Source of the DNA: Campylobacterales bacterium
GTDB taxonomy: Bacteria > Campylobacterota > Campylobacteria > Campylobacterales > Sulfurimonadaceae
Assembly (NCBI GenBank): GCA_026390115.1
Contig: JAPLGO010000034.1
Location: forward strand, 62,001-126,000
Direction of reading: 5' to 3'
DNA: 64,000 bases
Shown: positions 1 through 64,000 of the stretch, one piece after another
Layout: the number at the start of each line of letters is the position of its first letter
Position numbering within the stretch: position 1 is the stretch's first letter
Notes under the pieces: generated by a model
Databases searched by the model: none
What the model was told of the DNA's origin: nothing
The model's input: the letters and a program-made list of their open reading frames with translations, nothing else
Program-made: the position numbers and the translations under genes

Positions 1-1
1 T

Positions 2-607
2 AAGTTTATAAATATTTCTGAAGAGACAGGGCAAATATATGAGATTGGGTTATGGGTTGCAAAACAGGCACTACTTGACACAAAAGCACTGCATGAAACC
101 GGAAATATGCTCACTGTATCTATAAATGTATCAAGTAAGCAGTTGGAGAATGAAAATTTTATACGTGATATTTGCCGTGAAGTAGGTGAGATTGGAGTCG
201 ATATTCAGTATATAGAGCTTGAAATTACAGAATCACATATTATGAGCAACATAGATAAGACACTCTCTATTCTTAATGAGTTGCATTTTATCGGCTTTTT
301 GCTCTCTATTGATGACTTTGGAACGGGATACTCATCTCTGAGTTATCTAAAAAAGCTGCCGGTTCAAACAATTAAGATTGATAGAAGTTTTGTTCTTGAT
401 ATTGAAACGGATGAGGATGACCGTTCTATTGTTGCCACAATTATAGCCATGGCTAGAGCTTTAGGTAAAGATGTTATTGCCGAGGGTTCTGAGACACAAG
501 GGCATGTAAATACGCTTAAACTCTTAAACTGCAATAAAATACAGGGCTATTTTTTTAGTAAACCAATAGAAATAGATACGTTTAAAGAGTTTATTTACAA
601 CTTTTAG
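2..607 (+). CDS. EAL-domain c-di-GMP phosphodiesterase, 5'-truncated by window edge
   Basis: The C-terminal part of an EAL domain is read from base 2 in an open frame, so the gene begins upstream of the window; the first internal ATG at 107 is not a likely start because conserved EAL sequence (ISEETGQIYEIGLWV) lies before it. Visible EAL motifs are ELEITES, IDDFGTGYSSLSYLKKLP, IKIDRSF, the AEGSET loop and the terminal QGYFFSKPI. These include the metal-binding acidic residues expected of an active phosphodiesterase that linearises cyclic-di-GMP to pGpG. The EAL signature itself and any N-terminal sensor or GGDEF part lie outside the window, so the full architecture cannot be given. The next gene is convergent. 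Confidence 0.93.
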   Translation, partial: KFINISEETGQIYEIGLWVAKQALLDTKALHETGNMLTVSINVSSKQLENENFIRDICREVGEIGVDIQYIELEITESHIMSNIDKTLSILNELHFIGFLLSIDDFGTGYSSLSYLKKLPVQTIKIDRSFVLDIETDEDDRSIVATIIAMARALGKDVIAEGSETQGHVNTLKLLNCNKIQGYFFSKPIEIDTFKEFIYNF

Positions 608-642
608 AACTTCTGAGATGAAATTTTAAATAGATACTATTT

Positions 643-1554
643 TTATACCAAAATATCTTTGGCTATCTGAAACTGATTTGCAGTCATGAGATGAATTTTT
701 GGATGAAATGCTTTTAGCTCATCAAAGAGATTTTTGCTAAGTTCAAATCCGACTTTATATTCCTCTTCAACTCCTCTTTCGCTTGCGACTCTTAGAGCTT
801 CCAGCCAAGAATTAGGAACATCTATTCCGGGAACATGTGCCGCCAAGAATTGAGCGGTGCGAAGCTTTGTGATAGGAAAAATTCCTAAAATAAGTTCTGC
901 ATTTTTATGCTCGCCGCAACACTCCCTGTTTGCCACATCGCATAAATCTAACAACTTTTTAGCATTTTCCAAATCATAAATCGGTTGTGTAATAATTCCG
1001 CAAGCCCCATGCTTAATCTTTTTTTGCATCTTTTTTTGAAGGGTTTTAGGATTTTTTGAATAGGCGTTAACTACTGCAAAGGGGTAAATCTCTTTTGGCT
1101 TTTGTGCCAGAGGCTTTCCTGCATAATTTATGCCGCTGTTAAAACAAGAAATCATGTCTAGCAAAAGAGAACTGTCTGACTCAAAAACACCTTTTGTATG
1201 CGGTTGGTCGGAGATAGTTGCGGGGTCACCGGTAAGAGCCAAGATAGCTCTTACCTCCACTTCATTCGCACCGAGAAGGTCTGACTGAAGAGCGATTTTG
1301 TTTCTGTCTCGCATGCTCATGGTTGCAATAACAGGTTTGCCAAATCTGTCCTGCAGCATCTTTGCTGCAAAAAGTGAATTGTATTTTAGTTTTGCAAGAG
1401 GGTTGTCTGTCGTTGAGAATGCATCCACCAGCTTGTCTAAACCTAACTCCGCAATTTTATCGATAGTGGGTGTAAAAACAGGAGAGTGTCCAGGAGTGGT
1501 CTCGAGCGTGATATAAATGCCATTTTTTAATTTATCCATGAGTTTGTCAAACAA
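643..1554 (-). CDS. Methylenetetrahydrofolate reductase family protein
   Basis: A 303-aa TIM-barrel protein close to the usual MetF length. Motifs matching MetF are a glutamate in ITLETTPG (about residue 18, the position of the catalytic Glu), TMSMRDRN (about 79-86, like the TCRDRN strand) and LTGDP (about 107-111, flavin contact). MetF reduces 5,10-methylene-THF to 5-methyl-THF for methionine synthesis. The protein is divergent from classical MetF, so the exact reaction is inferred. The start is taken as TTG at 1554 because AGGA lies six bases upstream; an ATG five codons later (1539) has no Shine-Dalgarno sequence. It is divergent from serB across a 54-base gap. Confidence 0.82.
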   Translation of the reverse strand: MFDKLMDKLKNGIYITLETTPGHSPVFTPTIDKIAELGLDKLVDAFSTTDNPLAKLKYNSLFAAKMLQDRFGKPVIATMSMRDRNKIALQSDLLGANEVEVRAILALTGDPATISDQPHTKGVFESDSSLLLDMISCFNSGINYAGKPLAQKPKEIYPFAVVNAYSKNPKTLQKKMQKKIKHGACGIITQPIYDLENAKKLLDLCDVANRECCGEHKNAELILGIFPITKLRTAQFLAAHVPGIDVPNSWLEALRVASERGVEEEYKVGFELSKNLFDELKAFHPKIHLMTANQFQIAKDILV

Positions 1555-1608
1555 AAAAAATCCTAATTCGCTATAATTGCGACATTATAACAAAGAGAGA
1601 AAAAATAT

Positions 1609-2232
1609 ATGTTGAAATTGGCAGTTTTTGATTTTGATTCAACACTGATGGACGGCGAAACGATTGATTTTTTTGCAGAGGAGCTTGGCATTGGCGAAAA
1701 GGTGAGTCGCATAACCGAGGAGGCGATGAGCGGAAGGCTCGATTTTTTTGAGTCGCTTCAGCAGAGAGTAGGGCTTTTAAAAGGGCTCGATTTTTCTATA
1801 GTTGAGAAAATCTCTCATAATCTACCTTACATGAATGGCGCGAAAGAGACAATTGCAGAGCTTAAAAGCAGAGGCATGAAAGTTGTCTGTTTCAGCGGCG
1901 GTTTTAGAACTGCTACGACTTATGCGAAAGATATTTTGGGTTATGATGCAGATTTTTCAAATGCACTGCATGTGAAGGATGGAAAGCTAACAGGGCTTGT
2001 TGGCGGAGACATGATGTTTAGTTTCTCAAAAGGCGATATGTTAGTACGGTTGCAAAACATTCTAGGTATCAGCGAAGAGGAAACACTCGTGTGTGGCGAT
2101 GGGGCAAATGATTTATCTATGTTTGCACATGCAGGGAGCAGGGTAGCTTTTTGTGCAAGAGAGATTTTGAGAAAAGAGGCAAACATAGTCATAGAGACTA
2201 AAGATTTGAGAAAAATATTGGAGAAAATATAA
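1609..2232 (+). CDS. serB: Phosphoserine phosphatase
   Basis: A 207-aa HAD-superfamily phosphatase that hydrolyses phosphoserine in the last step of serine synthesis. The HAD motifs are all present: FDFDST with nucleophile Asp8 and Asp10, motif II Ser96 in FSGGF, the motif III lysine at about 142 in SKGD, and motif IV GDGANDL (164-170). The length matches the short SerB form without an N-terminal ACT domain. The stop codon overlaps the next ATG by one base (TAATG), so the two are probably translationally coupled. SerB-type assignment rests on overall resemblance; another small-molecule HAD phosphatase is possible but less likely. Confidence 0.88.
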   Translation: MLKLAVFDFDSTLMDGETIDFFAEELGIGEKVSRITEEAMSGRLDFFESLQQRVGLLKGLDFSIVEKISHNLPYMNGAKETIAELKSRGMKVVCFSGGFRTATTYAKDILGYDADFSNALHVKDGKLTGLVGGDMMFSFSKGDMLVRLQNILGISEEETLVCGDGANDLSMFAHAGSRVAFCAREILRKEANIVIETKDLRKILEKI

Positions 2233-2561
2233 TGTTAGAGAGTTCTGTCTGGAGACAATACAACAGTGAAAATAGTTTTAGAGATAAATTGAGTGAATTT
2301 TGTAAAATAGATGTTTTAGATCTTATCAGTGATGATAAGGAGTTGTATGCCATGTTGAAATCAAAGCTTACAAAAAAAGAGTTAAAGCTTTTTGCCATGG
2401 ATAGTGCGAAGAGAAGTGACGAGGAGATTTGTACTGCCTTTTCTATGAATATTGATGAACTTACACAGGCTAAATATAAATTATATAAAAAGTTAAAACA
2501 GGATAAGACAAAATTGAATTTTAAAGAGTCAAGCTTTAGCGAAGAAAAAGAGTATGAATAA
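2232..2561 (+). CDS. Conserved hypothetical protein coupled to serB
   Basis: A 109-aa lysine- and glutamate-rich protein whose ATG overlaps the serB stop by one base. I do not recognise the family. The middle (about residues 47-90, from LTKKELKLFAMDSAKRSDEE to YKLYKKLKQD) looks like a helix-turn-helix of the sigma-70 region 4 type: an opening helix, a turn around MNIDE and a basic helix. That is only a resemblance. No signal peptide or membrane segment is visible. A role in DNA or RNA binding is possible but unproven. Confidence 0.7.
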   Translation: MLESSVWRQYNSENSFRDKLSEFCKIDVLDLISDDKELYAMLKSKLTKKELKLFAMDSAKRSDEEICTAFSMNIDELTQAKYKLYKKLKQDKTKLNFKESSFSEEKEYE

Positions 2562-2643
2562 TTTACTGCTTCATTATTAATATTTAATTTATATGATAGT
2601 GTGTAGAATTCCGAAAACTAGAAACTATGAGGGGAAAGATAAA

Positions 2644-2985
2644 ATGAAAAAAAAAATTTCGTTATTGCTGGTCGTGTTTGTAGCAAGTTCGGTTTTTGTT
2701 GCAGCAGCAACGGCAGACGCTATAAAAGGGCAAAAATATTATAATAAAAATTTAAAAGAGTGTGAAAAAGACGGTATTAAGAACGCCAGTGTATTCACTG
2801 GGAGAAACGATCGTGATGCATGGTCTGAAATGAAAGAGAATGACAAAATAGTAGATCAATGGAAAGAATTATGCCCAAGTGCTGCCAAAAAATTTGACAA
2901 AATGAAGAAAAAAGATATTGAAGATTTGGCTGATTTTTGCTGGCAATATGCTTCGGATGGTGACTTTCCGACAGGAAAAGATTAA
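2644..2985 (+). CDS. Small secreted cytochrome-c-like protein lacking a haem motif
   Basis: A 113-aa protein with a clear Sec signal peptide (MKKK, then a hydrophobic run to about residue 20 ending near ATADA). The ATG at 2644 is chosen over the one at 2593 because GAGGGG precedes it with good spacing and the signal peptide then starts the protein. The mature part begins IKGQKYYNKNLKECEK, like small class I cytochromes of this phylum, but no CXXCH is present; three single cysteines remain (in KECEK, ELCPS and DFCWQ). I infer a haem-less relative in the periplasm. Function is unknown. A strong terminator follows at 3094. Confidence 0.75.
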   Translation: MKKKISLLLVVFVASSVFVAAATADAIKGQKYYNKNLKECEKDGIKNASVFTGRNDRDAWSEMKENDKIVDQWKELCPSAAKKFDKMKKKDIEDLADFCWQYASDGDFPTGKD

Positions 2986-3093
2986 GGAACTATAGATCTA
3001 AGTTTTTCTTGAATCTCTCTCCTCTGATATTTACCTTTAAAACAGTATCAATATTTTCAATTTGCGGATTTTATTTTGAGAAATTTTGGCCGT

Positions 3094-3122
3094 AAAATAC
3101 CCCGAAGCGGGGCATTTTTTCA
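3094..3122. terminator. Bidirectional intrinsic terminator (native rpsR terminator)
   Basis: A perfect CCCCG-AAG-CGGGG hairpin followed on the plus strand by CATTTTTT. On the minus strand the same stem is followed by TATTTT. It can end the 2644 gene from the left. It lies just outside the island's left attachment repeat, where the DNA downstream of rpsR would be before insertion, so it is probably the original rpsR terminator. Confidence 0.82.
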
Positions 3123-3127
3123 AAAAC

Positions 3128-3143
3128 CTATCTAAGATTTTCG
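3128..3143. repeat. attL core: 16-bp direct repeat
   Basis: CTATCTAAGATTTTCG, identical to 9858-9873; the flanking bases differ on both sides, so the identity is exactly 16 bp. It lies 11 bases from the recombinase stop codon, the usual place for an attachment site. Confidence 0.9.
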
Positions 3144-3153
3144 GGCATACCTC

Positions 3154-3801
3154 TTACAAGCCTATTTTACGGACTTTATCATCTTCCCCTTGGTAAACTG
3201 TCACCGTATTGTCACCGTATAACGAAAAATCCTTCCCCAAATCAATCGATTCAGAACCCAGAACACTCGCATATTTATCGAGTGTTGTCTTTGCAGAAGA
3301 GTGACCTAACAGACCAGCTAATTCATTTATACTTACTAGTTTACTATTCAACATCAAAGTTGCGTAAGTATGTCGCGTGCAATATAATCTTAACTTTTTA
3401 ACTTTAGCATCGAGAACACATTGTCGCCAAAGATAATCAAGTTTTCCTGCATCATCTGTATTTCCAAAGATAAATATATTATTCGTTTGGATTTTCCTTA
3501 CTTCATCATATATAAAAGATGGATAAGGAACTCTTCTTTGTGCATTCCAAGTTTTACCACTTCCAACAATACCTTTGGTTCTACTTCTTTTGATGCTTAT
3601 ATAACCATCTTCAAAATCACCAAGTTGCAAACCTAAAATTTCACCTGTTCTCATTCCTGTATTAAAAGCAATTTGCAAATAGACTTTAAAAAATCCACTT
3701 GAAGCTTCAATAATCTTATTCACTTCGTCTTTAGTATAAAATCTAACAGCCTCTTTTACATCTTTGCTCAACCGAATATTTAGAGCTGGATTAAAGTTCA
3801 T
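3154..3801 (-). CDS. Tyrosine recombinase (integrase), C-terminal catalytic part
   Basis: A 215-aa catalytic half of a phage-type integrase. Catalytic positions visible are Arg51 (TGMRTGEI), Arg143-His144 in YCTRHTYA (Tyr replaces the first His of HxxR, as in many island integrases), His167 (LLGHSSAKTT) and the nucleophile Tyr177 (DKYASV). It would cut and rejoin DNA at the attachment core. The ATG at 3801 overlaps the N-terminal half and has no Shine-Dalgarno sequence. A single +1 shift at CTT-TAA at the end of the upstream frame joins the halves into one protein of normal integrase size (about 370 aa). Either recoding or a one-base insertion explains this. Confidence 0.85.
   Translation of the reverse strand: MNFNPALNIRLSKDVKEAVRFYTKDEVNKIIEASSGFFKVYLQIAFNTGMRTGEILGLQLGDFEDGYISIKRSRTKGIVGSGKTWNAQRRVPYPSFIYDEVRKIQTNNIFIFGNTDDAGKLDYLWRQCVLDAKVKKLRLYCTRHTYATLMLNSKLVSINELAGLLGHSSAKTTLDKYASVLGSESIDLGKDFSLYGDNTVTVYQGEDDKVRKIGL
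3199..3219. repeat. Candidate recombinase arm sites, left end
   Basis: Two tandem copies of TGTCACCGTA at 3199-3208 and 3210-3219, an 11-bp period, about 55 bp inside attL. A matching tandem pair occurs at 9767-9787 near the other end in the same orientation. These are inside the recombinase coding sequence (encoding part of NTVTV), so coding constraint could explain this pair, but not the non-coding pair. Confidence 0.55.
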
Positions 3802-4258
3802 TAGCTAATTCAAATATGCCATTTAAGCCACTTCTGTATGTAGCTTTAGAAGCAGATTTTATCTTTAGTGAGTTTAGATACTCTTTTATATCAAGTCGTG
3901 TAATAGTATCAATATTACGGTTTTTAAAGAACTCTATTACTCTCTTCCATTTTGGAAGTTTTGAGGAATAGCTTTTGATACCTTTTTTTTGTTCTAAAAA
4001 TATATTTCCATAATACTCAAAAGTTTGAGGCTTCTTTTTATATATTTCACCTGTTGCAATTTTCATATCAAGAGCTGGTATAATCTTGTCTTTCACTATT
4101 TTTATGTTTTGAGGTGTGTTTTTTAACTTAGTGGACTTTTGTTTTCTCACACCATCAACATAATAATTAAGCCATATTACAGAGCCTCTTAAAAAATATG
4201 TTGTCATTCCTTTGTTACCTTTTTTAGTGGTAACAGCCTTACTATGAAACAAAATCAT
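3791..4258 (-). CDS. Tyrosine recombinase (integrase), N-terminal DNA-binding part
   Basis: A 155-aa N-terminal half: an arm-binding-like region (residues about 15-75, with YYVDGVRKQKSTKLKNTPQN) and the SAM-like core-binding domain (about 80-155, ending RSGLNGIFELANEL). In intact integrases of this kind the text continues directly into NPALNI, which is found in the +1 frame from 3789 on. The stop is TAA directly after a CTT codon. The gene starts seven bases after the stop of the excisionase-like gene, so the two are probably co-transcribed. Confidence 0.82.
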   Translation of the reverse strand: MILFHSKAVTTKKGNKGMTTYFLRGSVIWLNYYVDGVRKQKSTKLKNTPQNIKIVKDKIIPALDMKIATGEIYKKKPQTFEYYGNIFLEQKKGIKSYSSKLPKWKRVIEFFKNRNIDTITRLDIKEYLNSLKIKSASKATYRSGLNGIFELANEL

Positions 4259-4264
4259 ACCTTT

Positions 4265-4474
4265 TTATATTAAAAATTTATCTAAGTCGATTTCGTCAGA
4301 AATAGAATTGATAGGCTTAATGCTATTATTGAACTCTTCAACATCAATATAAATTCTTTTGTATCCATTTATTTTATGAGCTGTAAGGTCTTTGTTTCTT
4401 ATCATACCTCTGATGTATGAAATATCAATACCCATATCTTCGGCGACTTTTTGAATAGTTTGAAATTTATTCAT
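4265..4474 (-). CDS. Excisionase-like helix-turn-helix protein
   Basis: A 69-aa protein of the small excisionase/MerR-like HTH type: IQKVAEDMGIDISYIRGMI forms the helix-turn-helix, followed by a wing-like YKRIYIDVEEF segment. Such proteins direct integrases towards excision or act as small repressors. GAGG precedes the ATG. Its position directly upstream of the recombinase supports an excisionase (Xis) role, which is inferred from size, fold and context only. Confidence 0.72.
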   Translation of the reverse strand: MNKFQTIQKVAEDMGIDISYIRGMIRNKDLTAHKINGYKRIYIDVEEFNNSIKPINSISDEIDLDKFLI

Positions 4475-4475
4475 T

Positions 4476-4880
4476 TTAAAATACCTCGCTTGCTTCGTTA
4501 ATATCTGTAAGTTTCAGCCTCTCAGCCACAATCAAACCTCTATGAATCATTTCATTGGTAGCGATTACATAGTGAGCAGGGTTCACCGTTGCAATATCTA
4601 TGTTCTCAAAATAATTGTTAAGCTGATAATTTTTCATTTGATACGGTTGCGTAGTGACTTTTTGCAATATATTTTGGAATGGGATAACCTCTTTGCCTTG
4701 CTCTAAGAGCTTTTGATTTTCATGATTGTGCTTTTTAACAGAAAAATTGTAAGTGATGTACTCTTCGCCATCAATTGAAACATTTATATAATGTGGAGTT
4801 TCATCTTTGTAGATAGACTCAAATCCGCTATCTAACTGTACTTTGCCATCTTCGCCAACTCTGTGTAATTTGATTACAAA
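4476..4880 (-). pseudogene. C-terminal fragment of a frameshifted island gene
   Basis: The frame is open from 4880 down to the stop at 4476 (about 134 codons) but has no ATG at its head; upstream it is closed by TAA at 4881-4883. The translation looks like genuine protein (RVGEDGKVQLDSGFESIYKD, then HYINVSIDGEEYITYNFSVK and IPFQN). The only in-frame start, a TTG at 4667, would remove over half of it. It lies directly downstream of the 118-aa frame 4828-5184, and a one-base shift between 4830 and 4880 joins the two into a protein of about 235 aa. I do not recognise the family. It ends one base before the excisionase-like gene. Confidence 0.6.
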
Positions 4881-5184
4881 TTATCCTATTCTGCGTTATA
4901 AATGCATCAAAAAAACCATCTCCAGGAAATCTATCTCTAGTCACTATAAACATTGCATAATACGGTAATATATCATTGTACATGACACCATTTATTGTAA
5001 CACCGAATCTTGTATCAGAAGTAATGAATCTATCTACATCTAGTACCATATTAAAATCTGGATATTTGAATTCTGATATGAACTCTCCCATTACAATGGT
5101 AGTTCCATTGGTTACATAATTTTTTCCATTTGTAATTAAGTACTCCGCCATTTGACATTTATTAAAATTCTTATTATAAGCCAT
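4828..5184 (-). CDS. N-terminal part of a frameshifted island gene
   Basis: A 118-aa reading frame starting MAYNKNFNKCQMAEYLI. The last residues (CNQITQSWRRWQSTVR) look like out-of-frame translation, while the overlapping minus-strand frame below 4880 carries credible sequence, so a one-base insertion near 4880 has probably split the gene. Family unknown; it might belong to the element's maintenance functions given its place next to the excisionase-like gene. A promoter with a TATAAT box lies in the 111-bp repeat 74 bp upstream of its start. Confidence 0.6.
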   Translation of the reverse strand: MAYNKNFNKCQMAEYLITNGKNYVTNGTTIVMGEFISEFKYPDFNMVLDVDRFITSDTRFGVTINGVMYNDILPYYAMFIVTRDRFPGDGFFDAFITQNRIICNQITQSWRRWQSTVR

Positions 5185-5240
5185 AATTCACCTTTATTTT
5201 TTTAGTAAACTTTATCATCGATAATATATTCCTTCCTCTG

Positions 5241-5351
5241 ACTATTTATTAGTTCTCATTATAGTAAACTCAGACTTAATATAAAGAAACAAAGGAACAT
5301 ATAAAATGTTTCATTAAAAATGTAAATTTAATGCACTTCCTAACATATTAT
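5241..5351. repeat. Island direct repeat, copy 1 (111 bp)
   Basis: Aligns without gaps to 9390-9500 in the same orientation; by hand 97 of 111 positions match. It ends three bases before the ATPase stop codon on one side and lies upstream of the 118-aa gene on the other. It contains a minus-strand TATAAT at 5258-5263. Confidence 0.88.
5258..5263 (-). promoter_or_regulatory. Predicted -10 box for the 4828-5184 gene
   Basis: Minus-strand TATAAT in the context TTTACTATAATGA, within repeat copy 1. No consensus -35 is seen, which is usual for this phylum. Confidence 0.5.
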
Positions 5352-5354
5352 GGT

Positions 5355-7124
5355 TTAAAAGCATTGTTTAAATAATTTACCTTCACAAGACTCATCAGAT
5401 AATATTAAACATACTTCATCTTTAGTAAACTTGAAATCATCTTTTAAATCATAAGTTTCAGATTCTATAACAGTGAGAATATATTGTAAGTCAAAATGAT
5501 TTACAATATTTCTTATATGTTCTATATATTTTTCTTTTTTTCTTATATCTAAACTATCTAAGACACCATCATGATATACAAACCTATAAAATGATTTATC
5601 ATTATAATATTGAAGCAAAGATGTATCAAAAGCTGAACATAAAATCTTCTTGTATGTACTTCCTTTAGCTAAATCAGTGATTATTAATTCTTCTGTATTT
5701 TGATAATCTGCTTCAAAATCCACGTTGTTTTTTCCATTTATTTTTATAGATAATATTGCAGGAGTGTTTAATACACTCATTGTGAAATCATTAAAAAGTT
5801 TTCTTATATGCCTATGTTTTTGTTGTAATATTTCATGTTTAAGCTCAGTTACTTTTGCTTTGATATCATTATCTAAACCTTGAATTTGTGTTTGAATCTG
5901 ACTCATTTTATTAATATTTTTAAGCTTATCTTGAAGTATAAAAATATTAGCTTCTGTTCTTGCTAAATCTTTTTGATATTTTTTAAATTTATCATAAGTT
6001 GTTTTTTCTGTAATATCCATAAATAGAGAAGACTTTTCACTCTCTAATGACTTTAATAGTTTTTCGATACTTTCTGAGTCCTCTTTAGATTTTTTTAAAT
6101 TTTCTAATAAATATTGATTTCTTTCACTTGTAATTTGTTTGTTAAATATTATTACTTTTTCATATTCATTTAACAATTCATTTGGAAAAAATATTTTAAC
6201 CTCTTCATAAAGTTCTTTTATATCTTCTACATCAAATGAGTCTATATCCGTACTTATAGCTCTTTCTATCTTATCTATTTCATATTTTATAGAATAATGT
6301 TCAGTATTGGCATCTTTAATTTTACTTTCAATTTCAGTTACCAACTTTTCTTTTTCACTATTATCTTTTTCATAAAAATCAAATTTATCTATTTCATGAG
6401 ATATTGTGTCATATTCATTTTGTTTTATTTCAATTAAACCAACTACTTTATCTTCATCTTCACTTGTTATTCTATTTTCAATTTCCAATGTATTAAGTAT
6501 TTTTTTTTGTTCTTCAAAATTTTCTTCTAAAGTCAACTTATCATAGAGAAGTTTTCCATCAAATCCCAATAAATCGAATACCATTGGTTTCCAATCTTTA
6601 TGAATACCTTGAAATTTACTGAGTTTAAAGACATCTATATAATCATTTTGGTACCTAGTAAAATAGTTAATTACTTTTCTATAATTCCACTGAGGCAGAA
6701 CATCAAAGTTTATATATTCATTCAGTTTAATTTTTGCTTTTCCTATTGGTAAATCAATATAATCCCATTTATCTATTTCAATCTGGAAATTTTTAAGTTT
6801 AAATTCATTTAACTTAAATGAAATTTTTGTATTATTCTCAGTTGCTCTTTTGATAATCAAATATTTACCGTTATTTAATTTTAATTCTGCAAAGAAGATA
6901 TAGTCTTCAAATATTTTATTCTTTGTTAAGAAATATTTATCTTTTTTATCAATACTTTTTAGTAGTAAAAAATCAATCACCTCTAATAGTAACGATTTTC
7001 CAATATTATGATTATCCAAATCACTATTATCTCTATCGGATATTTTTCCTATAACTACATTTAAACCTTCGTTAAAAGATACATCGTGAAATGATTTATT
7101 TGCGTATATTTTAGATAACTTCAT
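5355..7124 (-). CDS. ABC-3C-type ATPase with coiled coil (DUF2326-like)
   Basis: A 589-aa SMC/RecN-like ATPase. The N-terminus has a strand-rich head and an unusual Walker A, HNIGKS (about 39-44), after GLNVVIGKISDRDN. The middle (about 200-430) is rich in Lys and Glu and reads as coiled coil. The C-terminus has a signature-like LAKGSTYKK and a Walker B/D-loop-like VYHDGVLDSLD (about 515-525). This layout matches DUF2326 proteins, which act as the ATPase of three-component ABC (ABC-3C) systems thought to be anti-phage modules. It starts inside the middle-component gene (14-nt overlap), so the operon is tightly coupled. Role in defence is inferred. Confidence 0.82.
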   Translation of the reverse strand: MKLSKIYANKSFHDVSFNEGLNVVIGKISDRDNSDLDNHNIGKSLLLEVIDFLLLKSIDKKDKYFLTKNKIFEDYIFFAELKLNNGKYLIIKRATENNTKISFKLNEFKLKNFQIEIDKWDYIDLPIGKAKIKLNEYINFDVLPQWNYRKVINYFTRYQNDYIDVFKLSKFQGIHKDWKPMVFDLLGFDGKLLYDKLTLEENFEEQKKILNTLEIENRITSEDEDKVVGLIEIKQNEYDTISHEIDKFDFYEKDNSEKEKLVTEIESKIKDANTEHYSIKYEIDKIERAISTDIDSFDVEDIKELYEEVKIFFPNELLNEYEKVIIFNKQITSERNQYLLENLKKSKEDSESIEKLLKSLESEKSSLFMDITEKTTYDKFKKYQKDLARTEANIFILQDKLKNINKMSQIQTQIQGLDNDIKAKVTELKHEILQQKHRHIRKLFNDFTMSVLNTPAILSIKINGKNNVDFEADYQNTEELIITDLAKGSTYKKILCSAFDTSLLQYYNDKSFYRFVYHDGVLDSLDIRKKEKYIEHIRNIVNHFDLQYILTVIESETYDLKDDFKFTKDEVCLILSDESCEGKLFKQCF

Positions 7125-7362
7125 TACTCAACCTTATAGAGTCTAATTCTTTAATATATTCTACTTTTTTATGAATATACAAAAATGATAAACTTAATAA
7201 AAAAACTTCTTCAACCTCTTTACCAATTTTGAGTTTTAAAAGTTCCAAAAGTTCACTATACTCAACGATAGCATTATCTTTTAAGATTTTCAAAATTGTT
7301 GCTGAAATATTTATGATTGAATATCGTAAATTTGTATGTTTAGATGGTTTTAAAAAACTCAT
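7111..7362 (-). CDS. ABC-3C middle component (MC6-like)
   Basis: An 83-aa protein between the nuclease-like and ATPase genes, overlapping the former by 4 nt and the latter by 14 nt. It begins PSKHTNLRYSIINISATILK and has a short winged-helix-like body. The pattern of a KH..L..S...... A.IL..L opening followed by a small HTH fits the ABC-3C middle component 6 family that accompanies DUF2326 ATPases. Middle components are thought to bridge ATPase and effector. The family call is from memory of the pattern plus operon position and should be checked by profile search. Confidence 0.7.
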   Translation of the reverse strand: MSFLKPSKHTNLRYSIINISATILKILKDNAIVEYSELLELLKLKIGKEVEEVFLLSLSFLYIHKKVEYIKELDSIRLSNEVI

Positions 7363-8282
7363 TCCATGACTCCTATATCACAATGAAAATACATATAATG
7401 TAGAAACACTCTTATAAGTCTTCTATCATTTTTGAGAACTAATTCATGCGCATTAAGCATATAATCATATAGATATTCTAATATTTCTTCAAAAGTATTA
7501 TATTCGTCTCTTTTAACAAGAATTTTAGACTGTATATCGCTAATTGTATTATCATATTGTTTTGCAAATTTTCTATTTTTAGGACTTTTAAAAAACTTTT
7601 CAATCTCATTAAACTCTTTAATAGACTTTTTAAAAGAATTATTAAAGTAAATTTCACTCATTTTGTTTAATTTGTTTTTTTCTTTTATTGTTATTTTATC
7701 ATTTTTTCTTTTTATCTCTTGTATTTCTTCTCCACTAAAGTCAATATTTGAAAAAGTAACTATTATCTCTTTTAAATCTTCTTCATAAAATTGCAATGGT
7801 AGAAGCAATCTGTTCAAATTATGTTTTTGAACTATAATTGGATAATCTTTAAGCCATTTTTGTATTCTCTCTTCACCTATAACCTGATTCTTTGCATTTA
7901 ACTTTCCACCAATTAAATCTTCAATTTTAGGATCTTGAATACCTGTTAATTTTCTATTTGTGAAAATTAAATAGTTATCTAATTTATCAGCTTCTTGTAG
8001 TTTTTTTATACTACTTATTTCATCATTTAAAATAGTTTTAAAATCATTATCTGAACAACTTGCATTTGCTTTAGTTGTATGTTTTGCCTGAATTATAAAT
8101 TTACCACTCCATGGACTAGCTGAACTAGGAAAATTATTTGCGGTACCTGAAAATTTTGCATCTCTTCCACCGTCTGTTCCATCAGAAAATATAATTATCC
8201 CTGTTCCCAACACTTCTTCACAGATAGAAGTGACAATACTCTCAAATTCTTGCCATGCTAACTCATATAACGGATAGTTCAT
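7359..8282 (-). CDS. ABC-3C effector: PD-(D/E)xK nuclease-like protein
   Basis: A 307-aa protein. Residues about 5-130 look like a restriction-endonuclease (Mrr-like) fold: Glu14 in FESIV, Asp41 in GTDGGRDAKF and Gln65-x-Lys67 in FIIQAKHT form a D...QxK active site, the Mrr variant of PD-(D/E)xK. The rest (about 150-307) is helical and charged and would be the C-terminal domain that links ABC-3C effectors to their ATPase. It is the first gene of the operon; TATAAT-like sequence and AAGGAA lie upstream. The predicted action is DNA cleavage on triggering. An orphan Type IV enzyme is the alternative, disfavoured by the two tightly coupled partner genes. Confidence 0.75.
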   Translation of the reverse strand: MNYPLYELAWQEFESIVTSICEEVLGTGIIIFSDGTDGGRDAKFSGTANNFPSSASPWSGKFIIQAKHTTKANASCSDNDFKTILNDEISSIKKLQEADKLDNYLIFTNRKLTGIQDPKIEDLIGGKLNAKNQVIGEERIQKWLKDYPIIVQKHNLNRLLLPLQFYEEDLKEIIVTFSNIDFSGEEIQEIKRKNDKITIKEKNKLNKMSEIYFNNSFKKSIKEFNEIEKFFKSPKNRKFAKQYDNTISDIQSKILVKRDEYNTFEEILEYLYDYMLNAHELVLKNDRRLIRVFLHYMYFHCDIGVME

Positions 8283-8358
8283 AATTGTTTATCATTCCTT
8301 CTTCTATATAATATTATATCTAAAGATTCACTTCATATTGATTTTGTTCATACAACGT

Positions 8359-8374
8359 TTATCGTGAGCGATAA
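8359..8374. promoter_or_regulatory. Palindrome upstream of the ABC-3C operon
   Basis: TTATCG-TGAG-CGATAA, a perfect inverted repeat with 6-bp arms, 77 bp upstream of the nuclease-like gene start in a 186-base gap. It could be a repressor operator; no partner regulator is identified. Confidence 0.4.
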
Positions 8375-8468
8375 TTTTCCGCTTGAGGTAAATTATTGCG
8401 TTCCACATTTTGTTAGATTTTTAGTATATTTGTATCAAACTCAAATCTTAAGTTTGTTTCTAAATCTG

Positions 8469-9374
8469 CTAAAAATCATCCCAATCAGATTTATGAACTC
8501 TTGCTTTTGCATATGTGCTTGCCATTTTCAAAAAAGCTGTCGCAACTGTATCTAAGTCTAAAACAAACTGTTTTAATTCATCACTTCTATCATCTCCATA
8601 TGATAAAAATACAGAATCTCTATAGTTAGCTTTTCCTCTATATCTAAATGCCTGTACTAAAAAATTCACGATACCTTTTTCAAGTTTTCCATCTCGTAAT
8701 TCTCTTGCGACTTTAGTTCTAAAGTTATCTACATCAAGGGCTTTAAACTCCCGACTTCCTTTTATATTTTCTTCTGTTTCCCATTTTTTATAACCTGCTG
8801 TCCCTTGTAAATATGAAAAAAGTGCACCGAAAGCTTCTTCTTCATTTTTAGGGTAGTTATTTAAATCAAAACTATTACCATTTCTCATTGTTTGAATTGC
8901 GCTTTTAAAGTCTTTTTCAACTAATGTTGATAATGATAAATCAAATGGTGACATAGTTAATTTTTCTACGATATCTTTTTGCCAAACTTTTGCAGTACCA
9001 GCATGTGTTTCTTGCATGTTTCCAGATTGTGCTCCTATCATTGCACTACTTGCATAATATATAGAGTAGTACCAAGATATTATCTGTGTCCTAGCAACAG
9101 AATAAGGATTTTCTATTTTAGTATTGATTATCTTTAATGAATGTAAATTATGTATTGACATTAAAATATTTCCGAAAACTATTAAGTCTGCTTCATTGTT
9201 TCTATTTCGTCTTTGTACACCTGAGTAAAAAGCCTTTATTTTTTCATTTGTAAAAACTTCTTCTTCACATAATATAGCTAAGCCTCTCATCCAATTAACC
9301 GTACCTTGAAAAGCAAATCTTAATGTAGGTTGGTCTGTTGTTTCGTATAGTTTTTGTAAATACCAATTGTTCAT
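8469..9374 (-). CDS. Unknown 301-aa protein in the island cargo
   Basis: A mostly helical protein of unknown family. The stretch ARTQIISWYYSIYYASSAMI (about 94-113) resembles the helix that opens many HEPN-type domains, and a later RYRGKANYRDSVFLSYG (about 243-259) resembles the second conserved helix of such folds; the Rx4-6H RNase motif is not evident, so this is a weak inference. It lies upstream of the ABC-3C operon on the same strand, inside the same pair of 111-bp repeats, and has its own promoter-like TATAAT 33 bp before its start. A helper or separate defence gene is plausible. Confidence 0.7.
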   Translation of the reverse strand: MNNWYLQKLYETTDQPTLRFAFQGTVNWMRGLAILCEEEVFTNEKIKAFYSGVQRRNRNNEADLIVFGNILMSIHNLHSLKIINTKIENPYSVARTQIISWYYSIYYASSAMIGAQSGNMQETHAGTAKVWQKDIVEKLTMSPFDLSLSTLVEKDFKSAIQTMRNGNSFDLNNYPKNEEEAFGALFSYLQGTAGYKKWETEENIKGSREFKALDVDNFRTKVARELRDGKLEKGIVNFLVQAFRYRGKANYRDSVFLSYGDDRSDELKQFVLDLDTVATAFLKMASTYAKARVHKSDWDDF

Positions 9375-9389
9375 GCTCTTCCTAATCTA

Positions 9390-9500
9390 ACTATTTATTA
9401 ATTTCCATTATAGTAAACTTAAACTTAATATAAAGAAATAAAGGAACACATAAAATGTTTCATTATAAATACAAATTTAATGAATTTTCTAATATATTAT
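9390..9500. repeat. Island direct repeat, copy 2 (111 bp)
   Basis: Same-orientation, ungapped partner of 5241-5351. It ends 16 bases before the start of the 301-aa gene. The two copies bracket exactly that gene plus the ABC-3C operon (5352-9389). Confidence 0.88.
9407..9412 (-). promoter_or_regulatory. Predicted -10 box for the 301-aa gene
   Basis: Minus-strand TATAAT in TTTACTATAATGG, 33 bp upstream of the ATG at 9374 and identical in position within the repeat to the box at 5258. Confidence 0.5.
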
Positions 9501-9766
9501 CATAATCTTAATCTTTCGTATTATTATCCTTAAAAACAAAATGCCCTTTTATCACAGAAATAGCTATTATTTTAAGAAAATGTCTCTTAAGTAAAAAATA
9601 TGAATTATATTAGTGATTAAGAAAAATTTTATTGTATATGAGGTGCTAACTCCTTGTTCTATTGCAAATATATTGCAAAACTTTAAGCCTAAATCAACCA
9701 CGCTTTAAATATGCTCATATCAATATTTATACTTTAAAAAAGGAAAGGGGAATTGAGAGGAAAAAG

Positions 9767-9787
9767 TGTAACCGTAGTGTCACAGTA
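9767..9787. repeat. Candidate recombinase arm sites, right end
   Basis: TGTAACCGTA at 9767-9776 and TGTCACAGTA at 9778-9787: the same motif, orientation and 11-bp period as the pair at 3199-3219, here in non-coding DNA about 70 bp inside attR. Confidence 0.55.
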
Positions 9788-9815
9788 AAACAGATATATT
9801 CATAGTAAAGCTGTT

Positions 9816-9849
9816 GCAAAAAGCCCATAAAGCCCCAATTTAGGGGCTT
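9816..9849 (-). terminator. Island-encoded terminator downstream of rpsR
   Basis: On the minus strand AAGCCCC-TAAATT-GGGGCTT, then TATGGGCTTTTT. It sits just inside attR and replaces the native terminator, which insertion moved 6.7 kb away. Confidence 0.82.
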
Positions 9850-9857
9850 AAATTAAT

Positions 9858-9873
9858 CTATCTAAGATTTTCG
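9858..9873. repeat. attR core: 16-bp direct repeat in rpsR
   Basis: Identical to 3128-3143. Read on the minus strand it spans the last four rpsR codons (E-N-L-R) and the TAG stop, so insertion regenerates the gene end. Confidence 0.9.
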
Positions 9874-10121
9874 AATGGTGCTGTTACAACAGCTTTTCTA
9901 GTTACAGTGTATGGAACTAATGCAGCTGCTCTAGCTCTTTTGATTACGATTGTAATCATATCTTGATGGCGTTTACAGTTTCCTGTTAAACGGCGAGGCA
10001 TAATTTTATATCTTTCAGAGAGTGAGAAACGTAATGCTCCTACTTCTTTGTAGTCCATAAAATCAACTTTTGATTCACAATATTTACAAAATCTTTTTTT
10101 GTATTTTCTTTTTTCTGACAT
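9858..10121 (-). CDS. rpsR: 30S ribosomal protein S18
   Basis: An 87-aa protein typical of S18, which binds S6 and 16S rRNA in the platform of the small subunit. Diagnostic text is [20 protein letters not shown] and [20 protein letters not shown]. It is the last gene of the rpsF-ssb-rpsR operon, 24 bases after ssb. Four N-terminal-region cysteines/histidines (CKYC, CKRH) resemble a zinc-type S18. The 3' end is the integration target of the island, with the reading frame unchanged up to the stop. Confidence 0.97.
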
Positions 10122-10145
10122 GTTATTACCCTCTATTATCTATTT

Positions 10146-10706
10146 CTAAAATGGAATTTCATCTTCATCGATGTCAATCACAGGAACAGAGTTGCTACTA
10201 GGCATCTCACGACTTTGGCTTGTTGCTTGAGTAGGTTTTTGATAGCTTTGTGGCTGTCTATTTCCTTCACTGGCATAGCTTGGTTGTTGATAGCTTTGTG
10301 TTCGACCTTGTTGTGGCGCTGAATAAGGAGCTTCCTCATGCATATCATCCGATGGTGCATTGTATCCGCCACCTTGATTATCGCCTTTTGAGTCCAACAT
10401 CTGCATTGTTTCAACAACAACGCTATGTTTAGAACGCTTCTGTCCATTTTGGTCCACCCATTGTTCAAAACTTAATCTCCCCTCTACCAGGATTTTACTC
10501 CCTTTGCGAAGATATTGGTTCGCTACTTCTGCACTTCTTCCGAAGAATGTAATATCAACAAAACATATTTCCTCTTTTTTTTCACCATTTACGGTGAACT
10601 TCCGGCTCGTAGCAATAGCAGTTTTTGCTATGCCCATACCGCCTTGAGAATATCTGAGTTCGATATCGCGTGTTAAGTTTCCAACCAAAATTATTTTATT
10701 AAACAT
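10146..10706 (-). CDS. ssb: Single-stranded DNA-binding protein
   Basis: A 186-aa SSB that coats single-stranded DNA in replication and repair. The OB fold occupies about residues 1-110 (start MFNKIILVGNLTRDIELRYS, then FGRSAEVANQYLRKGSKILV). A Gln/Pro/Ser-rich linker follows, and the protein ends in the acidic tip DIDEDEIPF that recruits partner proteins. It lies between rpsF (32-base gap) and rpsR, the widespread bacterial order, suggesting shared transcription. Confidence 0.97.
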   Translation of the reverse strand: MFNKIILVGNLTRDIELRYSQGGMGIAKTAIATSRKFTVNGEKKEEICFVDITFFGRSAEVANQYLRKGSKILVEGRLSFEQWVDQNGQKRSKHSVVVETMQMLDSKGDNQGGGYNAPSDDMHEEAPYSAPQQGRTQSYQQPSYASEGNRQPQSYQKPTQATSQSREMPSSNSVPVIDIDEDEIPF

Positions 10707-10738
10707 GAGTTTTCCTTAATCGTTAAAGCTTGCGCTAA

Positions 10739-11143
10739 TTACTCTTCTTCGTCTGCTTGAAATTCGCTAGCTGCTATTTCAATAGGCTCTCTTACCTGAG
10801 CTGACGCCGGTCTCTGAGCTTTTTCAACTAATTTGTTCCAAGCTGCTATTTCACGGTTTGTATCATATTTGATAGTCATGAAACGAAGAAGGTCTTCATT
10901 AATACGGAAGCGTCTTTCAATTTCTGAAATTGCTGCCGGAGCTATTTTATAGTAGATAACATGGTAATATCCACGCTCACTTTTGTTAATCGGGTAAGCT
11001 AATTTTCTCATCCCCATTGCGTTTGTCGTAGCTATTTCGCCACCGTTTGAAGTGATTGTTTCTTCGATAGTTTTAATACTAACTTGAATCTCTTCTGCTG
11101 TAAATGTCGGTTTTACAATTACAAGGTTTTCGTAATGTCTCAT
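10739..11143 (-). CDS. rpsF: 30S ribosomal protein S6
   Basis: A 134-aa S6 protein (MRHYENLVIVKPTFTAEEIQ; LAYPINKSERGYYHVIYYKI), partner of S18 in the small-subunit platform. The C-terminus beyond about residue 100 is an acidic extension (ending FQADEEE). AAGGAG precedes the ATG. First gene of rpsF-ssb-rpsR; S6/S18 feedback on this operon is known in other bacteria, but I could not identify a leader structure here. Confidence 0.97.
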   Translation of the reverse strand: MRHYENLVIVKPTFTAEEIQVSIKTIEETITSNGGEIATTNAMGMRKLAYPINKSERGYYHVIYYKIAPAAISEIERRFRINEDLLRFMTIKYDTNREIAAWNKLVEKAQRPASAQVREPIEIAASEFQADEEE

Positions 11144-11383
11144 AGAGTATTATCTCCTTTTGGTATTTGCCATTGCGGCATTGTTTCCCCTTCGGATATT
11201 TATATATTACTAATAAATAGTAATACAAAGAGAAAGGAACTCGCGATTGTACATAAATTATGCTTAAAAAATTAATAGATGGAACATGAAAAAAGAACTA
11301 TATTTTTAAAAAAATTGCAATTTGTAATGGAATAGTTTTTTATTTACTTTTTGGATATAGTTTCGTAACTATATGGAGAGAAG

Positions 11384-12502
11384 ATGGTAAAAAGAAAAAA
11401 AAGAACTTCAAAACATGATGTAAAAACTTTAACATATATTGCATGGATTTTGGGTCTTGTCGCCTTAGTTCTGAGTGCCTTGGTTATTGGCTACTATTTA
11501 GGTTATGAGAGTGCACAAGAAGAGATAGCAAAAAAACCTAAGCTAGAAAGACAAAAACAACAGGATTTACCTAAAAAAACAGGTGATACTGCAAAGAAAA
11601 ATGATGATCTCTCTGGCAGCAGCGTTAATGATAGATTAATAGAAGTATTAAAGAAAGATGTGAATATTTCCAATTATAAAGAAGAGATAAAAAGTAAAGA
11701 AGAGATAAAAGAGGAAATAAACAGCACAAAAGTAAAAAAAGATGTGGCAATAAGTGTGAGTAGCAAAGAAGAAGGCGGTGCTGCCCATGAATACGAAGAT
11801 GAATTAATAGAAATACCACCAATGCCGGTACTGAAGGAAGTCAGAAAACATACAGGTGGCAGACCAAAATTAGCAATAATTATAGATGACGTGTCTACTT
11901 CATCTGAGGTAAATGCTCTAAACAGTTTGGGAATTATACTTACTAAGTCATTTTTACCTCCTCGTAACGGAAGACCGGACTCTGCAAAATTGGCATCTCT
12001 TGAAAGCCAGTACATGGTGCATTTACCGATGGAAGCACAGAAATTCAGTGCGGAAGAGCCATTTACTTTAAGGGTTGGCGATTCACAGCAGAATATCTCG
12101 CATAGAATTAAAGAATTAAAAGAACTTTTTCCGAAAGTAAAATATATAAATAATCATACAGGAAGTAAGTTTACCTCTAATGAGGCTGCTATGAATAGAC
12201 TAATTACAGCCTTAAATGAAAATCATATTGGTTTTATAGACAGTAGAACAACTGCCAAGTCGGAAGCTCCTAAAGTTATGAAAAGTTTTGGGCTTAACTA
12301 TCAAGGCAGAGATGTTTTTTTAGATCACCAGATGGATAAAGCAAATATCATTTCACAAATAAAAGAGGCGATAAAAGTGGCTCAGAAGCATGGAACCGCA
12401 ATAGCTATCGGACATCCGCATTCTAATACTATATTGGCACTGCGTGAATCAAAAAGCCTTTTTTCCGAAGTAGATTTGGTCACTATTGATAAACTTTATT
12501 AA
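11384..12502 (+). CDS. Divergent polysaccharide deacetylase family protein (YibQ-like)
   Basis: A 372-aa protein with a cytoplasmic basic start, one membrane anchor (about 18-42, IAWILGLVALVLSALVIGYY), a long charged low-complexity linker (about 45-150) and a C-terminal NodB-like barrel of the divergent polysaccharide deacetylase 2 family (about 155-372). Motifs in the barrel are LAIIIDDV, HLPMEAQ, NNHTGSKFT and AIGHPHSNT. The domain is expected outside the cytoplasmic membrane and acting on cell-wall sugars; substrate unknown. GGAGAG precedes the ATG. The dprA gene starts six bases after its stop. Confidence 0.85.
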   Translation: MVKRKKRTSKHDVKTLTYIAWILGLVALVLSALVIGYYLGYESAQEEIAKKPKLERQKQQDLPKKTGDTAKKNDDLSGSSVNDRLIEVLKKDVNISNYKEEIKSKEEIKEEINSTKVKKDVAISVSSKEEGGAAHEYEDELIEIPPMPVLKEVRKHTGGRPKLAIIIDDVSTSSEVNALNSLGIILTKSFLPPRNGRPDSAKLASLESQYMVHLPMEAQKFSAEEPFTLRVGDSQQNISHRIKELKELFPKVKYINNHTGSKFTSNEAAMNRLITALNENHIGFIDSRTTAKSEAPKVMKSFGLNYQGRDVFLDHQMDKANIISQIKEAIKVAQKHGTAIAIGHPHSNTILALRESKSLFSEVDLVTIDKLY

Positions 12503-12508
12503 CATAAA

Positions 12509-13312
12509 ATGAATAAGATTGAGGATGAGATAGCCGAACTTCTTTTCATGAAAAACTATCCAAAACAGCTTTTTTATGCTGGAAACCTTGGCTTGTTAAA
12601 ACAGAAGAAAATTTCAATAATCGGATCAAGAAAACCGACTCAATACTCCAAAAATTTAGCGCATAAACTCTCTTTAGCTCTTGGAAAATCAGGAGTTTGT
12701 GTCGTGAGCGGTGGAGCCATGGGCATTGATGCCATTTCACACTTGGGCGCAGGAAGTTTTAGCACCATTTCAGTACTGCCATGTGGAATTGATATAAAAT
12801 ATCCCGCTGTAAATAAAAATCTTTTAACAGAGATAGAAAATAACGGTCTCTTATTGAGTCAGTTTGATATTGGTTTTTGCGCAGCTCCATGGAGTTTTGT
12901 TGTTAGAAACGAGCTTGTTGTGGCACTTGGAGATGTTTTGGTAGTGGCTGAAGCTGAAGAAGGAAGTGGCAGCATACGAAGCATTGAATTTGCACTCAAG
13001 ATGGGTAAAGAGATTTATGTTTTTCCTCAAAGAGTGGGAGAGAGTAGTGCTACAAATAATCTGCTCAAAGAGGGCAGAGCAAAAGCTATTTATGATGTAG
13101 ATGAATTTGTTGCAGATTTCTGCAAAGATATGGTTCCTCAAGCGAGTAGCTTCTCTTTGTCGTTCACAGAGAATAAGAGAGATGATTTTTTAGAGTATTG
13201 TAATACTAATCCAACCTATGAAGAAGCCCTAAAAAAATATCCTGATAAAATTTTTGAAGCTGATTTGAGTGGCTTGATTGTAATTAAAAATGCAAGAGTC
13301 TATCTGCTCTAG
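12509..13312 (+). CDS. dprA: DNA-processing protein DprA
   Basis: A 267-aa Rossmann-fold DprA/Smf protein, which protects incoming single strands and loads RecA in natural transformation. Signature segments are ISIIGSRKPT, CVVSGGAMGIDAISHLGA, VLPCGIDIKYP and GSIRSIEFALKMGKEIYVFP. The N-terminal SAM-like domain seen in long DprA proteins is absent and a short C-terminal tail (about 215-267) replaces the winged helix, as in other members of this phylum. It follows the deacetylase gene closely and is convergent with queA, five bases apart. Confidence 0.93.
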   Translation: MNKIEDEIAELLFMKNYPKQLFYAGNLGLLKQKKISIIGSRKPTQYSKNLAHKLSLALGKSGVCVVSGGAMGIDAISHLGAGSFSTISVLPCGIDIKYPAVNKNLLTEIENNGLLLSQFDIGFCAAPWSFVVRNELVVALGDVLVVAEAEEGSGSIRSIEFALKMGKEIYVFPQRVGESSATNNLLKEGRAKAIYDVDEFVADFCKDMVPQASSFSLSFTENKRDDFLEYCNTNPTYEEALKKYPDKIFEADLSGLIVIKNARVYLL

Positions 13313-13317
13313 CATCT

Positions 13318-14346
13318 TTATAAAATCAACATGGCATCACCATAAGAGTAAAATCTATACTCATTTTTTATCGCATTCGCATAGAGCTCTTGGGCCTTGT
13401 CAACCCCAATAAAAGAGGCTACAAGCATTAGAAGCGTTGATTTTGGCAGGTGAAAATTTGTGAGGAGATGATTTACCCTTAGAGGTTTGTTGTTCGGATG
13501 CAAAAAAAGGTTCGCTTCTCCTCTTTGTTTCTCTTTGTTTCGCATGTAAAATTCAATCGTTCTTGTTGATGTTGTCCCGACGCTAAGAATAGGTTTGTTA
13601 GAATCTAATATTGCTTTTGCTTTATCCGATATATCATAATACTCAGAATGCATGGGATGCTCTGTAATTATGTCAGCCTCCACCGGCTTAAAAGTTCCAC
13701 TTCCCACATGGAGAGTGATGTATGCATGGGCGAAGTTCTTACAAATGCTTTTATGCTGCTGGGGTGTGAAATGCAGAGATGCTGTCGGTGCGGCAACTGC
13801 ACCCTCGTTGAGAGCAAAAACACTCTGGTACTCACTCTCATCCTCTTTATTGTCTTCTCTTTGGATGTAGGGAGGAAGAGGAACATGACCAATCTTATCA
13901 ATAATAGGTAAAATATCTTCAAATCGAAGAATTTTTTCATCTCTAAAAAAGTTTACAACTCTGCTTCCATCTTCATTCAGCTCTTTTACAACTGCAATAA
14001 GCTTGTCGTCAAAAGCTATCTGTGTCTCAACTTTAACCTTCCTTCTAATGTAAACGCTTATATCATGTGCATTTAACGCTCTGTTTATAAGTAACTCACA
14101 CTTTCCGCCACTTGGTTTATGTCCAAAAAGTCTTGCTTTTATAACTTTTGTGTCGTTAAAGATGAGTGCAGTGTTATGGGGAATAAACTTTGCAAAGTCA
14201 TAAAAGGCGGCATGTGTAATTGTGTCGTTTGCTCTGTCATAGACTAAAAGTTTTGCATGGTCGCGTGGAGTAGCAGGGTGAGTAGCTATGAGATTTTGCG
14301 GTAAAACAAAATCATAGCTAGAAGTGAGGGACTCTCTGTTATTCAC
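13318..14346 (-). CDS. queA: S-adenosylmethionine:tRNA ribosyltransferase-isomerase
   Basis: A 342-aa QueA, which transfers the ribosyl part of SAM to preQ1 in tRNA, making epoxyqueuosine. Family text: YDFVLPQNLIATHPATPRDH, FNDTKVIKARL, VGHV-type GHVPLPPYI, ALNEGAVAAPTASLHFT, and LTNFHLPKSTLLMLVASF. The start is a GTG at 14346; it overlaps the tatC stop by eight bases (GTGAATAA), so translation is coupled to tatC. Confidence 0.96.
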   Translation of the reverse strand: MNNRESLTSSYDFVLPQNLIATHPATPRDHAKLLVYDRANDTITHAAFYDFAKFIPHNTALIFNDTKVIKARLFGHKPSGGKCELLINRALNAHDISVYIRRKVKVETQIAFDDKLIAVVKELNEDGSRVVNFFRDEKILRFEDILPIIDKIGHVPLPPYIQREDNKEDESEYQSVFALNEGAVAAPTASLHFTPQQHKSICKNFAHAYITLHVGSGTFKPVEADIITEHPMHSEYYDISDKAKAILDSNKPILSVGTTSTRTIEFYMRNKEKQRGEANLFLHPNNKPLRVNHLLTNFHLPKSTLLMLVASFIGVDKAQELYANAIKNEYRFYSYGDAMLIL

Positions 14347-15151
14347 TCTTTTTCTCTATGGCAACTGCCATATTCTGGTCTTCTTCATTCTCTTCTTCAC
14401 TTTCCTCTTCAAGCGGAGGAGCAGGGTTAACCATCTTTACAATCAATATGGAGATACCATAGAGAATAACAAGAGGACCAGCCATTAAAAACTGTGTAAG
14501 AACGTCAGGTGGAGTTAAAAATGCAGCGACTATAAAAATAATAACAACAGCATATCTGAAAAATTCACGCATCTGTCTGTCATCCACCATTCCAAGAAGT
14601 GCAAGAAAGTAGGCAAAGATAGGAAGTTCAAAGGCTATTCCAAAACCAAACATAATCTTTGTAAAAAAGCCTACATACTCTTCGATGTTGATAAGAGGAG
14701 TAAATTTGAAACTACCGAATGTAATGAGAAAGTTAAATCCGAAGGGGGTAACGACATAGTAGGAGAATAAAACACCAATGACAAACATGGACGTTCCACC
14801 GACGATAAAAGGAATAATCATCTTTTTCTCATTTGCATAAAGACCAGGTGCTACGAACATCCAAAGTTGTGCAAGAATTATAGGAAGTGCACCGACAATT
14901 GCTGCAAAGAATGAAACTTTGAGGGCTACAAAAAATGCACCGCCTACTTGGTTTGTAGTTAGCATTCCATCCGCCGCATGAACTGATGTCTTTCCAACTT
15001 CAATAAGAGCTACGTTGAGTGGTTCAACCATCCAGCTTAGGAGAGGCTCATGGAAATAAAACATTACAAAAAACATAACAACTAAACTGCCTACCGAGAT
15101 AGCTAACCGCTTTCTGAGTTCTACTAAGTGGGGTCGTAATTCTTTAAACAT
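14339..15151 (-). CDS. tatC: Sec-independent translocase protein TatC
   Basis: A TatC of about 270 aa with six membrane spans; it binds twin-arginine signal peptides and exports folded proteins. Family text: FKELRPHLVELRKRL, GALPIILAQLWMFVAPGLY, FGFGIAFELPIF. The ATG at 15151 is chosen because the protein then begins at the conserved MFKELRPHL; a longer frame from 15181 would add only basic residues over tatB. It overlaps tatB by eight bases. Local Tat clients are NapA and NapG in this window. The tail is unusually acidic (EEESEEENEEDQ). Confidence 0.95.
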   Translation of the reverse strand: MFKELRPHLVELRKRLAISVGSLVVMFFVMFYFHEPLLSWMVEPLNVALIEVGKTSVHAADGMLTTNQVGGAFFVALKVSFFAAIVGALPIILAQLWMFVAPGLYANEKKMIIPFIVGGTSMFVIGVLFSYYVVTPFGFNFLITFGSFKFTPLINIEEYVGFFTKIMFGFGIAFELPIFAYFLALLGMVDDRQMREFFRYAVVIIFIVAAFLTPPDVLTQFLMAGPLVILYGISILIVKMVNPAPPLEEESEEENEEDQNMAVAIEKKSE

Positions 15152-15533
15152 CTGTATTTTCTTGTTTTGGTTTTTTCTCAAATGTTATTGTTTCTGCTAC
15201 CGGAGCCGACTGCGGAGCTTTGGTTTTTTCAGCATCGCCAATAATGTCATCGTTTAAGCTTGTTAGACGATTGCTGACAGCGGTCATATCTGTGTTTCGC
15301 TTGAGGTCATCTCCCGCTTTTAAAAGCTCTTTTTTATAAGCAAGTGCTTCTTCTTTTATTCCCGTAGCATTTATCTCTTGCTCGAGGGAGTCTTGAATCG
15401 TTCCTATCGTTTTTTTGATTTGCTTAAAAAATTTAGCAACATCTATCATCACTCCTGGGAGTTTGTCCGGACCTAAAAAAAGTATAGCAATGATAATAAT
15501 AACAAGCATTTCGCCTAAACTGAAATCAAACAT
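15144..15533 (-). CDS. tatB: Sec-independent translocase protein TatB
   Basis: A 129-aa protein with the TatA/B layout: one N-terminal membrane helix ending in LFLGPDKLPG, an amphipathic helix (VAKFFKQIKKTIGTI) and a charged coiled tail. The Glu at residue 8 (SLGEML) and the tail length favour TatB over TatA. It is followed directly by tatC, the usual order. It is the first gene of tatB-tatC-queA. Confidence 0.93.
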   Translation of the reverse strand: MFDFSLGEMLVIIIIAILFLGPDKLPGVMIDVAKFFKQIKKTIGTIQDSLEQEINATGIKEEALAYKKELLKAGDDLKRNTDMTAVSNRLTSLNDDIIGDAEKTKAPQSAPVAETITFEKKPKQENTDV

Positions 15534-15634
15534 GTAAAACCTCTGAAATTATGATTTCGTGATTCTAACTAAAGAATAGTTAAACTTTACATAAGCATAT
15601 GAATTTTGAGTTTCATAAATATCTCAAAAATTTA

Positions 15635-15759
15635 TTTTTACTAAAGAAACATTTTCGCTTTGCGAAAAGCACTTCGCTTGTTTTGTAGCTTTAGGGGTTG
15701 CAGGGACAATATGCAGCCGCTACTAAAACGAACGCGTCCGTTTTAGTGCGTAACATCAG
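15635..15759. repeat. Dispersed intergenic repeat, copy A
   Basis: About 125 bp matching the reverse complement of 26182-26306 (roughly 75-80% by hand). It ends in a hairpin with 9-bp perfect arms, ACTAAAACG (15722-15730) and CGTTTTAGT (15739-15747). The end of the repeat runs just into the hemW stop codon. It fills most of the 222-base gap between tatB and hemW. Confidence 0.75.
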
Positions 15760-16814
15760 GAAGAGGATAAAAAGAGTGTAATCTCATCAGCCAAAAGATA
15801 GTTGCTGTTATAAAATAAATCCTCTGAAAAATGTAGTTTATTCTCTTCAACCAGCAGTTGAGCTCTTTTTAGCTCAGGTATATTCAAAAGTTCACTCTTC
15901 ACCCCTACACAAGAGCGAAAACCTAAAAATATTTTCTCCATTTTTATCTCTTCTTCACTTAGGTTTTCTACTTTGATATCTAATGGATTTTTTATGTACT
16001 CTTCTAAGATAGTAGTTGGATAAAATCTTTCGCTGTTAAGCTTTCCAACGGCACCGCTTCCCACTCCGATGTAATCTTTATAAAGCCAATAACCAAGGTT
16101 GTGTTGGCTTTGATATGTACCGAAGTTACTAATTTCATATTGCTGAAAGTCATGTTTTTTTATCTCTTTAAAAAGCCATGAGGTAAGTTTAAGAGTTTCC
16201 TTTGACATTTGCGGTTTTGATGCGAAAGCAGTTCCCTCTTCAATGGTGAGTGCATAGGCACTTATGTGGTTTATGGGCAGAGAAAAAGCTGTTTTAAGGT
16301 CATGTGAGAGAAGCTCTTTTGTATCGCCAAGAGTTGCGTAAATTAAATCAAGAGAGATGTTTTTAAAACCTGTTCTATTTGCATTCAAAATCGCTTTTTT
16401 CGCCTGTTCTCCTGAGTGAGCACGGTTGAGAAGTCCTAGTTTTTTGTCATTAAAACTCTGCACACCAAAGCTGATGCGATTTACCCCAAGCTGATGCATG
16501 CCATAAAGCCACTCTGCAGTTGCGCTGTTTGGGTTGGCTTCACTTGTTATTTCAATATCTTCTGCCATGTAAGATTTCAAGAGTGTAAAAATCGGTTCGT
16601 AGAGTTTGGGCGGGATTGTTGAAGGAGTTCCTCCCCCGATAAAGAGTGTTTCGATGCTCCTAGGTTTAGCCTCAAATCTTTGAAGTTCATACTCTAGCTG
16701 GGAGGATAGAGCCTTCATGTACTCCTCTTTGAGATGAAATTTATCAACATAAGAGTTGAAAGCACAGTAGGAACATTTGGAGTCGCAAAATGGGATGTGA
16801 ATGTATAAAAGCAT
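15756..16814 (-). CDS. hemW: HemW-like radical SAM protein
   Basis: A 352-aa radical SAM protein of the HemW group, once called oxygen-independent coproporphyrinogen oxidase and now considered a haem chaperone. The 4Fe-4S/SAM motif is CDSKCSYCAF (about 10-19), preceded by LLYIHIPFC; further text is TLFIGGGTPSTI, NRISFGVQSFNDKKL and NHISAYALTIEEGT. The cysteine spacing CxxxCxxC followed by AF, rather than CNF with an extra Cys, fits HemW. It is divergent from the PAS-GGDEF-EAL gene. Confidence 0.9.
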   Translation of the reverse strand: MLLYIHIPFCDSKCSYCAFNSYVDKFHLKEEYMKALSSQLEYELQRFEAKPRSIETLFIGGGTPSTIPPKLYEPIFTLLKSYMAEDIEITSEANPNSATAEWLYGMHQLGVNRISFGVQSFNDKKLGLLNRAHSGEQAKKAILNANRTGFKNISLDLIYATLGDTKELLSHDLKTAFSLPINHISAYALTIEEGTAFASKPQMSKETLKLTSWLFKEIKKHDFQQYEISNFGTYQSQHNLGYWLYKDYIGVGSGAVGKLNSERFYPTTILEEYIKNPLDIKVENLSEEEIKMEKIFLGFRSCVGVKSELLNIPELKRAQLLVEENKLHFSEDLFYNSNYLLADEITLFLSSS

Positions 16815-16863
16815 GTGAAATTATAACTTTATTTTTAATTTTTTAGATTAGTTGTGTTTTAAT

Positions 16864-19089
16864 ATGATTGAAGGCAATACTTCATATAATAGTCCAATTA
16901 ATATTCCTTATTATTTTGGAGAAATAGTGAATAAAAATAATGAGTTTTTGCTGAAACAAAAATTTGATGAACAAGAGTTTATTTTAGAGCAAAAAAATAG
17001 AATAATTGATGAAAATGTCTACATGACAACATCTGATTTGTTTGGAAAAATTACAGAAATTTCACAAGCTTATCTTGATTTTACAGGATATAAAAAAGAA
17101 GAAGTGATTGGCAAAAATCATAGTATTTTTAGAAATGAAAAGATGGATAGCTCAGTCATAAAAAATCTTTGGGAAACAATACAAAGCAATTTACAGTGGA
17201 ATGGGGAGATAAAAAATTATAAAAAAAGCGGAGAAGAGTACTGGATTCATACGATAATCGCCCCTCTTTACGATAAAGATTACAATAAAGTCGGTTACAC
17301 GTCCATCAAACAAGATATTACATACAAAAAAATTTTAGAAGAACTTTCGATAAAAGATTCATTAACTTCACTCCACAACAGAAGATTTTTTGACCACTAC
17401 ATGAAGAGAGAAATTAAACGTTCTAATTTAAATAAAGAAAAATTTGCACTATTATTGATTGAGATTGATTGTTTTAAAGAGTACAACGAACTTTATGGCG
17501 AAAGTCAGGGAGATAAAGCTCTGATTGAACTCTCAACTAATATGAAAAACAGCATCAGCAAAGAGATAGATGACATGTTTAGAATCGGTGAGAAAGAGTT
17601 TGCGATTGTCATTATAGACAAAGAAGATTCTTATGTACAAAATATTGCTAATAAATTGGTTACATTTATAGAATCACTTCATATAACACATGCTAATAGC
17701 AAGGTTTCAAAGTATATAACCATCTCTATCGGTGCAATAAATTTATATAACTATTTGCATAATATCAACAGCAATGACCTCTATAATATTGCAGAAAATA
17801 ATCTCAATGCGGCAAAAAAAGCCGGTAATAATCAGGTCGTGTTCGATATTAATGAATTTTATGTAAAAAATTTAACAAATATAAACAACATTACAAAATT
17901 GCCAAACAGGGAAGCTTTAGTGAATGATATTTCACTGCTTCAAGAGGAGGCAATGCTCATAATGCTTCATATAAATCAGATTATGTCTATAAAAGAAATT
18001 TATGGTTTTGACATAGTAAAAAATCTTATTTCAAAAAAAGCTAAGCAACTGGGTGAAGTTTTAATAGATGGAGAGGCATCGCTCTACAGCCTCAATTTAC
18101 AGGAATTTGCAATACTTATTACTAATAAATCTCTTTTTGCTAAGTATCTGTTGCTTCTAAAATATTCAATATTGATTGATAATATAGAAGAAGATGTCTA
18201 TAAAAGCAGTGAGAGCAGCTGCATTGTAACTGATTTTACGGCTGGTATCGCATATGGTTTAAAAAATATATTTAACCATGCAGATGTTGTTTTGCAAGAG
18301 GCGATTCTTACTAAAAAAAGCTATATTGTTTATAAAAACAACCAAAGCACAAGAGAGTTGCAAAAAGCTACTATTGAAAGAATGAGGGTTTATAAAAATG
18401 CACTTTATACCGGAAATATTATTCCCTATTTTCAGCCAATTATTGACATGAAAGACGGAAAGGTTATGAAGTATGAAGCTTTGGCAAGACTGCAAACCGA
18501 CAGCGGTGAAATAATTACCCCCTACTATTTTTTAGACTCGGCAAAAGAGGATAAAACTTTTGAGTATTTTACCAGACAGATGATGCAAAAAGTGTTTAAT
18601 GTATATGCAGTAAAAAAAACTCACATCTCAATAAATCTTACCTATGAAAATATAAGTTCAGAGAGTATGATTAATTACATAATAAATAGACTTGATAGTT
18701 ATGGCGGAGAGGGCATTACCTTTGAAATAGTAGAGTCGGAAGATATCGCTGATTACAATGTGGTTGAAGAGTTTATCCTTATGGTGAAGGGGTACGGATG
18801 CAAAGTTTCAATAGATGATTTTGGATCAGGTTACTCAAATTTCACAAATATCATAAAATTAAATATTGACTATATTAAACTTGACGGCTCTTTGATAGAA
18901 AAATTAAACACTGATTCGAATGTGAGACATATGATAGAAGGGCTTTTGATATTTTCTAAAAATGCAAATATCAAAACTATTGCAGAGTTTGTAAGTTCTA
19001 AAGAGCTTGCAGAGAGTGTCAAAAAGCTCGGCATTATTCTCAAGGGTACTATTACGGAGAACCTAGAAGTGCAGAGAGTTATGATTTGA
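16864..19089 (+). CDS. PAS-GGDEF(degenerate)-EAL protein with altered C-terminus
   Basis: About 741 aa, no membrane segment. A PAS domain (about 45-155; ISQAYLDFTGYKKEEVIGKN) is followed by two GGDEF-like domains, both degenerate (first site reads IGEKEF, second has no recognisable motif), then an EAL domain (about 500-730) with YEALARL, FEIVESED, IDDFGSGYSNF, YIKLDGSL and IAEFV. It probably degrades c-di-GMP. The end is abnormal: the expected YSQGYYYGEP tail is encoded in another frame (to 19094), so a 4-base loss near 19033 seems to have replaced the last 15 or so residues. The start ATG at 16864 is preferred over TTG at 16852. Confidence 0.85.
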   Translation: MIEGNTSYNSPINIPYYFGEIVNKNNEFLLKQKFDEQEFILEQKNRIIDENVYMTTSDLFGKITEISQAYLDFTGYKKEEVIGKNHSIFRNEKMDSSVIKNLWETIQSNLQWNGEIKNYKKSGEEYWIHTIIAPLYDKDYNKVGYTSIKQDITYKKILEELSIKDSLTSLHNRRFFDHYMKREIKRSNLNKEKFALLLIEIDCFKEYNELYGESQGDKALIELSTNMKNSISKEIDDMFRIGEKEFAIVIIDKEDSYVQNIANKLVTFIESLHITHANSKVSKYITISIGAINLYNYLHNINSNDLYNIAENNLNAAKKAGNNQVVFDINEFYVKNLTNINNITKLPNREALVNDISLLQEEAMLIMLHINQIMSIKEIYGFDIVKNLISKKAKQLGEVLIDGEASLYSLNLQEFAILITNKSLFAKYLLLLKYSILIDNIEEDVYKSSESSCIVTDFTAGIAYGLKNIFNHADVVLQEAILTKKSYIVYKNNQSTRELQKATIERMRVYKNALYTGNIIPYFQPIIDMKDGKVMKYEALARLQTDSGEIITPYYFLDSAKEDKTFEYFTRQMMQKVFNVYAVKKTHISINLTYENISSESMINYIINRLDSYGGEGITFEIVESEDIADYNVVEEFILMVKGYGCKVSIDDFGSGYSNFTNIIKLNIDYIKLDGSLIEKLNTDSNVRHMIEGLLIFSKNANIKTIAEFVSSKELAESVKKLGIILKGTITENLEVQRVMI

Positions 19090-19102
19090 TTTAGAGATTA
19101 TT

Positions 19103-19158
19103 AAAGAGTTGTTCATGGCACGACAGGCCAAAATAGGCTTGCCATGAATGAACTCTTT
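19103..19158. terminator. Long hairpin between convergent genes
   Basis: AAAGAGTTGTTCATGGCA (19103-19120) pairs with TGCCATGAATGAACTCTTT (19140-19158) with one bulge; the inner part AGGCC/GGCTT pairs further. It lies between two convergent stops and probably terminates both transcripts. Confidence 0.72.
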
Positions 19159-19164
19159 GTTGAA

Positions 19165-20277
19165 TTATTTTGCCAAAGTGTTTAGAGAATGGATAATATC
19201 ATCCATTTTGTCACTTATGCGGCTTACTTCGTCAGAGATGTCATTTACTTCATCTGCATTTCTGTTGAGAGTGTCAGACGTTTCAGAGATAGATTGAATT
19301 AAAACATTTGTTGTCGCTGATGTTTCAGCTAAACTTTTTTGTGTTCTCTCCGCCAGCTTTCTAACTTCATCGGCTACAACTGCAAAGCCTCTTCCATGTT
19401 CACCCGCTCTTGCGGCTTCAATAGCTGCATTGAGGGCAAGAAGATTGGTCTGGTCTGCTATGTCACCGATAGTGGATAGTATCTCTTTTGTCTTATTTGC
19501 ATTTGAAACGAGTGTTTGAAGACTACCGACCATCTCGTTCTCTTTTTGAGAAACATCATGTATTCTATGGACGGCGTGTTGAATCATGTCTTTTAGCTCA
19601 ATAATTGTAGTGTCGGTAATGTTGCTTATAGTCCTATTGAGAACACCCGAAGTTTCAAGTATGTGATTTTGAGAGTTTTCATTCTCTTTTTGCATATTCT
19701 GAAGCGACTCACCGAGTAAATTTATGTTGTTAAGTAAATAAGCCATCTTCGCTTCAACCTTCACTTCGCTCCTAGCGGTAAATGTACCATGAGAAAAATT
19801 TTGCAAAGTTTTGATTGCGTTGTCAAGATTTTTTTCTGACGATATTAACATGTTATTCATACTATTTCTAAGAACATGCACGTAAGGAGTTTTGGAATCA
19901 GCCCCGACCCTGCAAGAGTAGTGACCCTTTGAGACTTTATCTGCTAAAAGTACCATCTCTCCTGCTACTTTTGTATCCTCTAAAACTGATTTTTCATAAA
20001 TTCCTACAAGTTTATTTATATCTTTTTCAACTTCATCTGTGGTTACATTATTAATATTGATTTTATTTCTTTTAAACTCCAGCATCTCATCGATTTCAAT
20101 TAAAACTTTATGAATATTTGAGTTGCCTGAAGAGTTTTGCATCTGCAAAGTTATGGTCAGTATGAAAACAACAACTGCTAGAACAGTGTGTATTAGAGCT
20201 GAATCCGTTAAAAAAAGAGAGAGGATTAAGACTGCAAAAGCTACTGCAATCATTATATTTTTTTGTATGGTGTTCAT
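19165..20277 (-). CDS. CetA-like methyl-accepting chemotaxis transducer
   Basis: A 370-aa transducer: two membrane segments near the N-terminus (about 7-45, with almost no periplasmic part), a linker, and a short signalling domain with the highly conserved tip ([37 protein letters not shown]). It has no ligand-binding domain of its own. A single-domain PAS protein is encoded 11 bases upstream, so together they match the CetB-CetA energy-taxis pair of Campylobacter, in which PAS and transducer functions of Aer are on separate proteins. Homology to CetA is inferred from this layout. Confidence 0.85.
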
Positions 20278-20288
20278 ATTTTGTTTTC

Positions 20289-20672
20289 CTATTTTAAAGT
20301 TTTATAGAGTGATTGAGCTTCATTAATCTCTTGCTCCGAAGGTTTTCTTCTGCATGAAAGGTATGTTCGGGCATGTCTTACTTCATCATACATTGGATAG
20401 ACGGTTGCAAAAACCCAGTAGAAACCGCCGTCTTTTGTTCTGTTTTTTACATAACCCCGCCAAACTTTATCCTGTTTTACAGTGTCCCATAAATCTTTAA
20501 ATGCAACTTTTGGCATGTCGGGATGTCGCACAATATTGTGTGATTTGCCGATTAATTCATCTATCGTGTAGCCGGCTATCTTACAAAAATCATCATTAGC
20601 AAATAAGATAATACCTCTTTCATCGGTTTGTGATACTAGGAAATCATCACTTTTTAAGAAATGTTCTTGCAT
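20289..20672 (-). CDS. CetB/Aer-like PAS redox sensor
   Basis: A 127-aa single PAS domain of the Aer type, expected to bind [40 protein letters not shown] and [17 protein letters not shown] are the typical Aer segments. It has no output or membrane part and lies 11 bases upstream of the transducer gene, so it likely reports cellular redox state to that protein. A second PAS protein of the same kind lies in the nap cluster (52862-53305). Confidence 0.88.
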
Positions 20673-20838
20673 ATATTTCCTCCCTGTATTTTAAAATATT
20701 GCTCTTTGTTATATTTAAACTTAGTCTGTAAACATTAGCAACTATAGTTCCAACTGCAATATTTATAGAGCTTGTAAAATTAGCTTATTTTAATAGCAAA
20801 TTATGTACAATTTCGGCTACTAAGATTTAGGTGTTTTA

Positions 20839-21309
20839 ATGAGCAAAGAAGATTTATATCGTCCAAATGTGGCGATGATTATTGTTTCAAGCAATTATCC
20901 AGAGAAAAAAGAGATTTTTATTGCACAAAGAAACGATTTACTTGATATTTGGCAGTTTCCTCAAGGCGGCATAGACAGCGGAGAGGAGATAGAAGAGGCA
21001 CTTTTTCGTGAACTTGAAGAAGAGATTGGAACAAATAAAGCTAAAATAATCGCAGAATATCCGGAGTGGATCTCTTATGATTTTCCAGAAAAAATAGCTA
21101 AAAGCATGCAGCCTTACAAGGGGCAGACGCAGCGATATTTTTTGCTTAAACTCAAAAAGAGTGCGATTATTAACTTGGAGACAAAACATCCTGAGTTTAT
21201 ATCGCACAAATTTGTACATGTCGATGAGGTTCTTGGTTTGACAGCACATTTTAAAAAGCATGTCTATAAAACAGTGATAGAATATTTTAAAAAAGAGGGT
21301 TATCTTTAA
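20839..21309 (+). CDS. rppH: RNA pyrophosphohydrolase (Nudix)
   Basis: A 156-aa Nudix hydrolase of the RppH/NudH group, which removes pyrophosphate from 5'-triphosphate RNA ends to start decay. The Nudix box is complete from [12 protein letters not shown] to [22 protein letters not shown] and [10 protein letters not shown] are typical of RppH. It is one base ahead of lysC (stop 21309, next ATG 21311), the order also seen in relatives. Confidence 0.93.
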
Positions 21310-21310
21310 C

Positions 21311-22522
21311 ATGTTAATAGTACAAAAATTCGGCGGAACAAGCGTAGGTGATTTGGAGCGAATCCAAAATGTGGCAAATCGTGTTGCAGAGACAAAAAAA
21401 GCCGGCAACAATGTTGTTGTGGTTGTCTCTGCTATGAGCGGAGAGACAAATAAGCTTGTTGCTTATGCTGAACATTTTTCCAAAAATCCTTCAAGAGGGG
21501 AGATGGATATGCTGCTAAGTTCAGGCGAGAGAGTTACAGCTTCACTTTTGGCTATTGCACTTTGTGAAATGGGTTATGATGCAGTCTCCATGAGCGGCAG
21601 AAAAGCAGGCATAGTAACTGATAATATTCATACAAAAGCCAGAATTGAAGAGATAGACCCGATGACCATGAATAAGGCAATAAAAGAGGGCAAAATTGTT
21701 GTTGTTGCAGGTTTTCAGGGTGTATCGCAAGATGGAAATGTAACAACACTCGGCCGCGGCGGAAGCGATCTTTCTGCAGTTGCTATTGCGGGGGCTTTAA
21801 GAGCTGATTTATGCGAGATTTATACGGATGTTAGCGGTATTTTTACAACTGACCCCCGAATAGAGCCAAAGGCTAAAAAGCTTGATAAAATCTCATATGA
21901 CGAGATGCTCGAACTTGCAAGTCTGGGTGCAAAAGTGCTTCAAAACCGCTCAGTTGAGCTGGCAAAAAAATTAAATGTAAATTTAGTAACAAGAACAAGT
22001 TTCTCAAACGAAGAGGGAACATTAATAACGAAGGAAGAAAATATCATGGAAAAACCATTAGTAAGCGGAATAGCATTAGACAAAAATCAGGCTCGTATCT
22101 CTTTGATGGGCGTAAAAGACAGACCGGGAATAGCGTCAGATATTTTTAATAAACTGGCAACGGCCGAAGTAAATATAGATATGATAATCCAGAATATTGG
22201 ACAAGACGGTACTGCAAATATAGATTTTACTGTGGCGGTCGGCGACTTGTTTGATGCTAAAGCAGTGGTTGATTCATTTGTTGAGAGTGGAGATATCAGA
22301 GAAGAATCTTATGATGAAAACATCTGCAAGGTTTCTATTGTGGGCGTTGGTATGAAGTCACATACGGGCGTTGCTGCAAAAGCATTTTCAACAATGGCGG
22401 CAGAAAATATTAATATAAACATGATTTCAACTTCAGAGATAAAAGTCTCTATGGTAATTGCAGAAAAATATGCAGAGTTGGCTGTGAGAAGTTTGCATAG
22501 TGCGTATGAGTTAGACAAATAA
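21311..22522 (+). CDS. lysC: Aspartate kinase
   Basis: A 403-aa monofunctional aspartokinase that phosphorylates aspartate at the entry to lysine, threonine and methionine synthesis. The kinase begins [15 protein letters not shown], with [27 protein letters not shown] and [13 protein letters not shown]; two ACT domains follow (about 265-403), which usually mediate feedback inhibition. First of the lysC-hobA-holB-folP run; hobA starts eight bases after its stop. Confidence 0.97.
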
Positions 22523-22530
22523 ACGCTCAC

Positions 22531-23079
22531 ATGCAGGATTTTGCACAGTGGAGTTTGGATGCTATCAGAGAAGAGGGCGGCAGTTTAAGCTGGTTGGAAG
22601 AACATAGGTTTGACTGGACGACAACTACGGCACTGGCATTAGAACAGATATTAAACGGCAAAACAGTTATTTTAATAACAGATGAAAAAAGAAAGTGGTT
22701 TGAGACATATATTCTCACTTCTATAAATAAAGCAACTATGGATAGACCTCTTTTACCGATTGTAAGCATAGATGCACTTTATAGTCACTATGGGACAGTG
22801 AATGGTGGCGAGATGATAGACATGCTTGATGATATGATTTCACTCTCTTTCAAAAGCGACTATTTCTTTTGGTACATCGGTAATGGCGATGACAAAAGAG
22901 CAGATGTAGCCAAAAGAAAAGACAATAGTTACCTTTGGCTTTTTGATGAAGATTTTCATAATGCTTTTACGCTTAAATCATACGATACGCGTTTGGATAT
23001 AAAGCTATTGCAACTTTTCCGTCTTTTTAACTCATCTCTTAATGCAACTATGTTTGGAGAGGTCGATGTTGCCTCATGA
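22531..23079 (+). CDS. hobA: DnaA-binding initiation factor HobA
   Basis: A 182-aa protein assigned mainly by context and sequence feel: it lies between lysC and holB-folP exactly as HobA does in Helicobacter and Campylobacter, has the right length (about 180 aa) and opens with the typical FAQWSLDAIREEGGSLSWLE. HobA binds DnaA domain I and promotes orderly DnaA assembly at oriC, a functional counterpart of DiaA. It overlaps the holB start by 14 bases. Confidence 0.9.
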   Translation: MQDFAQWSLDAIREEGGSLSWLEEHRFDWTTTTALALEQILNGKTVILITDEKRKWFETYILTSINKATMDRPLLPIVSIDALYSHYGTVNGGEMIDMLDDMISLSFKSDYFFWYIGNGDDKRADVAKRKDNSYLWLFDEDFHNAFTLKSYDTRLDIKLLQLFRLFNSSLNATMFGEVDVAS

Positions 23080-23683
23080 GAGTAGGAAAGGTTATATTCT
23101 TATTGCAACAGAGATTGAAGCGGAATTTCAGAGGCTAGAATCAGAGCTGAAACCTCATAGAGTTGTAGGTTTTATAAGAGAAAAATTTCTGCTCGAAGAT
23201 GCCAAGGCTGTTATAGCTGAGGCATATATAAGTGAATCTCAAACAAAATATATTGTTATGGGTGCGCTGAAGTTTCACACAGTCTCTCAAAACTCTCTCC
23301 TTAAAATGCTCGAAGAACCTCCTAGAAATATAGAATTTATCATTATCTCTCCAACCAAATCAAATCTGCTTGCAACTGTTCGTTCACGATTGCCGATACT
23401 TCAAGGTGAGAGTTTACATGAGGTGATGCAAGTCAATTTAAATCTAGCCAGATTGGATTATGCGCAAATATTTTCCTTTTTAAAAGAGCATGCAAGAATA
23501 AAAAGGAGTGAAGCAAAACTTCTTCTTGAAGCACTTTATCATAGGGCAACGGTTGTTGATATGCTTATTCTTAGCTCTTCTCAGCTGGAGAATTTTGATA
23601 AGGCGTACAGACTTTTGGAGTTAAACTCAAGACCTCAAAGCATATTTGCGATGATACTTATGGGTTTTGTAGGCGAGAAGTAG
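23066..23683 (+). CDS. holB: DNA polymerase III delta' subunit
   Basis: A protein of about 205 aa resembling the shortened delta' clamp-loader subunit of this phylum. Text: KYIVMGALKFHTVSQNSLLK, then MLEEPPRNIEFIIISPTKS and LLATVRSRLPIL, the SRC-like end of the clamp-loader AAA fold. It lacks a Walker A, as is normal for delta'. ATG 23066 is chosen because GGAGAGG stands just upstream; an ATG at 23042 would overlap hobA more deeply. folP starts two bases after its stop. Confidence 0.87.
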   Translation: MLPHESRKGYILIATEIEAEFQRLESELKPHRVVGFIREKFLLEDAKAVIAEAYISESQTKYIVMGALKFHTVSQNSLLKMLEEPPRNIEFIIISPTKSNLLATVRSRLPILQGESLHEVMQVNLNLARLDYAQIFSFLKEHARIKRSEAKLLLEALYHRATVVDMLILSSSQLENFDKAYRLLELNSRPQSIFAMILMGFVGEK

Positions 23684-23685
23684 TA

Positions 23686-24828
23686 ATGCAGATTGAGAAA
23701 TTATCCAATGCTATTGATGCAAAAAAGTATCTTAGAGAGTTGGGCGTGGATGGTGGCGGTTTAGATATTCTTGCGTCAAAAATGAAGCATCATGTTATCT
23801 ATATAAGAGATTTGCATGTCGGAGCTGCCAACATCTTAAAGCAAGACGCACTTTCGATAGGTGCAGATTTGGCGGTGCCTCGCGGAACTGTAATTGCTGC
23901 AACGCGACATGTAGATTGTATTTTAATAGCTACCGATAAACAATTAAAAACATTGAGTAAAAAAGAGTTGATGCAACCTTTCGGACTGGGAGAGCTGGCA
24001 AAAAAACTTCAAGAATTTACAACTATTCGCATGCCCCAACATGTGGAGATAATGGGAATTATTAATGCGAACAGTGACAGCTTCTATTCAAATAGCAGAT
24101 TTAGAGATGCACATGCTATTGATGCAATATTGAAAATGATAGAAGAGGGTGCAGATATTATAGATATCGGCGGAGTTTCATCTCGCCCGAATGCACCAAA
24201 AGTAAGTGTTGAAGAAGAATTTGAGAGAGTAAAGCCGATTCTGGATGCGATAGCAAATGAGAGACTTTATGAAAAAGTCAAGTTTAGTATTGACAGTTAT
24301 GAGCCATTAGTTATTTCACATGCCCTAGAGAGCGGATTTAAAATAGTTAATGATATAACGGGACTGCAAAATGATGAAGTCTGCAAACTCTGTGCTGCTT
24401 ATGACGCAACTGCTGTAATTATGCACATGCAAGGGACTCCGCAAACTATGCAGGAGAATCCTGAGTATGAAAATATACTCAGTGATGTTTACACATTTTT
24501 AAAAGAGAGAATTTTAAAGGCTGAGTCTTTCGGAGTGAGTGATATAATAGTTGACGTAGGCATAGGTTTTGGGAAGTCATTGGAAGATAATTTAATGTTG
24601 ATTAAACATTTAGAAAATTTTTTAACGCTGAAGAGACAGATATTGGTCGGTGCGTCAAGAAAATCAATGATTGATAAGATTAGCGCATCCTCTATAGAAG
24701 ATAGATTAAGCGGAACTATCGCCCTGCACTTAGAAGCAGTAAATAATGGAGCCTCCATAATTCGTGTGCATGACGTAAAAGAACATCTTCAGGCTCTGAA
24801 AATTAAAAAAGCATTGGATACACTTTAA
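23686..24828 (+). CDS. folP: Dihydropteroate synthase with N-terminal extension
   Basis: A 380-aa DHPS; the catalytic barrel is about residues 120-380 and makes dihydropteroate from pterin pyrophosphate and p-aminobenzoate. Motifs: GIINANSDSFYSNSRF, DIIDIGGVSSRPNA, VNDITGL, MHMQGTPQTMQ and VGIGFGKSLEDN. About 115 residues precede the barrel (LGVDGGGLDILASKMKHHVI), an extension typical of Campylobacterota FolP whose function I do not know. Confidence 0.95.
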   Translation: MQIEKLSNAIDAKKYLRELGVDGGGLDILASKMKHHVIYIRDLHVGAANILKQDALSIGADLAVPRGTVIAATRHVDCILIATDKQLKTLSKKELMQPFGLGELAKKLQEFTTIRMPQHVEIMGIINANSDSFYSNSRFRDAHAIDAILKMIEEGADIIDIGGVSSRPNAPKVSVEEEFERVKPILDAIANERLYEKVKFSIDSYEPLVISHALESGFKIVNDITGLQNDEVCKLCAAYDATAVIMHMQGTPQTMQENPEYENILSDVYTFLKERILKAESFGVSDIIVDVGIGFGKSLEDNLMLIKHLENFLTLKRQILVGASRKSMIDKISASSIEDRLSGTIALHLEAVNNGASIIRVHDVKEHLQALKIKKALDTL

Positions 24829-24843
24829 AATGGGTTATATAAT

Positions 24844-26178
24844 ATGAAATTTCCAATTATCGGTGATATAGCGAGCAAAACTGTTATAACGGTTAATATT
24901 AATGAAAGTGCTGCAAAAGCAATAGAACAGATGTTAAAGCATGAGCATCGGCATGTTGTAGTAGAAGATAAAAATGAATATTTTATTATTAGTGTGATAG
25001 ATATTTTAAATTTGCAAGAGAAAAAAATAACACTTGATACACCTCTGTCTTCATTAAAACTGCGAAAAGTATCGGTCATAAACAAACATAAAAATGTTTT
25101 GGATACTTTAGAATTTTTGAGTGACAATGTTGAGTATATCTGCGTAACAAATGATGATGAGACACTTTATGGGCTTTTAACCCATACGGATATAACAAGC
25201 AATATAGACCCGGACACCTTAATGGAGAATTATAGACTTCAAGATTTTTTAAAGCTTGGAAGAAGGATGAAATGGGTCTCAAAGGATGAAAAAATATCTG
25301 ATTTAATTGCTGATATGGTTGATTCGGCTTATGATAATGTGATTGTTGTTGATAACTTGAAGCCGATAGGGATATTAACAACAAAAGATGTAATGAAATT
25401 GATTAAAGCACAGGTTGATTTTAATGTTGCAGTTGAAGTACATATGTCAAAGCCTGTTGATAGCATCAGCAAAAGCTCATCCATCAAAGAGGCCCTCAAT
25501 TTCTTAAAAAGCAAGCATTACAAAAGAGTTGTCGTTGTTGATGATGATGGAAAATTGGTAGGTATAATCTCACAAAAAGAGCTTATCTCATTGACTTACT
25601 CAAAATGGGCTGTACTTATGAAAGAGTATCAAGAGGAGTTAAGCGAAATAAATGTGATGCTCGAAGATAAAAATAGAGAGTATGAAACAATCGCTTCAAC
25701 AGACTCTTTAACGGGGTTATATAACCGTTATAAATTTTCAGAACTCTATCTCTCTTCGCTTCTGGCTATGAAGCAGAGGCATAATGAGATGTCTTTGATA
25801 ATATTGGATATTGACTTATTTAAAAAAGTGAATGACACCTATGGGCATAATGCTGGTGATAAGGTTCTTGTACAAGTTTCGCATGCGTTGCTTAAAACAT
25901 TGAGAAACATTGATATAGTTTGCAGATGGGGCGGAGAGGAGTTTGTTGTGCTCCTGCCTACTGCATCGCTTGAGAATGCTTACTCTTTGGCTCAAAAGAT
26001 AAGAACGCATATAGAAGAGTTAGAGATAGATATTGTCGGACACATCACAGCCAGTTTCGGTGTGGCTCAAGTTTTAGAGAGTGACGACATGCAAAGCGTA
26101 ATTGACAGAGCGGATAAGGCTCTCTATTTAGCTAAAGCGTCTGGCAGAAATTGTGTGAAAACTTGCAGTGAAATTTAA
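24844..26178 (+). CDS. Diguanylate cyclase with four CBS domains
   Basis: A 444-aa soluble protein. Two CBS pairs fill about residues 1-255 (repeated segments such as VITVNINESAAKAIEQML, and MSKPVDSISKSSSIKEAL followed by KRVVVVDDDGKLVGIISQ), then a GGDEF domain (about 280-444) with an intact GGEEF active site and an upstream RNID inhibitory site (RxxD). It is predicted to make c-di-GMP, controlled by an adenosyl ligand bound by the CBS pairs; the ligand is not identifiable. It starts 15 bases after folP. Confidence 0.92.
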   Translation: MKFPIIGDIASKTVITVNINESAAKAIEQMLKHEHRHVVVEDKNEYFIISVIDILNLQEKKITLDTPLSSLKLRKVSVINKHKNVLDTLEFLSDNVEYICVTNDDETLYGLLTHTDITSNIDPDTLMENYRLQDFLKLGRRMKWVSKDEKISDLIADMVDSAYDNVIVVDNLKPIGILTTKDVMKLIKAQVDFNVAVEVHMSKPVDSISKSSSIKEALNFLKSKHYKRVVVVDDDGKLVGIISQKELISLTYSKWAVLMKEYQEELSEINVMLEDKNREYETIASTDSLTGLYNRYKFSELYLSSLLAMKQRHNEMSLIILDIDLFKKVNDTYGHNAGDKVLVQVSHALLKTLRNIDIVCRWGGEEFVVLLPTASLENAYSLAQKIRTHIEELEIDIVGHITASFGVAQVLESDDMQSVIDRADKALYLAKASGRNCVKTCSEI

Positions 26179-26181
26179 TCT

Positions 26182-26306
26182 CTGATGTTATGCACTAAAA
26201 CGAACGACTTCGTTTTAGTGGCTGCTTCTAACGTCCCTTCAATCCCCTAAAGTTACAAAACAAGAGAATCGTTTTTCGCATAATGAAAATGTTTCTTTAG
26301 TAAAAA
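26182..26306. repeat. Dispersed intergenic repeat, copy B
   Basis: Inverted relative to copy A at 15635-15759. Its hairpin is stronger: CACTAAAACGAA (26193-26204) and TTCGTTTTAGTG (26209-26220), 12-bp perfect arms with a 4-base loop. It lies just after the CBS-GGDEF stop codon. Confidence 0.75.
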
Positions 26307-26334
26307 CTTTGTTTTTCTAGAGTTTCAAGGTAAT

Positions 26335-26357
26335 CACGGGTTTCGTAAAACCCATGT
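26335..26357 (-). terminator. Hairpin downstream of the cyclophilin gene
   Basis: On the minus strand CATGGGTTT-TACG-AAACCCGTG, a stem of about nine pairs seven bases after the cyclophilin stop. No U-tract follows, so termination is only probable. Confidence 0.5.
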
Positions 26358-26363
26358 TACAGA

Positions 26364-26906
26364 CTAGTTTGCTTCTTTTATAAAAGCTTTTACTATCTCT
26401 TGTCTCTCAAGAGGTCTGTCTCCGGCTGAACGGCCAAGTGTAGAAACCTCATTTAACTTTTTTATAGTCTCCATTGATGCTTCGTTCGCATGTCCAAATA
26501 TAGTATGTCTTCCGTTTAGCCATGGAGTTTTGGCTGTTGTTATAAAAAACTGACTTCCATTTGTATTTTCCCCGGCATTTGCCATGGCAAGAACACCGGC
26601 AGTATCAAAAGTTTTGCTTTTAAACTCATCTTTAAAAGGTTTTTTCCAGATACTCTCTCCTCCGCGTCCAGTCTCAGTCGGGTCTCCGCCTTGAATCATA
26701 AAATTTTTGATTATTCTATGAAATGCGATGCCATTATAATAGCCATTTTTTACATGTGTGGTGAAATTCTCCACCGCAAGTGGGGCAACATCCGGATATA
26801 ACTCCAGCTCAATTGTGCCTTGAGTAGTTACTAAAACTACATGCGGATTTGGACCTTCCGCCCATAAACTCAACATCACGAATAGTGATAAAATTAATGC
26901 TTTCAT
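26364..26906 (-). CDS. Secreted cyclophilin-type peptidyl-prolyl isomerase
   Basis: About 180 aa: a Sec signal peptide (MKALILSLFVMLSLWAEG) and a cyclophilin domain (VVLVTTQGTIELELYPDVAP, FHRIIKNFMIQGGDPT, FKDEF, MANAGENTNGSQFFIT, GRHTIFG). It catalyses proline cis-trans isomerisation in the periplasm. ATG 26906 is chosen: AAGGAAG stands upstream and the signal peptide then starts the protein. It follows msrB by 11 bases. Confidence 0.93.
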   Translation of the reverse strand: MKALILSLFVMLSLWAEGPNPHVVLVTTQGTIELELYPDVAPLAVENFTTHVKNGYYNGIAFHRIIKNFMIQGGDPTETGRGGESIWKKPFKDEFKSKTFDTAGVLAMANAGENTNGSQFFITTAKTPWLNGRHTIFGHANEASMETIKKLNEVSTLGRSAGDRPLERQEIVKAFIKEAN

Positions 26907-26917
26907 ATATCTTCCTT

Positions 26918-27310
26918 TTATTTTTTTTGTAAATTTAAACATACTGAATTTATACAGTATCTAAGCCCGGTCGGTTTTGGACCATCCTCAAAAACATGTC
27001 CCAAATGAGCATCGCAGTTTGAACATTTGGCTTCGGTACGAATCATACCATGCGTCACATCTTTTATCTCCGTAATTGCACCATCAATACAACTATAATA
27101 ACTCGGCCATCCGCTGCCAGAGTCAAACTTAGAGGTTGAGTCAAAGAGCGGCGAATCACAACAAACACATTTATATAGACCGTCATCTTTACTATTGTAA
27201 AACTCTCCTGTAAACGGTGCTTCAGTCCCATGTTGTCTGCATACGGAAAAAGCTTCAGGGCTTAGCTGTGCTCTCCATTCCTCTTCACTTTTTACTATCT
27301 TCAAAGTCAC
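26918..27310 (-). CDS. msrB: Peptide-methionine (R)-S-oxide reductase
   Basis: A 130-aa MsrB that repairs methionine-R-sulfoxide. Two CxxC zinc pairs are visible ([19 protein letters not shown]) and the catalytic cysteine is in RYCINSVCL. No signal peptide, so cytoplasmic. Its start overlaps the end of the NERD-like ATPase gene by 26 bases, and the cyclophilin gene follows, suggesting one transcript. Confidence 0.95.
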
Positions 27311-28796
27311 TCCTTAAGCTAATTAATTTTTTACACTCATCATCATGCAATACATAAACACTATCACTGCAAATATTGTAGGCATATTCAAGCTCAATTA
27401 ATGAGGCAAAACAGATATCCATAAGTATGACAAACTTGGCTTCTATAGCATTTGTATCAGAATAAGTTGCAAGCAATAACTTTTCAATATCTTGGTCTAT
27501 TAATTTTAGAGAGTTATCTAGCAGTACAGCGCTGTCTTTTATATAACTTTCTAGATCTTCACTTAATTTTTCTCTGCTTAATGCACTGCTGACTACCAAA
27601 ATATCCTTCGGCCTATGGAATTCTAGCAAAGATGAAATTATTTGCAATGCCTTGGCATGTGGGTTTGCTTTTACAAATAGAACTTTTTTATTCTCTTTAA
27701 CAAAGTTTTTGTTGAATGTATAGGTTTCGTTTAGCTGTTTGTTACTTCTGACTAATAATAAATCTGCCCCATGCTGTATCTGTTTTAGGTAATATTTAAA
27801 TTCATTGGAAAACATATCAGAATCATCACCAATTATCACATCTGCTACACTGTACTCTTTATCTACTAAAGTTTTACTTGCATCTATTTCGTTACCTAGG
27901 GGTGCTTTGTTTAATTTTTTTAGATGCCTATTTAGTAGTTCTAATGGTGTGATAATCTCTATTTCTGTAGCATCAAACTCTACCTGTGCACGGTCAATTA
28001 TATTTACCAGCTTTCTTTTGAGTAAATCACATGAGAGGGCAGTAGGTTTAATAATTATAATTTTAAGGTTTGGATTTCTTAGTTTTTGTAAAATTACTTT
28101 CAGGAGGAATGAAGTCGTTTTTCCGCTTCCCGTGGGTGAACTAAGAATTTCAAAAGATAAAAAAGGAGCGTCTATAAACTCTTGTTGTTCTTTTGTTGCC
28201 ATGTTAAGAGTATTTTTATTATCCAATATCGCATATTGAACCACAATATTGCCGATAATAGTATATATATCGGGAAGGGGTTCTTTTGGCAGTGGGATAT
28301 CTTTTATTTTTTTTATGATTTCATCTTGAGATAGGTCATTAAACATAATTTTCTCTTGTGGCATCAGTTCCTGAAAGGATGAGTTTAGATGCTCATATTG
28401 AGCACTGTTGAGATGTTCCATGATTACATAGTTATGTAGAGGCAGAGAATTGATCTGTGTCATTTCACTAAATTTCCGTTTCATTAATGCATGTGACTTT
28501 TCAAAAGACAATGTCTCATAGGAAGCCTCTCTCTTAGGGACTTTTTCTATTTTTGCATTTTTTAAATCATCATAGAGCCAATCTTTGTGTTCAAACAGAT
28601 ATACTCCGCGTGTACTATCTAGAATAAGTAACGGAACAAAAATAGCTTCGGAATGATGATATATTGTGATGTTTTCATAGATTAATAGATTGTTCTTTAG
28701 ACTAACAAATTTCAGATTCTTTAAAATTATTGATTCCGGAGTTTTTAGAGATTTTTGATGTTTTTTAAATATGTTTAAGGAAAAGAGTGATTTCAT
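27285..28796 (-). CDS. NERD-like domain plus P-loop ATPase/helicase-like protein
   Basis: About 503 aa. The N-terminal part (about 30-85) has [20 protein letters not shown], which resembles a NERD nuclease-related domain. From about residue 215 a P-loop ATPase follows, with Walker [13 protein letters not shown] and a Walker B-like [13 protein letters not shown], as in superfamily 1 helicases, but the later helicase motifs are weak. The function is unknown; DNA processing is a guess. ATG 28796 is preferred over TTG at 28820, which falls inside the hup terminator stem. Confidence 0.72.
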
Positions 28797-28807
28797 TGAA
28801 GGAATAA

Positions 28808-28837
28808 AATATTGCCGCAAATTTTGCGGGCAATATT
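28808..28837 (-). terminator. Terminator-like hairpin after hup
   Basis: AATATTGCCGCAAA and TTTGCGGGCAATATT form a long near-perfect stem just past the hup stop. The following minus-strand TTTTATTCC is a weak U-tract. Confidence 0.65.
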
Positions 28838-28841
28838 GAAA

Positions 28842-29126
28842 CTATTTACTAGCAGTTACACGGTCTTTAAGACCTTTACCTGCTTTAAACTTAGGAACCA
28901 TTTTATCTTCTGTAGTGTAAGTTTTATCAGTACCTGGAACTTTACCGCTTTTACCTTTTTGTAATGCTGCTGTAAAACTACCAAAACCGACTAAAGAAAC
29001 ATCTTCTTTTGCAACTAATGCAGAAGTTACAGCTTCCGTAAACGCTTTGATTGCTGCTTCTGCTTCTACTTTAGTTTTGTAGTTGCCATTTGCCTGTACT
29101 AATTCAACGAATTGAGCTTTATTCAT
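28842..29126 (-). CDS. hup: HU family DNA-binding protein
   Basis: A 94-aa histone-like protein that bends and compacts DNA. It shows the HU pattern: KAQFVELVQANGNYKTKVEA, VSLVGFGSFTAALQKGKSGK and the C-terminal VPKFKAGKGLKDRV. The DNA-intercalating arm region is present (residues about 55-75). Monocistronic by eye: AGGGTC precedes the ATG and a hairpin follows the stop. Confidence 0.95.
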   Translation of the reverse strand: MNKAQFVELVQANGNYKTKVEAEAAIKAFTEAVTSALVAKEDVSLVGFGSFTAALQKGKSGKVPGTDKTYTTEDKMVPKFKAGKGLKDRVTASK

Positions 29127-29224
29127 GAGAGAGACCCTTTGGATTAAAAAGATTTCCGAAATTATTTACGCACCACAGTAAATACCGCAGTTACAAAATA
29201 ATTCAGCTACGCGTACTTTATAAT

Positions 29225-29458
29225 TTATTTGCTTAAATATTTCTTCTTTTTAGTAATAAATGCTATAAAATGTGAAATATTTGTCTCTTTTAGCCCATAT
29301 TTAGCGTGCTTTATAAGGGTGCCCACAGGCAGTGTGCTTCCTTTGGACATAATCAAAGCCGATATATCTTTTATTTTTTGATATTTTTCATGGCTTGAAT
29401 GAATAGATAAAAAAACCTCTTCTAAACCGTCTCTCTCATTCTTAGTTAAAGCACCCAT
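29225..29458 (-). CDS. Small hypothetical protein downstream of an HTH gene
   Basis: A 77-aa basic helical protein (start MGALTKNERDGLEEVFLSIH, end KKKKYLSK). I do not recognise it. It starts three bases after the stop of the XRE-like gene, so the two form an operon that is probably self-regulated. Confidence 0.65.
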   Translation of the reverse strand: MGALTKNERDGLEEVFLSIHSSHEKYQKIKDISALIMSKGSTLPVGTLIKHAKYGLKETNISHFIAFITKKKKYLSK

Positions 29459-29461
29459 TAA

Positions 29462-29701
29462 TTAATCCTCAAGTTTATTAATTTTTCTAACTGTTCTGAT
29501 AATTTCTTCATCATCTAATTGTCCAAGCATTTTCATAACAGTAATGGCTGCTTGAGGCTTAGCACGTCCTAGCTTCCAGTCCTGATATGTACGCATAGAA
29601 ATCCCAAGCGAATTGGCCATATCTTTGAGAGATATTTTTTTGCCATTATTTTGAGACTCTAAAGAGTTATGAAGAATATTAAACAGATCATCAATTTGCA
29701 T
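29462..29701 (-). CDS. XRE-like helix-turn-helix regulator
   Basis: A 79-aa protein with an HTH at about residues 22-52 (ISLKDMANSLGISMRTYQDW, then KLGRAKPQAA), typical of Cro/CI-type repressors. It likely binds the ATACGGAAT motif found just upstream of its start and again as a palindrome at 29837-29852. No Shine-Dalgarno sequence is evident. Confidence 0.8.
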   Translation of the reverse strand: MQIDDLFNILHNSLESQNNGKKISLKDMANSLGISMRTYQDWKLGRAKPQAAITVMKMLGQLDDEEIIRTVRKINKLED

Positions 29702-29710
29702 TAGACGATT

Positions 29711-29719
29711 ATACGGAAT
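29711..29719. promoter_or_regulatory. ATACGGAAT half-site
   Basis: Ten bases upstream of the XRE-like start codon; the same 9-mer forms the left half of the palindrome at 29837. Confidence 0.5.
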
Positions 29720-29836
29720 AAATACTTAAATATACATATTAATATTATCAACATATGTTAAATTTGGTATTTTATCTCATATATATAATGTATTGATATA
29801 AAAAAATTATAAATAAGTATATTTAAATACTATTAC

Positions 29837-29852
29837 ATACGGAATACCGTAT
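29837..29852. promoter_or_regulatory. Palindromic operator candidate
   Basis: ATACGG-AATA-CCGTAT, a perfect inverted repeat in the AT-rich 238-base gap upstream of the XRE-like gene and downstream of fapA. Confidence 0.6.
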
Positions 29853-29889
29853 ATGTGTTATATTGATTTATTCTTCTTAAAAATGAAAA

Positions 29890-29914
29890 TATTGAGCCTG
29901 AAAAAAAGCTCAAC
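29890..29914 (-). terminator. Hairpin downstream of fapA
   Basis: TTGAGC and GCTCAA arms around an A-rich loop (29892-29912), about 27 bases past the fapA stop; minus-strand TATTTTC follows. A G8 tract (29926-29933) lies between stop and hairpin. Confidence 0.55.
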
Positions 29915-29939
29915 TAAAAAATGAAGGGGGGGGTAAGAT

Positions 29940-31604
29940 TTATTTAGTAGGAATAGTTTTATTAGTAGGGAGAAGAGTGATTGAATCTTCAGTAATTTTT
30001 AAGTGAAACGGCTCATAGCTGCGAGCATCAGTCTTAAATTCAATTTCACTGTCATCATCCAGTGTGAATATAATTTTATTATGCCCCTTGAGAGGTTGCT
30101 CTATGGTTATTTTCGCTTCTTTAGAAGAATTTTTTATAGTACTCTGCTCTTGTCTTAAATCTGATATTTTCTTTTGTATAATGGACGCTTCAGTTGGATT
30201 GTGTCTGAGAGCTTCTTCAAGATCATCTTTAAGATCAGCAATTTCACCTGTAATAAAATTTAGCTTCTTCATTAAAACAGGTATTTCTTTATAGTTAATT
30301 TTTAATATATTATCTTCACCACTGATTAGTTTGATGGTGATAGAGTTTGAAGCATAAACTTTCAAATTATTTTTTACATGACCTATCGTTACATTTTGAG
30401 CATAAATAGATCCGCCAAGTGAAGTTTCTACATCTACATTAGTTGCATGTACTTCACCGCCCTCAAGTACACTGATTTTTGCATTGTTGCAGCTTAAAGT
30501 GCCTTTGTGTCTGTTAATATTAGCAAATCTGGCATATTGAGTCGAATCTTTATGTGTTGCTCCATCTATTTTGAGATTAACAGCCTCTAAAATGCTTTTT
30601 GCACCAACATGCCCTCTTACATGTATTGTCTCGGATACAAGGGTCACACCCTCTCCAATACTGTCTTTGCTTGAGTCATTTTGAGATATTAGCACCTCTA
30701 TGTTGTTTTTTTCACCAGAAGCTACAGAGTTGTTATGCCGTGAGAGTTCAAGTATATTTATTCTATTACTAACAGAGAGATAATTTTTTGTATAGTTTAT
30801 ATACCCTTTTTTTTTGCTTTTGTAGAGTTTTTTTGTATCATCTTCGACTATCTCTATGCTCTCCTTATCAATATCACATTCTAGATCCTCTTTATTCTTC
30901 CCTAAAATATTGCTTAGCTCTTCCCCAAACGCATTTAGACCGTTTTTGCCAAATCTTGGTTTAATAAATTCAATTAAAACTTCACCCTCTTCAACTTCTA
31001 TTACTTGGTTGTTTTTATTGTTTTCTTGAAACCACATAATGAGTTTGCTCTCTGTTGTAACTTCAGGTTCTATCCCATCAAAAAGAGGGAGTCTGATTCT
31101 TTTCGTAAATTTTCCTGCATATAGATGATTTACAAAAGCTTTGAGGTTCTTTATCATCGGGTCATCAAATAAATTTATCAAAATTGAATTTTCTGCTTTT
31201 ATTTTATTTATCTCTTGAAAAATAAGTAAATAGAGTTCTTTTGGCTGATATGATTTATATGGTATTTCAGAATCTGGATCAATAATAATCTTAGGGTGGT
31301 CAGAGTGCTCGCCAAAATCTATAGAGTAGTTAAGAATGAGATCTCTCTTAGCCATTTTATTTATACTAATATTATAGATTTGCCTAAATTCTACATGCTC
31401 ATTTAAAATTTTATTTTTATCACTGTACTGTAAATTCAAATCTTCATTGGATAATCGGAACTTATCGTTCATTACATCTTTTACATATGTTTCAACACTG
31501 TTTATCGTGAAGTCACATTCAGACAAAGCAATTTTATTTTCTGAAATATATTCTCTCATAGCTTTTTTAATATTTCTTGTTCTTACTTGCACAGTTTCGC
31601 TCAT
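29940..31604 (-). CDS. FapA-like DUF342 protein (flagellar assembly protein A family)
   Basis: A 554-aa protein. The C-terminal two thirds hold the DUF342/FapA repeat region of glycine-turned beta strands (EGEVLIEFIKPRFGKNGLNA, VTLVSETIHVRGHVGAKSIL, GGEVHATNVDVETSLGGSIY), followed by a helical stretch (about 450-500). FapA-like proteins bind membranes or polar partners and affect flagellar placement in Vibrio; the role here is inferred. The N-terminus (about 1-180) is an extra region I do not recognise. It follows the 224-aa coiled-coil gene by eight bases. Confidence 0.85.
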   Translation of the reverse strand: MSETVQVRTRNIKKAMREYISENKIALSECDFTINSVETYVKDVMNDKFRLSNEDLNLQYSDKNKILNEHVEFRQIYNISINKMAKRDLILNYSIDFGEHSDHPKIIIDPDSEIPYKSYQPKELYLLIFQEINKIKAENSILINLFDDPMIKNLKAFVNHLYAGKFTKRIRLPLFDGIEPEVTTESKLIMWFQENNKNNQVIEVEEGEVLIEFIKPRFGKNGLNAFGEELSNILGKNKEDLECDIDKESIEIVEDDTKKLYKSKKKGYINYTKNYLSVSNRINILELSRHNNSVASGEKNNIEVLISQNDSSKDSIGEGVTLVSETIHVRGHVGAKSILEAVNLKIDGATHKDSTQYARFANINRHKGTLSCNNAKISVLEGGEVHATNVDVETSLGGSIYAQNVTIGHVKNNLKVYASNSITIKLISGEDNILKINYKEIPVLMKKLNFITGEIADLKDDLEEALRHNPTEASIIQKKISDLRQEQSTIKNSSKEAKITIEQPLKGHNKIIFTLDDDSEIEFKTDARSYEPFHLKITEDSITLLPTNKTIPTK

Positions 31605-31612
31605 ATTTATCC

Positions 31613-32287
31613 TTAATATTCTAGTAAATCGCTGTAATCATATTTTGAAAAATCCAAAAATAATTTACCATTTTGTTGAAGCACTCTAATGTCATTATCA
31701 TAAACTGCCAAGAACCTCTTTTTTATAATTTTTCTCTGATGTGATTTTAAATCTAACGTTCTCAAATACTCTCTAAGTTCAATCAACTGAAACTTCTTGT
31801 CCTTTGTCTGAGTGTCTTCTATGGCTTCGTAATTCTGAATTTCATGAACTGTTTGTTGTCTGTTATCAAGCATTAATTTGGCATTTACAAGCTCCAAAAT
31901 ATTTTTCAGTTGTTCGTCTTTAGCACTATAAACCTGCTCTATTTTATTCATTTCATCACGAAGCATCTGCTCTTTGTCATCAACTAACTTGTCTATTTTA
32001 GATTCTAGCTGTGCAATTTTTTCTTTTAGTTGCTGATTCTCTCTTTGATAAAGGGCAAGCACCGTGGCAACTGTTATTTTAGGTTTCACCAAAGCTTTTG
32101 CAGCCTCTTCTTGAGATTTCACTTTAACCTCAAGACTGCTATGTCTTTCGATAGAATTTCTTGTTACCAAAATATAGGTGACTCCATCATCAATAATATA
32201 ATTAAGCTTCTTCTCTTTAAGTTTTGAGCTAATCATCTCTTTAGACATTCTAAAATGTCTTGAGTACTCATCTAGTGTCAATCTCAT
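31613..32287 (-). CDS. HTH plus coiled-coil protein upstream of fapA
   Basis: A 224-aa cytoplasmic protein. The first 60 residues (LTLDEYSRHFRMSKEMISSK, then LNYIIDDGVTYILV) look like a helix-turn-helix of the DNA-invertase/AlpA type; residues about 75-150 form a coiled coil (YQRENQQLKEKIAQLESKID); the last 60 are basic and helical. Family unknown. Its coupling to fapA suggests a joint role in polar or flagellar organisation. Confidence 0.65.
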   Translation of the reverse strand: MRLTLDEYSRHFRMSKEMISSKLKEKKLNYIIDDGVTYILVTRNSIERHSSLEVKVKSQEEAAKALVKPKITVATVLALYQRENQQLKEKIAQLESKIDKLVDDKEQMLRDEMNKIEQVYSAKDEQLKNILELVNAKLMLDNRQQTVHEIQNYEAIEDTQTKDKKFQLIELREYLRTLDLKSHQRKIIKKRFLAVYDNDIRVLQQNGKLFLDFSKYDYSDLLEY

Positions 32288-32304
32288 TTATTAGATCCTC
32301 AGAC

Positions 32305-32328
32305 TAAATAGACAACTTGTTATTTAGC
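32305..32328. promoter_or_regulatory. Inverted repeat upstream of the fapA operon
   Basis: CTAAATA (32305-32311) and TATTTAG (32322-32328), perfect 7-bp arms, 18 bases before the 224-aa gene start. An operator or 5'-UTR hairpin is possible. Confidence 0.35.
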
Positions 32329-32504
32329 TCTTTGCGTAATTCGGAATTTGTATTTATTATGGCAATTTTAGCATAAAAAGCAAATATTTAAATCTATCTT
32401 TATCGGCTTTTGCACTTTTTGGTTACGAATTAAATGTATGAAAAAAGTTATTTTAAATGTAGCGTGTAATATAATCTCACAATTAAAATTTTTAGGGAGT
32501 CATT

Positions 32505-33584
32505 ATGAGCAAAGGTATTTTAGATATTGTAAAACCAGGAGTTCTTTTTGGTGAGGATGTACAAAAAGTTTATGCATATGCGAAGGAAATGGGCTTTGCA
32601 ATACCTGCTGTAAATGTTATTGGAACAGATTCTATAAATGCTGTTTTAGAAGCTGCTGCAAAAGTAAAATCTCCTGTGATTATTCAGTTTAGCAACGGTG
32701 GAGCTTTATTTTATGCGGGAAAAGGACTAAGCAACGAAAACGAAAAATCTGCGATTGCCGGAGCAGTTTCTGGTGCTATACATGTGCACATGATGGCGGA
32801 TGCTTACGGAGTTCCTGTCATTCTTCACACAGACCATGCAGCCAAAAAACTTCTCCCTTGGATAGATGCACTTCTTGATGCGGGAGAGAGTTATTTTGCT
32901 GTTCAAGGCAGAGCACTCTACTCGTCACACATGCTAGACCTTTCAGAAGAGCCGTTAGAAGAAAATATCGAAATTTGCAAAGCTTATTTAGAAAGAATGA
33001 GCAAAATCGGCATGTGTCTTGAGATAGAGCTTGGCGTAACTGGCGGAGAAGAGGACGGTGTTGACAACAGCAGTATCGATAATGCACTTCTTTATACTCA
33101 GCCGGAAGATGTGGCGTATGCTTATGAAGAGTTAAACAAGATATCACCTAACTTTACGATTGCAGCCTCATTCGGAAATGTTCATGGGGTTTATAAGTCG
33201 GGCAATGTTATTTTAACTCCAAAAATTTTAGATAACTCTCAAAAATATATTCAAGAAAAATTTAAAACTGGCGAAAAACCCGTAAATTTTGTTTTTCATG
33301 GTGGTTCGGGTTCAGCTCCAGAAGAGATTGCAGAAGCAATCAATTATGGCGTTATAAAAATGAATATAGATACGGATACACAGTGGGCAACTTGGGTTGG
33401 TGTTAAAGATTATTATGAAAAAAATCGTGACTATCTTCAAGGTCAGATTGGAAACCCGGAAGGTGATGACAAACCAAACAAAAAATATTATGATCCAAGA
33501 AAATGGTTAAGAGCAGGGCAAGAGACACTGATTGCTCGTTTGGAAGAGGCATACTCTAACTTAAATGCGAATGGCAGAAACTAA
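32505..33584 (+). CDS. fbaA: Class II fructose-bisphosphate aldolase
   Basis: A 359-aa zinc aldolase that cleaves or forms fructose-1,6-bisphosphate in glycolysis and gluconeogenesis. Zinc and substrate motifs: VILHTDHAAKK (His and Asp), ELGVTGGEEDGV, AASFGNVHGVY, FVFHGGSGS and KMNIDTDTQW. Length and TGGEEDGVD loop match the E. coli type class IIA enzyme. AGGGAG stands before the ATG; TATAAT at 32470-32475 is a plausible -10. Confidence 0.97.
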   Translation: MSKGILDIVKPGVLFGEDVQKVYAYAKEMGFAIPAVNVIGTDSINAVLEAAAKVKSPVIIQFSNGGALFYAGKGLSNENEKSAIAGAVSGAIHVHMMADAYGVPVILHTDHAAKKLLPWIDALLDAGESYFAVQGRALYSSHMLDLSEEPLEENIEICKAYLERMSKIGMCLEIELGVTGGEEDGVDNSSIDNALLYTQPEDVAYAYEELNKISPNFTIAASFGNVHGVYKSGNVILTPKILDNSQKYIQEKFKTGEKPVNFVFHGGSGSAPEEIAEAINYGVIKMNIDTDTQWATWVGVKDYYEKNRDYLQGQIGNPEGDDKPNKKYYDPRKWLRAGQETLIARLEEAYSNLNANGRN

Positions 33585-33609
33585 TAGTAGAGCTAACGTT
33601 CTATTATTT

Positions 33610-33963
33610 TCACATGCTTTTAGCATACCGAGAATCTTTGTTGTTTTTCTCGGGTACATGTGGATTTTGCAAGTAGTAAAGTTCTAAGAGTTGATTTACT
33701 CTATTTTGATTAAATCTCCAAAAATGCTTTGCATCAAAATCTGCGTCACTTTTCATTTTTTCATATAACTCATTTGGAGTTATTGTATCTTCATTTTCTT
33801 TTATCACTTTGAGCATAAGTTGCATCAGCTCCTCTTGAGAGGTTTTTGTCGTATCATCATCCGGTAGCTCTTTATTTGGCAAAAATTCATAAATTTTCCA
33901 TATCCCAATAATCATAAAGAGTATAAAAAAGAGCATCATCCAAGTTGCAATATCAAAATTCAT
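33610..33963 (-). CDS. Small membrane-anchored hypothetical protein
   Basis: A 117-aa protein with one N-terminal membrane segment (about 6-26, WMMLFFILFMIIGIWKIY) and a charged cytoplasmic part (ITPNELYEKMKSDADFDAKH). I do not recognise the family. It is convergent with fbaA. Confidence 0.7.
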   Translation of the reverse strand: MNFDIATWMMLFFILFMIIGIWKIYEFLPNKELPDDDTTKTSQEELMQLMLKVIKENEDTITPNELYEKMKSDADFDAKHFWRFNQNRVNQLLELYYLQNPHVPEKNNKDSRYAKSM

Positions 33964-34021
33964 CGTCTATTTTCCTTCTTTGTTTAGAAATATCTTATTA
34001 CATTTTGGTTAAAATTCGACT

Positions 34022-34729
34022 ATGAATGATAAAATATTTACAAAACCGATAAAAAAACAGTTTGAATTTGATGAGGAGGTTGCGGCGGTCTTTGATGACA
34101 TGCTGCAGCGAAGTGTTCCTTTTTATAGAGAGTCTCAAAAAATAACAGAGTTTTTTGCATTAAAGCAGCTGGAAAATGGAGGAGTTCTCTATGATTTAGG
34201 TTGCTCGACTGCTTCTTTGCTTTTGAATATACATAGAAAATTAAAGTGTGAAGCTACTCTGATAGGTCTTGATAACTCGGAAGCCATGTTAAAGCAAGCC
34301 AAAAAAAAGTGTGAAGCGTACGGTGCAAAAATAGAGGTGAAAAATGCTGATATTTTGGAGTATGAGTATGCAATAGCAGATGTTTTTGTAAGCAACTACA
34401 CTCTGCAGTTTATTCGTCCACTCGTCAGAGAAGAACTCATAAAAAAGATTTCAAACTCTTTAAAAAAAGATGGACTATTTATTTTCAGTGAAAAAGTAAT
34501 AAGTCACCACTCTAAATTAAACAAAGATTTAATTGAGTGTTATTATGATTTCAAAAAAGAACAAGGCTACTCAGAGTATGAGATTATGCAAAAAAGAGAA
34601 GCACTTGAGAATGTTCTTGTTCCATACAGTGAAGAAGAAAATATTAAAATGGCGAAAAGTTGCGGCTTTTCTCACTGCGAGGTAGTGTTTCGCTGGGCAA
34701 ATTTTGCTACTTTTATTGCTGTAAAGTAA
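34022..34729 (+). CDS. cmoA: Carboxy-S-adenosyl-L-methionine synthase
   Basis: A 235-aa Rossmann-fold enzyme that makes carboxy-SAM from SAM and prephenate, used with CmoB for wobble-uridine modification in tRNA. Text typical of Cmo[48 protein letters not shown] and [14 protein letters not shown]. No cmoB is in the window. Confidence 0.93.
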
Positions 34730-34731
34730 AC

Positions 34732-35016
34732 TTATTTAATATAATCATAAACCGCTTCGCCAACATCCTTAGCTGTATCGACAACTTTTCCGCCGGCATC
34801 TTTTGTAGCATTAACAACTTTCCTAGTGGCTTTTCCAGTAGCTTCTCCGGCTTCTTCATATGTAACTATGTCATCTTTGCCGCACTCTTTGTGGTAATAA
34901 CCTTGATAATCATAGTATTCTTCGCAATCGCTGTAGTATTTCGCAGATACTCCATGTTTATTGAAGCAGCCAGTGAACAAGAAGGCAGTTAAGAGTAATA
35001 GTGCTGTTTTTTTCAT
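34732..35016 (-). CDS. Small lipoprotein
   Basis: A 94-aa protein with a lipobox (LTAFLFTGCF, acylated Cys at about 17) followed by a tyrosine-rich stretch with two further cysteines (SDCEEYYDYQGYYHKECG) and an amphipathic repeat-like tail (VVNATKDAGGKVVDTAKDVG). Envelope-located; function unknown. Convergent with cmoA. Confidence 0.8.
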   Translation of the reverse strand: MKKTALLLLTAFLFTGCFNKHGVSAKYYSDCEEYYDYQGYYHKECGKDDIVTYEEAGEATGKATRKVVNATKDAGGKVVDTAKDVGEAVYDYIK

Positions 35017-35033
35017 AATAAAATTATACCTCC

Positions 35034-35675
35034 CTAAACTTTGAATGTTTCTTTTGTCTTACAAAACTGAGTTAAAAAACACTCTTCACACTTTGGATTT
35101 TTAGCCTTGCATATATAACGACCAAAAAGAACCATCCCCTGATGAAGCGCATGCAGGTTGTTTTTAAACTTTTTAACAAGGGTTGCCTCTGTCTTAGTTG
35201 CAGTTGTGTCATCGCTAAGACCAAGCCTATGTGAAACTCTAAAGACATGCGTGTCCACTGCCATAAGATTTGCACCCGTATATTCTATCATCACAACATT
35301 TGCTGTTTTTTGCCCTACACCTGCGAGAGTAATAAGCTCCTTTTCGTTCATTGGAATTTCACCGCCATACACTTCAACAACTCTTTTTGCCATCTCTATA
35401 AGATTTTTAGCCTTGTTATTAAAAAAAGAGCAGCTGTTTATGATTGCCTTTACTTCATTTAAATTTGCATTTGCAAGGAGATTCGGATTTGGATATTTTC
35501 TGAAAAGTTCAGGCGTAATAAGGTTTACTCTTTTATCGGTACATTGTGCTGAGAGGGCAACTGCAACCACTAATTCATAAGCATTTTTATACTCAAGTTC
35601 AGTAACCGCATCATTATATCTATCAATAAAAAGTTGATGGATATCTGCTATCTCTTGTTTTGTTGCTTTTTTCAT
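35034..35675 (-). CDS. nth: Endonuclease III
   Basis: A 213-aa DNA glycosylase/AP lyase removing oxidised pyrimidines. Helix-hairpin-helix ITLAGVGQKTANVV with catalytic Lys (GQKTA), catalytic Asp in VDTHVFRVSHRLGL, and the C-terminal 4Fe-4S set CKAKNPKCEECFLTQFC are present. Length equals E. coli Nth. The stop lies 17 bases from the lipoprotein gene start on the same strand. Confidence 0.97.
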   Translation of the reverse strand: MKKATKQEIADIHQLFIDRYNDAVTELEYKNAYELVVAVALSAQCTDKRVNLITPELFRKYPNPNLLANANLNEVKAIINSCSFFNNKAKNLIEMAKRVVEVYGGEIPMNEKELITLAGVGQKTANVVMIEYTGANLMAVDTHVFRVSHRLGLSDDTTATKTEATLVKKFKNNLHALHQGMVLFGRYICKAKNPKCEECFLTQFCKTKETFKV

Positions 35676-35809
35676 AAGGGAATTCTACACTCAAAAACCT
35701 TTGCCTACATAAATAGCGCTAAAAAGTTATGTTTGTTTAATATCCATTAGCATAATCTTACTAAAATCCTGAACTTAAAATTCGATTACACACAAGGATA
35801 TTCCATCAT

Positions 35810-36640
35810 ATGAAGACTAGAACAAAGATATTATCGGCAATTTTATTGGCTGGCTCACTTTTAAATGCTCAAGGGCTAGTAACTGTAAATGGTGTAGAAA
35901 TTACTCAAAAAGATGTAGATACGGAGCTCATGAATGCAACTCAAGGCAGATTCAATCAGGTTCCTGCAGATAAACAAGCAGAATTTAGAAAGCAGGTTCT
36001 GGATCAATTGGTAGCTAAAGAGTTAGTGTTCGCTGATGCAAAAGAGACAGGAATACTTAAATCAAAAGAGTTTGAAGAAGAGTATGAAAAAGTTAAAGAG
36101 AGAATCAAAAAAGAGTTGGCTATTCAAGTTTGGCAGAAAAAAGAGCTTGACAAAGTAGTTGTATCTGAAAAAGAGCTCAAAGAGTATTATGACAAAAACA
36201 AAGAAGAGTTTAATGAAAAAGAGAGCGTGCATGCTCGCCATATTCTTGTAAAAACAGAAGAGGAAGCGAAAGCAGTTATAGGAGAGTTGAAGTCTTTAAA
36301 AGGTGAAGCACTAAAAAATAAATTTATAGAGACAGCTACAGCTAAATCTACCGGGCCGACTGGTGAAAAAGGTGGAGATTTAGGTTATTTTGCTCAAGGT
36401 CAAATGGTTCCAGCGTTTAACGATAAAGTATTTAGTATGGAAGTTGGGACAATTACAGCTGAGCCTGTACAGACACAGTTTGGGTACCATGTTATCTATC
36501 TTGAAGATAAAAAACCTGAAACAGCAAGAGCTTTTACTGAGGTGAAATCATTTATTGATCAAAGACTTAAAATGGAAAAATTCAAAACAGTTATGAAAAC
36601 GAAAATGGAAGCACTGCAAAAAAAAGCTACCATTAAATAA
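35810..36640 (+). CDS. Periplasmic parvulin-type prolyl isomerase (PEB4-like)
   Basis: A 276-aa SurA/PpiC-type chaperone: a signal peptide (about 1-20, ending LLNAQG), an N-terminal helical chaperone domain (to about 130), one parvulin domain (ESVHARHILVKTEEEAKAVI, GEKGGDLGYFAQGQMVPAF, FGYHVIYLEDKKP) and a final helix. It resembles PEB4/Cbf2 of Campylobacter, which folds outer-membrane proteins. The next gene starts five bases on. Confidence 0.9.
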   Translation: MKTRTKILSAILLAGSLLNAQGLVTVNGVEITQKDVDTELMNATQGRFNQVPADKQAEFRKQVLDQLVAKELVFADAKETGILKSKEFEEEYEKVKERIKKELAIQVWQKKELDKVVVSEKELKEYYDKNKEEFNEKESVHARHILVKTEEEAKAVIGELKSLKGEALKNKFIETATAKSTGPTGEKGGDLGYFAQGQMVPAFNDKVFSMEVGTITAEPVQTQFGYHVIYLEDKKPETARAFTEVKSFIDQRLKMEKFKTVMKTKMEALQKKATIK

Positions 36641-36645
36641 ATTCT

Positions 36646-37521
36646 ATGCAAAAATCTCCGATATCTAAGATTAACTTAGATGGAAGAGATTTTTATGTTA
36701 AAAGAGATGATTTAATCGACCCTTTTTTGGCAGGAAATAAATACCGCAAGCTCTACACACTTCTCAAAACACCCAAAGAAAAATACAATAAAATTATCTC
36801 CTACGGCGGAACACAGTCGAACGCAATGCTCGCAATCGCTGCTATGTGCAAAGAAAAAAAGTGGAAATTTACTTACTACACAAAACCTCTGAGCACTCTT
36901 CAAAAGGAGCATAAAGAAGGAAATTTTTTTCATGCTATAACTCTTGGGATGCAGCATGTGGAGATTAAAGAGGAGTACTATAAAGAGTATATCTCTTCAT
37001 TGAGAGTAACAATGGATGAAAAAAGTTATCTTATAGACCAAGGCGGAGCAGATAAAAGTGCAAAAGAGGGGTTGGAAGTTTTGGCTACTGAGATAAGAGA
37101 AGCAAACCTAAAGCTAAAATCACTGGCAACACCATCTGGCACCGGAACAACAGCACTTTACTTAGCTTTGGCACTTCCGGAATATAAAATATACACAACC
37201 CCATGTGTCGGGAATGTGGCTTATTTAAAAGAGCAGATGAATGCTCTTCATGTAATACCAGATAATTTAATCATCTTAGAGACTACTAAAAAATATCACT
37301 TTGCAAAGCTTTATCCAGAATTTTTAGAGATATACAAAAAAACATTGAGGTCTGGAGTTGAATTTGATTTACTTTATGCACCTAACCTATGGAAGGTTTT
37401 GCTAGAGCAGACAAACGAAGAGATTTTGTATATTCACAGTGGCGGTGTGACTGGAAATGCCAGCATGTTAAAGCGATATAAAAAGAAATTTGAGTCACAA
37501 AAAATAGTTAAGACTAAATAA
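36646..37521 (+). CDS. PLP-dependent ACC deaminase/D-cysteine desulfhydrase family protein
   Basis: A 291-aa fold-type II PLP enzyme. The Schiff-base lysine is in DPFLAGNKYRKL and the neighbouring GGTQSNAMLAIAAMCKEK and phosphate loop SGTGTTALYLAL are typical of the ACC deaminase/D-cysteine desulfhydrase group. Members release ammonia from 1-aminocyclopropane-1-carboxylate or sulfide from D-cysteine; the substrate cannot be told. Slightly shorter than usual (about 330 aa). Confidence 0.85.
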   Translation: MQKSPISKINLDGRDFYVKRDDLIDPFLAGNKYRKLYTLLKTPKEKYNKIISYGGTQSNAMLAIAAMCKEKKWKFTYYTKPLSTLQKEHKEGNFFHAITLGMQHVEIKEEYYKEYISSLRVTMDEKSYLIDQGGADKSAKEGLEVLATEIREANLKLKSLATPSGTGTTALYLALALPEYKIYTTPCVGNVAYLKEQMNALHVIPDNLIILETTKKYHFAKLYPEFLEIYKKTLRSGVEFDLLYAPNLWKVLLEQTNEEILYIHSGGVTGNASMLKRYKKKFESQKIVKTK

Positions 37522-37522
37522 A

Positions 37523-37553
37523 CTTGACACAGTCGCACTCAAAGTGATATAAT
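37523..37553 (+). promoter_or_regulatory. clpB promoter with HAIR-like operator
   Basis: TTGACA (37524-37529), an 18-base spacer and TATAAT (37548-37553) form a near-perfect sigma-70 promoter. Overlapping it, CTTGACA-N7-ACTCAAA (37523-37543) matches the HAIR box CTTGAGT-N7-ACTCAAG at 11 of 14 positions, the target of HspR, a known repressor of clpB-type genes in Helicobacter and Campylobacter. Confidence 0.78.
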
Positions 37554-37581
37554 TATTTTACATTAATTTAAAGGATAATTT

Positions 37582-40158
37582 ATGAGTAATATTTTTGAAA
37601 AACTAACACATAATATGACAGAAGCGATAGAATCTTCGGTTTCTTTGGCACTTCATAACCAAAATCAAGAGGTTGACCCGCTCCACTTTTTATGGGCCCT
37701 TTTGGTGAATTCTAACTCCCTGCTTAATCAGATGTTTAACAAAATGAACATTGATAAAGCTGCTATTGAACTGGATGTAAAAAGTTTGGCACAGAAACTG
37801 CCGAAATCTTCGAGTGTCTCAAAAGAAAATATTAAACTATCTAAAAATTTTGTTGCAACACTTGAAAATGGCACCGGTGTCATGACAAAAAATGGGGACA
37901 CCTACTTAGCCGTTGATACATATCTTTTGGCAAATTTAAAGAAGGAGCCGTTCTCGTCCATATTATCAAAATATATAAATTTAATGGATTTAGAAAAAAA
38001 TATCCAAGCCTCAAGAGGCGGAGCTAAAATAGAGTCTCAAAGTTCAGATGAGACTCTTGAAAGTTTGGAAAAGTACGGTATCGATTTGACAAGAGAAGCG
38101 GCTAGCGGAAAACTATCGCCTGTCATTGGACGGGATGAAGAGATTAGCCGTATGATGCAGATACTCATCCGTAAAACTAAAAATAATCCTATTCTCTTGG
38201 GTGAACCGGGGGTTGGTAAAACAGCCTTGGTTGAGGGATTGGCCCAGAAGATTTATAATGGTGATGTTCCAACTTCACTTAAAAATAAAAGAGTCGTCGC
38301 ACTTGACATGAGCGCACTGATTGCCGGTGCAAAATACAGAGGAGAGTTTGAAGATAGACTCAAAGCTGTTATAGATGAGGTTAAAAAGAGTGGAAATATC
38401 ATTTTATTTATAGATGAAATTCATACGATTGTTGGAGCGGGTGCGAGTGAGGGAAGCATGGATGCGGCTAATATTTTAAAGCCAGCTTTAGCGCGTGGAG
38501 AGTTGCACACTATCGGAGCAACAACACTCAAAGAGTATAGAAAATATTTTGAAAAGGATGCGGCACTTCAGAGAAGATTTTTACCAATTAACCTAAGTGA
38601 ACCGACGGTGAATCAATCACTGCAGATTTTAAGAGGCATAAAAGGGCGACTTGAGACACATCATAACGTAACTATTACCGATAGCGCTTTGGTGGCTGCT
38701 GCTAGGCTCTCTGACAGATACATAGCAGATAGATTTTTGCCGGACAAGGCAATAGACCTTATTGATGAGGCAGCAGCTGAGCTTAAAATGCAGATAGAAT
38801 CTGAGCCAAACGCTCTGAGCGCTGCAAAAAGAAAGCGTTCAGAATTGCATGTAGAAACAGAAGCTCTAAAGATGGAGAAAACACCTGCTAATGAGAAGAG
38901 AATAGAAGAGATTAAAAAAGAGTTGGCAGATGTGGAGGAGAAGGTTCGCTCTCTTGAAGCTCAATTTGCAACAGAAAAAGAGGTGTTTGAAAAAATATCA
39001 TCTATAAAAGTGGATATTGAAGCTAAAAAAAGAGAAGCTCAAAATGCAAAAAACTCTTCTGAATATAACCGTGCAGCAGAAATAGAATATGGTGAAATAC
39101 CAGCACTTTTGGCGGAAGAAAAAAGAGTAAATGAAAATTGGGAGAAACTCCAAGAGGCTGGAACTCTCCTTAAAAATAGTGTTGATGAAGAGGCAATTGC
39201 TTCTATTGTTTCAAGATGGACAAGAATTCCGGTAAATAAAATGCTTCAAGGCGATAAAGATAAAATCTTAAATATTGAAGATGAATTAAATAAAGAAGTG
39301 GTTGGTCAAAGAAAGGCTACTCATGCCGTAGCCCGTGCAATAAAAAGAAATAAAGCAGGTCTTTCTGATACTTCTTCACCTATTGGTAGCTTTCTCTTCT
39401 TGGGTCCAACCGGTGTCGGTAAAACGCAAACAGCCAAAACTTTGGCAAAGTTTCTCTTTGACAGCCCAGATGCACTTATAAGAATAGACATGAGTGAATA
39501 TATGGAGAAACATTCCGTTTCCCGCTTGGTGGGAGCAGCGCCAGGGTATGTGGGGTATGAAGAGGGTGGACAACTTACGGAAGCAGTAAGAAGAAAGCCT
39601 TACAGTGTCATACTTTTTGATGAAGTTGAAAAGGCGCATCCTGATGTTTTTAACATGCTTTTGCAGGTTTTGGATGATGGAAGATTGACTGATAACAAAG
39701 GTGTGACAGTTGATTTTACAAATACAATTATAATTTTAACCTCAAATATTGCAAGTGATAAAATAATCAATAATAAAAATTCTGATGAACTTCAGGCAAT
39801 GGTCATGGGCGAATTAAAACAAGCTTTTAAGCCGGAATTTTTAAACCGTCTGGATGATATAGTTATTTTTAATGCACTTGGACAAGAACAAATTATGGGA
39901 ATTGTTGATATTTTCTTTGCAGATATATCTAAAAAAGTAGAACAAAGAGATATAGAACTCACCCTGACTTCAGCGGCAAAGGCATATATTGCAGAAGCCG
40001 GTTTTGATCCTGTATATGGGGCTAGACCGCTAAAAAGAGCTCTATATGAGATAGTTGAAGACCGTTTAGCAGATTTAATCTTAGAAGGTAAAGTGGAAGA
40101 GGGCTCAAAAGTTACTTTTGATGCTCAAAACGGTGAGATAAAAGTAACGGTATCGTAA
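37582..40158 (+). CDS. clpB: Chaperone ClpB
   Basis: An 858-aa AAA+ disaggregase that, with DnaK, threads proteins out of aggregates. Layout: N-domain (1-145), first AAA with Walker A GEPGVGKT (207-214), the long coiled-coil middle domain (about 400-525) that separates ClpB from ClpA/C, second AAA with Walker A GPTGVGKT (608-615), and the terminal domain. Full length for ClpB. It has its own strong promoter with a heat-shock-type operator. Confidence 0.97.
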
Positions 40159-40183
40159 ATAAAAGAGAGGTTATAATTTCGCC

Positions 40184-40537
40184 ATGAAATATGTAGCTTC
40201 CCTGATACTTTTTAGTAATTTACTGCTTGCATGTACGGGTGACTGTTTAACATGTCACCCTAAGTTAGTTCCTACTATAAAAGAGGACGTAAGACACAAG
40301 TCCATGCTTACATGTATAAAATGTCACTCACCAAATCCAAATAAAATCGCTGATTGCGGGGCAGATTGCTTCGCATGCCACTCAATGAAAAAGATTAATT
40401 CTGCAAATGTAAGAGAGCATGATGTTATTCAAAGCTGTAGAGATTGTCATGTTGGAGCAAAAGAGAAGATATTTGATACTTCAAATTCATTTAATCAGTC
40501 ACTAAATGAGCCGCTAAAAGAGTTTTTAGTTCAATAG
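40184..40537 (+). CDS. Small tetraheme c-type cytochrome
   Basis: A 117-aa protein with a short signal peptide (to about 17) and four CXXCH haem motifs (CLTCH, CIKCH, CFACH, CRDCH), so a periplasmic multihaem electron carrier. There is also a CTGDC before the first motif. Spacing and size suggest a NapC/NrfH-unrelated small carrier. Partner unknown; it lies between clpB and rpmH without an obvious operon link. Confidence 0.87.
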   Translation: MKYVASLILFSNLLLACTGDCLTCHPKLVPTIKEDVRHKSMLTCIKCHSPNPNKIADCGADCFACHSMKKINSANVREHDVIQSCRDCHVGAKEKIFDTSNSFNQSLNEPLKEFLVQ

Positions 40538-40612
40538 TTATTGTAACCTTAACCACGCTTTAAGTAATTTTTTTATACAATTGCGCTCTTAAAATTATAT
40601 AAGGATATGTCA

Positions 40613-40747
40613 ATGAAAAGAACATACCAACCCCATAATACGCCTAGAAAAAGAAGCCATGGTTTTAGAGCTCGTATGGCTACTAAAAATGGTCGTAGAG
40701 TAATCAATAGACGTCGCGCAAAAGGTCGTAAAAGATTGACAGTTTAG
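40613..40747 (+). CDS. rpmH: 50S ribosomal protein L34
   Basis: A 44-aa L34, read directly from the sequence: [20 protein letters not shown] then [26 protein letters not shown] stands seven bases before the ATG at 40613; an in-frame ATG at 40607 has no room for a binding site. First gene of rpmH-rnpA-yidD-yidC-jag-mnmE. Its 3' end overlaps the rnpA reading frame. Confidence 0.97.
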
Positions 40748-41076
40748 GCGGTTTTTATACGCTGAAACAGCATCGTGAGTTTCAGTATATTTACAACAAA
40801 GGAAAAAGTCAGCATTCAAGCAGTGTTGTACTCTTCTTTCTTCCTCAAAATGGAATTCACAAGGTAGGATTTACCGCAACCAAAAAAATTGGTAATGCAG
40901 TAAAGAGAAATAGAGCTAAGAGAAGATTAAGAGCTCTGTTTTGTGAATATTCTAAAACGCTTAAAGATGGCACATATATATTTGTTGCAAAGCAAGTCAC
41001 TCCAGAAATCCCATTTGAAAATCTAAATAGTGATTTTAAAAAAATTCTCAGTCGTGCTGATACAATTTTGCTATGA
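40735..41076 (+). CDS. rnpA: Ribonuclease P protein component
   Basis: The protein subunit of RNase P, which matures tRNA 5' ends. The frame is open after TAA at 40729 and encodes [44 protein letters not shown] and [10 protein letters not shown], with the hallmark RNRAKRRLR. No ATG, GTG or TTG exists in the open frame upstream of the conserved text: the candidates are ATT at 40735 (giving 113 aa and overlapping rpmH by 13 bases) or CTG at 40762 (104 aa). ATT is given here with low certainty; the stop and frame are sure. The stop overlaps the yidD start (ATGA). Confidence 0.88.
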
Positions 41077-41399
41077 TTAGAATTTTCCTACTTAAGCTTT
41101 TATGGCTTTATCAAAAGTTTTTTACTCTTGTTGGCTTTGGTAGTTGTAGATATTACCCATCATGTAGCGAATTTGCACGACTTAACTTCGAAAATAACTC
41201 CATTTCAAGTGCTTTTTACAACTCTTTTACTAGAATACTCCGTTGCAATCAATTATTTGATGGTGGAATAGAGTATCCATTGCTCAATAAACTATCTTGT
41301 AAGCCCGCAAAACTAGGGGTTGGTTCTATAAAATATTGGTTGGTTCCAAATAAAAAAAACCGTTTTTATATCATAAAAAATTTTTCCTATAAAGGGTAG
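41073..41399 (+). CDS. yidD: Membrane protein insertion efficiency factor YidD
   Basis: A 108-aa YidD with the family core LLWLYQKFFTLVGFGSCRYY, then PSCSEFA and RILRCNQLFDGGIEYP (the usual CRYYPSCSEYA and RCNP.. GG..DPVP). It helps YidC-mediated membrane insertion. ATG overlaps the rnpA stop. Confidence 0.93.
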   Translation: MIRIFLLKLLWLYQKFFTLVGFGSCRYYPSCSEFARLNFENNSISSAFYNSFTRILRCNQLFDGGIEYPLLNKLSCKPAKLGVGSIKYWLVPNKKNRFYIIKNFSYKG

Positions 41400-41401
41400 T
41401 C

Positions 41402-43045
41402 GTGTTAAATAAAATGTCAGCAAATCAAAGATTGATAGTAGCCGTAGTATTGTCGGTTGTTTTTTTCGTAGCTTATACAGCAATTTTTCCACCAGCAAAG
41501 CCAGAGGTGGCAGATGCTCAAAAGAGCCAAAATGTTCAGATAAAGAAAGATTCACAGAATAATGAAGCAACAGCAGTGGCAGCAAAGGTTGAAGAAGCAG
41601 CGGGTCATGCTATCTCAGAGCAAGAAAAAATAGCTCAGAGTGCTTCAAGTACTATTGCAACTATCAAAAATAAAAATTTTATTTTGAAAATAGATACTTT
41701 AGGGCGTATCTCCTCAAAAGAGTTACTTCAAGAGATGTATAATGACAAAGAAGAACACCATGCGCAGCTTATTCCGGCTTTTGGAACTAAGCCGCTTTTT
41801 GTAAGATTTTTGGATGATGCAATTAATAAAGAAGCTACAACAGTTGTGTATAACTCAAGTGCGTCAGAGGTAACAGTAGAAGATGTACCTCAAAAAGTGA
41901 TTTTAACTCAAAAACTATCCAATTTAGTTGTTACAAAAGAGTTAACATTTTATGCGGACGGACATTATGATGCAGCAGTAAATGTGTCGCAAGACAAAAA
42001 ATATTTCGTTTATTTAGGGCAAAGACCTGATATTGCAACAAAGATGATGACAGTTTCAGGGGCTATGGTTTATACTGATAGTGATTTAGTTACAATTATA
42101 GCGGATGGCAAGGCTGATGAAAGAAAGTCGTTTTCGGGTGTTGAACTTGTTTCTGCATTTGATCAATACTCTGCAACGATTATGTACGGATTTACCAAAG
42201 ATACAAATATAATAGTTGAAAAAGATAAAGACAGTAATCCTGTTGTTTATTTTGAATCTCTTCAGTCAATGAAATTTAACGGCTATATTGGTCAAAAAAA
42301 TTATAAAACACTAGAGAGTATAAATCCTGTATTAACAAATGCGATAGAGTACGGCTGGTTTACATTTGCGTCTAAGCCACTTTTTCAGCTTTTATCATGG
42401 TTATATAGCATATTCGGCAACTGGGGTTGGTCTATCATTACTCTTACTTTAATTATAAGAGTTATTCTTTATCCTTTGACGTACAAGGGAATGGTTTCTA
42501 TGCAAAAAATGAAAGATATTGCACCGAAAATCAAAGAGCTTCAAACAAAATATAAAGGTGATCCGCAACGCATGAATGCAGCTGTTATGGATATGTATAA
42601 AAAACATGGAGCAAATCCGCTTGGTGGTTGTTTGCCAATGATTTTACAAATTCCTGTATTTTTCGCAATCTATCGTGTACTATTAAATGCAGTTGAGCTT
42701 CAGGGAGCTCCATGGATGTTCTGGATTCATGACCTCTCTAAAATGGATCATCTATACATCTTGCCAATTCTTATGGGTGCGTCCATGTATTATCAACAAA
42801 AGCTTACTCCAAATAATTTTACAGATCCGATGCAAGAGAAAGTTTTTAAATTTTTACCGATTATATTTACATTCTTCTTTTTAACATTTCCGTCAGGTTT
42901 GGTTCTTTACTGGTTCGTAAATAATCTTTTCTCAATTACGCAACAGTTTATTGTAAACCAGCAGTTTAAAAATGCAAAAGACGCAGAGATAGCAGTACAT
43001 GCTCACCATGAGAAAAAAGAAGTGACGGAGAAAAAAGATGATTAA
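41402..43045 (+). CDS. yidC: Membrane protein insertase YidC
   Basis: A 547-aa YidC: an N-terminal membrane span (about 9-27), a large periplasmic beta domain (about 60-310) and the five-span insertase core (YGWFTFASKPLFQLLSWLYS, YKGMVSMQKMKDIAPKIKEL, NPLGGCLPMILQIPVFFAIY). It inserts and folds inner-membrane proteins alone or with Sec. GTG at 41402 is chosen because AAAGGG lies just upstream; ATG at 41414 is too far. The end overlaps jag by eight bases. Confidence 0.97.
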   Translation: MLNKMSANQRLIVAVVLSVVFFVAYTAIFPPAKPEVADAQKSQNVQIKKDSQNNEATAVAAKVEEAAGHAISEQEKIAQSASSTIATIKNKNFILKIDTLGRISSKELLQEMYNDKEEHHAQLIPAFGTKPLFVRFLDDAINKEATTVVYNSSASEVTVEDVPQKVILTQKLSNLVVTKELTFYADGHYDAAVNVSQDKKYFVYLGQRPDIATKMMTVSGAMVYTDSDLVTIIADGKADERKSFSGVELVSAFDQYSATIMYGFTKDTNIIVEKDKDSNPVVYFESLQSMKFNGYIGQKNYKTLESINPVLTNAIEYGWFTFASKPLFQLLSWLYSIFGNWGWSIITLTLIIRVILYPLTYKGMVSMQKMKDIAPKIKELQTKYKGDPQRMNAAVMDMYKKHGANPLGGCLPMILQIPVFFAIYRVLLNAVELQGAPWMFWIHDLSKMDHLYILPILMGASMYYQQKLTPNNFTDPMQEKVFKFLPIIFTFFFLTFPSGLVLYWFVNNLFSITQQFIVNQQFKNAKDAEIAVHAHHEKKEVTEKKDD

Positions 43046-43979
43046 GATAGAGTCACCTACGCTTGAGGCCGCTTATAAAGATGCTTCAACCGCTCTTAAC
43101 TGCTCCGTAACTGAACTGAAAATAGAGGTAGTGCAAGTTTCAAGCAGAGGAGTTTTTGGGTTATTTAGGAAAAATGCTATTATCGTAGCTACTAAAGACA
43201 TAAAAGAGAGTCCGGTAGCAACTGTGCAAAAAGAGTCTGCTAAGGTTGAAAGAGTTGTAAAATTACCAAAAGAAGAGAAAAAAGAGCTCCCAAAAGAAGA
43301 AAAAAAAGTAGAAGTCAAATCTTATGTAAAAAAACAGGTTGAAAAACTTAAAAAAGAGAAACAGGATTTAAAGCCGCAAGTTTCGCACACAATTCTAAAC
43401 GACACTATTATGCCAGCTTCTTTTGTAAGCATACAAGATGAAGATGATTATGAAGAGGATGTATCTTCCTATTTAGCAGATTATGATGATGAAGAAGACC
43501 TTGCAGTAAAAGAAAATATTTTAGAAATTGCTGCAATAGTTGAAAAAGAGATAAATGTACTTTTTGATTTAACTTGTTTTAAAATAGACAAAGTAGATGT
43601 AAGCGTTTATGATGAAAACACATTGCTGATGGAGTTTAAAGGTGAAGACGCTGCACTTTTAATCGGGAAAGAGGGCTACAGATATAAAGCACTTTCATAC
43701 ATGATATTTAACTGGATTAATACAAAATATCAGATGCAACTTCGCTTAGAAATTGCAGAGTTTTTAAAAAATCAGGAAGAGGCAGTTTTAAGATATTTGG
43801 TAAATGTATGTGAAAATATTGAGAGAGACGGAAAAGCACAAACTAAAATACTTGATGGAGTTTTGGTGCAAATTGCACTTAAAGAACTTCGTGAAAAATA
43901 TCCTAGCAAATATGTAGTAATTCGCTCAACCCGTGATGGACTGAAATATATCATTATTAATGATTATCACACAAACTAA
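43038..43979 (+). CDS. jag: Jag/KhpB-type RNA-binding protein
   Basis: A 313-aa protein with a Jag_N domain (about 1-55, containing the GVFGLFRKNAII segment), a long charged linker (KLPKEEKKELPKEEKKVEVK), a KH domain (about 185-245, AALLIGKEGYRYKALSYMIF) and an R3H-like end (about 245-313). KhpB proteins bind RNA and affect cell shape and division; the gene next to yidC is the standard position. Confidence 0.9.
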   Translation: MIKIESPTLEAAYKDASTALNCSVTELKIEVVQVSSRGVFGLFRKNAIIVATKDIKESPVATVQKESAKVERVVKLPKEEKKELPKEEKKVEVKSYVKKQVEKLKKEKQDLKPQVSHTILNDTIMPASFVSIQDEDDYEEDVSSYLADYDDEEDLAVKENILEIAAIVEKEINVLFDLTCFKIDKVDVSVYDENTLLMEFKGEDAALLIGKEGYRYKALSYMIFNWINTKYQMQLRLEIAEFLKNQEEAVLRYLVNVCENIERDGKAQTKILDGVLVQIALKELREKYPSKYVVIRSTRDGLKYIIINDYHTN

Positions 43980-43981
43980 AC

Positions 43982-45322
43982 ATGGACAATGACACAATCT
44001 CTGCCGTTGCGACAGCAAACGGCATAGGCTCTATCGCTATCATAAGAGTAAGTGGCAGCAGAGCCTTAGAAATAGCAAAAAAACTAACTGCTAAAACAAA
44101 TTTTACTCCACGACATGCAACTCTGACAACCTTCTATAATCAACAAAAAGAACTTATAGATGAAGCAATTGTTATCTATTTCAAAGCTCCATTCTCTTTT
44201 ACCGCCGAAGATGTTGTAGAAATACAGTGCCATGGCGGTTTTATTGTTGCCCAGAGTATTCTAAAAGCAACTCTTTCATGTGGAGCAAGACTGGCAACTG
44301 CAGGTGAGTTCAGCAAAAGAGCATTCTTCAACGGTCGTATAGATTTGAGTGAGGCTGAGGCAATTGCGCAGCTTATAGAAGCAAAAAGTGAAGATGCAGC
44401 TAAAATACTTGCCCGTCAGATGAAGGGTGAACTAAAAGAGTTTATAGAAAAAATCCGTGATGAAATTATCCATATTTTGGCCTACTCTGAAGTGAGCATA
44501 GATTATGCAGAAGAGAATTTACCTGAAGATTTGGTTACTCAGATAGAAGCTAAGTTAAATAGTTTAAAAAAAAGTTTAGAAGAGACACTGCATGCAAGCA
44601 GAGCCAGAGAAGGGCTTATGCAAGGTTTTAAAGTAGCCATTGTCGGCAAACCGAATGTTGGTAAAAGCTCACTTTTGAATGCACTTCTCAATTACAATCG
44701 TGCCATTGTCAGCTCTATCGCAGGAACAACAAGAGATACAATCGAAGAGCAGGTGAAAATTGGAACACACCTCATTCGCATAGTAGATACGGCGGGAATC
44801 CGTGAAGCGAACGATGAGATAGAAAAAATAGGGATTGAACGCTCTCTTGAGGCCATAGAGCAGAGTGACATAATCGTCGCACTGTTTGATGGCAGCAGAG
44901 AATTTGATGCAGAAGATGAGAAGATAATTACACTTTTAAATGCACATGCTCAAGATAAAAAAGTTATACATGTAAAAAATAAGATAGATTTAGAGCCAAA
45001 GACTTGGAATAAAGATTTAAAATTTGACTTAGAACTTAACTCAAAAGAGAGTGTTAACTCTTTGGTAGAATTTTTAAAAAATATAATGGATAGAACGAAT
45101 GCATCCGATGAAATTATGCTCATATCTCAAAGACAAATTTCTGCGGTGGAGAGAACTCTAAAAAATATTGATGAAGCTTTTGTACCGCTAGTTGACCAAG
45201 AACTTGAAATCTTCTCTTTTCATCTCAATGAGGCGGTAAAAGAGATGGCAAGTATAACTAGACCATTTGAAAATGATGAGATGTTAGAGAAGATGTTCGG
45301 CTCTTTTTGCCTAGGAAAATAA
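43982..45322 (+). CDS. mnmE: tRNA modification GTPase MnmE
   Basis: A 446-aa MnmE that with MnmG makes 5-carboxymethylaminomethyl uridine at tRNA wobble positions. N-terminal folate-binding region (DTISAVATANGIGSIAIIRV, VVEIQCHGGF), G domain with GKPNVGKSS, DTAGIRE and NKID, and the C-terminal CLGK with the catalytic Cys. Stop overlaps the ruvX ATG by one base. Confidence 0.97.
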   Translation: MDNDTISAVATANGIGSIAIIRVSGSRALEIAKKLTAKTNFTPRHATLTTFYNQQKELIDEAIVIYFKAPFSFTAEDVVEIQCHGGFIVAQSILKATLSCGARLATAGEFSKRAFFNGRIDLSEAEAIAQLIEAKSEDAAKILARQMKGELKEFIEKIRDEIIHILAYSEVSIDYAEENLPEDLVTQIEAKLNSLKKSLEETLHASRAREGLMQGFKVAIVGKPNVGKSSLLNALLNYNRAIVSSIAGTTRDTIEEQVKIGTHLIRIVDTAGIREANDEIEKIGIERSLEAIEQSDIIVALFDGSREFDAEDEKIITLLNAHAQDKKVIHVKNKIDLEPKTWNKDLKFDLELNSKESVNSLVEFLKNIMDRTNASDEIMLISQRQISAVERTLKNIDEAFVPLVDQELEIFSFHLNEAVKEMASITRPFENDEMLEKMFGSFCLGK

Positions 45323-45714
45323 TGAAATATATTGCAATAGATTTAGGACTAAAAAGAATTGGCTTAGCTTATAGCGCACATAAAGATATTGCAACTCCTC
45401 TTCCGGCAGTTCAGAGAAAAAATAGAGAGCAAGCTTCAAGGGATGTTAAAAAAGTTTTAGATAAGTGGGAAGTGGATGCTGTAGTTGTTGGAATTCCGCT
45501 TGGCGGAAGTAGCGAAGATGAGATGAAACGGCGTATAGCACACTTTATGAATCTTGTTGATTTCAGAGGTGAAATTTTTTATCAAGACGAAGCCGGAAGC
45601 TCTAAAGAAGCAGAAAGTATGATGAAGGGCGAGATAAAACAGATTCGAGATGGAAGAGTGGACTCAATCTCGGCGATGATTATTTTGCAGAGATTTTTAA
45701 GAACTCTCAGATAA
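45322..45714 (+). CDS. ruvX: Putative pre-16S rRNA nuclease (RuvX/YqgF)
   Basis: About 130 aa, RNase H-like fold, involved in 16S rRNA 5'-end maturation. MKYIAIDLGLKRIGLAYS opens the fold (Asp nucleophile in IDLG), with VVVGIPLGGSSEDE and the terminal DSISAMIILQRFL (Asp). The ATG at 45322 (TAATG with the mnmE stop) has AGGA upstream and is preferred over an earlier frame start at 45307. The 3' end overlaps the convergent hypothetical gene by eight bases. Confidence 0.92.
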   Translation: MKYIAIDLGLKRIGLAYSAHKDIATPLPAVQRKNREQASRDVKKVLDKWEVDAVVVGIPLGGSSEDEMKRRIAHFMNLVDFRGEIFYQDEAGSSKEAESMMKGEIKQIRDGRVDSISAMIILQRFLRTLR

Positions 45715-46357
45715 TCTTAAAAAACACTGCAGCTTCCAGTTCGTCATCTGTAAGATTCTCCCTCTTGTAATCTTCATCCTCTGCCATCAATTTTTTTATT
45801 TGATTTTGGCAATATTCATATAAAACTTCCTTGGCATGTGCAATATCACTTAAAAATCCAAGACCGCTGAATTGATAAGGTTCCTCCTGCTCTATACAGA
45901 TTAAAGTCCCTTCGCATCTCTCCTCTAAAAGCTCTATCAAAGCTCTATAATTTATATTAAACTCAGTTGCATGCCAGCCAATATCTTCCAACTCTTTGTT
46001 AGAAAACTCTGCTACACCGTCACCCGTAGTATCGTCATAAGAGGCTCTGGGAGTGTTTAGCTTGATAATCTCTTGCCAATTAGAGAACGCTTTTATAAGA
46101 ACCCTGTCATTATCCTCCACAACATGATAATTTTTACCTAATATGGTTTCAAGGGAGGGCTTGCTGCTCGGTGTTAAAGCACTTGCAGAGCTTGGAATAT
46201 GTTTTCCCTGATAGATTAAAATATCATTTTCTTTAAATGGTTCATACTTTATCTCTCCGTTAATATCGATTGCGTAAGATTTTGATGCGTTGATTGCTCC
46301 AAGAAGAGATGGTTTGTTTACGACTATTATCTCTTTAAAAAGGTTAAATTTTTTCAT
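45707..46357 (-). CDS. Hypothetical protein
   Basis: A 216-aa acidic cytoplasmic protein I cannot place. It has a short beta-rich middle (ILIYQGKHIPSS) and an acidic helical end (YCQNQIKKLMAEDEDYKREN). No signal peptide or known motif. It converges on ruvX with an 8-base overlap and is divergent from ilvC. Confidence 0.65.
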   Translation of the reverse strand: MKKFNLFKEIIVVNKPSLLGAINASKSYAIDINGEIKYEPFKENDILIYQGKHIPSSASALTPSSKPSLETILGKNYHVVEDNDRVLIKAFSNWQEIIKLNTPRASYDDTTGDGVAEFSNKELEDIGWHATEFNINYRALIELLEERCEGTLICIEQEEPYQFSGLGFLSDIAHAKEVLYEYCQNQIKKLMAEDEDYKRENLTDDELEAAVFFKII

Positions 46358-46397
46358 TTAGAACTCCGAATGTGCGTGTAAATTTTCGGTATTATAA

Positions 46398-47495
<1,098 letters not shown>

Positions 47496-47500
47496 AATAG

Positions 47501-47519
47501 CGACGCATTTTCTGCGTCG
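47501..47519 (+). terminator. Hairpin after ilvC
   Basis: CGACGCA-TTTTC-TGCGTCG, five bases past the ilvC stop. Only a weak T stretch (TTATA) follows, so termination is probable rather than certain. Confidence 0.6.
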
Positions 47520-47652
47520 TTATACCCCAAGGGTACTTGTTCGTTACATTCAGTGCGCGCTCGTCACGCACACTATGTGCGCTTCCTTACTAAACTCCTT
47601 GAAACTGCATCACTCTTTTAGTTTTTAGCTTCAACATGTATTTTGATTAGAC

Positions 47653-47733
47653 TTCTTTCGTAACCCAAAACAAAGTGAACGATTCTGCAGCGCTTGCGAA
47701 GTCTTAGTGAGCGTGTTTTTGGTTACGAAAGAA
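47653..47733. repeat. Long inverted repeat in the ilvC intergenic region
   Basis: 20-bp arms (47653-47672 and 47714-47733) matching at 19 positions around a 41-base centre; the arm core is CTTTCGTAACC. It lies in a 269-base gap between convergent genes. The left part of the gap also has GTGCGC/GCGCAC-type short inverted repeats. Confidence 0.7.
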
Positions 47734-47764
47734 TATTTAACTAATAAGCTTTGAACAAACGTTT

Positions 47765-49159
47765 CTAAAGCTCTACAGTAACACCAAACTCCATTTCATG
47801 TGCATCTATATTTAGCCTCTGTTTTATCTCTTTTGTCAATATTTCCATTTTAGAAGTTTCACCATGAATGAGGTAGAGATTTTGAATATTTTTAATTGTG
47901 CTAATCCACTCAATAAGGTCGTTCTGATCGGCATGTGCTGAAAAACCGTTTATGGTATAAACACTTGCTTTGCAGACAATTTCTTCCCCATATATTTTGA
48001 TAGATTTTTCTCTATCAACAATTCTTCGTCCAAGAGTGCCCTCAACTTGATAGCCTACAAAAATTATTGCATTTTCACTATTCCACAATCTGTGTTTGAG
48101 ATGCTGCATAATTCTGCCGCCGTTGCACATGCCGGCACCTGCGATGATTATGGCTCTCTCCCTCACTTTATTAATCATGATTGATTCATCTTTTGACTGC
48201 GTTGCTTCTAGCCAACTAAAAGAGAAAGGGTCTTGTCTTGTTGCTCTTTCTTCTACTTCATCAATTAAATTAATCGGATATTTATTGTAAAGTTTTGTCG
48301 CTTTTATAGCGAGCGGGCTATCAAGAAAGATACGGCAATTCTTTAGCTCGCCAGCATCATACATCTCATGTAAGAGCCATAAAATCTCTTGAGTTCTCTC
48401 TAATGCAAAGGAAGGGATTACTACATTTCCACGCTTTTTAATGGTTGTAATAACTGCATCTTTAAACTCTTTGATGCTCTCATTCAGTGGTTTGTGATTT
48501 CGGTCTCCATAGGTTGATTCGATAAAGAGTGAGTCCGCTTTTGCTATATTGTCCGCGCCATCAATTATAAGTCGTCTTGGACTGCCGATATCACCTGAAA
48601 AAACGATTCGCTTTGGCTTATCAGCTTCCATGTAATCAATCATAACAAAAGCACTTCCCAAAATATGACCCGCATTTGCCAAAGTAACTACAATGTGATG
48701 TCCTAGTTTATGCTCCTGAAAATAATCAAGCGTTTTCCACTTCTTTGAGAAGAGCTCTTTTACATTTGCTTCATTATAAAGTGGCTCAAAAATTAACGCT
48801 TCTTCTCCTCGTCTTCTTGCTTTTCTTCTTAGCGTTTTATACTCTTCTTTTAAAATCTTTGCACTATCAAGAAGCATTATTTTGGCAATATCTTTCGTCG
48901 GTTTTGTAGCAATTATTTTGCCGTGGAAACCCTCTTTTATAAGTTTAGGAACTCTTCCTATATGATCAAGATGCGCATGTGTTAAGATGAGATAATCAAT
49001 TTTTGAAGGGTCAAATCCAAAATCATCATAATTTTTTTTATGTCCGCCCTCTCCTTGAAACATTCCGCAATCTATCAAAATACGAAGAGAGCCCATTTTT
49101 ATAAGATGGCATGAGCCTGTTACCGTTTGAGCGGCACCGTAGGAAGTTACTTTTATCAT
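47765..49159 (-). CDS. Beta-CASP metallo-beta-lactamase-fold RNase-like protein
   Basis: A 464-aa protein of the CPSF/RNase-like beta-CASP group. MBL motifs: LTHAHLDHIGRVP (HxHxDH), GHILGSA, FSGDIG and a later NGFSAHADQNDLIEW; the beta-CASP block lies between. Active-site residues are intact, so it probably cleaves RNA, as in archaeal/bacterial homologues; the substrate is unknown. It overlaps the channel gene by four bases (ATGA). Confidence 0.9.
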   Translation of the reverse strand: MIKVTSYGAAQTVTGSCHLIKMGSLRILIDCGMFQGEGGHKKNYDDFGFDPSKIDYLILTHAHLDHIGRVPKLIKEGFHGKIIATKPTKDIAKIMLLDSAKILKEEYKTLRRKARRRGEEALIFEPLYNEANVKELFSKKWKTLDYFQEHKLGHHIVVTLANAGHILGSAFVMIDYMEADKPKRIVFSGDIGSPRRLIIDGADNIAKADSLFIESTYGDRNHKPLNESIKEFKDAVITTIKKRGNVVIPSFALERTQEILWLLHEMYDAGELKNCRIFLDSPLAIKATKLYNKYPINLIDEVEERATRQDPFSFSWLEATQSKDESIMINKVRERAIIIAGAGMCNGGRIMQHLKHRLWNSENAIIFVGYQVEGTLGRRIVDREKSIKIYGEEIVCKASVYTINGFSAHADQNDLIEWISTIKNIQNLYLIHGETSKMEILTKEIKQRLNIDAHEMEFGVTVEL

Positions 49160-51006
49160 TTTGTCTCCATTACTTCAGAATTTTTTGCAGGTAACTGTTT
49201 TATATTTACATCCATTTGTGGGAATGGAATTTGTATATTATGTTTGTAGAGAGCATTGTATATGAGGATTAAAAAGTCTGACATGATGGCGTTTGGACGA
49301 TATGCATTGTCCCATTCTACCCAAACAAGCAGTTCATAATTTACACTACTTTTGCTCATAGCGGTCATCCATATCTCAGGCTCTTTCCCAGTGTGATTAT
49401 TTATATATATCAAATTACTATTCTTCAGTTCAGTTAAAACCACCTCTTTTACAAAATCTACTTTTGTCCCATAGGCAACACCAAATGGAACATGAAGCCT
49501 TCTTGAGATGTCCTCTAGCGTTAAATTAATAACATTATTTTGAATAAACGAGGAGTTTGGAACAATAATGTCTATGTTGTCAAATGTTTTTATGGTTGTC
49601 GAACGAATACGCATGTCTGTCACTCTGCCACGCAAGGAGTCACTTATCTGTACAACATCTCCGATGCGGATAGTTCTCTCAAACATGAGAATAACACCGG
49701 CAATAAAGTTTGAAACAACAGTCTGAAGACCAAAACCTATCCCGATAGAGAGTGCTCCAGCAATGAGAGACATAGAGGACATGTCAATCCCGATGCTGCT
49801 GAATGCAATAATGAAAGAGATGAGAATTATAAAGTAATAACCCATATTTGTAATCAATCTTACAGCCATTTGACTCGCATTTGGCCATCTTTTTGCCGTG
49901 CGGGTAATCCAACGGTTGTAGAAGAATCCTACTATAAATCCAAGAATAATTAAAATCAAGGCCTTAATCAGACTAAAAATACTTATTGAGCGTTCATTAA
50001 AGACGAAAAGAGGGGATGAGATATAACCGATTAATATTTTTAAAACTTCTTTTGTTTCGTGGAGCGTTGCTCCAAAGAAGAGTTTTGTTACTCCAAATGC
50101 CTCTTTTGACAGGTCTCTAAGCGCTGAAGTTTGCTCTTTATATATAGGTCGTATATCTGATGCTAGGGCCAAAGAAAGCTCTTCTATATCAATAAGCGAT
50201 TTAAAATAATCTTGATTGTTTTCATTCTGAATCATACAGACGGACAGCTCTGTTTTTAACATTATTTTTTGCAAGAGTAATTTTTGTTGTTCAGATTCAG
50301 CATCTTTTATTTTTTTTGAAATAATATCTTTTGCTTCACTTTCTGCAATCAGTGCATTTTCAAGATTGATTTGCAGAGCAATTTTTTCTTGGGTGATGTC
50401 TTTTATTTTATTGTCATGCAAGAGTAATTTTTCTTCAATAAAAGTTGGTTTTTCACATTGTACGAATTGCAAACTGCTTAATAACTTTTGAAATATCTCT
50501 TTCTCATGTTTTTGAAGAAGCTCTGTTTTGGTTTCAATATTTTTTTGTTGCAATTTATAGTATGCGAATTGCAACTGATAGGAGAGGAGTTTTTCTTTAT
50601 CTTCCTCAACCAAATTTGTAATTTTTTGTTTTATAAAAGCCAATTTTGATTGTATATTTACGAGCATTTGCTGATGTTCGTTGATGCTGTTTCGTATTAT
50701 TGCATCACCGTTGAGTGCATCATAATAATTTTCTACCTCTACTTGATTTTTAGAGATTTTACTCAAATCATAACTCTCAATCACAATAGTTTGTGATGCA
50801 GCACCACGAACCCTCGAGAGTTGCAACTTCTCTTCATTTACTAATTCAGGGAGTCGCTTGCCGCCTATGGGCGTATCCTCTATCTGCTTTTGAATCTCCT
50901 TGTAATACATCTCTTTGTTTGCAGTATCAAAGAGTTTTTCATCAATTGATCCGGAAAACAACCAGATAGAAAATAGTGATAAAAAAATAAAAATTTTCAC
51001 CGGCAA
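49156..51006 (-). CDS. Mechanosensitive ion channel, MscS family (large)
   Basis: A 616-aa protein: signal peptide-like start (about 1-17), long periplasmic coiled coil (about 20-330), at least three membrane segments (from about 345) and the MscS core (SIGIGFGLQTVVSNFIAGVI, the pore-lining Gly/Ala-rich TM3, and ERTIRIGDVVQI). It likely opens on membrane tension and protects from osmotic downshock. The long N-domain resembles MscK-type channels. It is transcribed with the beta-CASP gene. Confidence 0.9.
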   Translation of the reverse strand: MPVKIFIFLSLFSIWLFSGSIDEKLFDTANKEMYYKEIQKQIEDTPIGGKRLPELVNEEKLQLSRVRGAASQTIVIESYDLSKISKNQVEVENYYDALNGDAIIRNSINEHQQMLVNIQSKLAFIKQKITNLVEEDKEKLLSYQLQFAYYKLQQKNIETKTELLQKHEKEIFQKLLSSLQFVQCEKPTFIEEKLLLHDNKIKDITQEKIALQINLENALIAESEAKDIISKKIKDAESEQQKLLLQKIMLKTELSVCMIQNENNQDYFKSLIDIEELSLALASDIRPIYKEQTSALRDLSKEAFGVTKLFFGATLHETKEVLKILIGYISSPLFVFNERSISIFSLIKALILIILGFIVGFFYNRWITRTAKRWPNASQMAVRLITNMGYYFIILISFIIAFSSIGIDMSSMSLIAGALSIGIGFGLQTVVSNFIAGVILMFERTIRIGDVVQISDSLRGRVTDMRIRSTTIKTFDNIDIIVPNSSFIQNNVINLTLEDISRRLHVPFGVAYGTKVDFVKEVVLTELKNSNLIYINNHTGKEPEIWMTAMSKSSVNYELLVWVEWDNAYRPNAIMSDFLILIYNALYKHNIQIPFPQMDVNIKQLPAKNSEVMETK

Positions 51007-51132
51007 ACCCTTTTCAAATTATCTTTTTAGATTATATTATTATTTTGCTAATGTAGCCAACCTCAAAGAAGCTAAGCTATAATTCGTGTATAAAAGAGGG
51101 CACTTCTCAACACGAATATTTTAAGTGAGAAA

Positions 51133-52176
51133 ATGATGAATGATTACTTACTCCCAGCCCATGCGCATGAAGTGTTAATTTTAGAGGCAAAATTGCATTT
51201 AAGCGGTCTTTTGAGCGAAGCATTTCAGCACACAAAAAAAGAGCGTGCAGTTGTGGTGTATGACATAGGCTCAGTTTTGTCTGACATATTGGCACAGGCA
51301 TATATGCGTTGTTTGCCTGATGCAACTTTTATCGATTTTCATGCAGTGTTGCCAGAACAAATATTGGAAATACTGGCGAAGTTGCAGCCGTCTGATTTGG
51401 TAGTATTGGTGCAATCAAAAAGTTTTCGTCTTGATGCGTTCCGTATGCGGGTTGAGCTGTTTAAGCGCAAGATAAAAGTAATTGAACATCCGCATTTGAG
51501 CCGCATGTCGGAGCATGAGGTGCCTTACTACATAGATTCATTGGAGTACGATTCTAGTTATTACCGCAGAGTAGGGCGTGCCCTCAAGAGTAAATTGGAC
51601 AGCGCACCCTCAGGAATCATCGATAGTGGAGGCGAATTTTTAGTCTATGGTTCACCTTTTGAGCCTGCGAAACTTAATATTGGAGATTATTCGCAAATGA
51701 GCAATGTTGGCGGTCAGTTTCCTCTGGGTGAAGTATTTACAGAAGCACAGGATTTAAGAGCACTGAACGGACGTGTAAAAATTTTTAGCTTTGGCGATAC
51801 AAGTTACAGACTCAATTATCCACAAACACCTATTACTCTTATTATCAAAGAGGGGCAAGTGGTGGATTGTGAAAATACAACTCCAGCTTTTGATGAAATA
51901 CTTTTTAATATCCGTACGGATGAAGGTGCAGTTTGGGTGCGGGAGTTAGGACTCGGACTCAACCGAGCCTTTAGCAAAACACGCACGGTGAGTGACATCG
52001 GCACTTATGAGCGTATGTGCGGTATCCATTTTTCTTTGGGTGCCAAGCATGGCATCTATGCAAAACCTGGCTTTAAACGCAATGATGGGAAATACCATGT
52101 AGATGTTTTTGCCGACACTCAAACATTTACTCTCGGGAGTGAAGTAGTTTATAGAGACGGTGCTTGGATTGTTTAA
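51133..52176 (+). CDS. M29-aminopeptidase-like protein
   Basis: A 347-aa cytoplasmic protein. The C-terminal part resembles the M29 (AmpS/AmpT) aminopeptidase fold: VWVRELGLGLNRAF and ERMCGIHFSLGAKHGI match the metal-site strand region of that family (ELGxGxN.. and G..HxAxG). The N-terminal 150 residues read as a Rossmann-like domain. Codon choice by eye is less AT-rich than the neighbours (many CGC, GCG and CTG/TTG), a possible sign of transfer. Function inferred from fold only. Confidence 0.7.
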   Translation: MMNDYLLPAHAHEVLILEAKLHLSGLLSEAFQHTKKERAVVVYDIGSVLSDILAQAYMRCLPDATFIDFHAVLPEQILEILAKLQPSDLVVLVQSKSFRLDAFRMRVELFKRKIKVIEHPHLSRMSEHEVPYYIDSLEYDSSYYRRVGRALKSKLDSAPSGIIDSGGEFLVYGSPFEPAKLNIGDYSQMSNVGGQFPLGEVFTEAQDLRALNGRVKIFSFGDTSYRLNYPQTPITLIIKEGQVVDCENTTPAFDEILFNIRTDEGAVWVRELGLGLNRAFSKTRTVSDIGTYERMCGIHFSLGAKHGIYAKPGFKRNDGKYHVDVFADTQTFTLGSEVVYRDGAWIV

Positions 52177-52181
52177 AAAAT

Positions 52182-52445
52182 TTACTCTTTTGGTTCTATC
52201 TCTTGTTGGAGCCTTGACATCTCTAGTCTTATTTCATCCATGGCATGTGGCGAGACATTTTCGTCTTTGCTCCATACCACTTCATTAACCTCTCCGCCAT
52301 AAGCAGCCCCGAAATCTTCAACTTTTTGAGAGTACTCATCTAGGTCAAGGCAAATTTCAACTCTTCCGGAGCGAGTGTCTTTGAGTTCAATGAACCACTC
52401 TCCTTTTTCATCAATTTTTATGCAAGACTCAAAAATTACTTCCAT
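52182..52445 (-). CDS. Hypothetical protein at the end of the nap cluster
   Basis: An 87-aa acidic protein of unknown family (start MEVIFESCIKIDEKGEWFIE). Its ATG directly follows the napD stop (TAGATG), so it is probably translated with napD. No motifs, signal peptide or membrane segment. A role in nitrate reductase assembly is possible by position only. Confidence 0.7.
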   Translation of the reverse strand: MEVIFESCIKIDEKGEWFIELKDTRSGRVEICLDLDEYSQKVEDFGAAYGGEVNEVVWSKDENVSPHAMDEIRLEMSRLQQEIEPKE

Positions 52446-52835
52446 CTACTCTTTACCTGCTTTTTCAAATGATTTAGCAAACCCTTCCAAATCTTTTTTT
52501 CTTAAATCGCCATTATAGACTATGTCACTAGCCCGAATCGAGTCGTCGTTCAGCATTTTCGGAACTACATCCGAGTTGTTTATCACTTCCATATGCTCAC
52601 TCAGTTCATCTTCGCTGTATGCCATCTGCATGTCAGCGGCTATCACATGTGGAATCTCTTCTATTATTTTTAGCTTTTTAAGCTCCTCTGAAACTCCGTT
52701 GCCTTCGATTGTAATGATAATTCTGCCTTTTTCATCGTGCATATGGTAATCACATGCTTCACAGTCTTTTAAACTTTGAACAACTTCATCCAGATATTTC
52801 GGTACTGTTTGAACTACTATGCTTGAGATATTCAT
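52446..52835 (-). CDS. napD: NapD-like chaperone of NapA maturation
   Basis: A 129-aa protein with the NapD ferredoxin-like fold at the N-terminus (MNISSIVVQTVPKYLDEVVQ, YHMHDEKGRIIITIEG, IPHVIAADMQMAYSEDE). NapD binds the Tat signal of NapA and delays export until the cofactor is in. It is longer than E. coli NapD (87 aa), with an acidic C-terminal extension, a feature of NapD in this phylum. Confidence 0.88.
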   Translation of the reverse strand: MNISSIVVQTVPKYLDEVVQSLKDCEACDYHMHDEKGRIIITIEGNGVSEELKKLKIIEEIPHVIAADMQMAYSEDELSEHMEVINNSDVVPKMLNDDSIRASDIVYNGDLRKKDLEGFAKSFEKAGKE

Positions 52836-52861
52836 TTTTTTATTCCTTAATTTTATTTAAT

Positions 52862-53305
52862 CTATTCGTAAATTATCTTTCTTCTTTTTTCATCGTTTTC
52901 TTCTCGTATTTTATCATAGAGTTTTTGGTATTTCAGCTTTTCAGTGTAATTAATGGGTGTTCGAAGTGATTTATACTCAACTAAAACACCATCTTTATAC
53001 ACACCTGAAACTATTGCTTTTACCCAATAAAAGCCTCTGTCTTTACGAAGATTTTTGACCACTCCGATCCATTGTCTTTCATCTTGAATGAATTGCCATA
53101 ACTCTTTAAACACGGAGCTTGGCATGTCTGGATGTCTGATAATGGAGTGAGAATGCCCTAAAAGTTCACTCTCTTGATATCCGCTTATTTCACAAAATGT
53201 TTCATTTGCATAGGTAATGTTTCCCTTTAAATCTGTTCGAGATATGATTAACTCATTCTCTGGAACTACCGTTTCTATTAAAAATTCAGATTCGTTATAC
53301 TGCAT
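52862..53305 (-). CDS. Aer-type PAS protein in the nap cluster
   Basis: A 147-aa single PAS domain like the CetB-type protein at 20289: ISRTDLKGNITYANETFCEI, SIIRHPDMPSSVFKELW, WIGVVKNLRKDRGFYWV. FAD binding is therefore likely. It stands between napL (10 bases) and napD, in the usual napLD position, and is not part of described nap clusters I know. It has no transducer next to it, so it may feed another one. Confidence 0.87.
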   Translation of the reverse strand: MQYNESEFLIETVVPENELIISRTDLKGNITYANETFCEISGYQESELLGHSHSIIRHPDMPSSVFKELWQFIQDERQWIGVVKNLRKDRGFYWVKAIVSGVYKDGVLVEYKSLRTPINYTEKLKYQKLYDKIREENDEKRRKIIYE

Positions 53306-53315
53306 ATTTTATCCT

Positions 53316-54299
53316 CTACTTAATTTTGTAAAGATTTATTTTATTGGAGTCACTTGATACTATAAACTCATTTTCATTTATAAAAAGTATAGTCGATAGT
53401 GTCATTTCATTTCCTCCAAATCTGCCTATTTCGTTTTTTGTGTTTGTGTCAAATAGAGTAACGTTATTATTCTCATCACTTGAATATCCAACCAAACTTG
53501 CACTTGGAGAGAGCCCGACGCTGTAGATTAAAAACTGTGCTGTTTTGTAGTAAGCCGAGCCAGTTTTAGCATTATAAATCACAACTCTTCTATCCTGCCC
53601 CGCCGTTGCAATAATACCATTTTTGTAAGCAATTTGAAAAACATTATCAAGATTTTGACCGCTAAAAGTTTTTATTAAAGAGCCGTTTGAAGTGTTGTAA
53701 AGTTTAAGAATGCCACTCTCATCTGCAACAACTACCTCTGACTTTTTTTCATTCAGAGCAAAGTTGGAAAATTTGGATTGAGAAACCTGAATTTTCCAGT
53801 TTTGTTTTTTGTTTTTGATATCATAAGAGATTATATCATTACTCATAAGAGCCAAAAGTATTGTGTTTTCATTCAAAAACTTTGCTTTTGCAATGGAGAG
53901 TTTTTCTGTGTCTGGAATGATGAGTTCTATTTTGCCTTGGACCCCGGTGGTATTTGTCTCTTCTTTCTGGTACATGTATATATGAACTCTTCTAAAACCT
54001 TTTTCTGCTTGAGAAAGAATTAGGATTTTATTATTTACTACATCAACAGAATAGACTTTAGAGTCAATTGTATCACCCAAAAAATCTGTTATTTTACTTA
54101 TCTCAATTTTTTGTGTGAGTATTTTTGTCTGCATGTCAAACACATCAACGCAGCTTGCATTTGTTGCACTGTAAAGTTTTTCGCCTTCGAGCACCAAATC
54201 AACAACACCCCCGCTTGCTTGCAATACAGTTTTTGGCAATGAAATATTTGCACCATTGAGGGAGCTAATAAGCCAGAAGAGAAGCAGTAGTTTTATCAT
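53316..54299 (-). CDS. napL: NapL, beta-propeller protein of the nap cluster
   Basis: A 327-aa protein with a signal peptide (to about 16) and a WD40-like repeat pattern (GVVDLVLEGEKLYSATNASC, VVIYNAKTGSAYYKTAQFLI, VTLFDTNTKNEIGRFGG). NapL is specific to Campylobacterota nap clusters and has no proven function; it is periplasmic. ATG directly follows the napF stop. Confidence 0.85.
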   Translation of the reverse strand: MIKLLLLFWLISSLNGANISLPKTVLQASGGVVDLVLEGEKLYSATNASCVDVFDMQTKILTQKIEISKITDFLGDTIDSKVYSVDVVNNKILILSQAEKGFRRVHIYMYQKEETNTTGVQGKIELIIPDTEKLSIAKAKFLNENTILLALMSNDIISYDIKNKKQNWKIQVSQSKFSNFALNEKKSEVVVADESGILKLYNTSNGSLIKTFSGQNLDNVFQIAYKNGIIATAGQDRRVVIYNAKTGSAYYKTAQFLIYSVGLSPSASLVGYSSDENNNVTLFDTNTKNEIGRFGGNEMTLSTILFINENEFIVSSDSNKINLYKIK

Positions 54300-54842
54300 T
54301 TACAGCACCTTTACATCTATTGCCAAAGTTGGACATCTGCTTATGCAAAATCCGCAGGCAGTGCATTTTTGCATATCTATGGTCGGCATGAACATAGCCT
54401 TAAACTCTATTGCATCTTCTAAACATGGGTCTTTACATGAAAAGCACATAACACCTATCCAGCTAAGACAAGTTTTTTCGTTGATACTAATCTCTGCATC
54501 TATCATTTTTTTATCTTCTATCTTTAAAACATCAAACTCACGCTTCGAGAGTACTTCCTCTCTTTCGCTCACAGCGCACTCCAAGAATACTTCATCGCAT
54601 GCCAAAGCACAGGCATCACAATAAGTGCATCCACTCTTAGAAAAATCAAGGGAGGGAGTTTTGTCGCTATTTATTACAATAATTTGCTCTTGACACAAAG
54701 TGGCACATTTACCATCGCACTTTTGACACTCTGTATCAAACGCATTTATATCACTAAAATAGGGCGGTCTTAGATAGCTCTCTTTCTCCGCTTTTGGTTT
54801 GAGCTGCGAAGAGAGAAAGCTAAAAAGCTCTCTTCTTTGCAT
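54300..54842 (-). CDS. napF: NapF ferredoxin-type protein
   Basis: A 180-aa cytoplasmic iron-sulfur protein with up to four cysteine clusters: CQKCDGKCATLC, CTYCDACALAC, CLSWIGVMCFSCKDPC and CTACGFCISRCP. NapF is thought to act in NapA maturation. It begins four bases after napB ends. Confidence 0.9.
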   Translation of the reverse strand: MQRRELFSFLSSQLKPKAEKESYLRPPYFSDINAFDTECQKCDGKCATLCQEQIIVINSDKTPSLDFSKSGCTYCDACALACDEVFLECAVSEREEVLSKREFDVLKIEDKKMIDAEISINEKTCLSWIGVMCFSCKDPCLEDAIEFKAMFMPTIDMQKCTACGFCISRCPTLAIDVKVL

Positions 54843-54846
54843 TTAC

Positions 54847-55491
54847 TTATTTACCATGAACAGTATCTAAACCTTCTGTCATTTTAGAGCCATTCCAGCT
54901 TGATTTATTTGCACCATCTTTGCTTGTGAAGACAGGTTTGAAATTGCTCTCAACTGCTAAACCTTCTGATTGCGGAGCATGACATTGTGTACAATTAAAT
55001 CTTGCACCTGTGAGTTTATCACCGTTTGATTTAATTGAAATAGCATTTGATTTAGTGCTAGCAGCAGGATCAACTACTTCTCCGTTATTCATCAATTTTC
55101 CATCTTTAGTAATAGCAGTTGCAGGTCTAAAGTTTGTCAAGTGTGAAACTGGAACTGATGTCGCACCTACAGAACTTGCAACTTCCGGCATGTGACAACC
55201 TACGCACTGATTGTTATCAATAGTAATCGGTGTCATTCCTTCTATGTCATGTGGAATCATAGGCGGAGCATCTTGGAATGCTCTTTGTATTTTATAACCA
55301 CTTCCTGGTGTACTCGTACCATACTTTGTTGCATCACCATGCGTTGCATCGCTTTCCGCATATAGATTACTCTTTCTAAGACCAAGCGACTCTTCGCTTA
55401 CACTTGGTTTGATTACGCTTGGAGCGCTACAGCCGATAATTAGTAATGCTGCGGTAGCCAAACCAATTGTAATTTTACTTGCTAATTTCAT
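54847..55491 (-). CDS. napB: Periplasmic nitrate reductase, cytochrome subunit NapB
   Basis: A 214-aa dihaem cytochrome (CVGCH and CTQCH), the electron donor to NapA. The N-terminus reads LLIIGCSA, a lipobox-like sequence, so it may be a lipoprotein rather than free in the periplasm, which is unusual for NapB. GGGGGAAGAG precedes the ATG. Confidence 0.93.
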   Translation of the reverse strand: MKLASKITIGLATAALLIIGCSAPSVIKPSVSEESLGLRKSNLYAESDATHGDATKYGTSTPGSGYKIQRAFQDAPPMIPHDIEGMTPITIDNNQCVGCHMPEVASSVGATSVPVSHLTNFRPATAITKDGKLMNNGEVVDPAASTKSNAISIKSNGDKLTGARFNCTQCHAPQSEGLAVESNFKPVFTSKDGANKSSWNGSKMTEGLDTVHGK

Positions 55492-55509
55492 ACTCTTCCC
55501 CCATTTATG

Positions 55510-56325
55510 TTATTTTTTTACTAGTTTTCTAATTGAAAATCCTAAAGCATCATCTTCACAAACTTCTATACATCTCGCACAGTTTGTACACTCACCAGAT
55601 GTAACGGATAAACTTTCTTTGCCTATCATATGCAGAACTTGATGTTCAGGACAAACTGTTTTACATTTCATACATAAAGTACACTTCTCTTGAGAGTGCA
55701 ACACTCTTATAAAACTAAAGCTTCCAAGAAGTGAATAAAACCCACCAAGTGGGCAAACATGACCACACCATCCATCTTTTAAAACAAATAAATCAAACAA
55801 AAAGATTACAAGCATGGCCGCCCAGCCAAAACCTAAACCAAAAGCGATACCTCTGTGAACCATAGATATCGGCGAAATAAACTCAAAAGCAGCAACTCCC
55901 ATAATCGCAGAGATAACTAAGCTCATCGCTAAAACCCAGTAGCGAAGATTTCTTGATGCCGGTTGTCTAAAGCCTTGCGCACGGTCTATACCAAGCTTTC
56001 TTCGGAGAAAGTTTGCACTGTCTGTAATTATATTTACGGGACAAACCCAACTGCAAAAAGCGCGACCGCCGATTACAAAATAAAACATAACAGCAACTGC
56101 AACGCCCGCGAGCAAGTCGGCGCTCAAAACAGCTCCAGCTGCAAACATTTGTAAAACTGCAAAAGGGTCGCTCATAGGAATCAGACCCAAAATTTTTGAC
56201 GAGCTTAAATTGCCCATTAATAGAGTCCAACCCCAAGCATTTGCCCCAAAATAGAGAAACATTAATCCAATCTGGGTAACTCTTCTAAGTATCAGGTATC
56301 TGTAATTATTCCATAGCGTAGCCAT
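55510..56325 (-). CDS. napH: NapH quinol-oxidase-type membrane iron-sulfur protein
   Basis: A 271-aa protein with about four membrane helices, the cytoplasmic-side CxxxCP pairs (CSWVCPVN, CGHVCPLGG) and two 4Fe-4S clusters near the end (CTLCMKCKTVCP, CTNCARCIEVC). With NapG it carries electrons from menaquinol to NapB in clusters without NapC. The napG TAA and napH ATG overlap by one base. Confidence 0.95.
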   Translation of the reverse strand: MATLWNNYRYLILRRVTQIGLMFLYFGANAWGWTLLMGNLSSSKILGLIPMSDPFAVLQMFAAGAVLSADLLAGVAVAVMFYFVIGGRAFCSWVCPVNIITDSANFLRRKLGIDRAQGFRQPASRNLRYWVLAMSLVISAIMGVAAFEFISPISMVHRGIAFGLGFGWAAMLVIFLFDLFVLKDGWCGHVCPLGGFYSLLGSFSFIRVLHSQEKCTLCMKCKTVCPEHQVLHMIGKESLSVTSGECTNCARCIEVCEDDALGFSIRKLVKK

Positions 56326-57128
56326 TAGTATAAACCCTTCCCATCATTTAACGAGTCAACCGCAGACTCTTTACTTATCTCAGTTGTTGTAGTCTTTGAG
56401 GTAGCATTTTCTAAACGCTTTTCATCATTTTTGTCCCAACCTTTGATATAGTGATCTCCGGCTCTTCCAAGTGCAACTTCTCTAGGAAGTACAAAAATAG
56501 CTGCTTTTTCTGTCACACATGCTTTTTCGCACATGCCGCATCCTGTGCAACTTTCAGATTGAACTACCGGTTTCATAAAGGCGTGTTTACCGGTTCTCTC
56601 ATTTTTGGAGTACTCAATAGTTATAGCTACCCCTAAAAGAGGACACGCTCTATAACAGGCATCGCACTGAATTCCCCAAAAGGCTATGCAACTGCTGTGA
56701 TCAACAACAGCAATTCCCATCTCCGCTATATTTATGTCAAGTTTTTCATCTTTTGTAACACTCTTTTCATCTAAAGCACCAGTCGGACAGACCGGTACAC
56801 AAGGAATAGTAGGACACATGTAACAAGGCATATCACGAGGAACAAAATAGGGAGTTCCAAGAGGTTTATTATCACCTGCTTTAGCCAATAGCAAAGTATT
56901 ATAAGGACAAGCCAGAACGCAAAGTCCACATTTTATACATGTTTTGAGGAAATCACTCTCTTTTATGGCACCGGGGGGGCGAAGCAAAAGTGATGAAGCT
57001 GTAACTTCATCCACATATGCACTCCAAATAAATCCACCCATTGTTGCAAGACCTGCGCCTCTGGCCATGTTGAGTATAAATTTTCTTCTATCGCTAATTG
57101 GCTCTCTTTTTGTTTTTATTTCGCTCAA
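56325..57128 (-). CDS. napG: NapG, periplasmic ferredoxin-type subunit
   Basis: A 267-aa Tat-exported iron-sulfur protein (twin arginine in SDRRKFILNMARGAG, no lipobox) with four 4Fe-4S motifs (CIKCGLCVLACP, CYMCPTIPCVPVCP, CIAFWGIQCDACYRACP, CTGCGMCEKAC). It links NapH to NapB. The start is a TTG at 57128; the next ATG would delete the twin arginine. A C7 tract on the coding strand (plus-strand G7 at 56973-56979) lies early in the gene, in RPPGA. Confidence 0.93.
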   Translation of the reverse strand: MSEIKTKREPISDRRKFILNMARGAGLATMGGFIWSAYVDEVTASSLLLRPPGAIKESDFLKTCIKCGLCVLACPYNTLLLAKAGDNKPLGTPYFVPRDMPCYMCPTIPCVPVCPTGALDEKSVTKDEKLDINIAEMGIAVVDHSSCIAFWGIQCDACYRACPLLGVAITIEYSKNERTGKHAFMKPVVQSESCTGCGMCEKACVTEKAAIFVLPREVALGRAGDHYIKGWDKNDEKRLENATSKTTTTEISKESAVDSLNDGKGLY

Positions 57129-57151
57129 GATATTGTCTTCTTAGTAAATTT

Positions 57152-60007
57152 TTATGCTTTGTAAACTTTTACAGCACACTTTTTAAAATCGTTTTGTTTT
57201 GACATTGGACAAGTTGCATCCAAAGTTACTTTGTTGATGAAAACTTTTTCATCAAACCATGGTACAAATACAAGCCCTCGAGATGGCTTATTTCTACCAC
57301 GAGTTTCAACTCTGGCTTTAACTTTTCCACGACGTGATTCAACCCAACAGAGTTCACCCTGTTTGACATCAAATTTCTTTGCATCTTCCGGATGCATATA
57401 GCAGAGAGCTTCTGGAACAGCACGATAAAGTTCAGGTACACGCATAGTCATAGTTCCTGAGTGCCAGTGTTCTAGAACACGACCTGTTGCTAACCATGTT
57501 GGATACTCTGCATCCGGCATTTCCGGTGGATCCATATATGGACGAGCAAATATTTTGGCCTTATTTTTAAGAGCTATTGCCGTTTTATCTTTAACGCCCA
57601 TCAAATCGCCTTGCATAAGCTCTTTTGCCATAGTTCCATAGAATGCATGTGAATTTCCACTCTCTTTAGTCTCTTTAGCAGCATATGGGTCATATTTAGA
57701 ATTAAATCTCCACTGTGTCTCTTTTCCATCAACAACAGGCCATTTAAGTCCACGAACTTTGTGGTAAGTTGTAAAGTCAGCCAAGTCATGTCCATGTCCT
57801 CGACCGAATGAAGCATATTCTTCAAAAAGGTATTCTTGAATCATAAACCCATATCCTTTAAATACTTTACCGTCACTACCTTTCACATTTCTGCTATCGC
57901 CATTGCCATCAGTATTGTCATAACCTTGTTGAGGGAAAGAATTTAAATCAATTTTATAAGACTTTGCTTCTTTATTTGCAAAAAGAATTTCAAACATAGT
58001 TGTATCTTCCGTGTAACCCATAGCTTTTGCTGCATCAATTACACTTGGAAGAGAGTTAGGATTTCCTTGCTCGTCTTTACCTCTTAATGGTTGCGCACCC
58101 CAAACATCTTTAACAGTAAATCTTTTTGAAAGCTCAACCCATTGCCAAGTATCACTCATCGCATCACCTACCGGAAGAACTTGTTGTCTCCAGAGTTGTG
58201 TACGGCGCTCAGCATTACCGTATCCACCCCATTTTTCATAAATCATAGCAGACGGTAAAATAAGGTCAGAGACTTTTGCAGAAATACCTGGATATCCATC
58301 TGAGGTTACGATAAAGTTGTCCATCTCTCTTGCAGCTTTAATCCAGTGCTCTGCACTTGCAGAATCTTGGTAAGGGTTACAAACATTTACCCATGCAAAT
58401 TTTATAAATCCATCTTCAATATCTCTATGAATTTTCATAATGTGTTGATTTCCAATAGGATTTAAAGTTTTAGCTGGAATTTTCCATCTGTTTTCAACTA
58501 TTTCTCTATGCTTAGGAACGTTAACCATCATGTCAGCTGGTAAACGGTGAGTAAATGTTCCAACTTCACGAGCTGTTCCGCAAGCTGAAGGCTGACCTGT
58601 TAAACTGAAAGCTCCAGAACCTGGAAGAGCTTGTTTGTTTAGTAAAAAGTGAACATTGTATGCAAGTGTATTTACCCAAGTACCACGCGTATGCTGGTTC
58701 ATACCCATTGTCCAGAATGAAACTACTTTTCTTCCTTTCTCAATGTAAAGGTCTGCCAATGTTTGAAGTTTTTTCTTAAATTCGTTGATGTCTTCATCAG
58801 GATTACCTTTTGAAATAGTTGCAACATAATCAAGTGTGTATGGCTCTAAGGCTTTTTTATATTCTTCAAATGAGATTTCCCAGTGTGCAAGATTTGCATT
58901 TGGAGCATCTTTGTTTGTCATAACATCGCCCTCTTTATAACCGTAAGGTTTAAGAGCCGGTGCTTCTTTTGCGGAGACAACTTTACTCATCTCTTTATTT
59001 ATAATTTGCATCTCTTTAGCACTATATTTTCCGGCACTTCCATCAGGATTAACAGGAGTAATAGATTTTTCGCCTGCTTTACGAAGTCCATAACCGATAT
59101 TAACCGGAGATGCAGCAAAAACTATATGTTTTTTTACGAAATCCCAGTCAATTGCATCAGGTTTATTATAAACGATTTCATGCGCAATGTAATTCCATAG
59201 AGCAAGGTCTGTATTTGGTGTGAAAATTATCTCAATATCCGCTAAGTCAGAAGTTCTGTGTTTATAAGTTTGGATTGAAATAACTTTTACGCGCTCTGGG
59301 TCAGAGAGTTTTCTATCTGTTACACGAGACCATAAAATCGGGTGCATCTCTGCCATGTTTGAACCCCAAGCTACAATCGTATCTGTAAGCTCAATATCAT
59401 CATAACAGCCAGATGGTTCATCAATACCAAAAGTTTGGTAAAATCCAACAACAGCAGAAGCCATACAATGACGGGCATTTGGGTCAAAAGCGTTTGAACG
59501 AAAGCCACCTTTCATCATTTTTTGAGCCGCATAACCTTCCATAATAGTGTGTTGACCAGAAGAAAATACCCCTACTGCTTCAGGACCACCAGACTTAAGT
59601 GCTTTTTTGATATTGAGTTCCATCTCGTCAAAAGCTCTTTCCCATGAAACTGGAGCAAATTTACCTTTTTTGTCAAATTTGCCATCAGCATCAACTCTAA
59701 GTAAAGGCTGTGTAAGTCTGTCAGCACCATACATAATTTTAGCATTAAAGTAACCCTTAATACAGTTAAGCCCTCTGTTTACCGGTGCCGCAGGATCCCC
59801 CTTAACAGCAACAATTTTGCCATCTTTTGTAGCCATCATAATACCGCATCCGGTACCACAAAAGCGACATGCCGCCTTATCCCATCTCCAATTACTCTCA
59901 GCAGTATCTGCTGCAGCCTGCAATTGAGCAGGTATCGCCATACCCATCGCCGCCGCTGCAGAAGCTGCTGCTGAACTCTTAAGAAATTCTCTTCTCGAAA
60001 GTGACAT
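57152..60007 (-). CDS. napA: Periplasmic nitrate reductase catalytic subunit NapA
   Basis: A 951-aa molybdoenzyme reducing nitrate to nitrite. Tat signal [19 protein letters not shown]; 4Fe-4S cysteines at 47, 50, 54 and 82 ([14 protein letters not shown]); molybdenum ligand Cys181 in ARHCMASAV; the rest is the bis-MGD fold. ATG 60007 is chosen because AGGAG stands just upstream; a longer frame from 60043 would add 12 residues before the signal. First gene of the nap run, with an FNR-like site upstream. Confidence 0.97.
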
Positions 60008-60094
60008 ATATTCTCCTATTTGATAATCTATAAAATTAAACAAATGTTAAACTTATTTAATTTCAACTTTGTGTAAGGTGTTTATAACGACTAA

Positions 60095-60136
60095 ATAGTA
60101 TCACTTTGGAAATATAAAACACTTGACTAACGTCAA
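60095..60136 (-). promoter_or_regulatory. napA promoter with FNR-like box
   Basis: On the minus strand, TTGAC-TAAC-GTCAA (60123-60136) is a perfect FNR/Crp-type palindrome. A -10 candidate TACTAT (60100-60095, context TGATACTAT) places the start site near 60088, so the box is centred at -41.5, the classical activator position. The downstream gene is napA (start 60007). Confidence 0.72.
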
Positions 60137-60173
60137 GCGTTTAGGTAATCTGAAATCATTGTTTATAGGAGTA

Positions 60174-61187
60174 TTATATTTTATTTATTTTGCAACTTTT
60201 AGTCAGTTCTTCCAGTTCAAGTTTTAAATTTTGCAATCTTTTTGTTGAGTTAAATAGTCCTTCTGTAGATTCGATAATAATATCTTCACTATTTTCTAAA
60301 TGTTTTACAACTAAGGAAGTGTCTTCAAGTTCATTTAAAATAGTGTCAACTTCATCTGTCAGCTCTTCTAATTTTTGTGATGCTTGTTGAGACTGAATCA
60401 GGGCTTCATTAGAATAATCTATAGCAGAATTTATCTTATCAATAAAACAATTTATTGTATCACTTACTTCAACAATCTCTCTTTCGTTTTGTATTTCAAT
60501 ATTTATAGGTTCTATTTTAATTCCATTTTTGTCATTTGCCAGCATTTTTGAGTAGTTTATAAATTCATCTACATGTGACTCGATAGATTTTAGCTGAAGA
60601 AGTGAATAAATGAGCAGTATTAAAAGTAGTGTAGATGCTGAGTATTGAAAAGTTTTTATATATTCAGTTTTATTTTCGCTGTAGTTCGTGTAAAGAGTAA
60701 CGAGCCTATCGACATTGTCTAGCAAAATAGTGTTTTTTTCATAGATATTGTTTACTACGTTATGTAGTTCCACATCTTTATTTATATCATTTAAATTAAC
60801 TAAGAGCTCAAATTTTTGAATATCTCTGTAAAAATTATCCCAAAGAAGAGTTGCCTCTTTCAGTTGTGCTGATATTTTTTGTGTTGGAGCAGAGGTGATT
60901 CCTTTTTCTGCGTCGCCCTCTCTTAAAATGTCTAAGCCTGCTATAAACTCCGCAGTTGCTGAATTAAGTTCTTGAAAATCTTGATTTGAATTGTACTGCA
61001 TGTAAAAAATATTTTTAGCTATTTTCTGAGTTAGCATCCTCTGCTTTCCAACAATATTTACGACTAAAGCATCTTTAACATTTTGGTGATTCAGATAGAT
61101 TGTTGTGCTCTGTGCACTTAACACTAAAAATATAAGTAGTGCACCAAGCATCTTGATTTTTGTGCTAATCTTTGTTCTTCTTCTCAT
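60174..61187 (-). CDS. PilJ/NarX-type membrane sensor without output domain
   Basis: About 337 aa: a membrane helix (about 13-30), a periplasmic PilJ/NarX-type domain whose first helix carries VVNIVGKQRMLTQKIAK (the P-box-like nitrate-binding motif of NarX/NarQ), a second membrane helix (about 185-203) and a coiled-coil cytoplasmic tail. No kinase, GGDEF or chemotaxis domain follows. Next to a Crp/Fnr gene and nap, nitrate sensing is likely, but the output is unknown. ATG 61187 is chosen because AGAGG stands upstream and it avoids a large overlap. Confidence 0.82.
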   Translation of the reverse strand: MRRRTKISTKIKMLGALLIFLVLSAQSTTIYLNHQNVKDALVVNIVGKQRMLTQKIAKNIFYMQYNSNQDFQELNSATAEFIAGLDILREGDAEKGITSAPTQKISAQLKEATLLWDNFYRDIQKFELLVNLNDINKDVELHNVVNNIYEKNTILLDNVDRLVTLYTNYSENKTEYIKTFQYSASTLLLILLIYSLLQLKSIESHVDEFINYSKMLANDKNGIKIEPINIEIQNEREIVEVSDTINCFIDKINSAIDYSNEALIQSQQASQKLEELTDEVDTILNELEDTSLVVKHLENSEDIIIESTEGLFNSTKRLQNLKLELEELTKSCKINKI

Positions 61188-61191
61188 GGTT

Positions 61192-61851
61192 TTAGCCTCT
61201 ATAAATTTTTTGAAGTGATGCATAGTCTGCAATAGTTATATTTGAATTTTCAATCTCTATAATATTATTTCTTTTTAATTTTTTTAAGACTCGAGAGAGA
61301 GTTTCCGGCTGAATATGAAGCATGAAAGAGATTTCCTGTCTTTGAAGAGTGTTAAACATTTTTAAATCATCACTCAACATGTATGCAACCTTTGCAGTTG
61401 CATCAAACACAAGCTCCCTGTTTACAACACAGTGCAGCTGTTGCGTCTTAAAAAGTACCTCGTTTATGAATTTTGTATTTAATATATTGTTAGATGAAAG
61501 CAGTTTTTTTAATTCTATGAAATCAACTTCTAAAATAATACTATCTTCCATAAATTCCGCGTTTGAGAAGCACTGTATTGAATTGTTGTTTAAAGTAGTA
61601 AGTTCTGAAATGAGCGAACTCTCTTGTATGTGGTATAAAAAAATTTCATTGTCAAATTTATCTATTTTATAAACTTTTAAAAGCCCGGAAACTAAAAAAA
61701 ATATTTTATTATGTGAATCATTTTCATAATATAATATAGATTTTTGGGGGTATCTGATTATATTTGAGATAGTGTCTATTATCTTAATCTCTTCATTCTT
61801 TAAAGATTTAAAAAAATTTATTTTTTTTATATAGTTTATTTTTTCATTCAT
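61192..61851 (-). CDS. Crp/Fnr family transcription regulator
   Basis: About 219 aa: a cyclic-nucleotide-binding-type fold (about 20-135, ILYYENDSHNKIFFLVSGLL) and a winged helix (RQEISFMLHIQPETLSRVLK). The recognition helix has ETLSRVL, in the Crp/Fnr pattern (E..SR). No FNR-type cysteine cluster is evident, so it is not a canonical oxygen sensor; an NssR/DNR-like role is more likely. It precedes the orphan sensor by 4 bases and nap follows, so control of nap is inferred. ATG 61851 is preferred over a TTG at 61866. Confidence 0.85.
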   Translation of the reverse strand: MNEKINYIKKINFFKSLKNEEIKIIDTISNIIRYPQKSILYYENDSHNKIFFLVSGLLKVYKIDKFDNEIFLYHIQESSLISELTTLNNNSIQCFSNAEFMEDSIILEVDFIELKKLLSSNNILNTKFINEVLFKTQQLHCVVNRELVFDATAKVAYMLSDDLKMFNTLQRQEISFMLHIQPETLSRVLKKLKRNNIIEIENSNITIADYASLQKIYRG

Positions 61852-62010
61852 TAATTTACACACCAAAATTTTAATATTGATAGACCGTTTTATTTATGAC
61901 ATTTCAATTTGCCACATTATTAAATAGTTGCATAATTTTAGCATAAAATATTTTTTACAATAGAAATGGCATAGAACATGCTTTAAAAAAAATAATAAAG
62001 AGGGAGTTCG

Positions 62011-63285
62011 ATGAAGTTTATAGAAGCTTTGAAGCTTAAAAGCAAGTTATTTTTTCTTTTTTTACTTATAACATTAGGTCTTGTAGCCGTTGGAGTTATG
62101 GGAACTATAAATATTAATTCTATGAAAAAAAAGTTGGATTCTTTATACTTTGGCTCTTTGGTCCCAGTTACAGAACTCAATGAAATTTTGCAAACATATC
62201 ATGGAAGTATTGCTGCTACGTTTTATAGAGCTAAAGATTTGGAGCTTAGCCCAAATGAGACTTTCTTATATATAGAGTCTTCACTGATTAAAATAGATAA
62301 ATTATGGGAGAGTTACGAAAATCATTTTAAAAGAGAAAATGAAATGGAATATATTGAGTACGTTTCATCGGAAATGAAAGCTACAAACGACTATTTTTCA
62401 AAATTATTAGAGGCACATAAAGCTGAAAATGAGTTAAAAGTTGTTAATACAACTTCTATAGAAAAAGAAATTGCACATATAGATGTAATTATTCAAAAGT
62501 TGATTAATTATGAGGTTGGTGTTGCTAAGTTTGAGAGAACAAAATTTTTGCAACTCTATAATTCAACAATTTTACAGGTAGGCATTGTTCTTTTACTGAT
62601 TATTCTTGCTGTTTTATTTATCTCATATCAGGTGTTTGTAAGTATTCAAAAAGATCAAACAGAACTCGAAAATGTAACCAAAAAATTAAGAGGTGCAAAT
62701 AAAAAGCTTGAAACAGTTTCATATACCGATTCACTTACCACTTTGCATAACAGAAGGTATTTTAATCATGTTTACGAAAGAGAGATAAAAAGAGCGAAAA
62801 GAACACATTCTCATATAACATTTATGATGTTAGATATAGATTATTTTAAGCAATATAATGACACTTATGGTCACATCGAAGGAGATCATGCTCTGAAATC
62901 AGTTGCAAAAGTTTTAAAAGATACATTACAAAGAGCAGATGATTTTATTTTTAGACTCGGAGGAGAGGAATTCGGTGTTCTGCTCACACAAACGGATGCC
63001 CAAAATAGTGCAATACTAGCTCAATCTCTCTGCAATGCCGTAAAAGATAGAAATATAAAACATGAAACATCCAAAGCAAGTGAGTTTTTAACAATATCCA
63101 TAGGGGTTGTGAGCTGTATAGCCGATGATGCTTTAGATGAAAATATTTTGATTTCACATGCAGACAAAATGCTTTATAAGGCAAAAGAAGGAGGAAGAAA
63201 CCGTTATGTAATGGATTCTAATATCGGTGAGATTAAAATATCAAATGATTCTTGGAGCGTTGTAGAAGTTAGTGCTGAGGTCTAA
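62011..63285 (+). CDS. Membrane sensor diguanylate cyclase
   Basis: A 424-aa protein: a membrane helix (about 13-34, LFFLFLLITLGLVAVGVMG), a periplasmic four-helix-bundle sensor (about 35-190), a second helix (about 190-212), a short coiled linker and a GGDEF domain (about 240-405) with an intact GGEEF and an RADD inhibitory site five residues before it. It should make c-di-GMP in response to an unknown periplasmic signal. GAGGGAG precedes the ATG. Confidence 0.92.
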   Translation: MKFIEALKLKSKLFFLFLLITLGLVAVGVMGTININSMKKKLDSLYFGSLVPVTELNEILQTYHGSIAATFYRAKDLELSPNETFLYIESSLIKIDKLWESYENHFKRENEMEYIEYVSSEMKATNDYFSKLLEAHKAENELKVVNTTSIEKEIAHIDVIIQKLINYEVGVAKFERTKFLQLYNSTILQVGIVLLLIILAVLFISYQVFVSIQKDQTELENVTKKLRGANKKLETVSYTDSLTTLHNRRYFNHVYEREIKRAKRTHSHITFMMLDIDYFKQYNDTYGHIEGDHALKSVAKVLKDTLQRADDFIFRLGGEEFGVLLTQTDAQNSAILAQSLCNAVKDRNIKHETSKASEFLTISIGVVSCIADDALDENILISHADKMLYKAKEGGRNRYVMDSNIGEIKISNDSWSVVEVSAEV

Positions 63286-63613
63286 ATCTAAATCCCTCTT
63301 CGACCAAAATAGTTCTAATCTTATCTTTAATTTCGCCCTGAAATTCCATCCATCTATCTTTGTAGGCTCCACCGCATCCGAGTTTCTTCTTTATAGTTTG
63401 CAGAAGTGCGTTTACATCTGTGGACGGCATGTAAAACTCTCCGACGAGAGTGACGGTTTTGCCTCTTCTTTTCTCTTTTTTAAAAAATAAAAAATGCTTA
63501 TTTGGTTCTAAAATTTCATCTGAAACGGCAGTTTTTCTAGCCGTTTCAACGATAGCCCAGCCACTGTCTATCTCAGCTCCGATGAAAATATCTAGCTTTT
63601 TACCTCTGCTCAA
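63269..63613 (-). CDS. SUI1/YciH family translation-initiation-type protein
   Basis: A 114-aa protein matching the eIF1/SUI1 fold: KRRGKTVTLVGEFYMPS, then LQTIKKKLGCGGAYKDRWME, FQGE and the final ILVEEGFRFR. Bacterial members (YciH) affect initiation fidelity. The N-terminal 40 residues are a short charged leader. It converges on the cyclase gene with a 17-base overlap; the next gene (edge) lies eight bases upstream. Confidence 0.88.
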   Translation of the reverse strand: MSRGKKLDIFIGAEIDSGWAIVETARKTAVSDEILEPNKHFLFFKKEKRRGKTVTLVGEFYMPSTDVNALLQTIKKKLGCGGAYKDRWMEFQGEIKDKIRTILVEEGFRFRPQH

Positions 63614-63621
63614 ATTTTTGC

Positions 63622-63999
63622 CTAGAGTACTTTTTGTGCCAGAACACTCATGTTAAGTGTATCGTAAGAGCTGTTTTTTACACACTCCAAAATAGCTTCA
63701 GAGCTTAGATGCTTAGAATTGTAAACTACTACAACTACCTCATCATGCAGCTTTAAAAAAGTCTTCTCTCCGTATTCGGTGTATCTAGTTGCACCTATGC
63801 TGATGAGAGCCTCTTTCGGATTTCCACATGCCAAAATATATTCTTCAATCGCCTCAAGTGGACCGAAATCTTCTTGTGTGGTTATCTGATTTAACATCCA
63901 ATCAAGAAGTTTTTCATAAAAGTAGCTGTATCCACTTAGTTGAACATCTTCGCCATATGCATGAACTTCACCATCACGACGCAAAAAGCTTGTAATTGA
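63622..63999 (-). CDS. Hypothetical protein, 5'-truncated by window edge
   Basis: At least 125 aa. The frame is open to the window edge (…SITSFLRRDGEVHAYGEDV), so the TTG at 63984 is not the true start. The C-terminal part (NPKEALISIGATRYTEYGEK, then VVVVVYNSKHLSSE) is unknown to me. It precedes the SUI1-family gene by eight bases, so the two may be cotranscribed. Confidence 0.7.
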   Translation of the reverse strand, partial: SITSFLRRDGEVHAYGEDVQLSGYSYFYEKLLDWMLNQITTQEDFGPLEAIEEYILACGNPKEALISIGATRYTEYGEKTFLKLHDEVVVVVYNSKHLSSEAILECVKNSSYDTLNMSVLAQKVL

Positions 64000-64000
64000 A

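What the first reader, a model, noticed from the sequence alone, without database searches (positions are those of the whole stretch)
8469..9374. Unknown 301-aa gene travelling with the ABC-3C operon
It has its own promoter from the repeat, a helical HEPN-like look but no clear RNase motif, and lies in the same bracketed cargo. It may be a fourth component, a regulator or an independent defence gene. Unrecognised and therefore a good novelty candidate.
Basis: inference. Interest (0 to 1): 0.7.

Follow-up and report, generated by a model that had tools for sequence, protein, structure and literature searches.

The report
Integron cassette carrying an unclassified HEPN-fold gene
The gene belongs to a widespread, unannotated bacterial family of HEPN-fold proteins (a fold often used by RNA-cutting defence toxins); here it is a self-contained integron gene cassette that merely sits beside the ABC-3C defence operon rather than being part of it.

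Summary
The ORF is real. Pfam, NCBIfam, PADLOC, PHROGs and PDB sequence searches do not recognise it, but tblastn and genome scans find about 100 homologues in many phyla. AlphaFold2 (pLDDT 92) gives an all-helical protein whose residues 60-293 match HEPN protein AF_0298 (2hsb; Z 11.0, 124 of 126 residues). The canonical RNase motif Rx4-6H is absent. His124 and the block R244-Y-R-G-K-A-N-Y-R252 are invariant or nearly so, a layout the HEPN literature describes as a possible alternative active site. A roughly 100-residue insert splits the fold.

The gene is not a fourth ABC-3C component: only 1 of about 90 homologue loci has an ABC-3C-type ATPase nearby. It is a complete integron cassette. The bracketing 115-bp repeats are attI/Pc sites (in relatives they lie beside integron-integrase genes); the gene follows an attI core and ends in an attC site. 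Gammaproteobacterial homologues are often cassettes too. Homologues sit beside type II R-M, TIR/Argonaute, Gabija-like and HerA genes.

Best explanation: a stand-alone HEPN-type anti-phage or toxin effector moved as a cassette. Fold and cassette status are well supported; function is inferred. The window copy has lost about 20 C-terminal residues to a frameshift.

The parts
8469..9374 (-). HEPN-fold gene (301 aa; relatives about 320 aa)
8413..8468 (-). Remainder of the ancestral coding region, readable in the neighbouring frame and ending at a stop that overlaps the attC R'' box; lost to the window protein by a frameshift
   Evidence: one search compared with the C-termini
9386..9500 (-). attI/Pc copy 1 (promoter, then core G|TTAGAT at 9391-9385), directly upstream of the HEPN gene
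8350..8418 (-). attC site of the HEPN cassette: R'' ATCTAAC 8418-8412, next core GTTGTAT 8356-8350
7359..8282 (-). ABC-3C effector: Mrr-like nuclease domain (sub-threshold) and CTD12
7111..7362 (-). ABC-3C middle component (MC6/MC8)
5355..7124 (-). ABC-3C ATPase (DUF2326; PADLOC PDC-M68B)
5237..5351 (-). attI/Pc copy 2, right after the ABC ATPase gene
4828..5184 (-). ORF of 118 aa behind attI copy 2, running into the replication-protein remnant (similarity to relative G216 breaks at 4858)
4265..4474 (-). Excisionase-like 69-aa ORF
   Evidence: sequence; intact homologue in relative G216
3154..4258 (-). Tyrosine recombinase of the carrier element, split by a frameshift (ORFs 3154-3801 and 3791-4258); intact in relative G216
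3128..3143 (.). attL of the carrier element: 16-bp repeat of the rpsR 3' end
9858..9873 (.). attR of the carrier element: the 16 bp at the 3' end of rpsR

Best explanation
The gene encodes a stand-alone effector of an unclassified HEPN family, most likely an RNA-cutting or RNA/nucleotide-acting toxin used in anti-phage (abortive-infection type) defence, and it is moved between genomes as an integron gene cassette. Shown: a HEPN fold (high-confidence model and structure match), lack of the canonical Rx4-6H, an invariant His124 and an invariant R/K/N/R block, cassette architecture (attI/Pc - gene - attC), independence from ABC-3C. Inferred: that H124 (between HEPN helices 2 and 3) and the R244-R252 block (helix 3) form an alternative active site, probably at a homodimer interface as in other HEPN proteins; that the insert and the N-terminal extension hold the switch or sensor that keeps the protein silent until infection; and that the outcome is growth arrest or death of the infected cell. 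In the window the Pc promoter in the attI repeat would drive the gene, but the copy has lost about 20 C-terminal residues, so its own activity is uncertain.
For: AlphaFold2 pLDDT 92, pTM 0.90. Best structure match 2hsb (HEPN AF_0298), Z 11.0 over 124 of 126 residues, next row Z 5.9, Csm6 HEPN also listed at Z 5.3. Weak PF05168 hits for 6 of 56 members and for spliced cores. H124 and R244, R246, K248, N250, R252 invariant in 56 sequences; PMC3710099 describes the same pattern (motif His lost, basic residue kept, second His in the helix 2-3 insert) for AF0298 and AbiV, and AbiV is an abortive-infection protein. Cassette. Defence context: type II R-M in E. coli prophages, TIR/Argonaute pair, GajA-like, HerA, PDC-S06, PDC-S39, 340 PADLOC models among near neighbours against 116 among distant ones. 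Integron cassettes are reported as libraries of anti-phage genes (PMC12409362).
Against: No functional data. Foldseek E-value is not significant (0.47) and Z up to about 13 can occur by chance for helical bundles (note). PF05168 scores are below the curated cut-off. The PADLOC comparison counts models, not proteins. Some homologues lie in ordinary contexts (e.g. Pantoea plasmid beside metabolic genes). The window copy is truncated.
Confidence: 0.6

Rival explanations
1. A catalytically inactive HEPN protein that only binds RNA, a nucleotide or a partner protein, acting as a sensor or inhibitor rather than a nuclease (as suggested for HEPN domains without catalytic residues).
For: Canonical Rx4-6H absent; many HEPN domains without it are thought to be non-catalytic (PMC3710099).
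Against: Strict conservation of H124 and of five charged or polar residues in RYRGKANYR looks more like an active site than a loose binding surface. The gene is mostly solitary, with no recurrent partner.
Confidence: 0.2
2. A toxin that stabilises cassette arrays or plasmids (addiction), with no role against phages.
For: Toxin-antitoxin genes are common in integron arrays and on plasmids (general knowledge); PMC3710099 proposes that integron HEPN proteins are dormancy-inducing RNases.
Against: No antitoxin-like partner recurs next to the family; recurrent neighbours are shared only among close relatives. The window cassette holds one gene.
Confidence: 0.12
3. A fourth component or regulator of the neighbouring ABC-3C system.
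For: Adjacency and same strand in the window, under the same Pc promoter.
Against: Separate cassette with its own attC. Only L071 among the homologue loci has an ABC-3C-type ATPase within the fetched flanks. Other members of the taxonomic family almost never carry the gene.
Confidence: 0.03

Closest known systems
AF_0298-type HEPN-T (PF05168; PDB 2hsb)
   Same: Four-helix HEPN core (Z 11.0); motif His absent, basic residue kept, a second conserved His in the helix 2-3 region.
   Different: About 100-residue insert, N-terminal extension of about 59 residues and C-terminal tail; R-x5-N instead of the Asp variant; PF05168 score below cut-off; no nucleotidyltransferase partner seen.
AbiV abortive-infection HEPN
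   Same: Lacks the motif His and has an alternative conserved His (PMC3710099).
   Different: Not retrieved by any search here; no sequence match found.
Integron cassette HEPN (PDB 3jrt)
   Same: HEPN protein carried on integron cassettes.
   Different: That family keeps Rx4-6H (PMC3710099 Table 1); the window family does not, and no sequence match was found.
Stand-alone anti-phage HEPN systems such as Tha (PMC11087260)
   Same: Prophage-borne HEPN defence protein as a working model.
   Different: No sequence match; trigger and activity of the window family are unknown.
ABC-3C / Lamassu-like systems
   Same: Genomic neighbour in the window.
   Different: Not a component: separate cassette and no co-occurrence.
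Delta-attI-type unusual cassettes (PMC12901181)
   Same: Cargo between two attI-derived sites, the second in place of an attC.
   Different: Here both copies are about 115 bp and carry promoters, in a genome without an intact intI; the described ones are class 1/2 mobile integrons with mostly short attI remnants.

Membership tests
HEPN superfamily | Four-helix HEPN fold | tested here: met
   2hsb Z 11.0, 124/126 residues, rmsd 2.8, next row Z 5.9; Foldseek probability 0.99 but E 0.47; predicted model, not a solved structure
HEPN superfamily | Rx4-6H motif | tested here: not met
   No such motif conserved in 56 sequences; the literature documents families without it
AF0298/AbiV-like HEPN variant | Second conserved His N-terminal to the motif, in the helix 2-3 region, with basic residue kept | tested here: met
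   H124 and R244/R246 invariant; spatial proximity not measured
Pfam PF05168 (HEPN) | Score over the curated cut-off (22 bits) | tested here: not met
   Best about 18.5 bits on a spliced core; 6 of 56 members hit weakly
Integron cassette HEPN (3jrt family) | Rx4-6H conserved | tested here: not met
   against Table 1 of PMC3710099
ABC-3C component | Co-occurs with ABC-3C genes across genomes | tested here: not met
   1 of about 90 loci
Integron gene cassette | Insertion at an attI or attC core (G|TTRRRY) | tested here: met
   Core GTTAGAT at 9391-9385 at the end of an attI-like repeat
Integron gene cassette | attC site behind the gene, R'' complementary to the cassette's own core | tested here: met
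   ATCTAAC 8418-8412, hairpin -8.1 against -3.9 +/- 1.7 kcal/mol, 7 of 500 shuffles
Complete integron | Integron integrase gene in cis | tested here: not met
   No TIGR02249 match in the genome at E <= 1e-30, while 79 of 228 related genomes have one
Integron gene cassette | Excision and integration by an integron integrase | not testable with these tools
   Needs a bench assay
Anti-phage defence effector | Protects cells against phages | not testable with these tools
   Context only
Anti-phage defence effector | Match to a known defence family (PADLOC) | tested here: not met
   No PADLOC hit for the window protein

The most novel reading that the evidence does not exclude
The family is an uncharacterised class of stand-alone anti-phage HEPN enzymes with a non-canonical active site (H124 plus the RYRGKANYR helix) and an insert that acts as infection sensor, spread across many phyla in several vehicles: integron cassettes, prophage and phage-plasmid cargo, and a short transposase-less unit in Enterobacterales.
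Probability: 0.35. Interest if true: 0.75.

Novelty: new variant of a known kind. Interest (0 to 1): 0.52.

Why it matters
It turns an unknown gene beside a defence operon into a testable, widespread protein family with a predicted fold and a short list of candidate active-site residues. It extends the HEPN proteins that lack Rx4-6H, for which it is open whether an alternative active site works. It also shows that ABC-3C and the HEPN gene here are integron cargo under an attI/Pc site on a decayed integrative element, so their adjacency is no evidence for a joint system: a caution for guilt-by-association calls.

Tried and rejected
Direct family searches of the window protein (Pfam, PADLOC, NCBIfam, PHROGs, PDB) gave nothing usable. 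Single-sequence scans of genome and viral contigs found no relatives; alignment-based scans did. No match in phage records. Two apparent relatives in the same taxonomic family: G113 looks spurious (25% identity inside a 1219-aa frame); G030 is a piece at a contig end. Profile searches of PDB with the full family and with the spliced core gave nothing and two SMN chance hits. Foldseek against viral models: nothing credible. The repeat as a structured RNA: no Rfam match. A strict attC pattern missed the window site because its R' half comes from the next cassette; a test with the cassette's own core found it. Fourth-component and regulator readings rejected for lack of co-occurrence. The idea that lon was displaced by the island: rejected, relatives have an OmpA-like gene there. 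Accession search of papers: no hit.

Full report
OBSERVATION. The ORF 8469-9374 (minus, 301 aa) exists, is single-copy in its genome and has no match over the cut-offs of Pfam or NCBIfam, none in PADLOC or PHROGs, and none in PDB by sequence. The neighbours 7359-8282, 7111-7362 and 5355-7124 are an ABC-3C system: CTD12 effector with a weak Mrr-like nuclease N-terminus, MC6/MC8 middle component and DUF2326 ABC ATPase.

FAMILY. tblastn found homologues on plasmids of Klebsiella, Pantoea, Vibrio, Sulfitobacter, Bradyrhizobium and Sinorhizobium (54.6% identity over full length at best). Alignment-guided scans found 76 loci in genome contigs and 14 in viral contigs; record titles name Pseudomonadota, Bacteroidetes, Nitrospirota, Omnitrophota, Elusimicrobia, Verrucomicrobia, Chloroflexi, Cyanobacteria, Planctomycetota, Gemmatimonadetes and Armatimonadetes, several of them metagenome-assembled. 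Forty-two of 5,426 complete E. coli genomes carry a 99.7% copy of the Silvania gene. Most full-length members run about 20 residues beyond the window's stop. In the window those residues can still be read in the neighbouring frame and end at a stop overlapping the attC box, as in relatives, so the window copy is frameshifted at its end, or the assembly has an error there.

FOLD. AlphaFold2 on a 56-sequence alignment gave pLDDT 92, pTM 0.90, all helical. The best structure match is 2hsb, the HEPN protein AF_0298: Z 11.0, rmsd 2.8, 124 of 126 residues; the next row has Z 5.9, and Csm6 appears at Z 5.3. The tool warns that helical bundles can reach Z of about 13 by chance, and Foldseek's E-value is 0.47 although its probability is 0.99. 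The fold call therefore rests on four things together: the gap to the next row, coverage of nearly the whole domain, weak but specific PF05168 hits, and the shared motif pattern. HEPN helices 1-4 correspond to about residues 60-85, 94-117, 238-252 and 264-292 (my assignment); about 100 residues are inserted between helices 2 and 3.

ACTIVE SITE. R-x4-6-H is not conserved. H124 is the only invariant His; R244, R246, K248, N250, Y251, R252, Y102, Y103, W28 and Y259 are invariant. Anantharaman et al. 2013 (PMC3710099) describe AF0298 and AbiV as HEPN proteins that lost the motif His but keep the basic residue and have a second conserved His from the helix 2-3 insert, and suggest an alternative active site. 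The window family shows this pattern.

INTEGRON CASSETTE. The 115-bp direct repeats (5237-5351, 9386-9500) belong to a set of promoter-bearing sites found in 18 of 228 genomes of the taxonomic family. The aligned copies end in a conserved -10 region and AATAAATAGTT core, in the loci inspected mostly just before an accessory gene. In G088 and G152 a site lies about 170-225 bp from an integron integrase gene, in divergent orientation (coordinates), and several further intI loci have a homologous stretch at the same place. I therefore read the repeat as attI with the Pc promoter. In the window, the core G|TTAGAT (9391-9385) is followed after about 10 bp by the start codon. Downstream, ATCTAAC (8418-8412) is the exact reverse complement of that core; the site as it would be in the excised circle folds at -8.1 kcal/mol against -3.9 +/- 1.7 for shuffles (7 of 500 as low; the outer stem pairs by construction). 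The next core lies at 8356-8350, so the ABC-3C genes would form the following cassette, which runs into the second attI without an attC of its own. Among homologues, an upstream core together with an R'' box at the stop occurs in 8 of 85, against 1 of 968 other genes of the same loci; the Vibrio europaeus copy lies among four VCR-like attC sites. Alphaproteobacterial members mostly lack these signs, so cassette carriage is a property of one branch including the window.

CARRIER ELEMENT. Exact 16-bp repeats at 3128-3143 and 9858-9873 (the 3' end of rpsR) bound a 6.7-kb element with a frameshifted tyrosine recombinase and an excisionase-like ORF. Relative G216 has the same recombinase (97-99% identical) intact at the same site, followed by a Phage_GPA-type replication protein and different cargo; similarity to the window breaks at 4858 and resumes at 9754. 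The window element is thus a decayed integrative element whose body was replaced by integron cargo (inference from this comparison).

CONTEXT AND FUNCTION. Only L071 has an ABC-3C-type ATPase near a homologue. Genes next to homologues include a type II R-M system in the cargo slot of an E. coli lambdoid prophage, a TIR/Argonaute pair, a Gabija-like GajA, HerA, PDC-S06 and PDC-S39, and a Vibrio cassette array with Hhe a few genes away. Near neighbours hit 340 PADLOC models against 116 for length-matched genes more than 6 kb away in the same loci; this counts models, not proteins, and is only indicative. Integrons have been reported as libraries of anti-phage systems (PMC12409362). The most likely function is therefore a stand-alone HEPN-type anti-phage effector (about 60%); a binding-only role is the main rival.

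LIMITS. No functional data for any member were found in the sources searched. Neighbour genes were called with a simple ORF scorer.

Noticed in passing
L004, L005, L017, L019, L088, L102 (about -248 to +143 around the gene): In six unrelated enterobacterial contexts (Pantoea plasmid, Klebsiella plasmid, Silvania and Erwinia contigs, a viral contig, E. coli prophage) the gene sits in an almost identical 1.35-kb unit with sharp borders (TGTGCCAATTGC... to ...GCCCGCTTTTCGCTCA), imperfect terminal inverted repeats and no transposase: possibly a non-autonomous mobile unit that captured the cassette.
   Followed up: partly
window 5237-5351 and 9386-9500; G000:C24:55566-55646; L168-L185: Promoter-bearing attI-like sites, up to three per genome, occur in 18 of 228 related genomes, also away from any intI gene and upstream of orphan or defence-like genes such as a NERD-UvrD helicase.
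   Followed up: partly
window 3128-9873; L186; L187: A family of small integrative elements in this lineage carries a tyrosine recombinase, an excisionase-like ORF and a Phage_GPA/HUH-type replication protein; the copy in G216 sits at the same rpsR site with other cargo.
   Followed up: partly
L064/L067/L075, gene ending 24 bp upstream of the homologue (L064:8952-9956): In Brevundimonas-type loci an ORF with a weak Mrr-like nuclease match (PF04471, E 5e-4) directly precedes the HEPN homologue.
   Followed up: no
L010 (Klebsiella plasmid pJX9-2): The homologue is interrupted by an IS5-family element (ISKpn26) in some Klebsiella plasmids.
   Followed up: no
L180 and L183: attI-like copies are followed by strong GC-rich hairpins (GTTGTACGTTC...GAACGTACAAC and similar), probably attC sites of cassettes in those genomes.
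   Followed up: no
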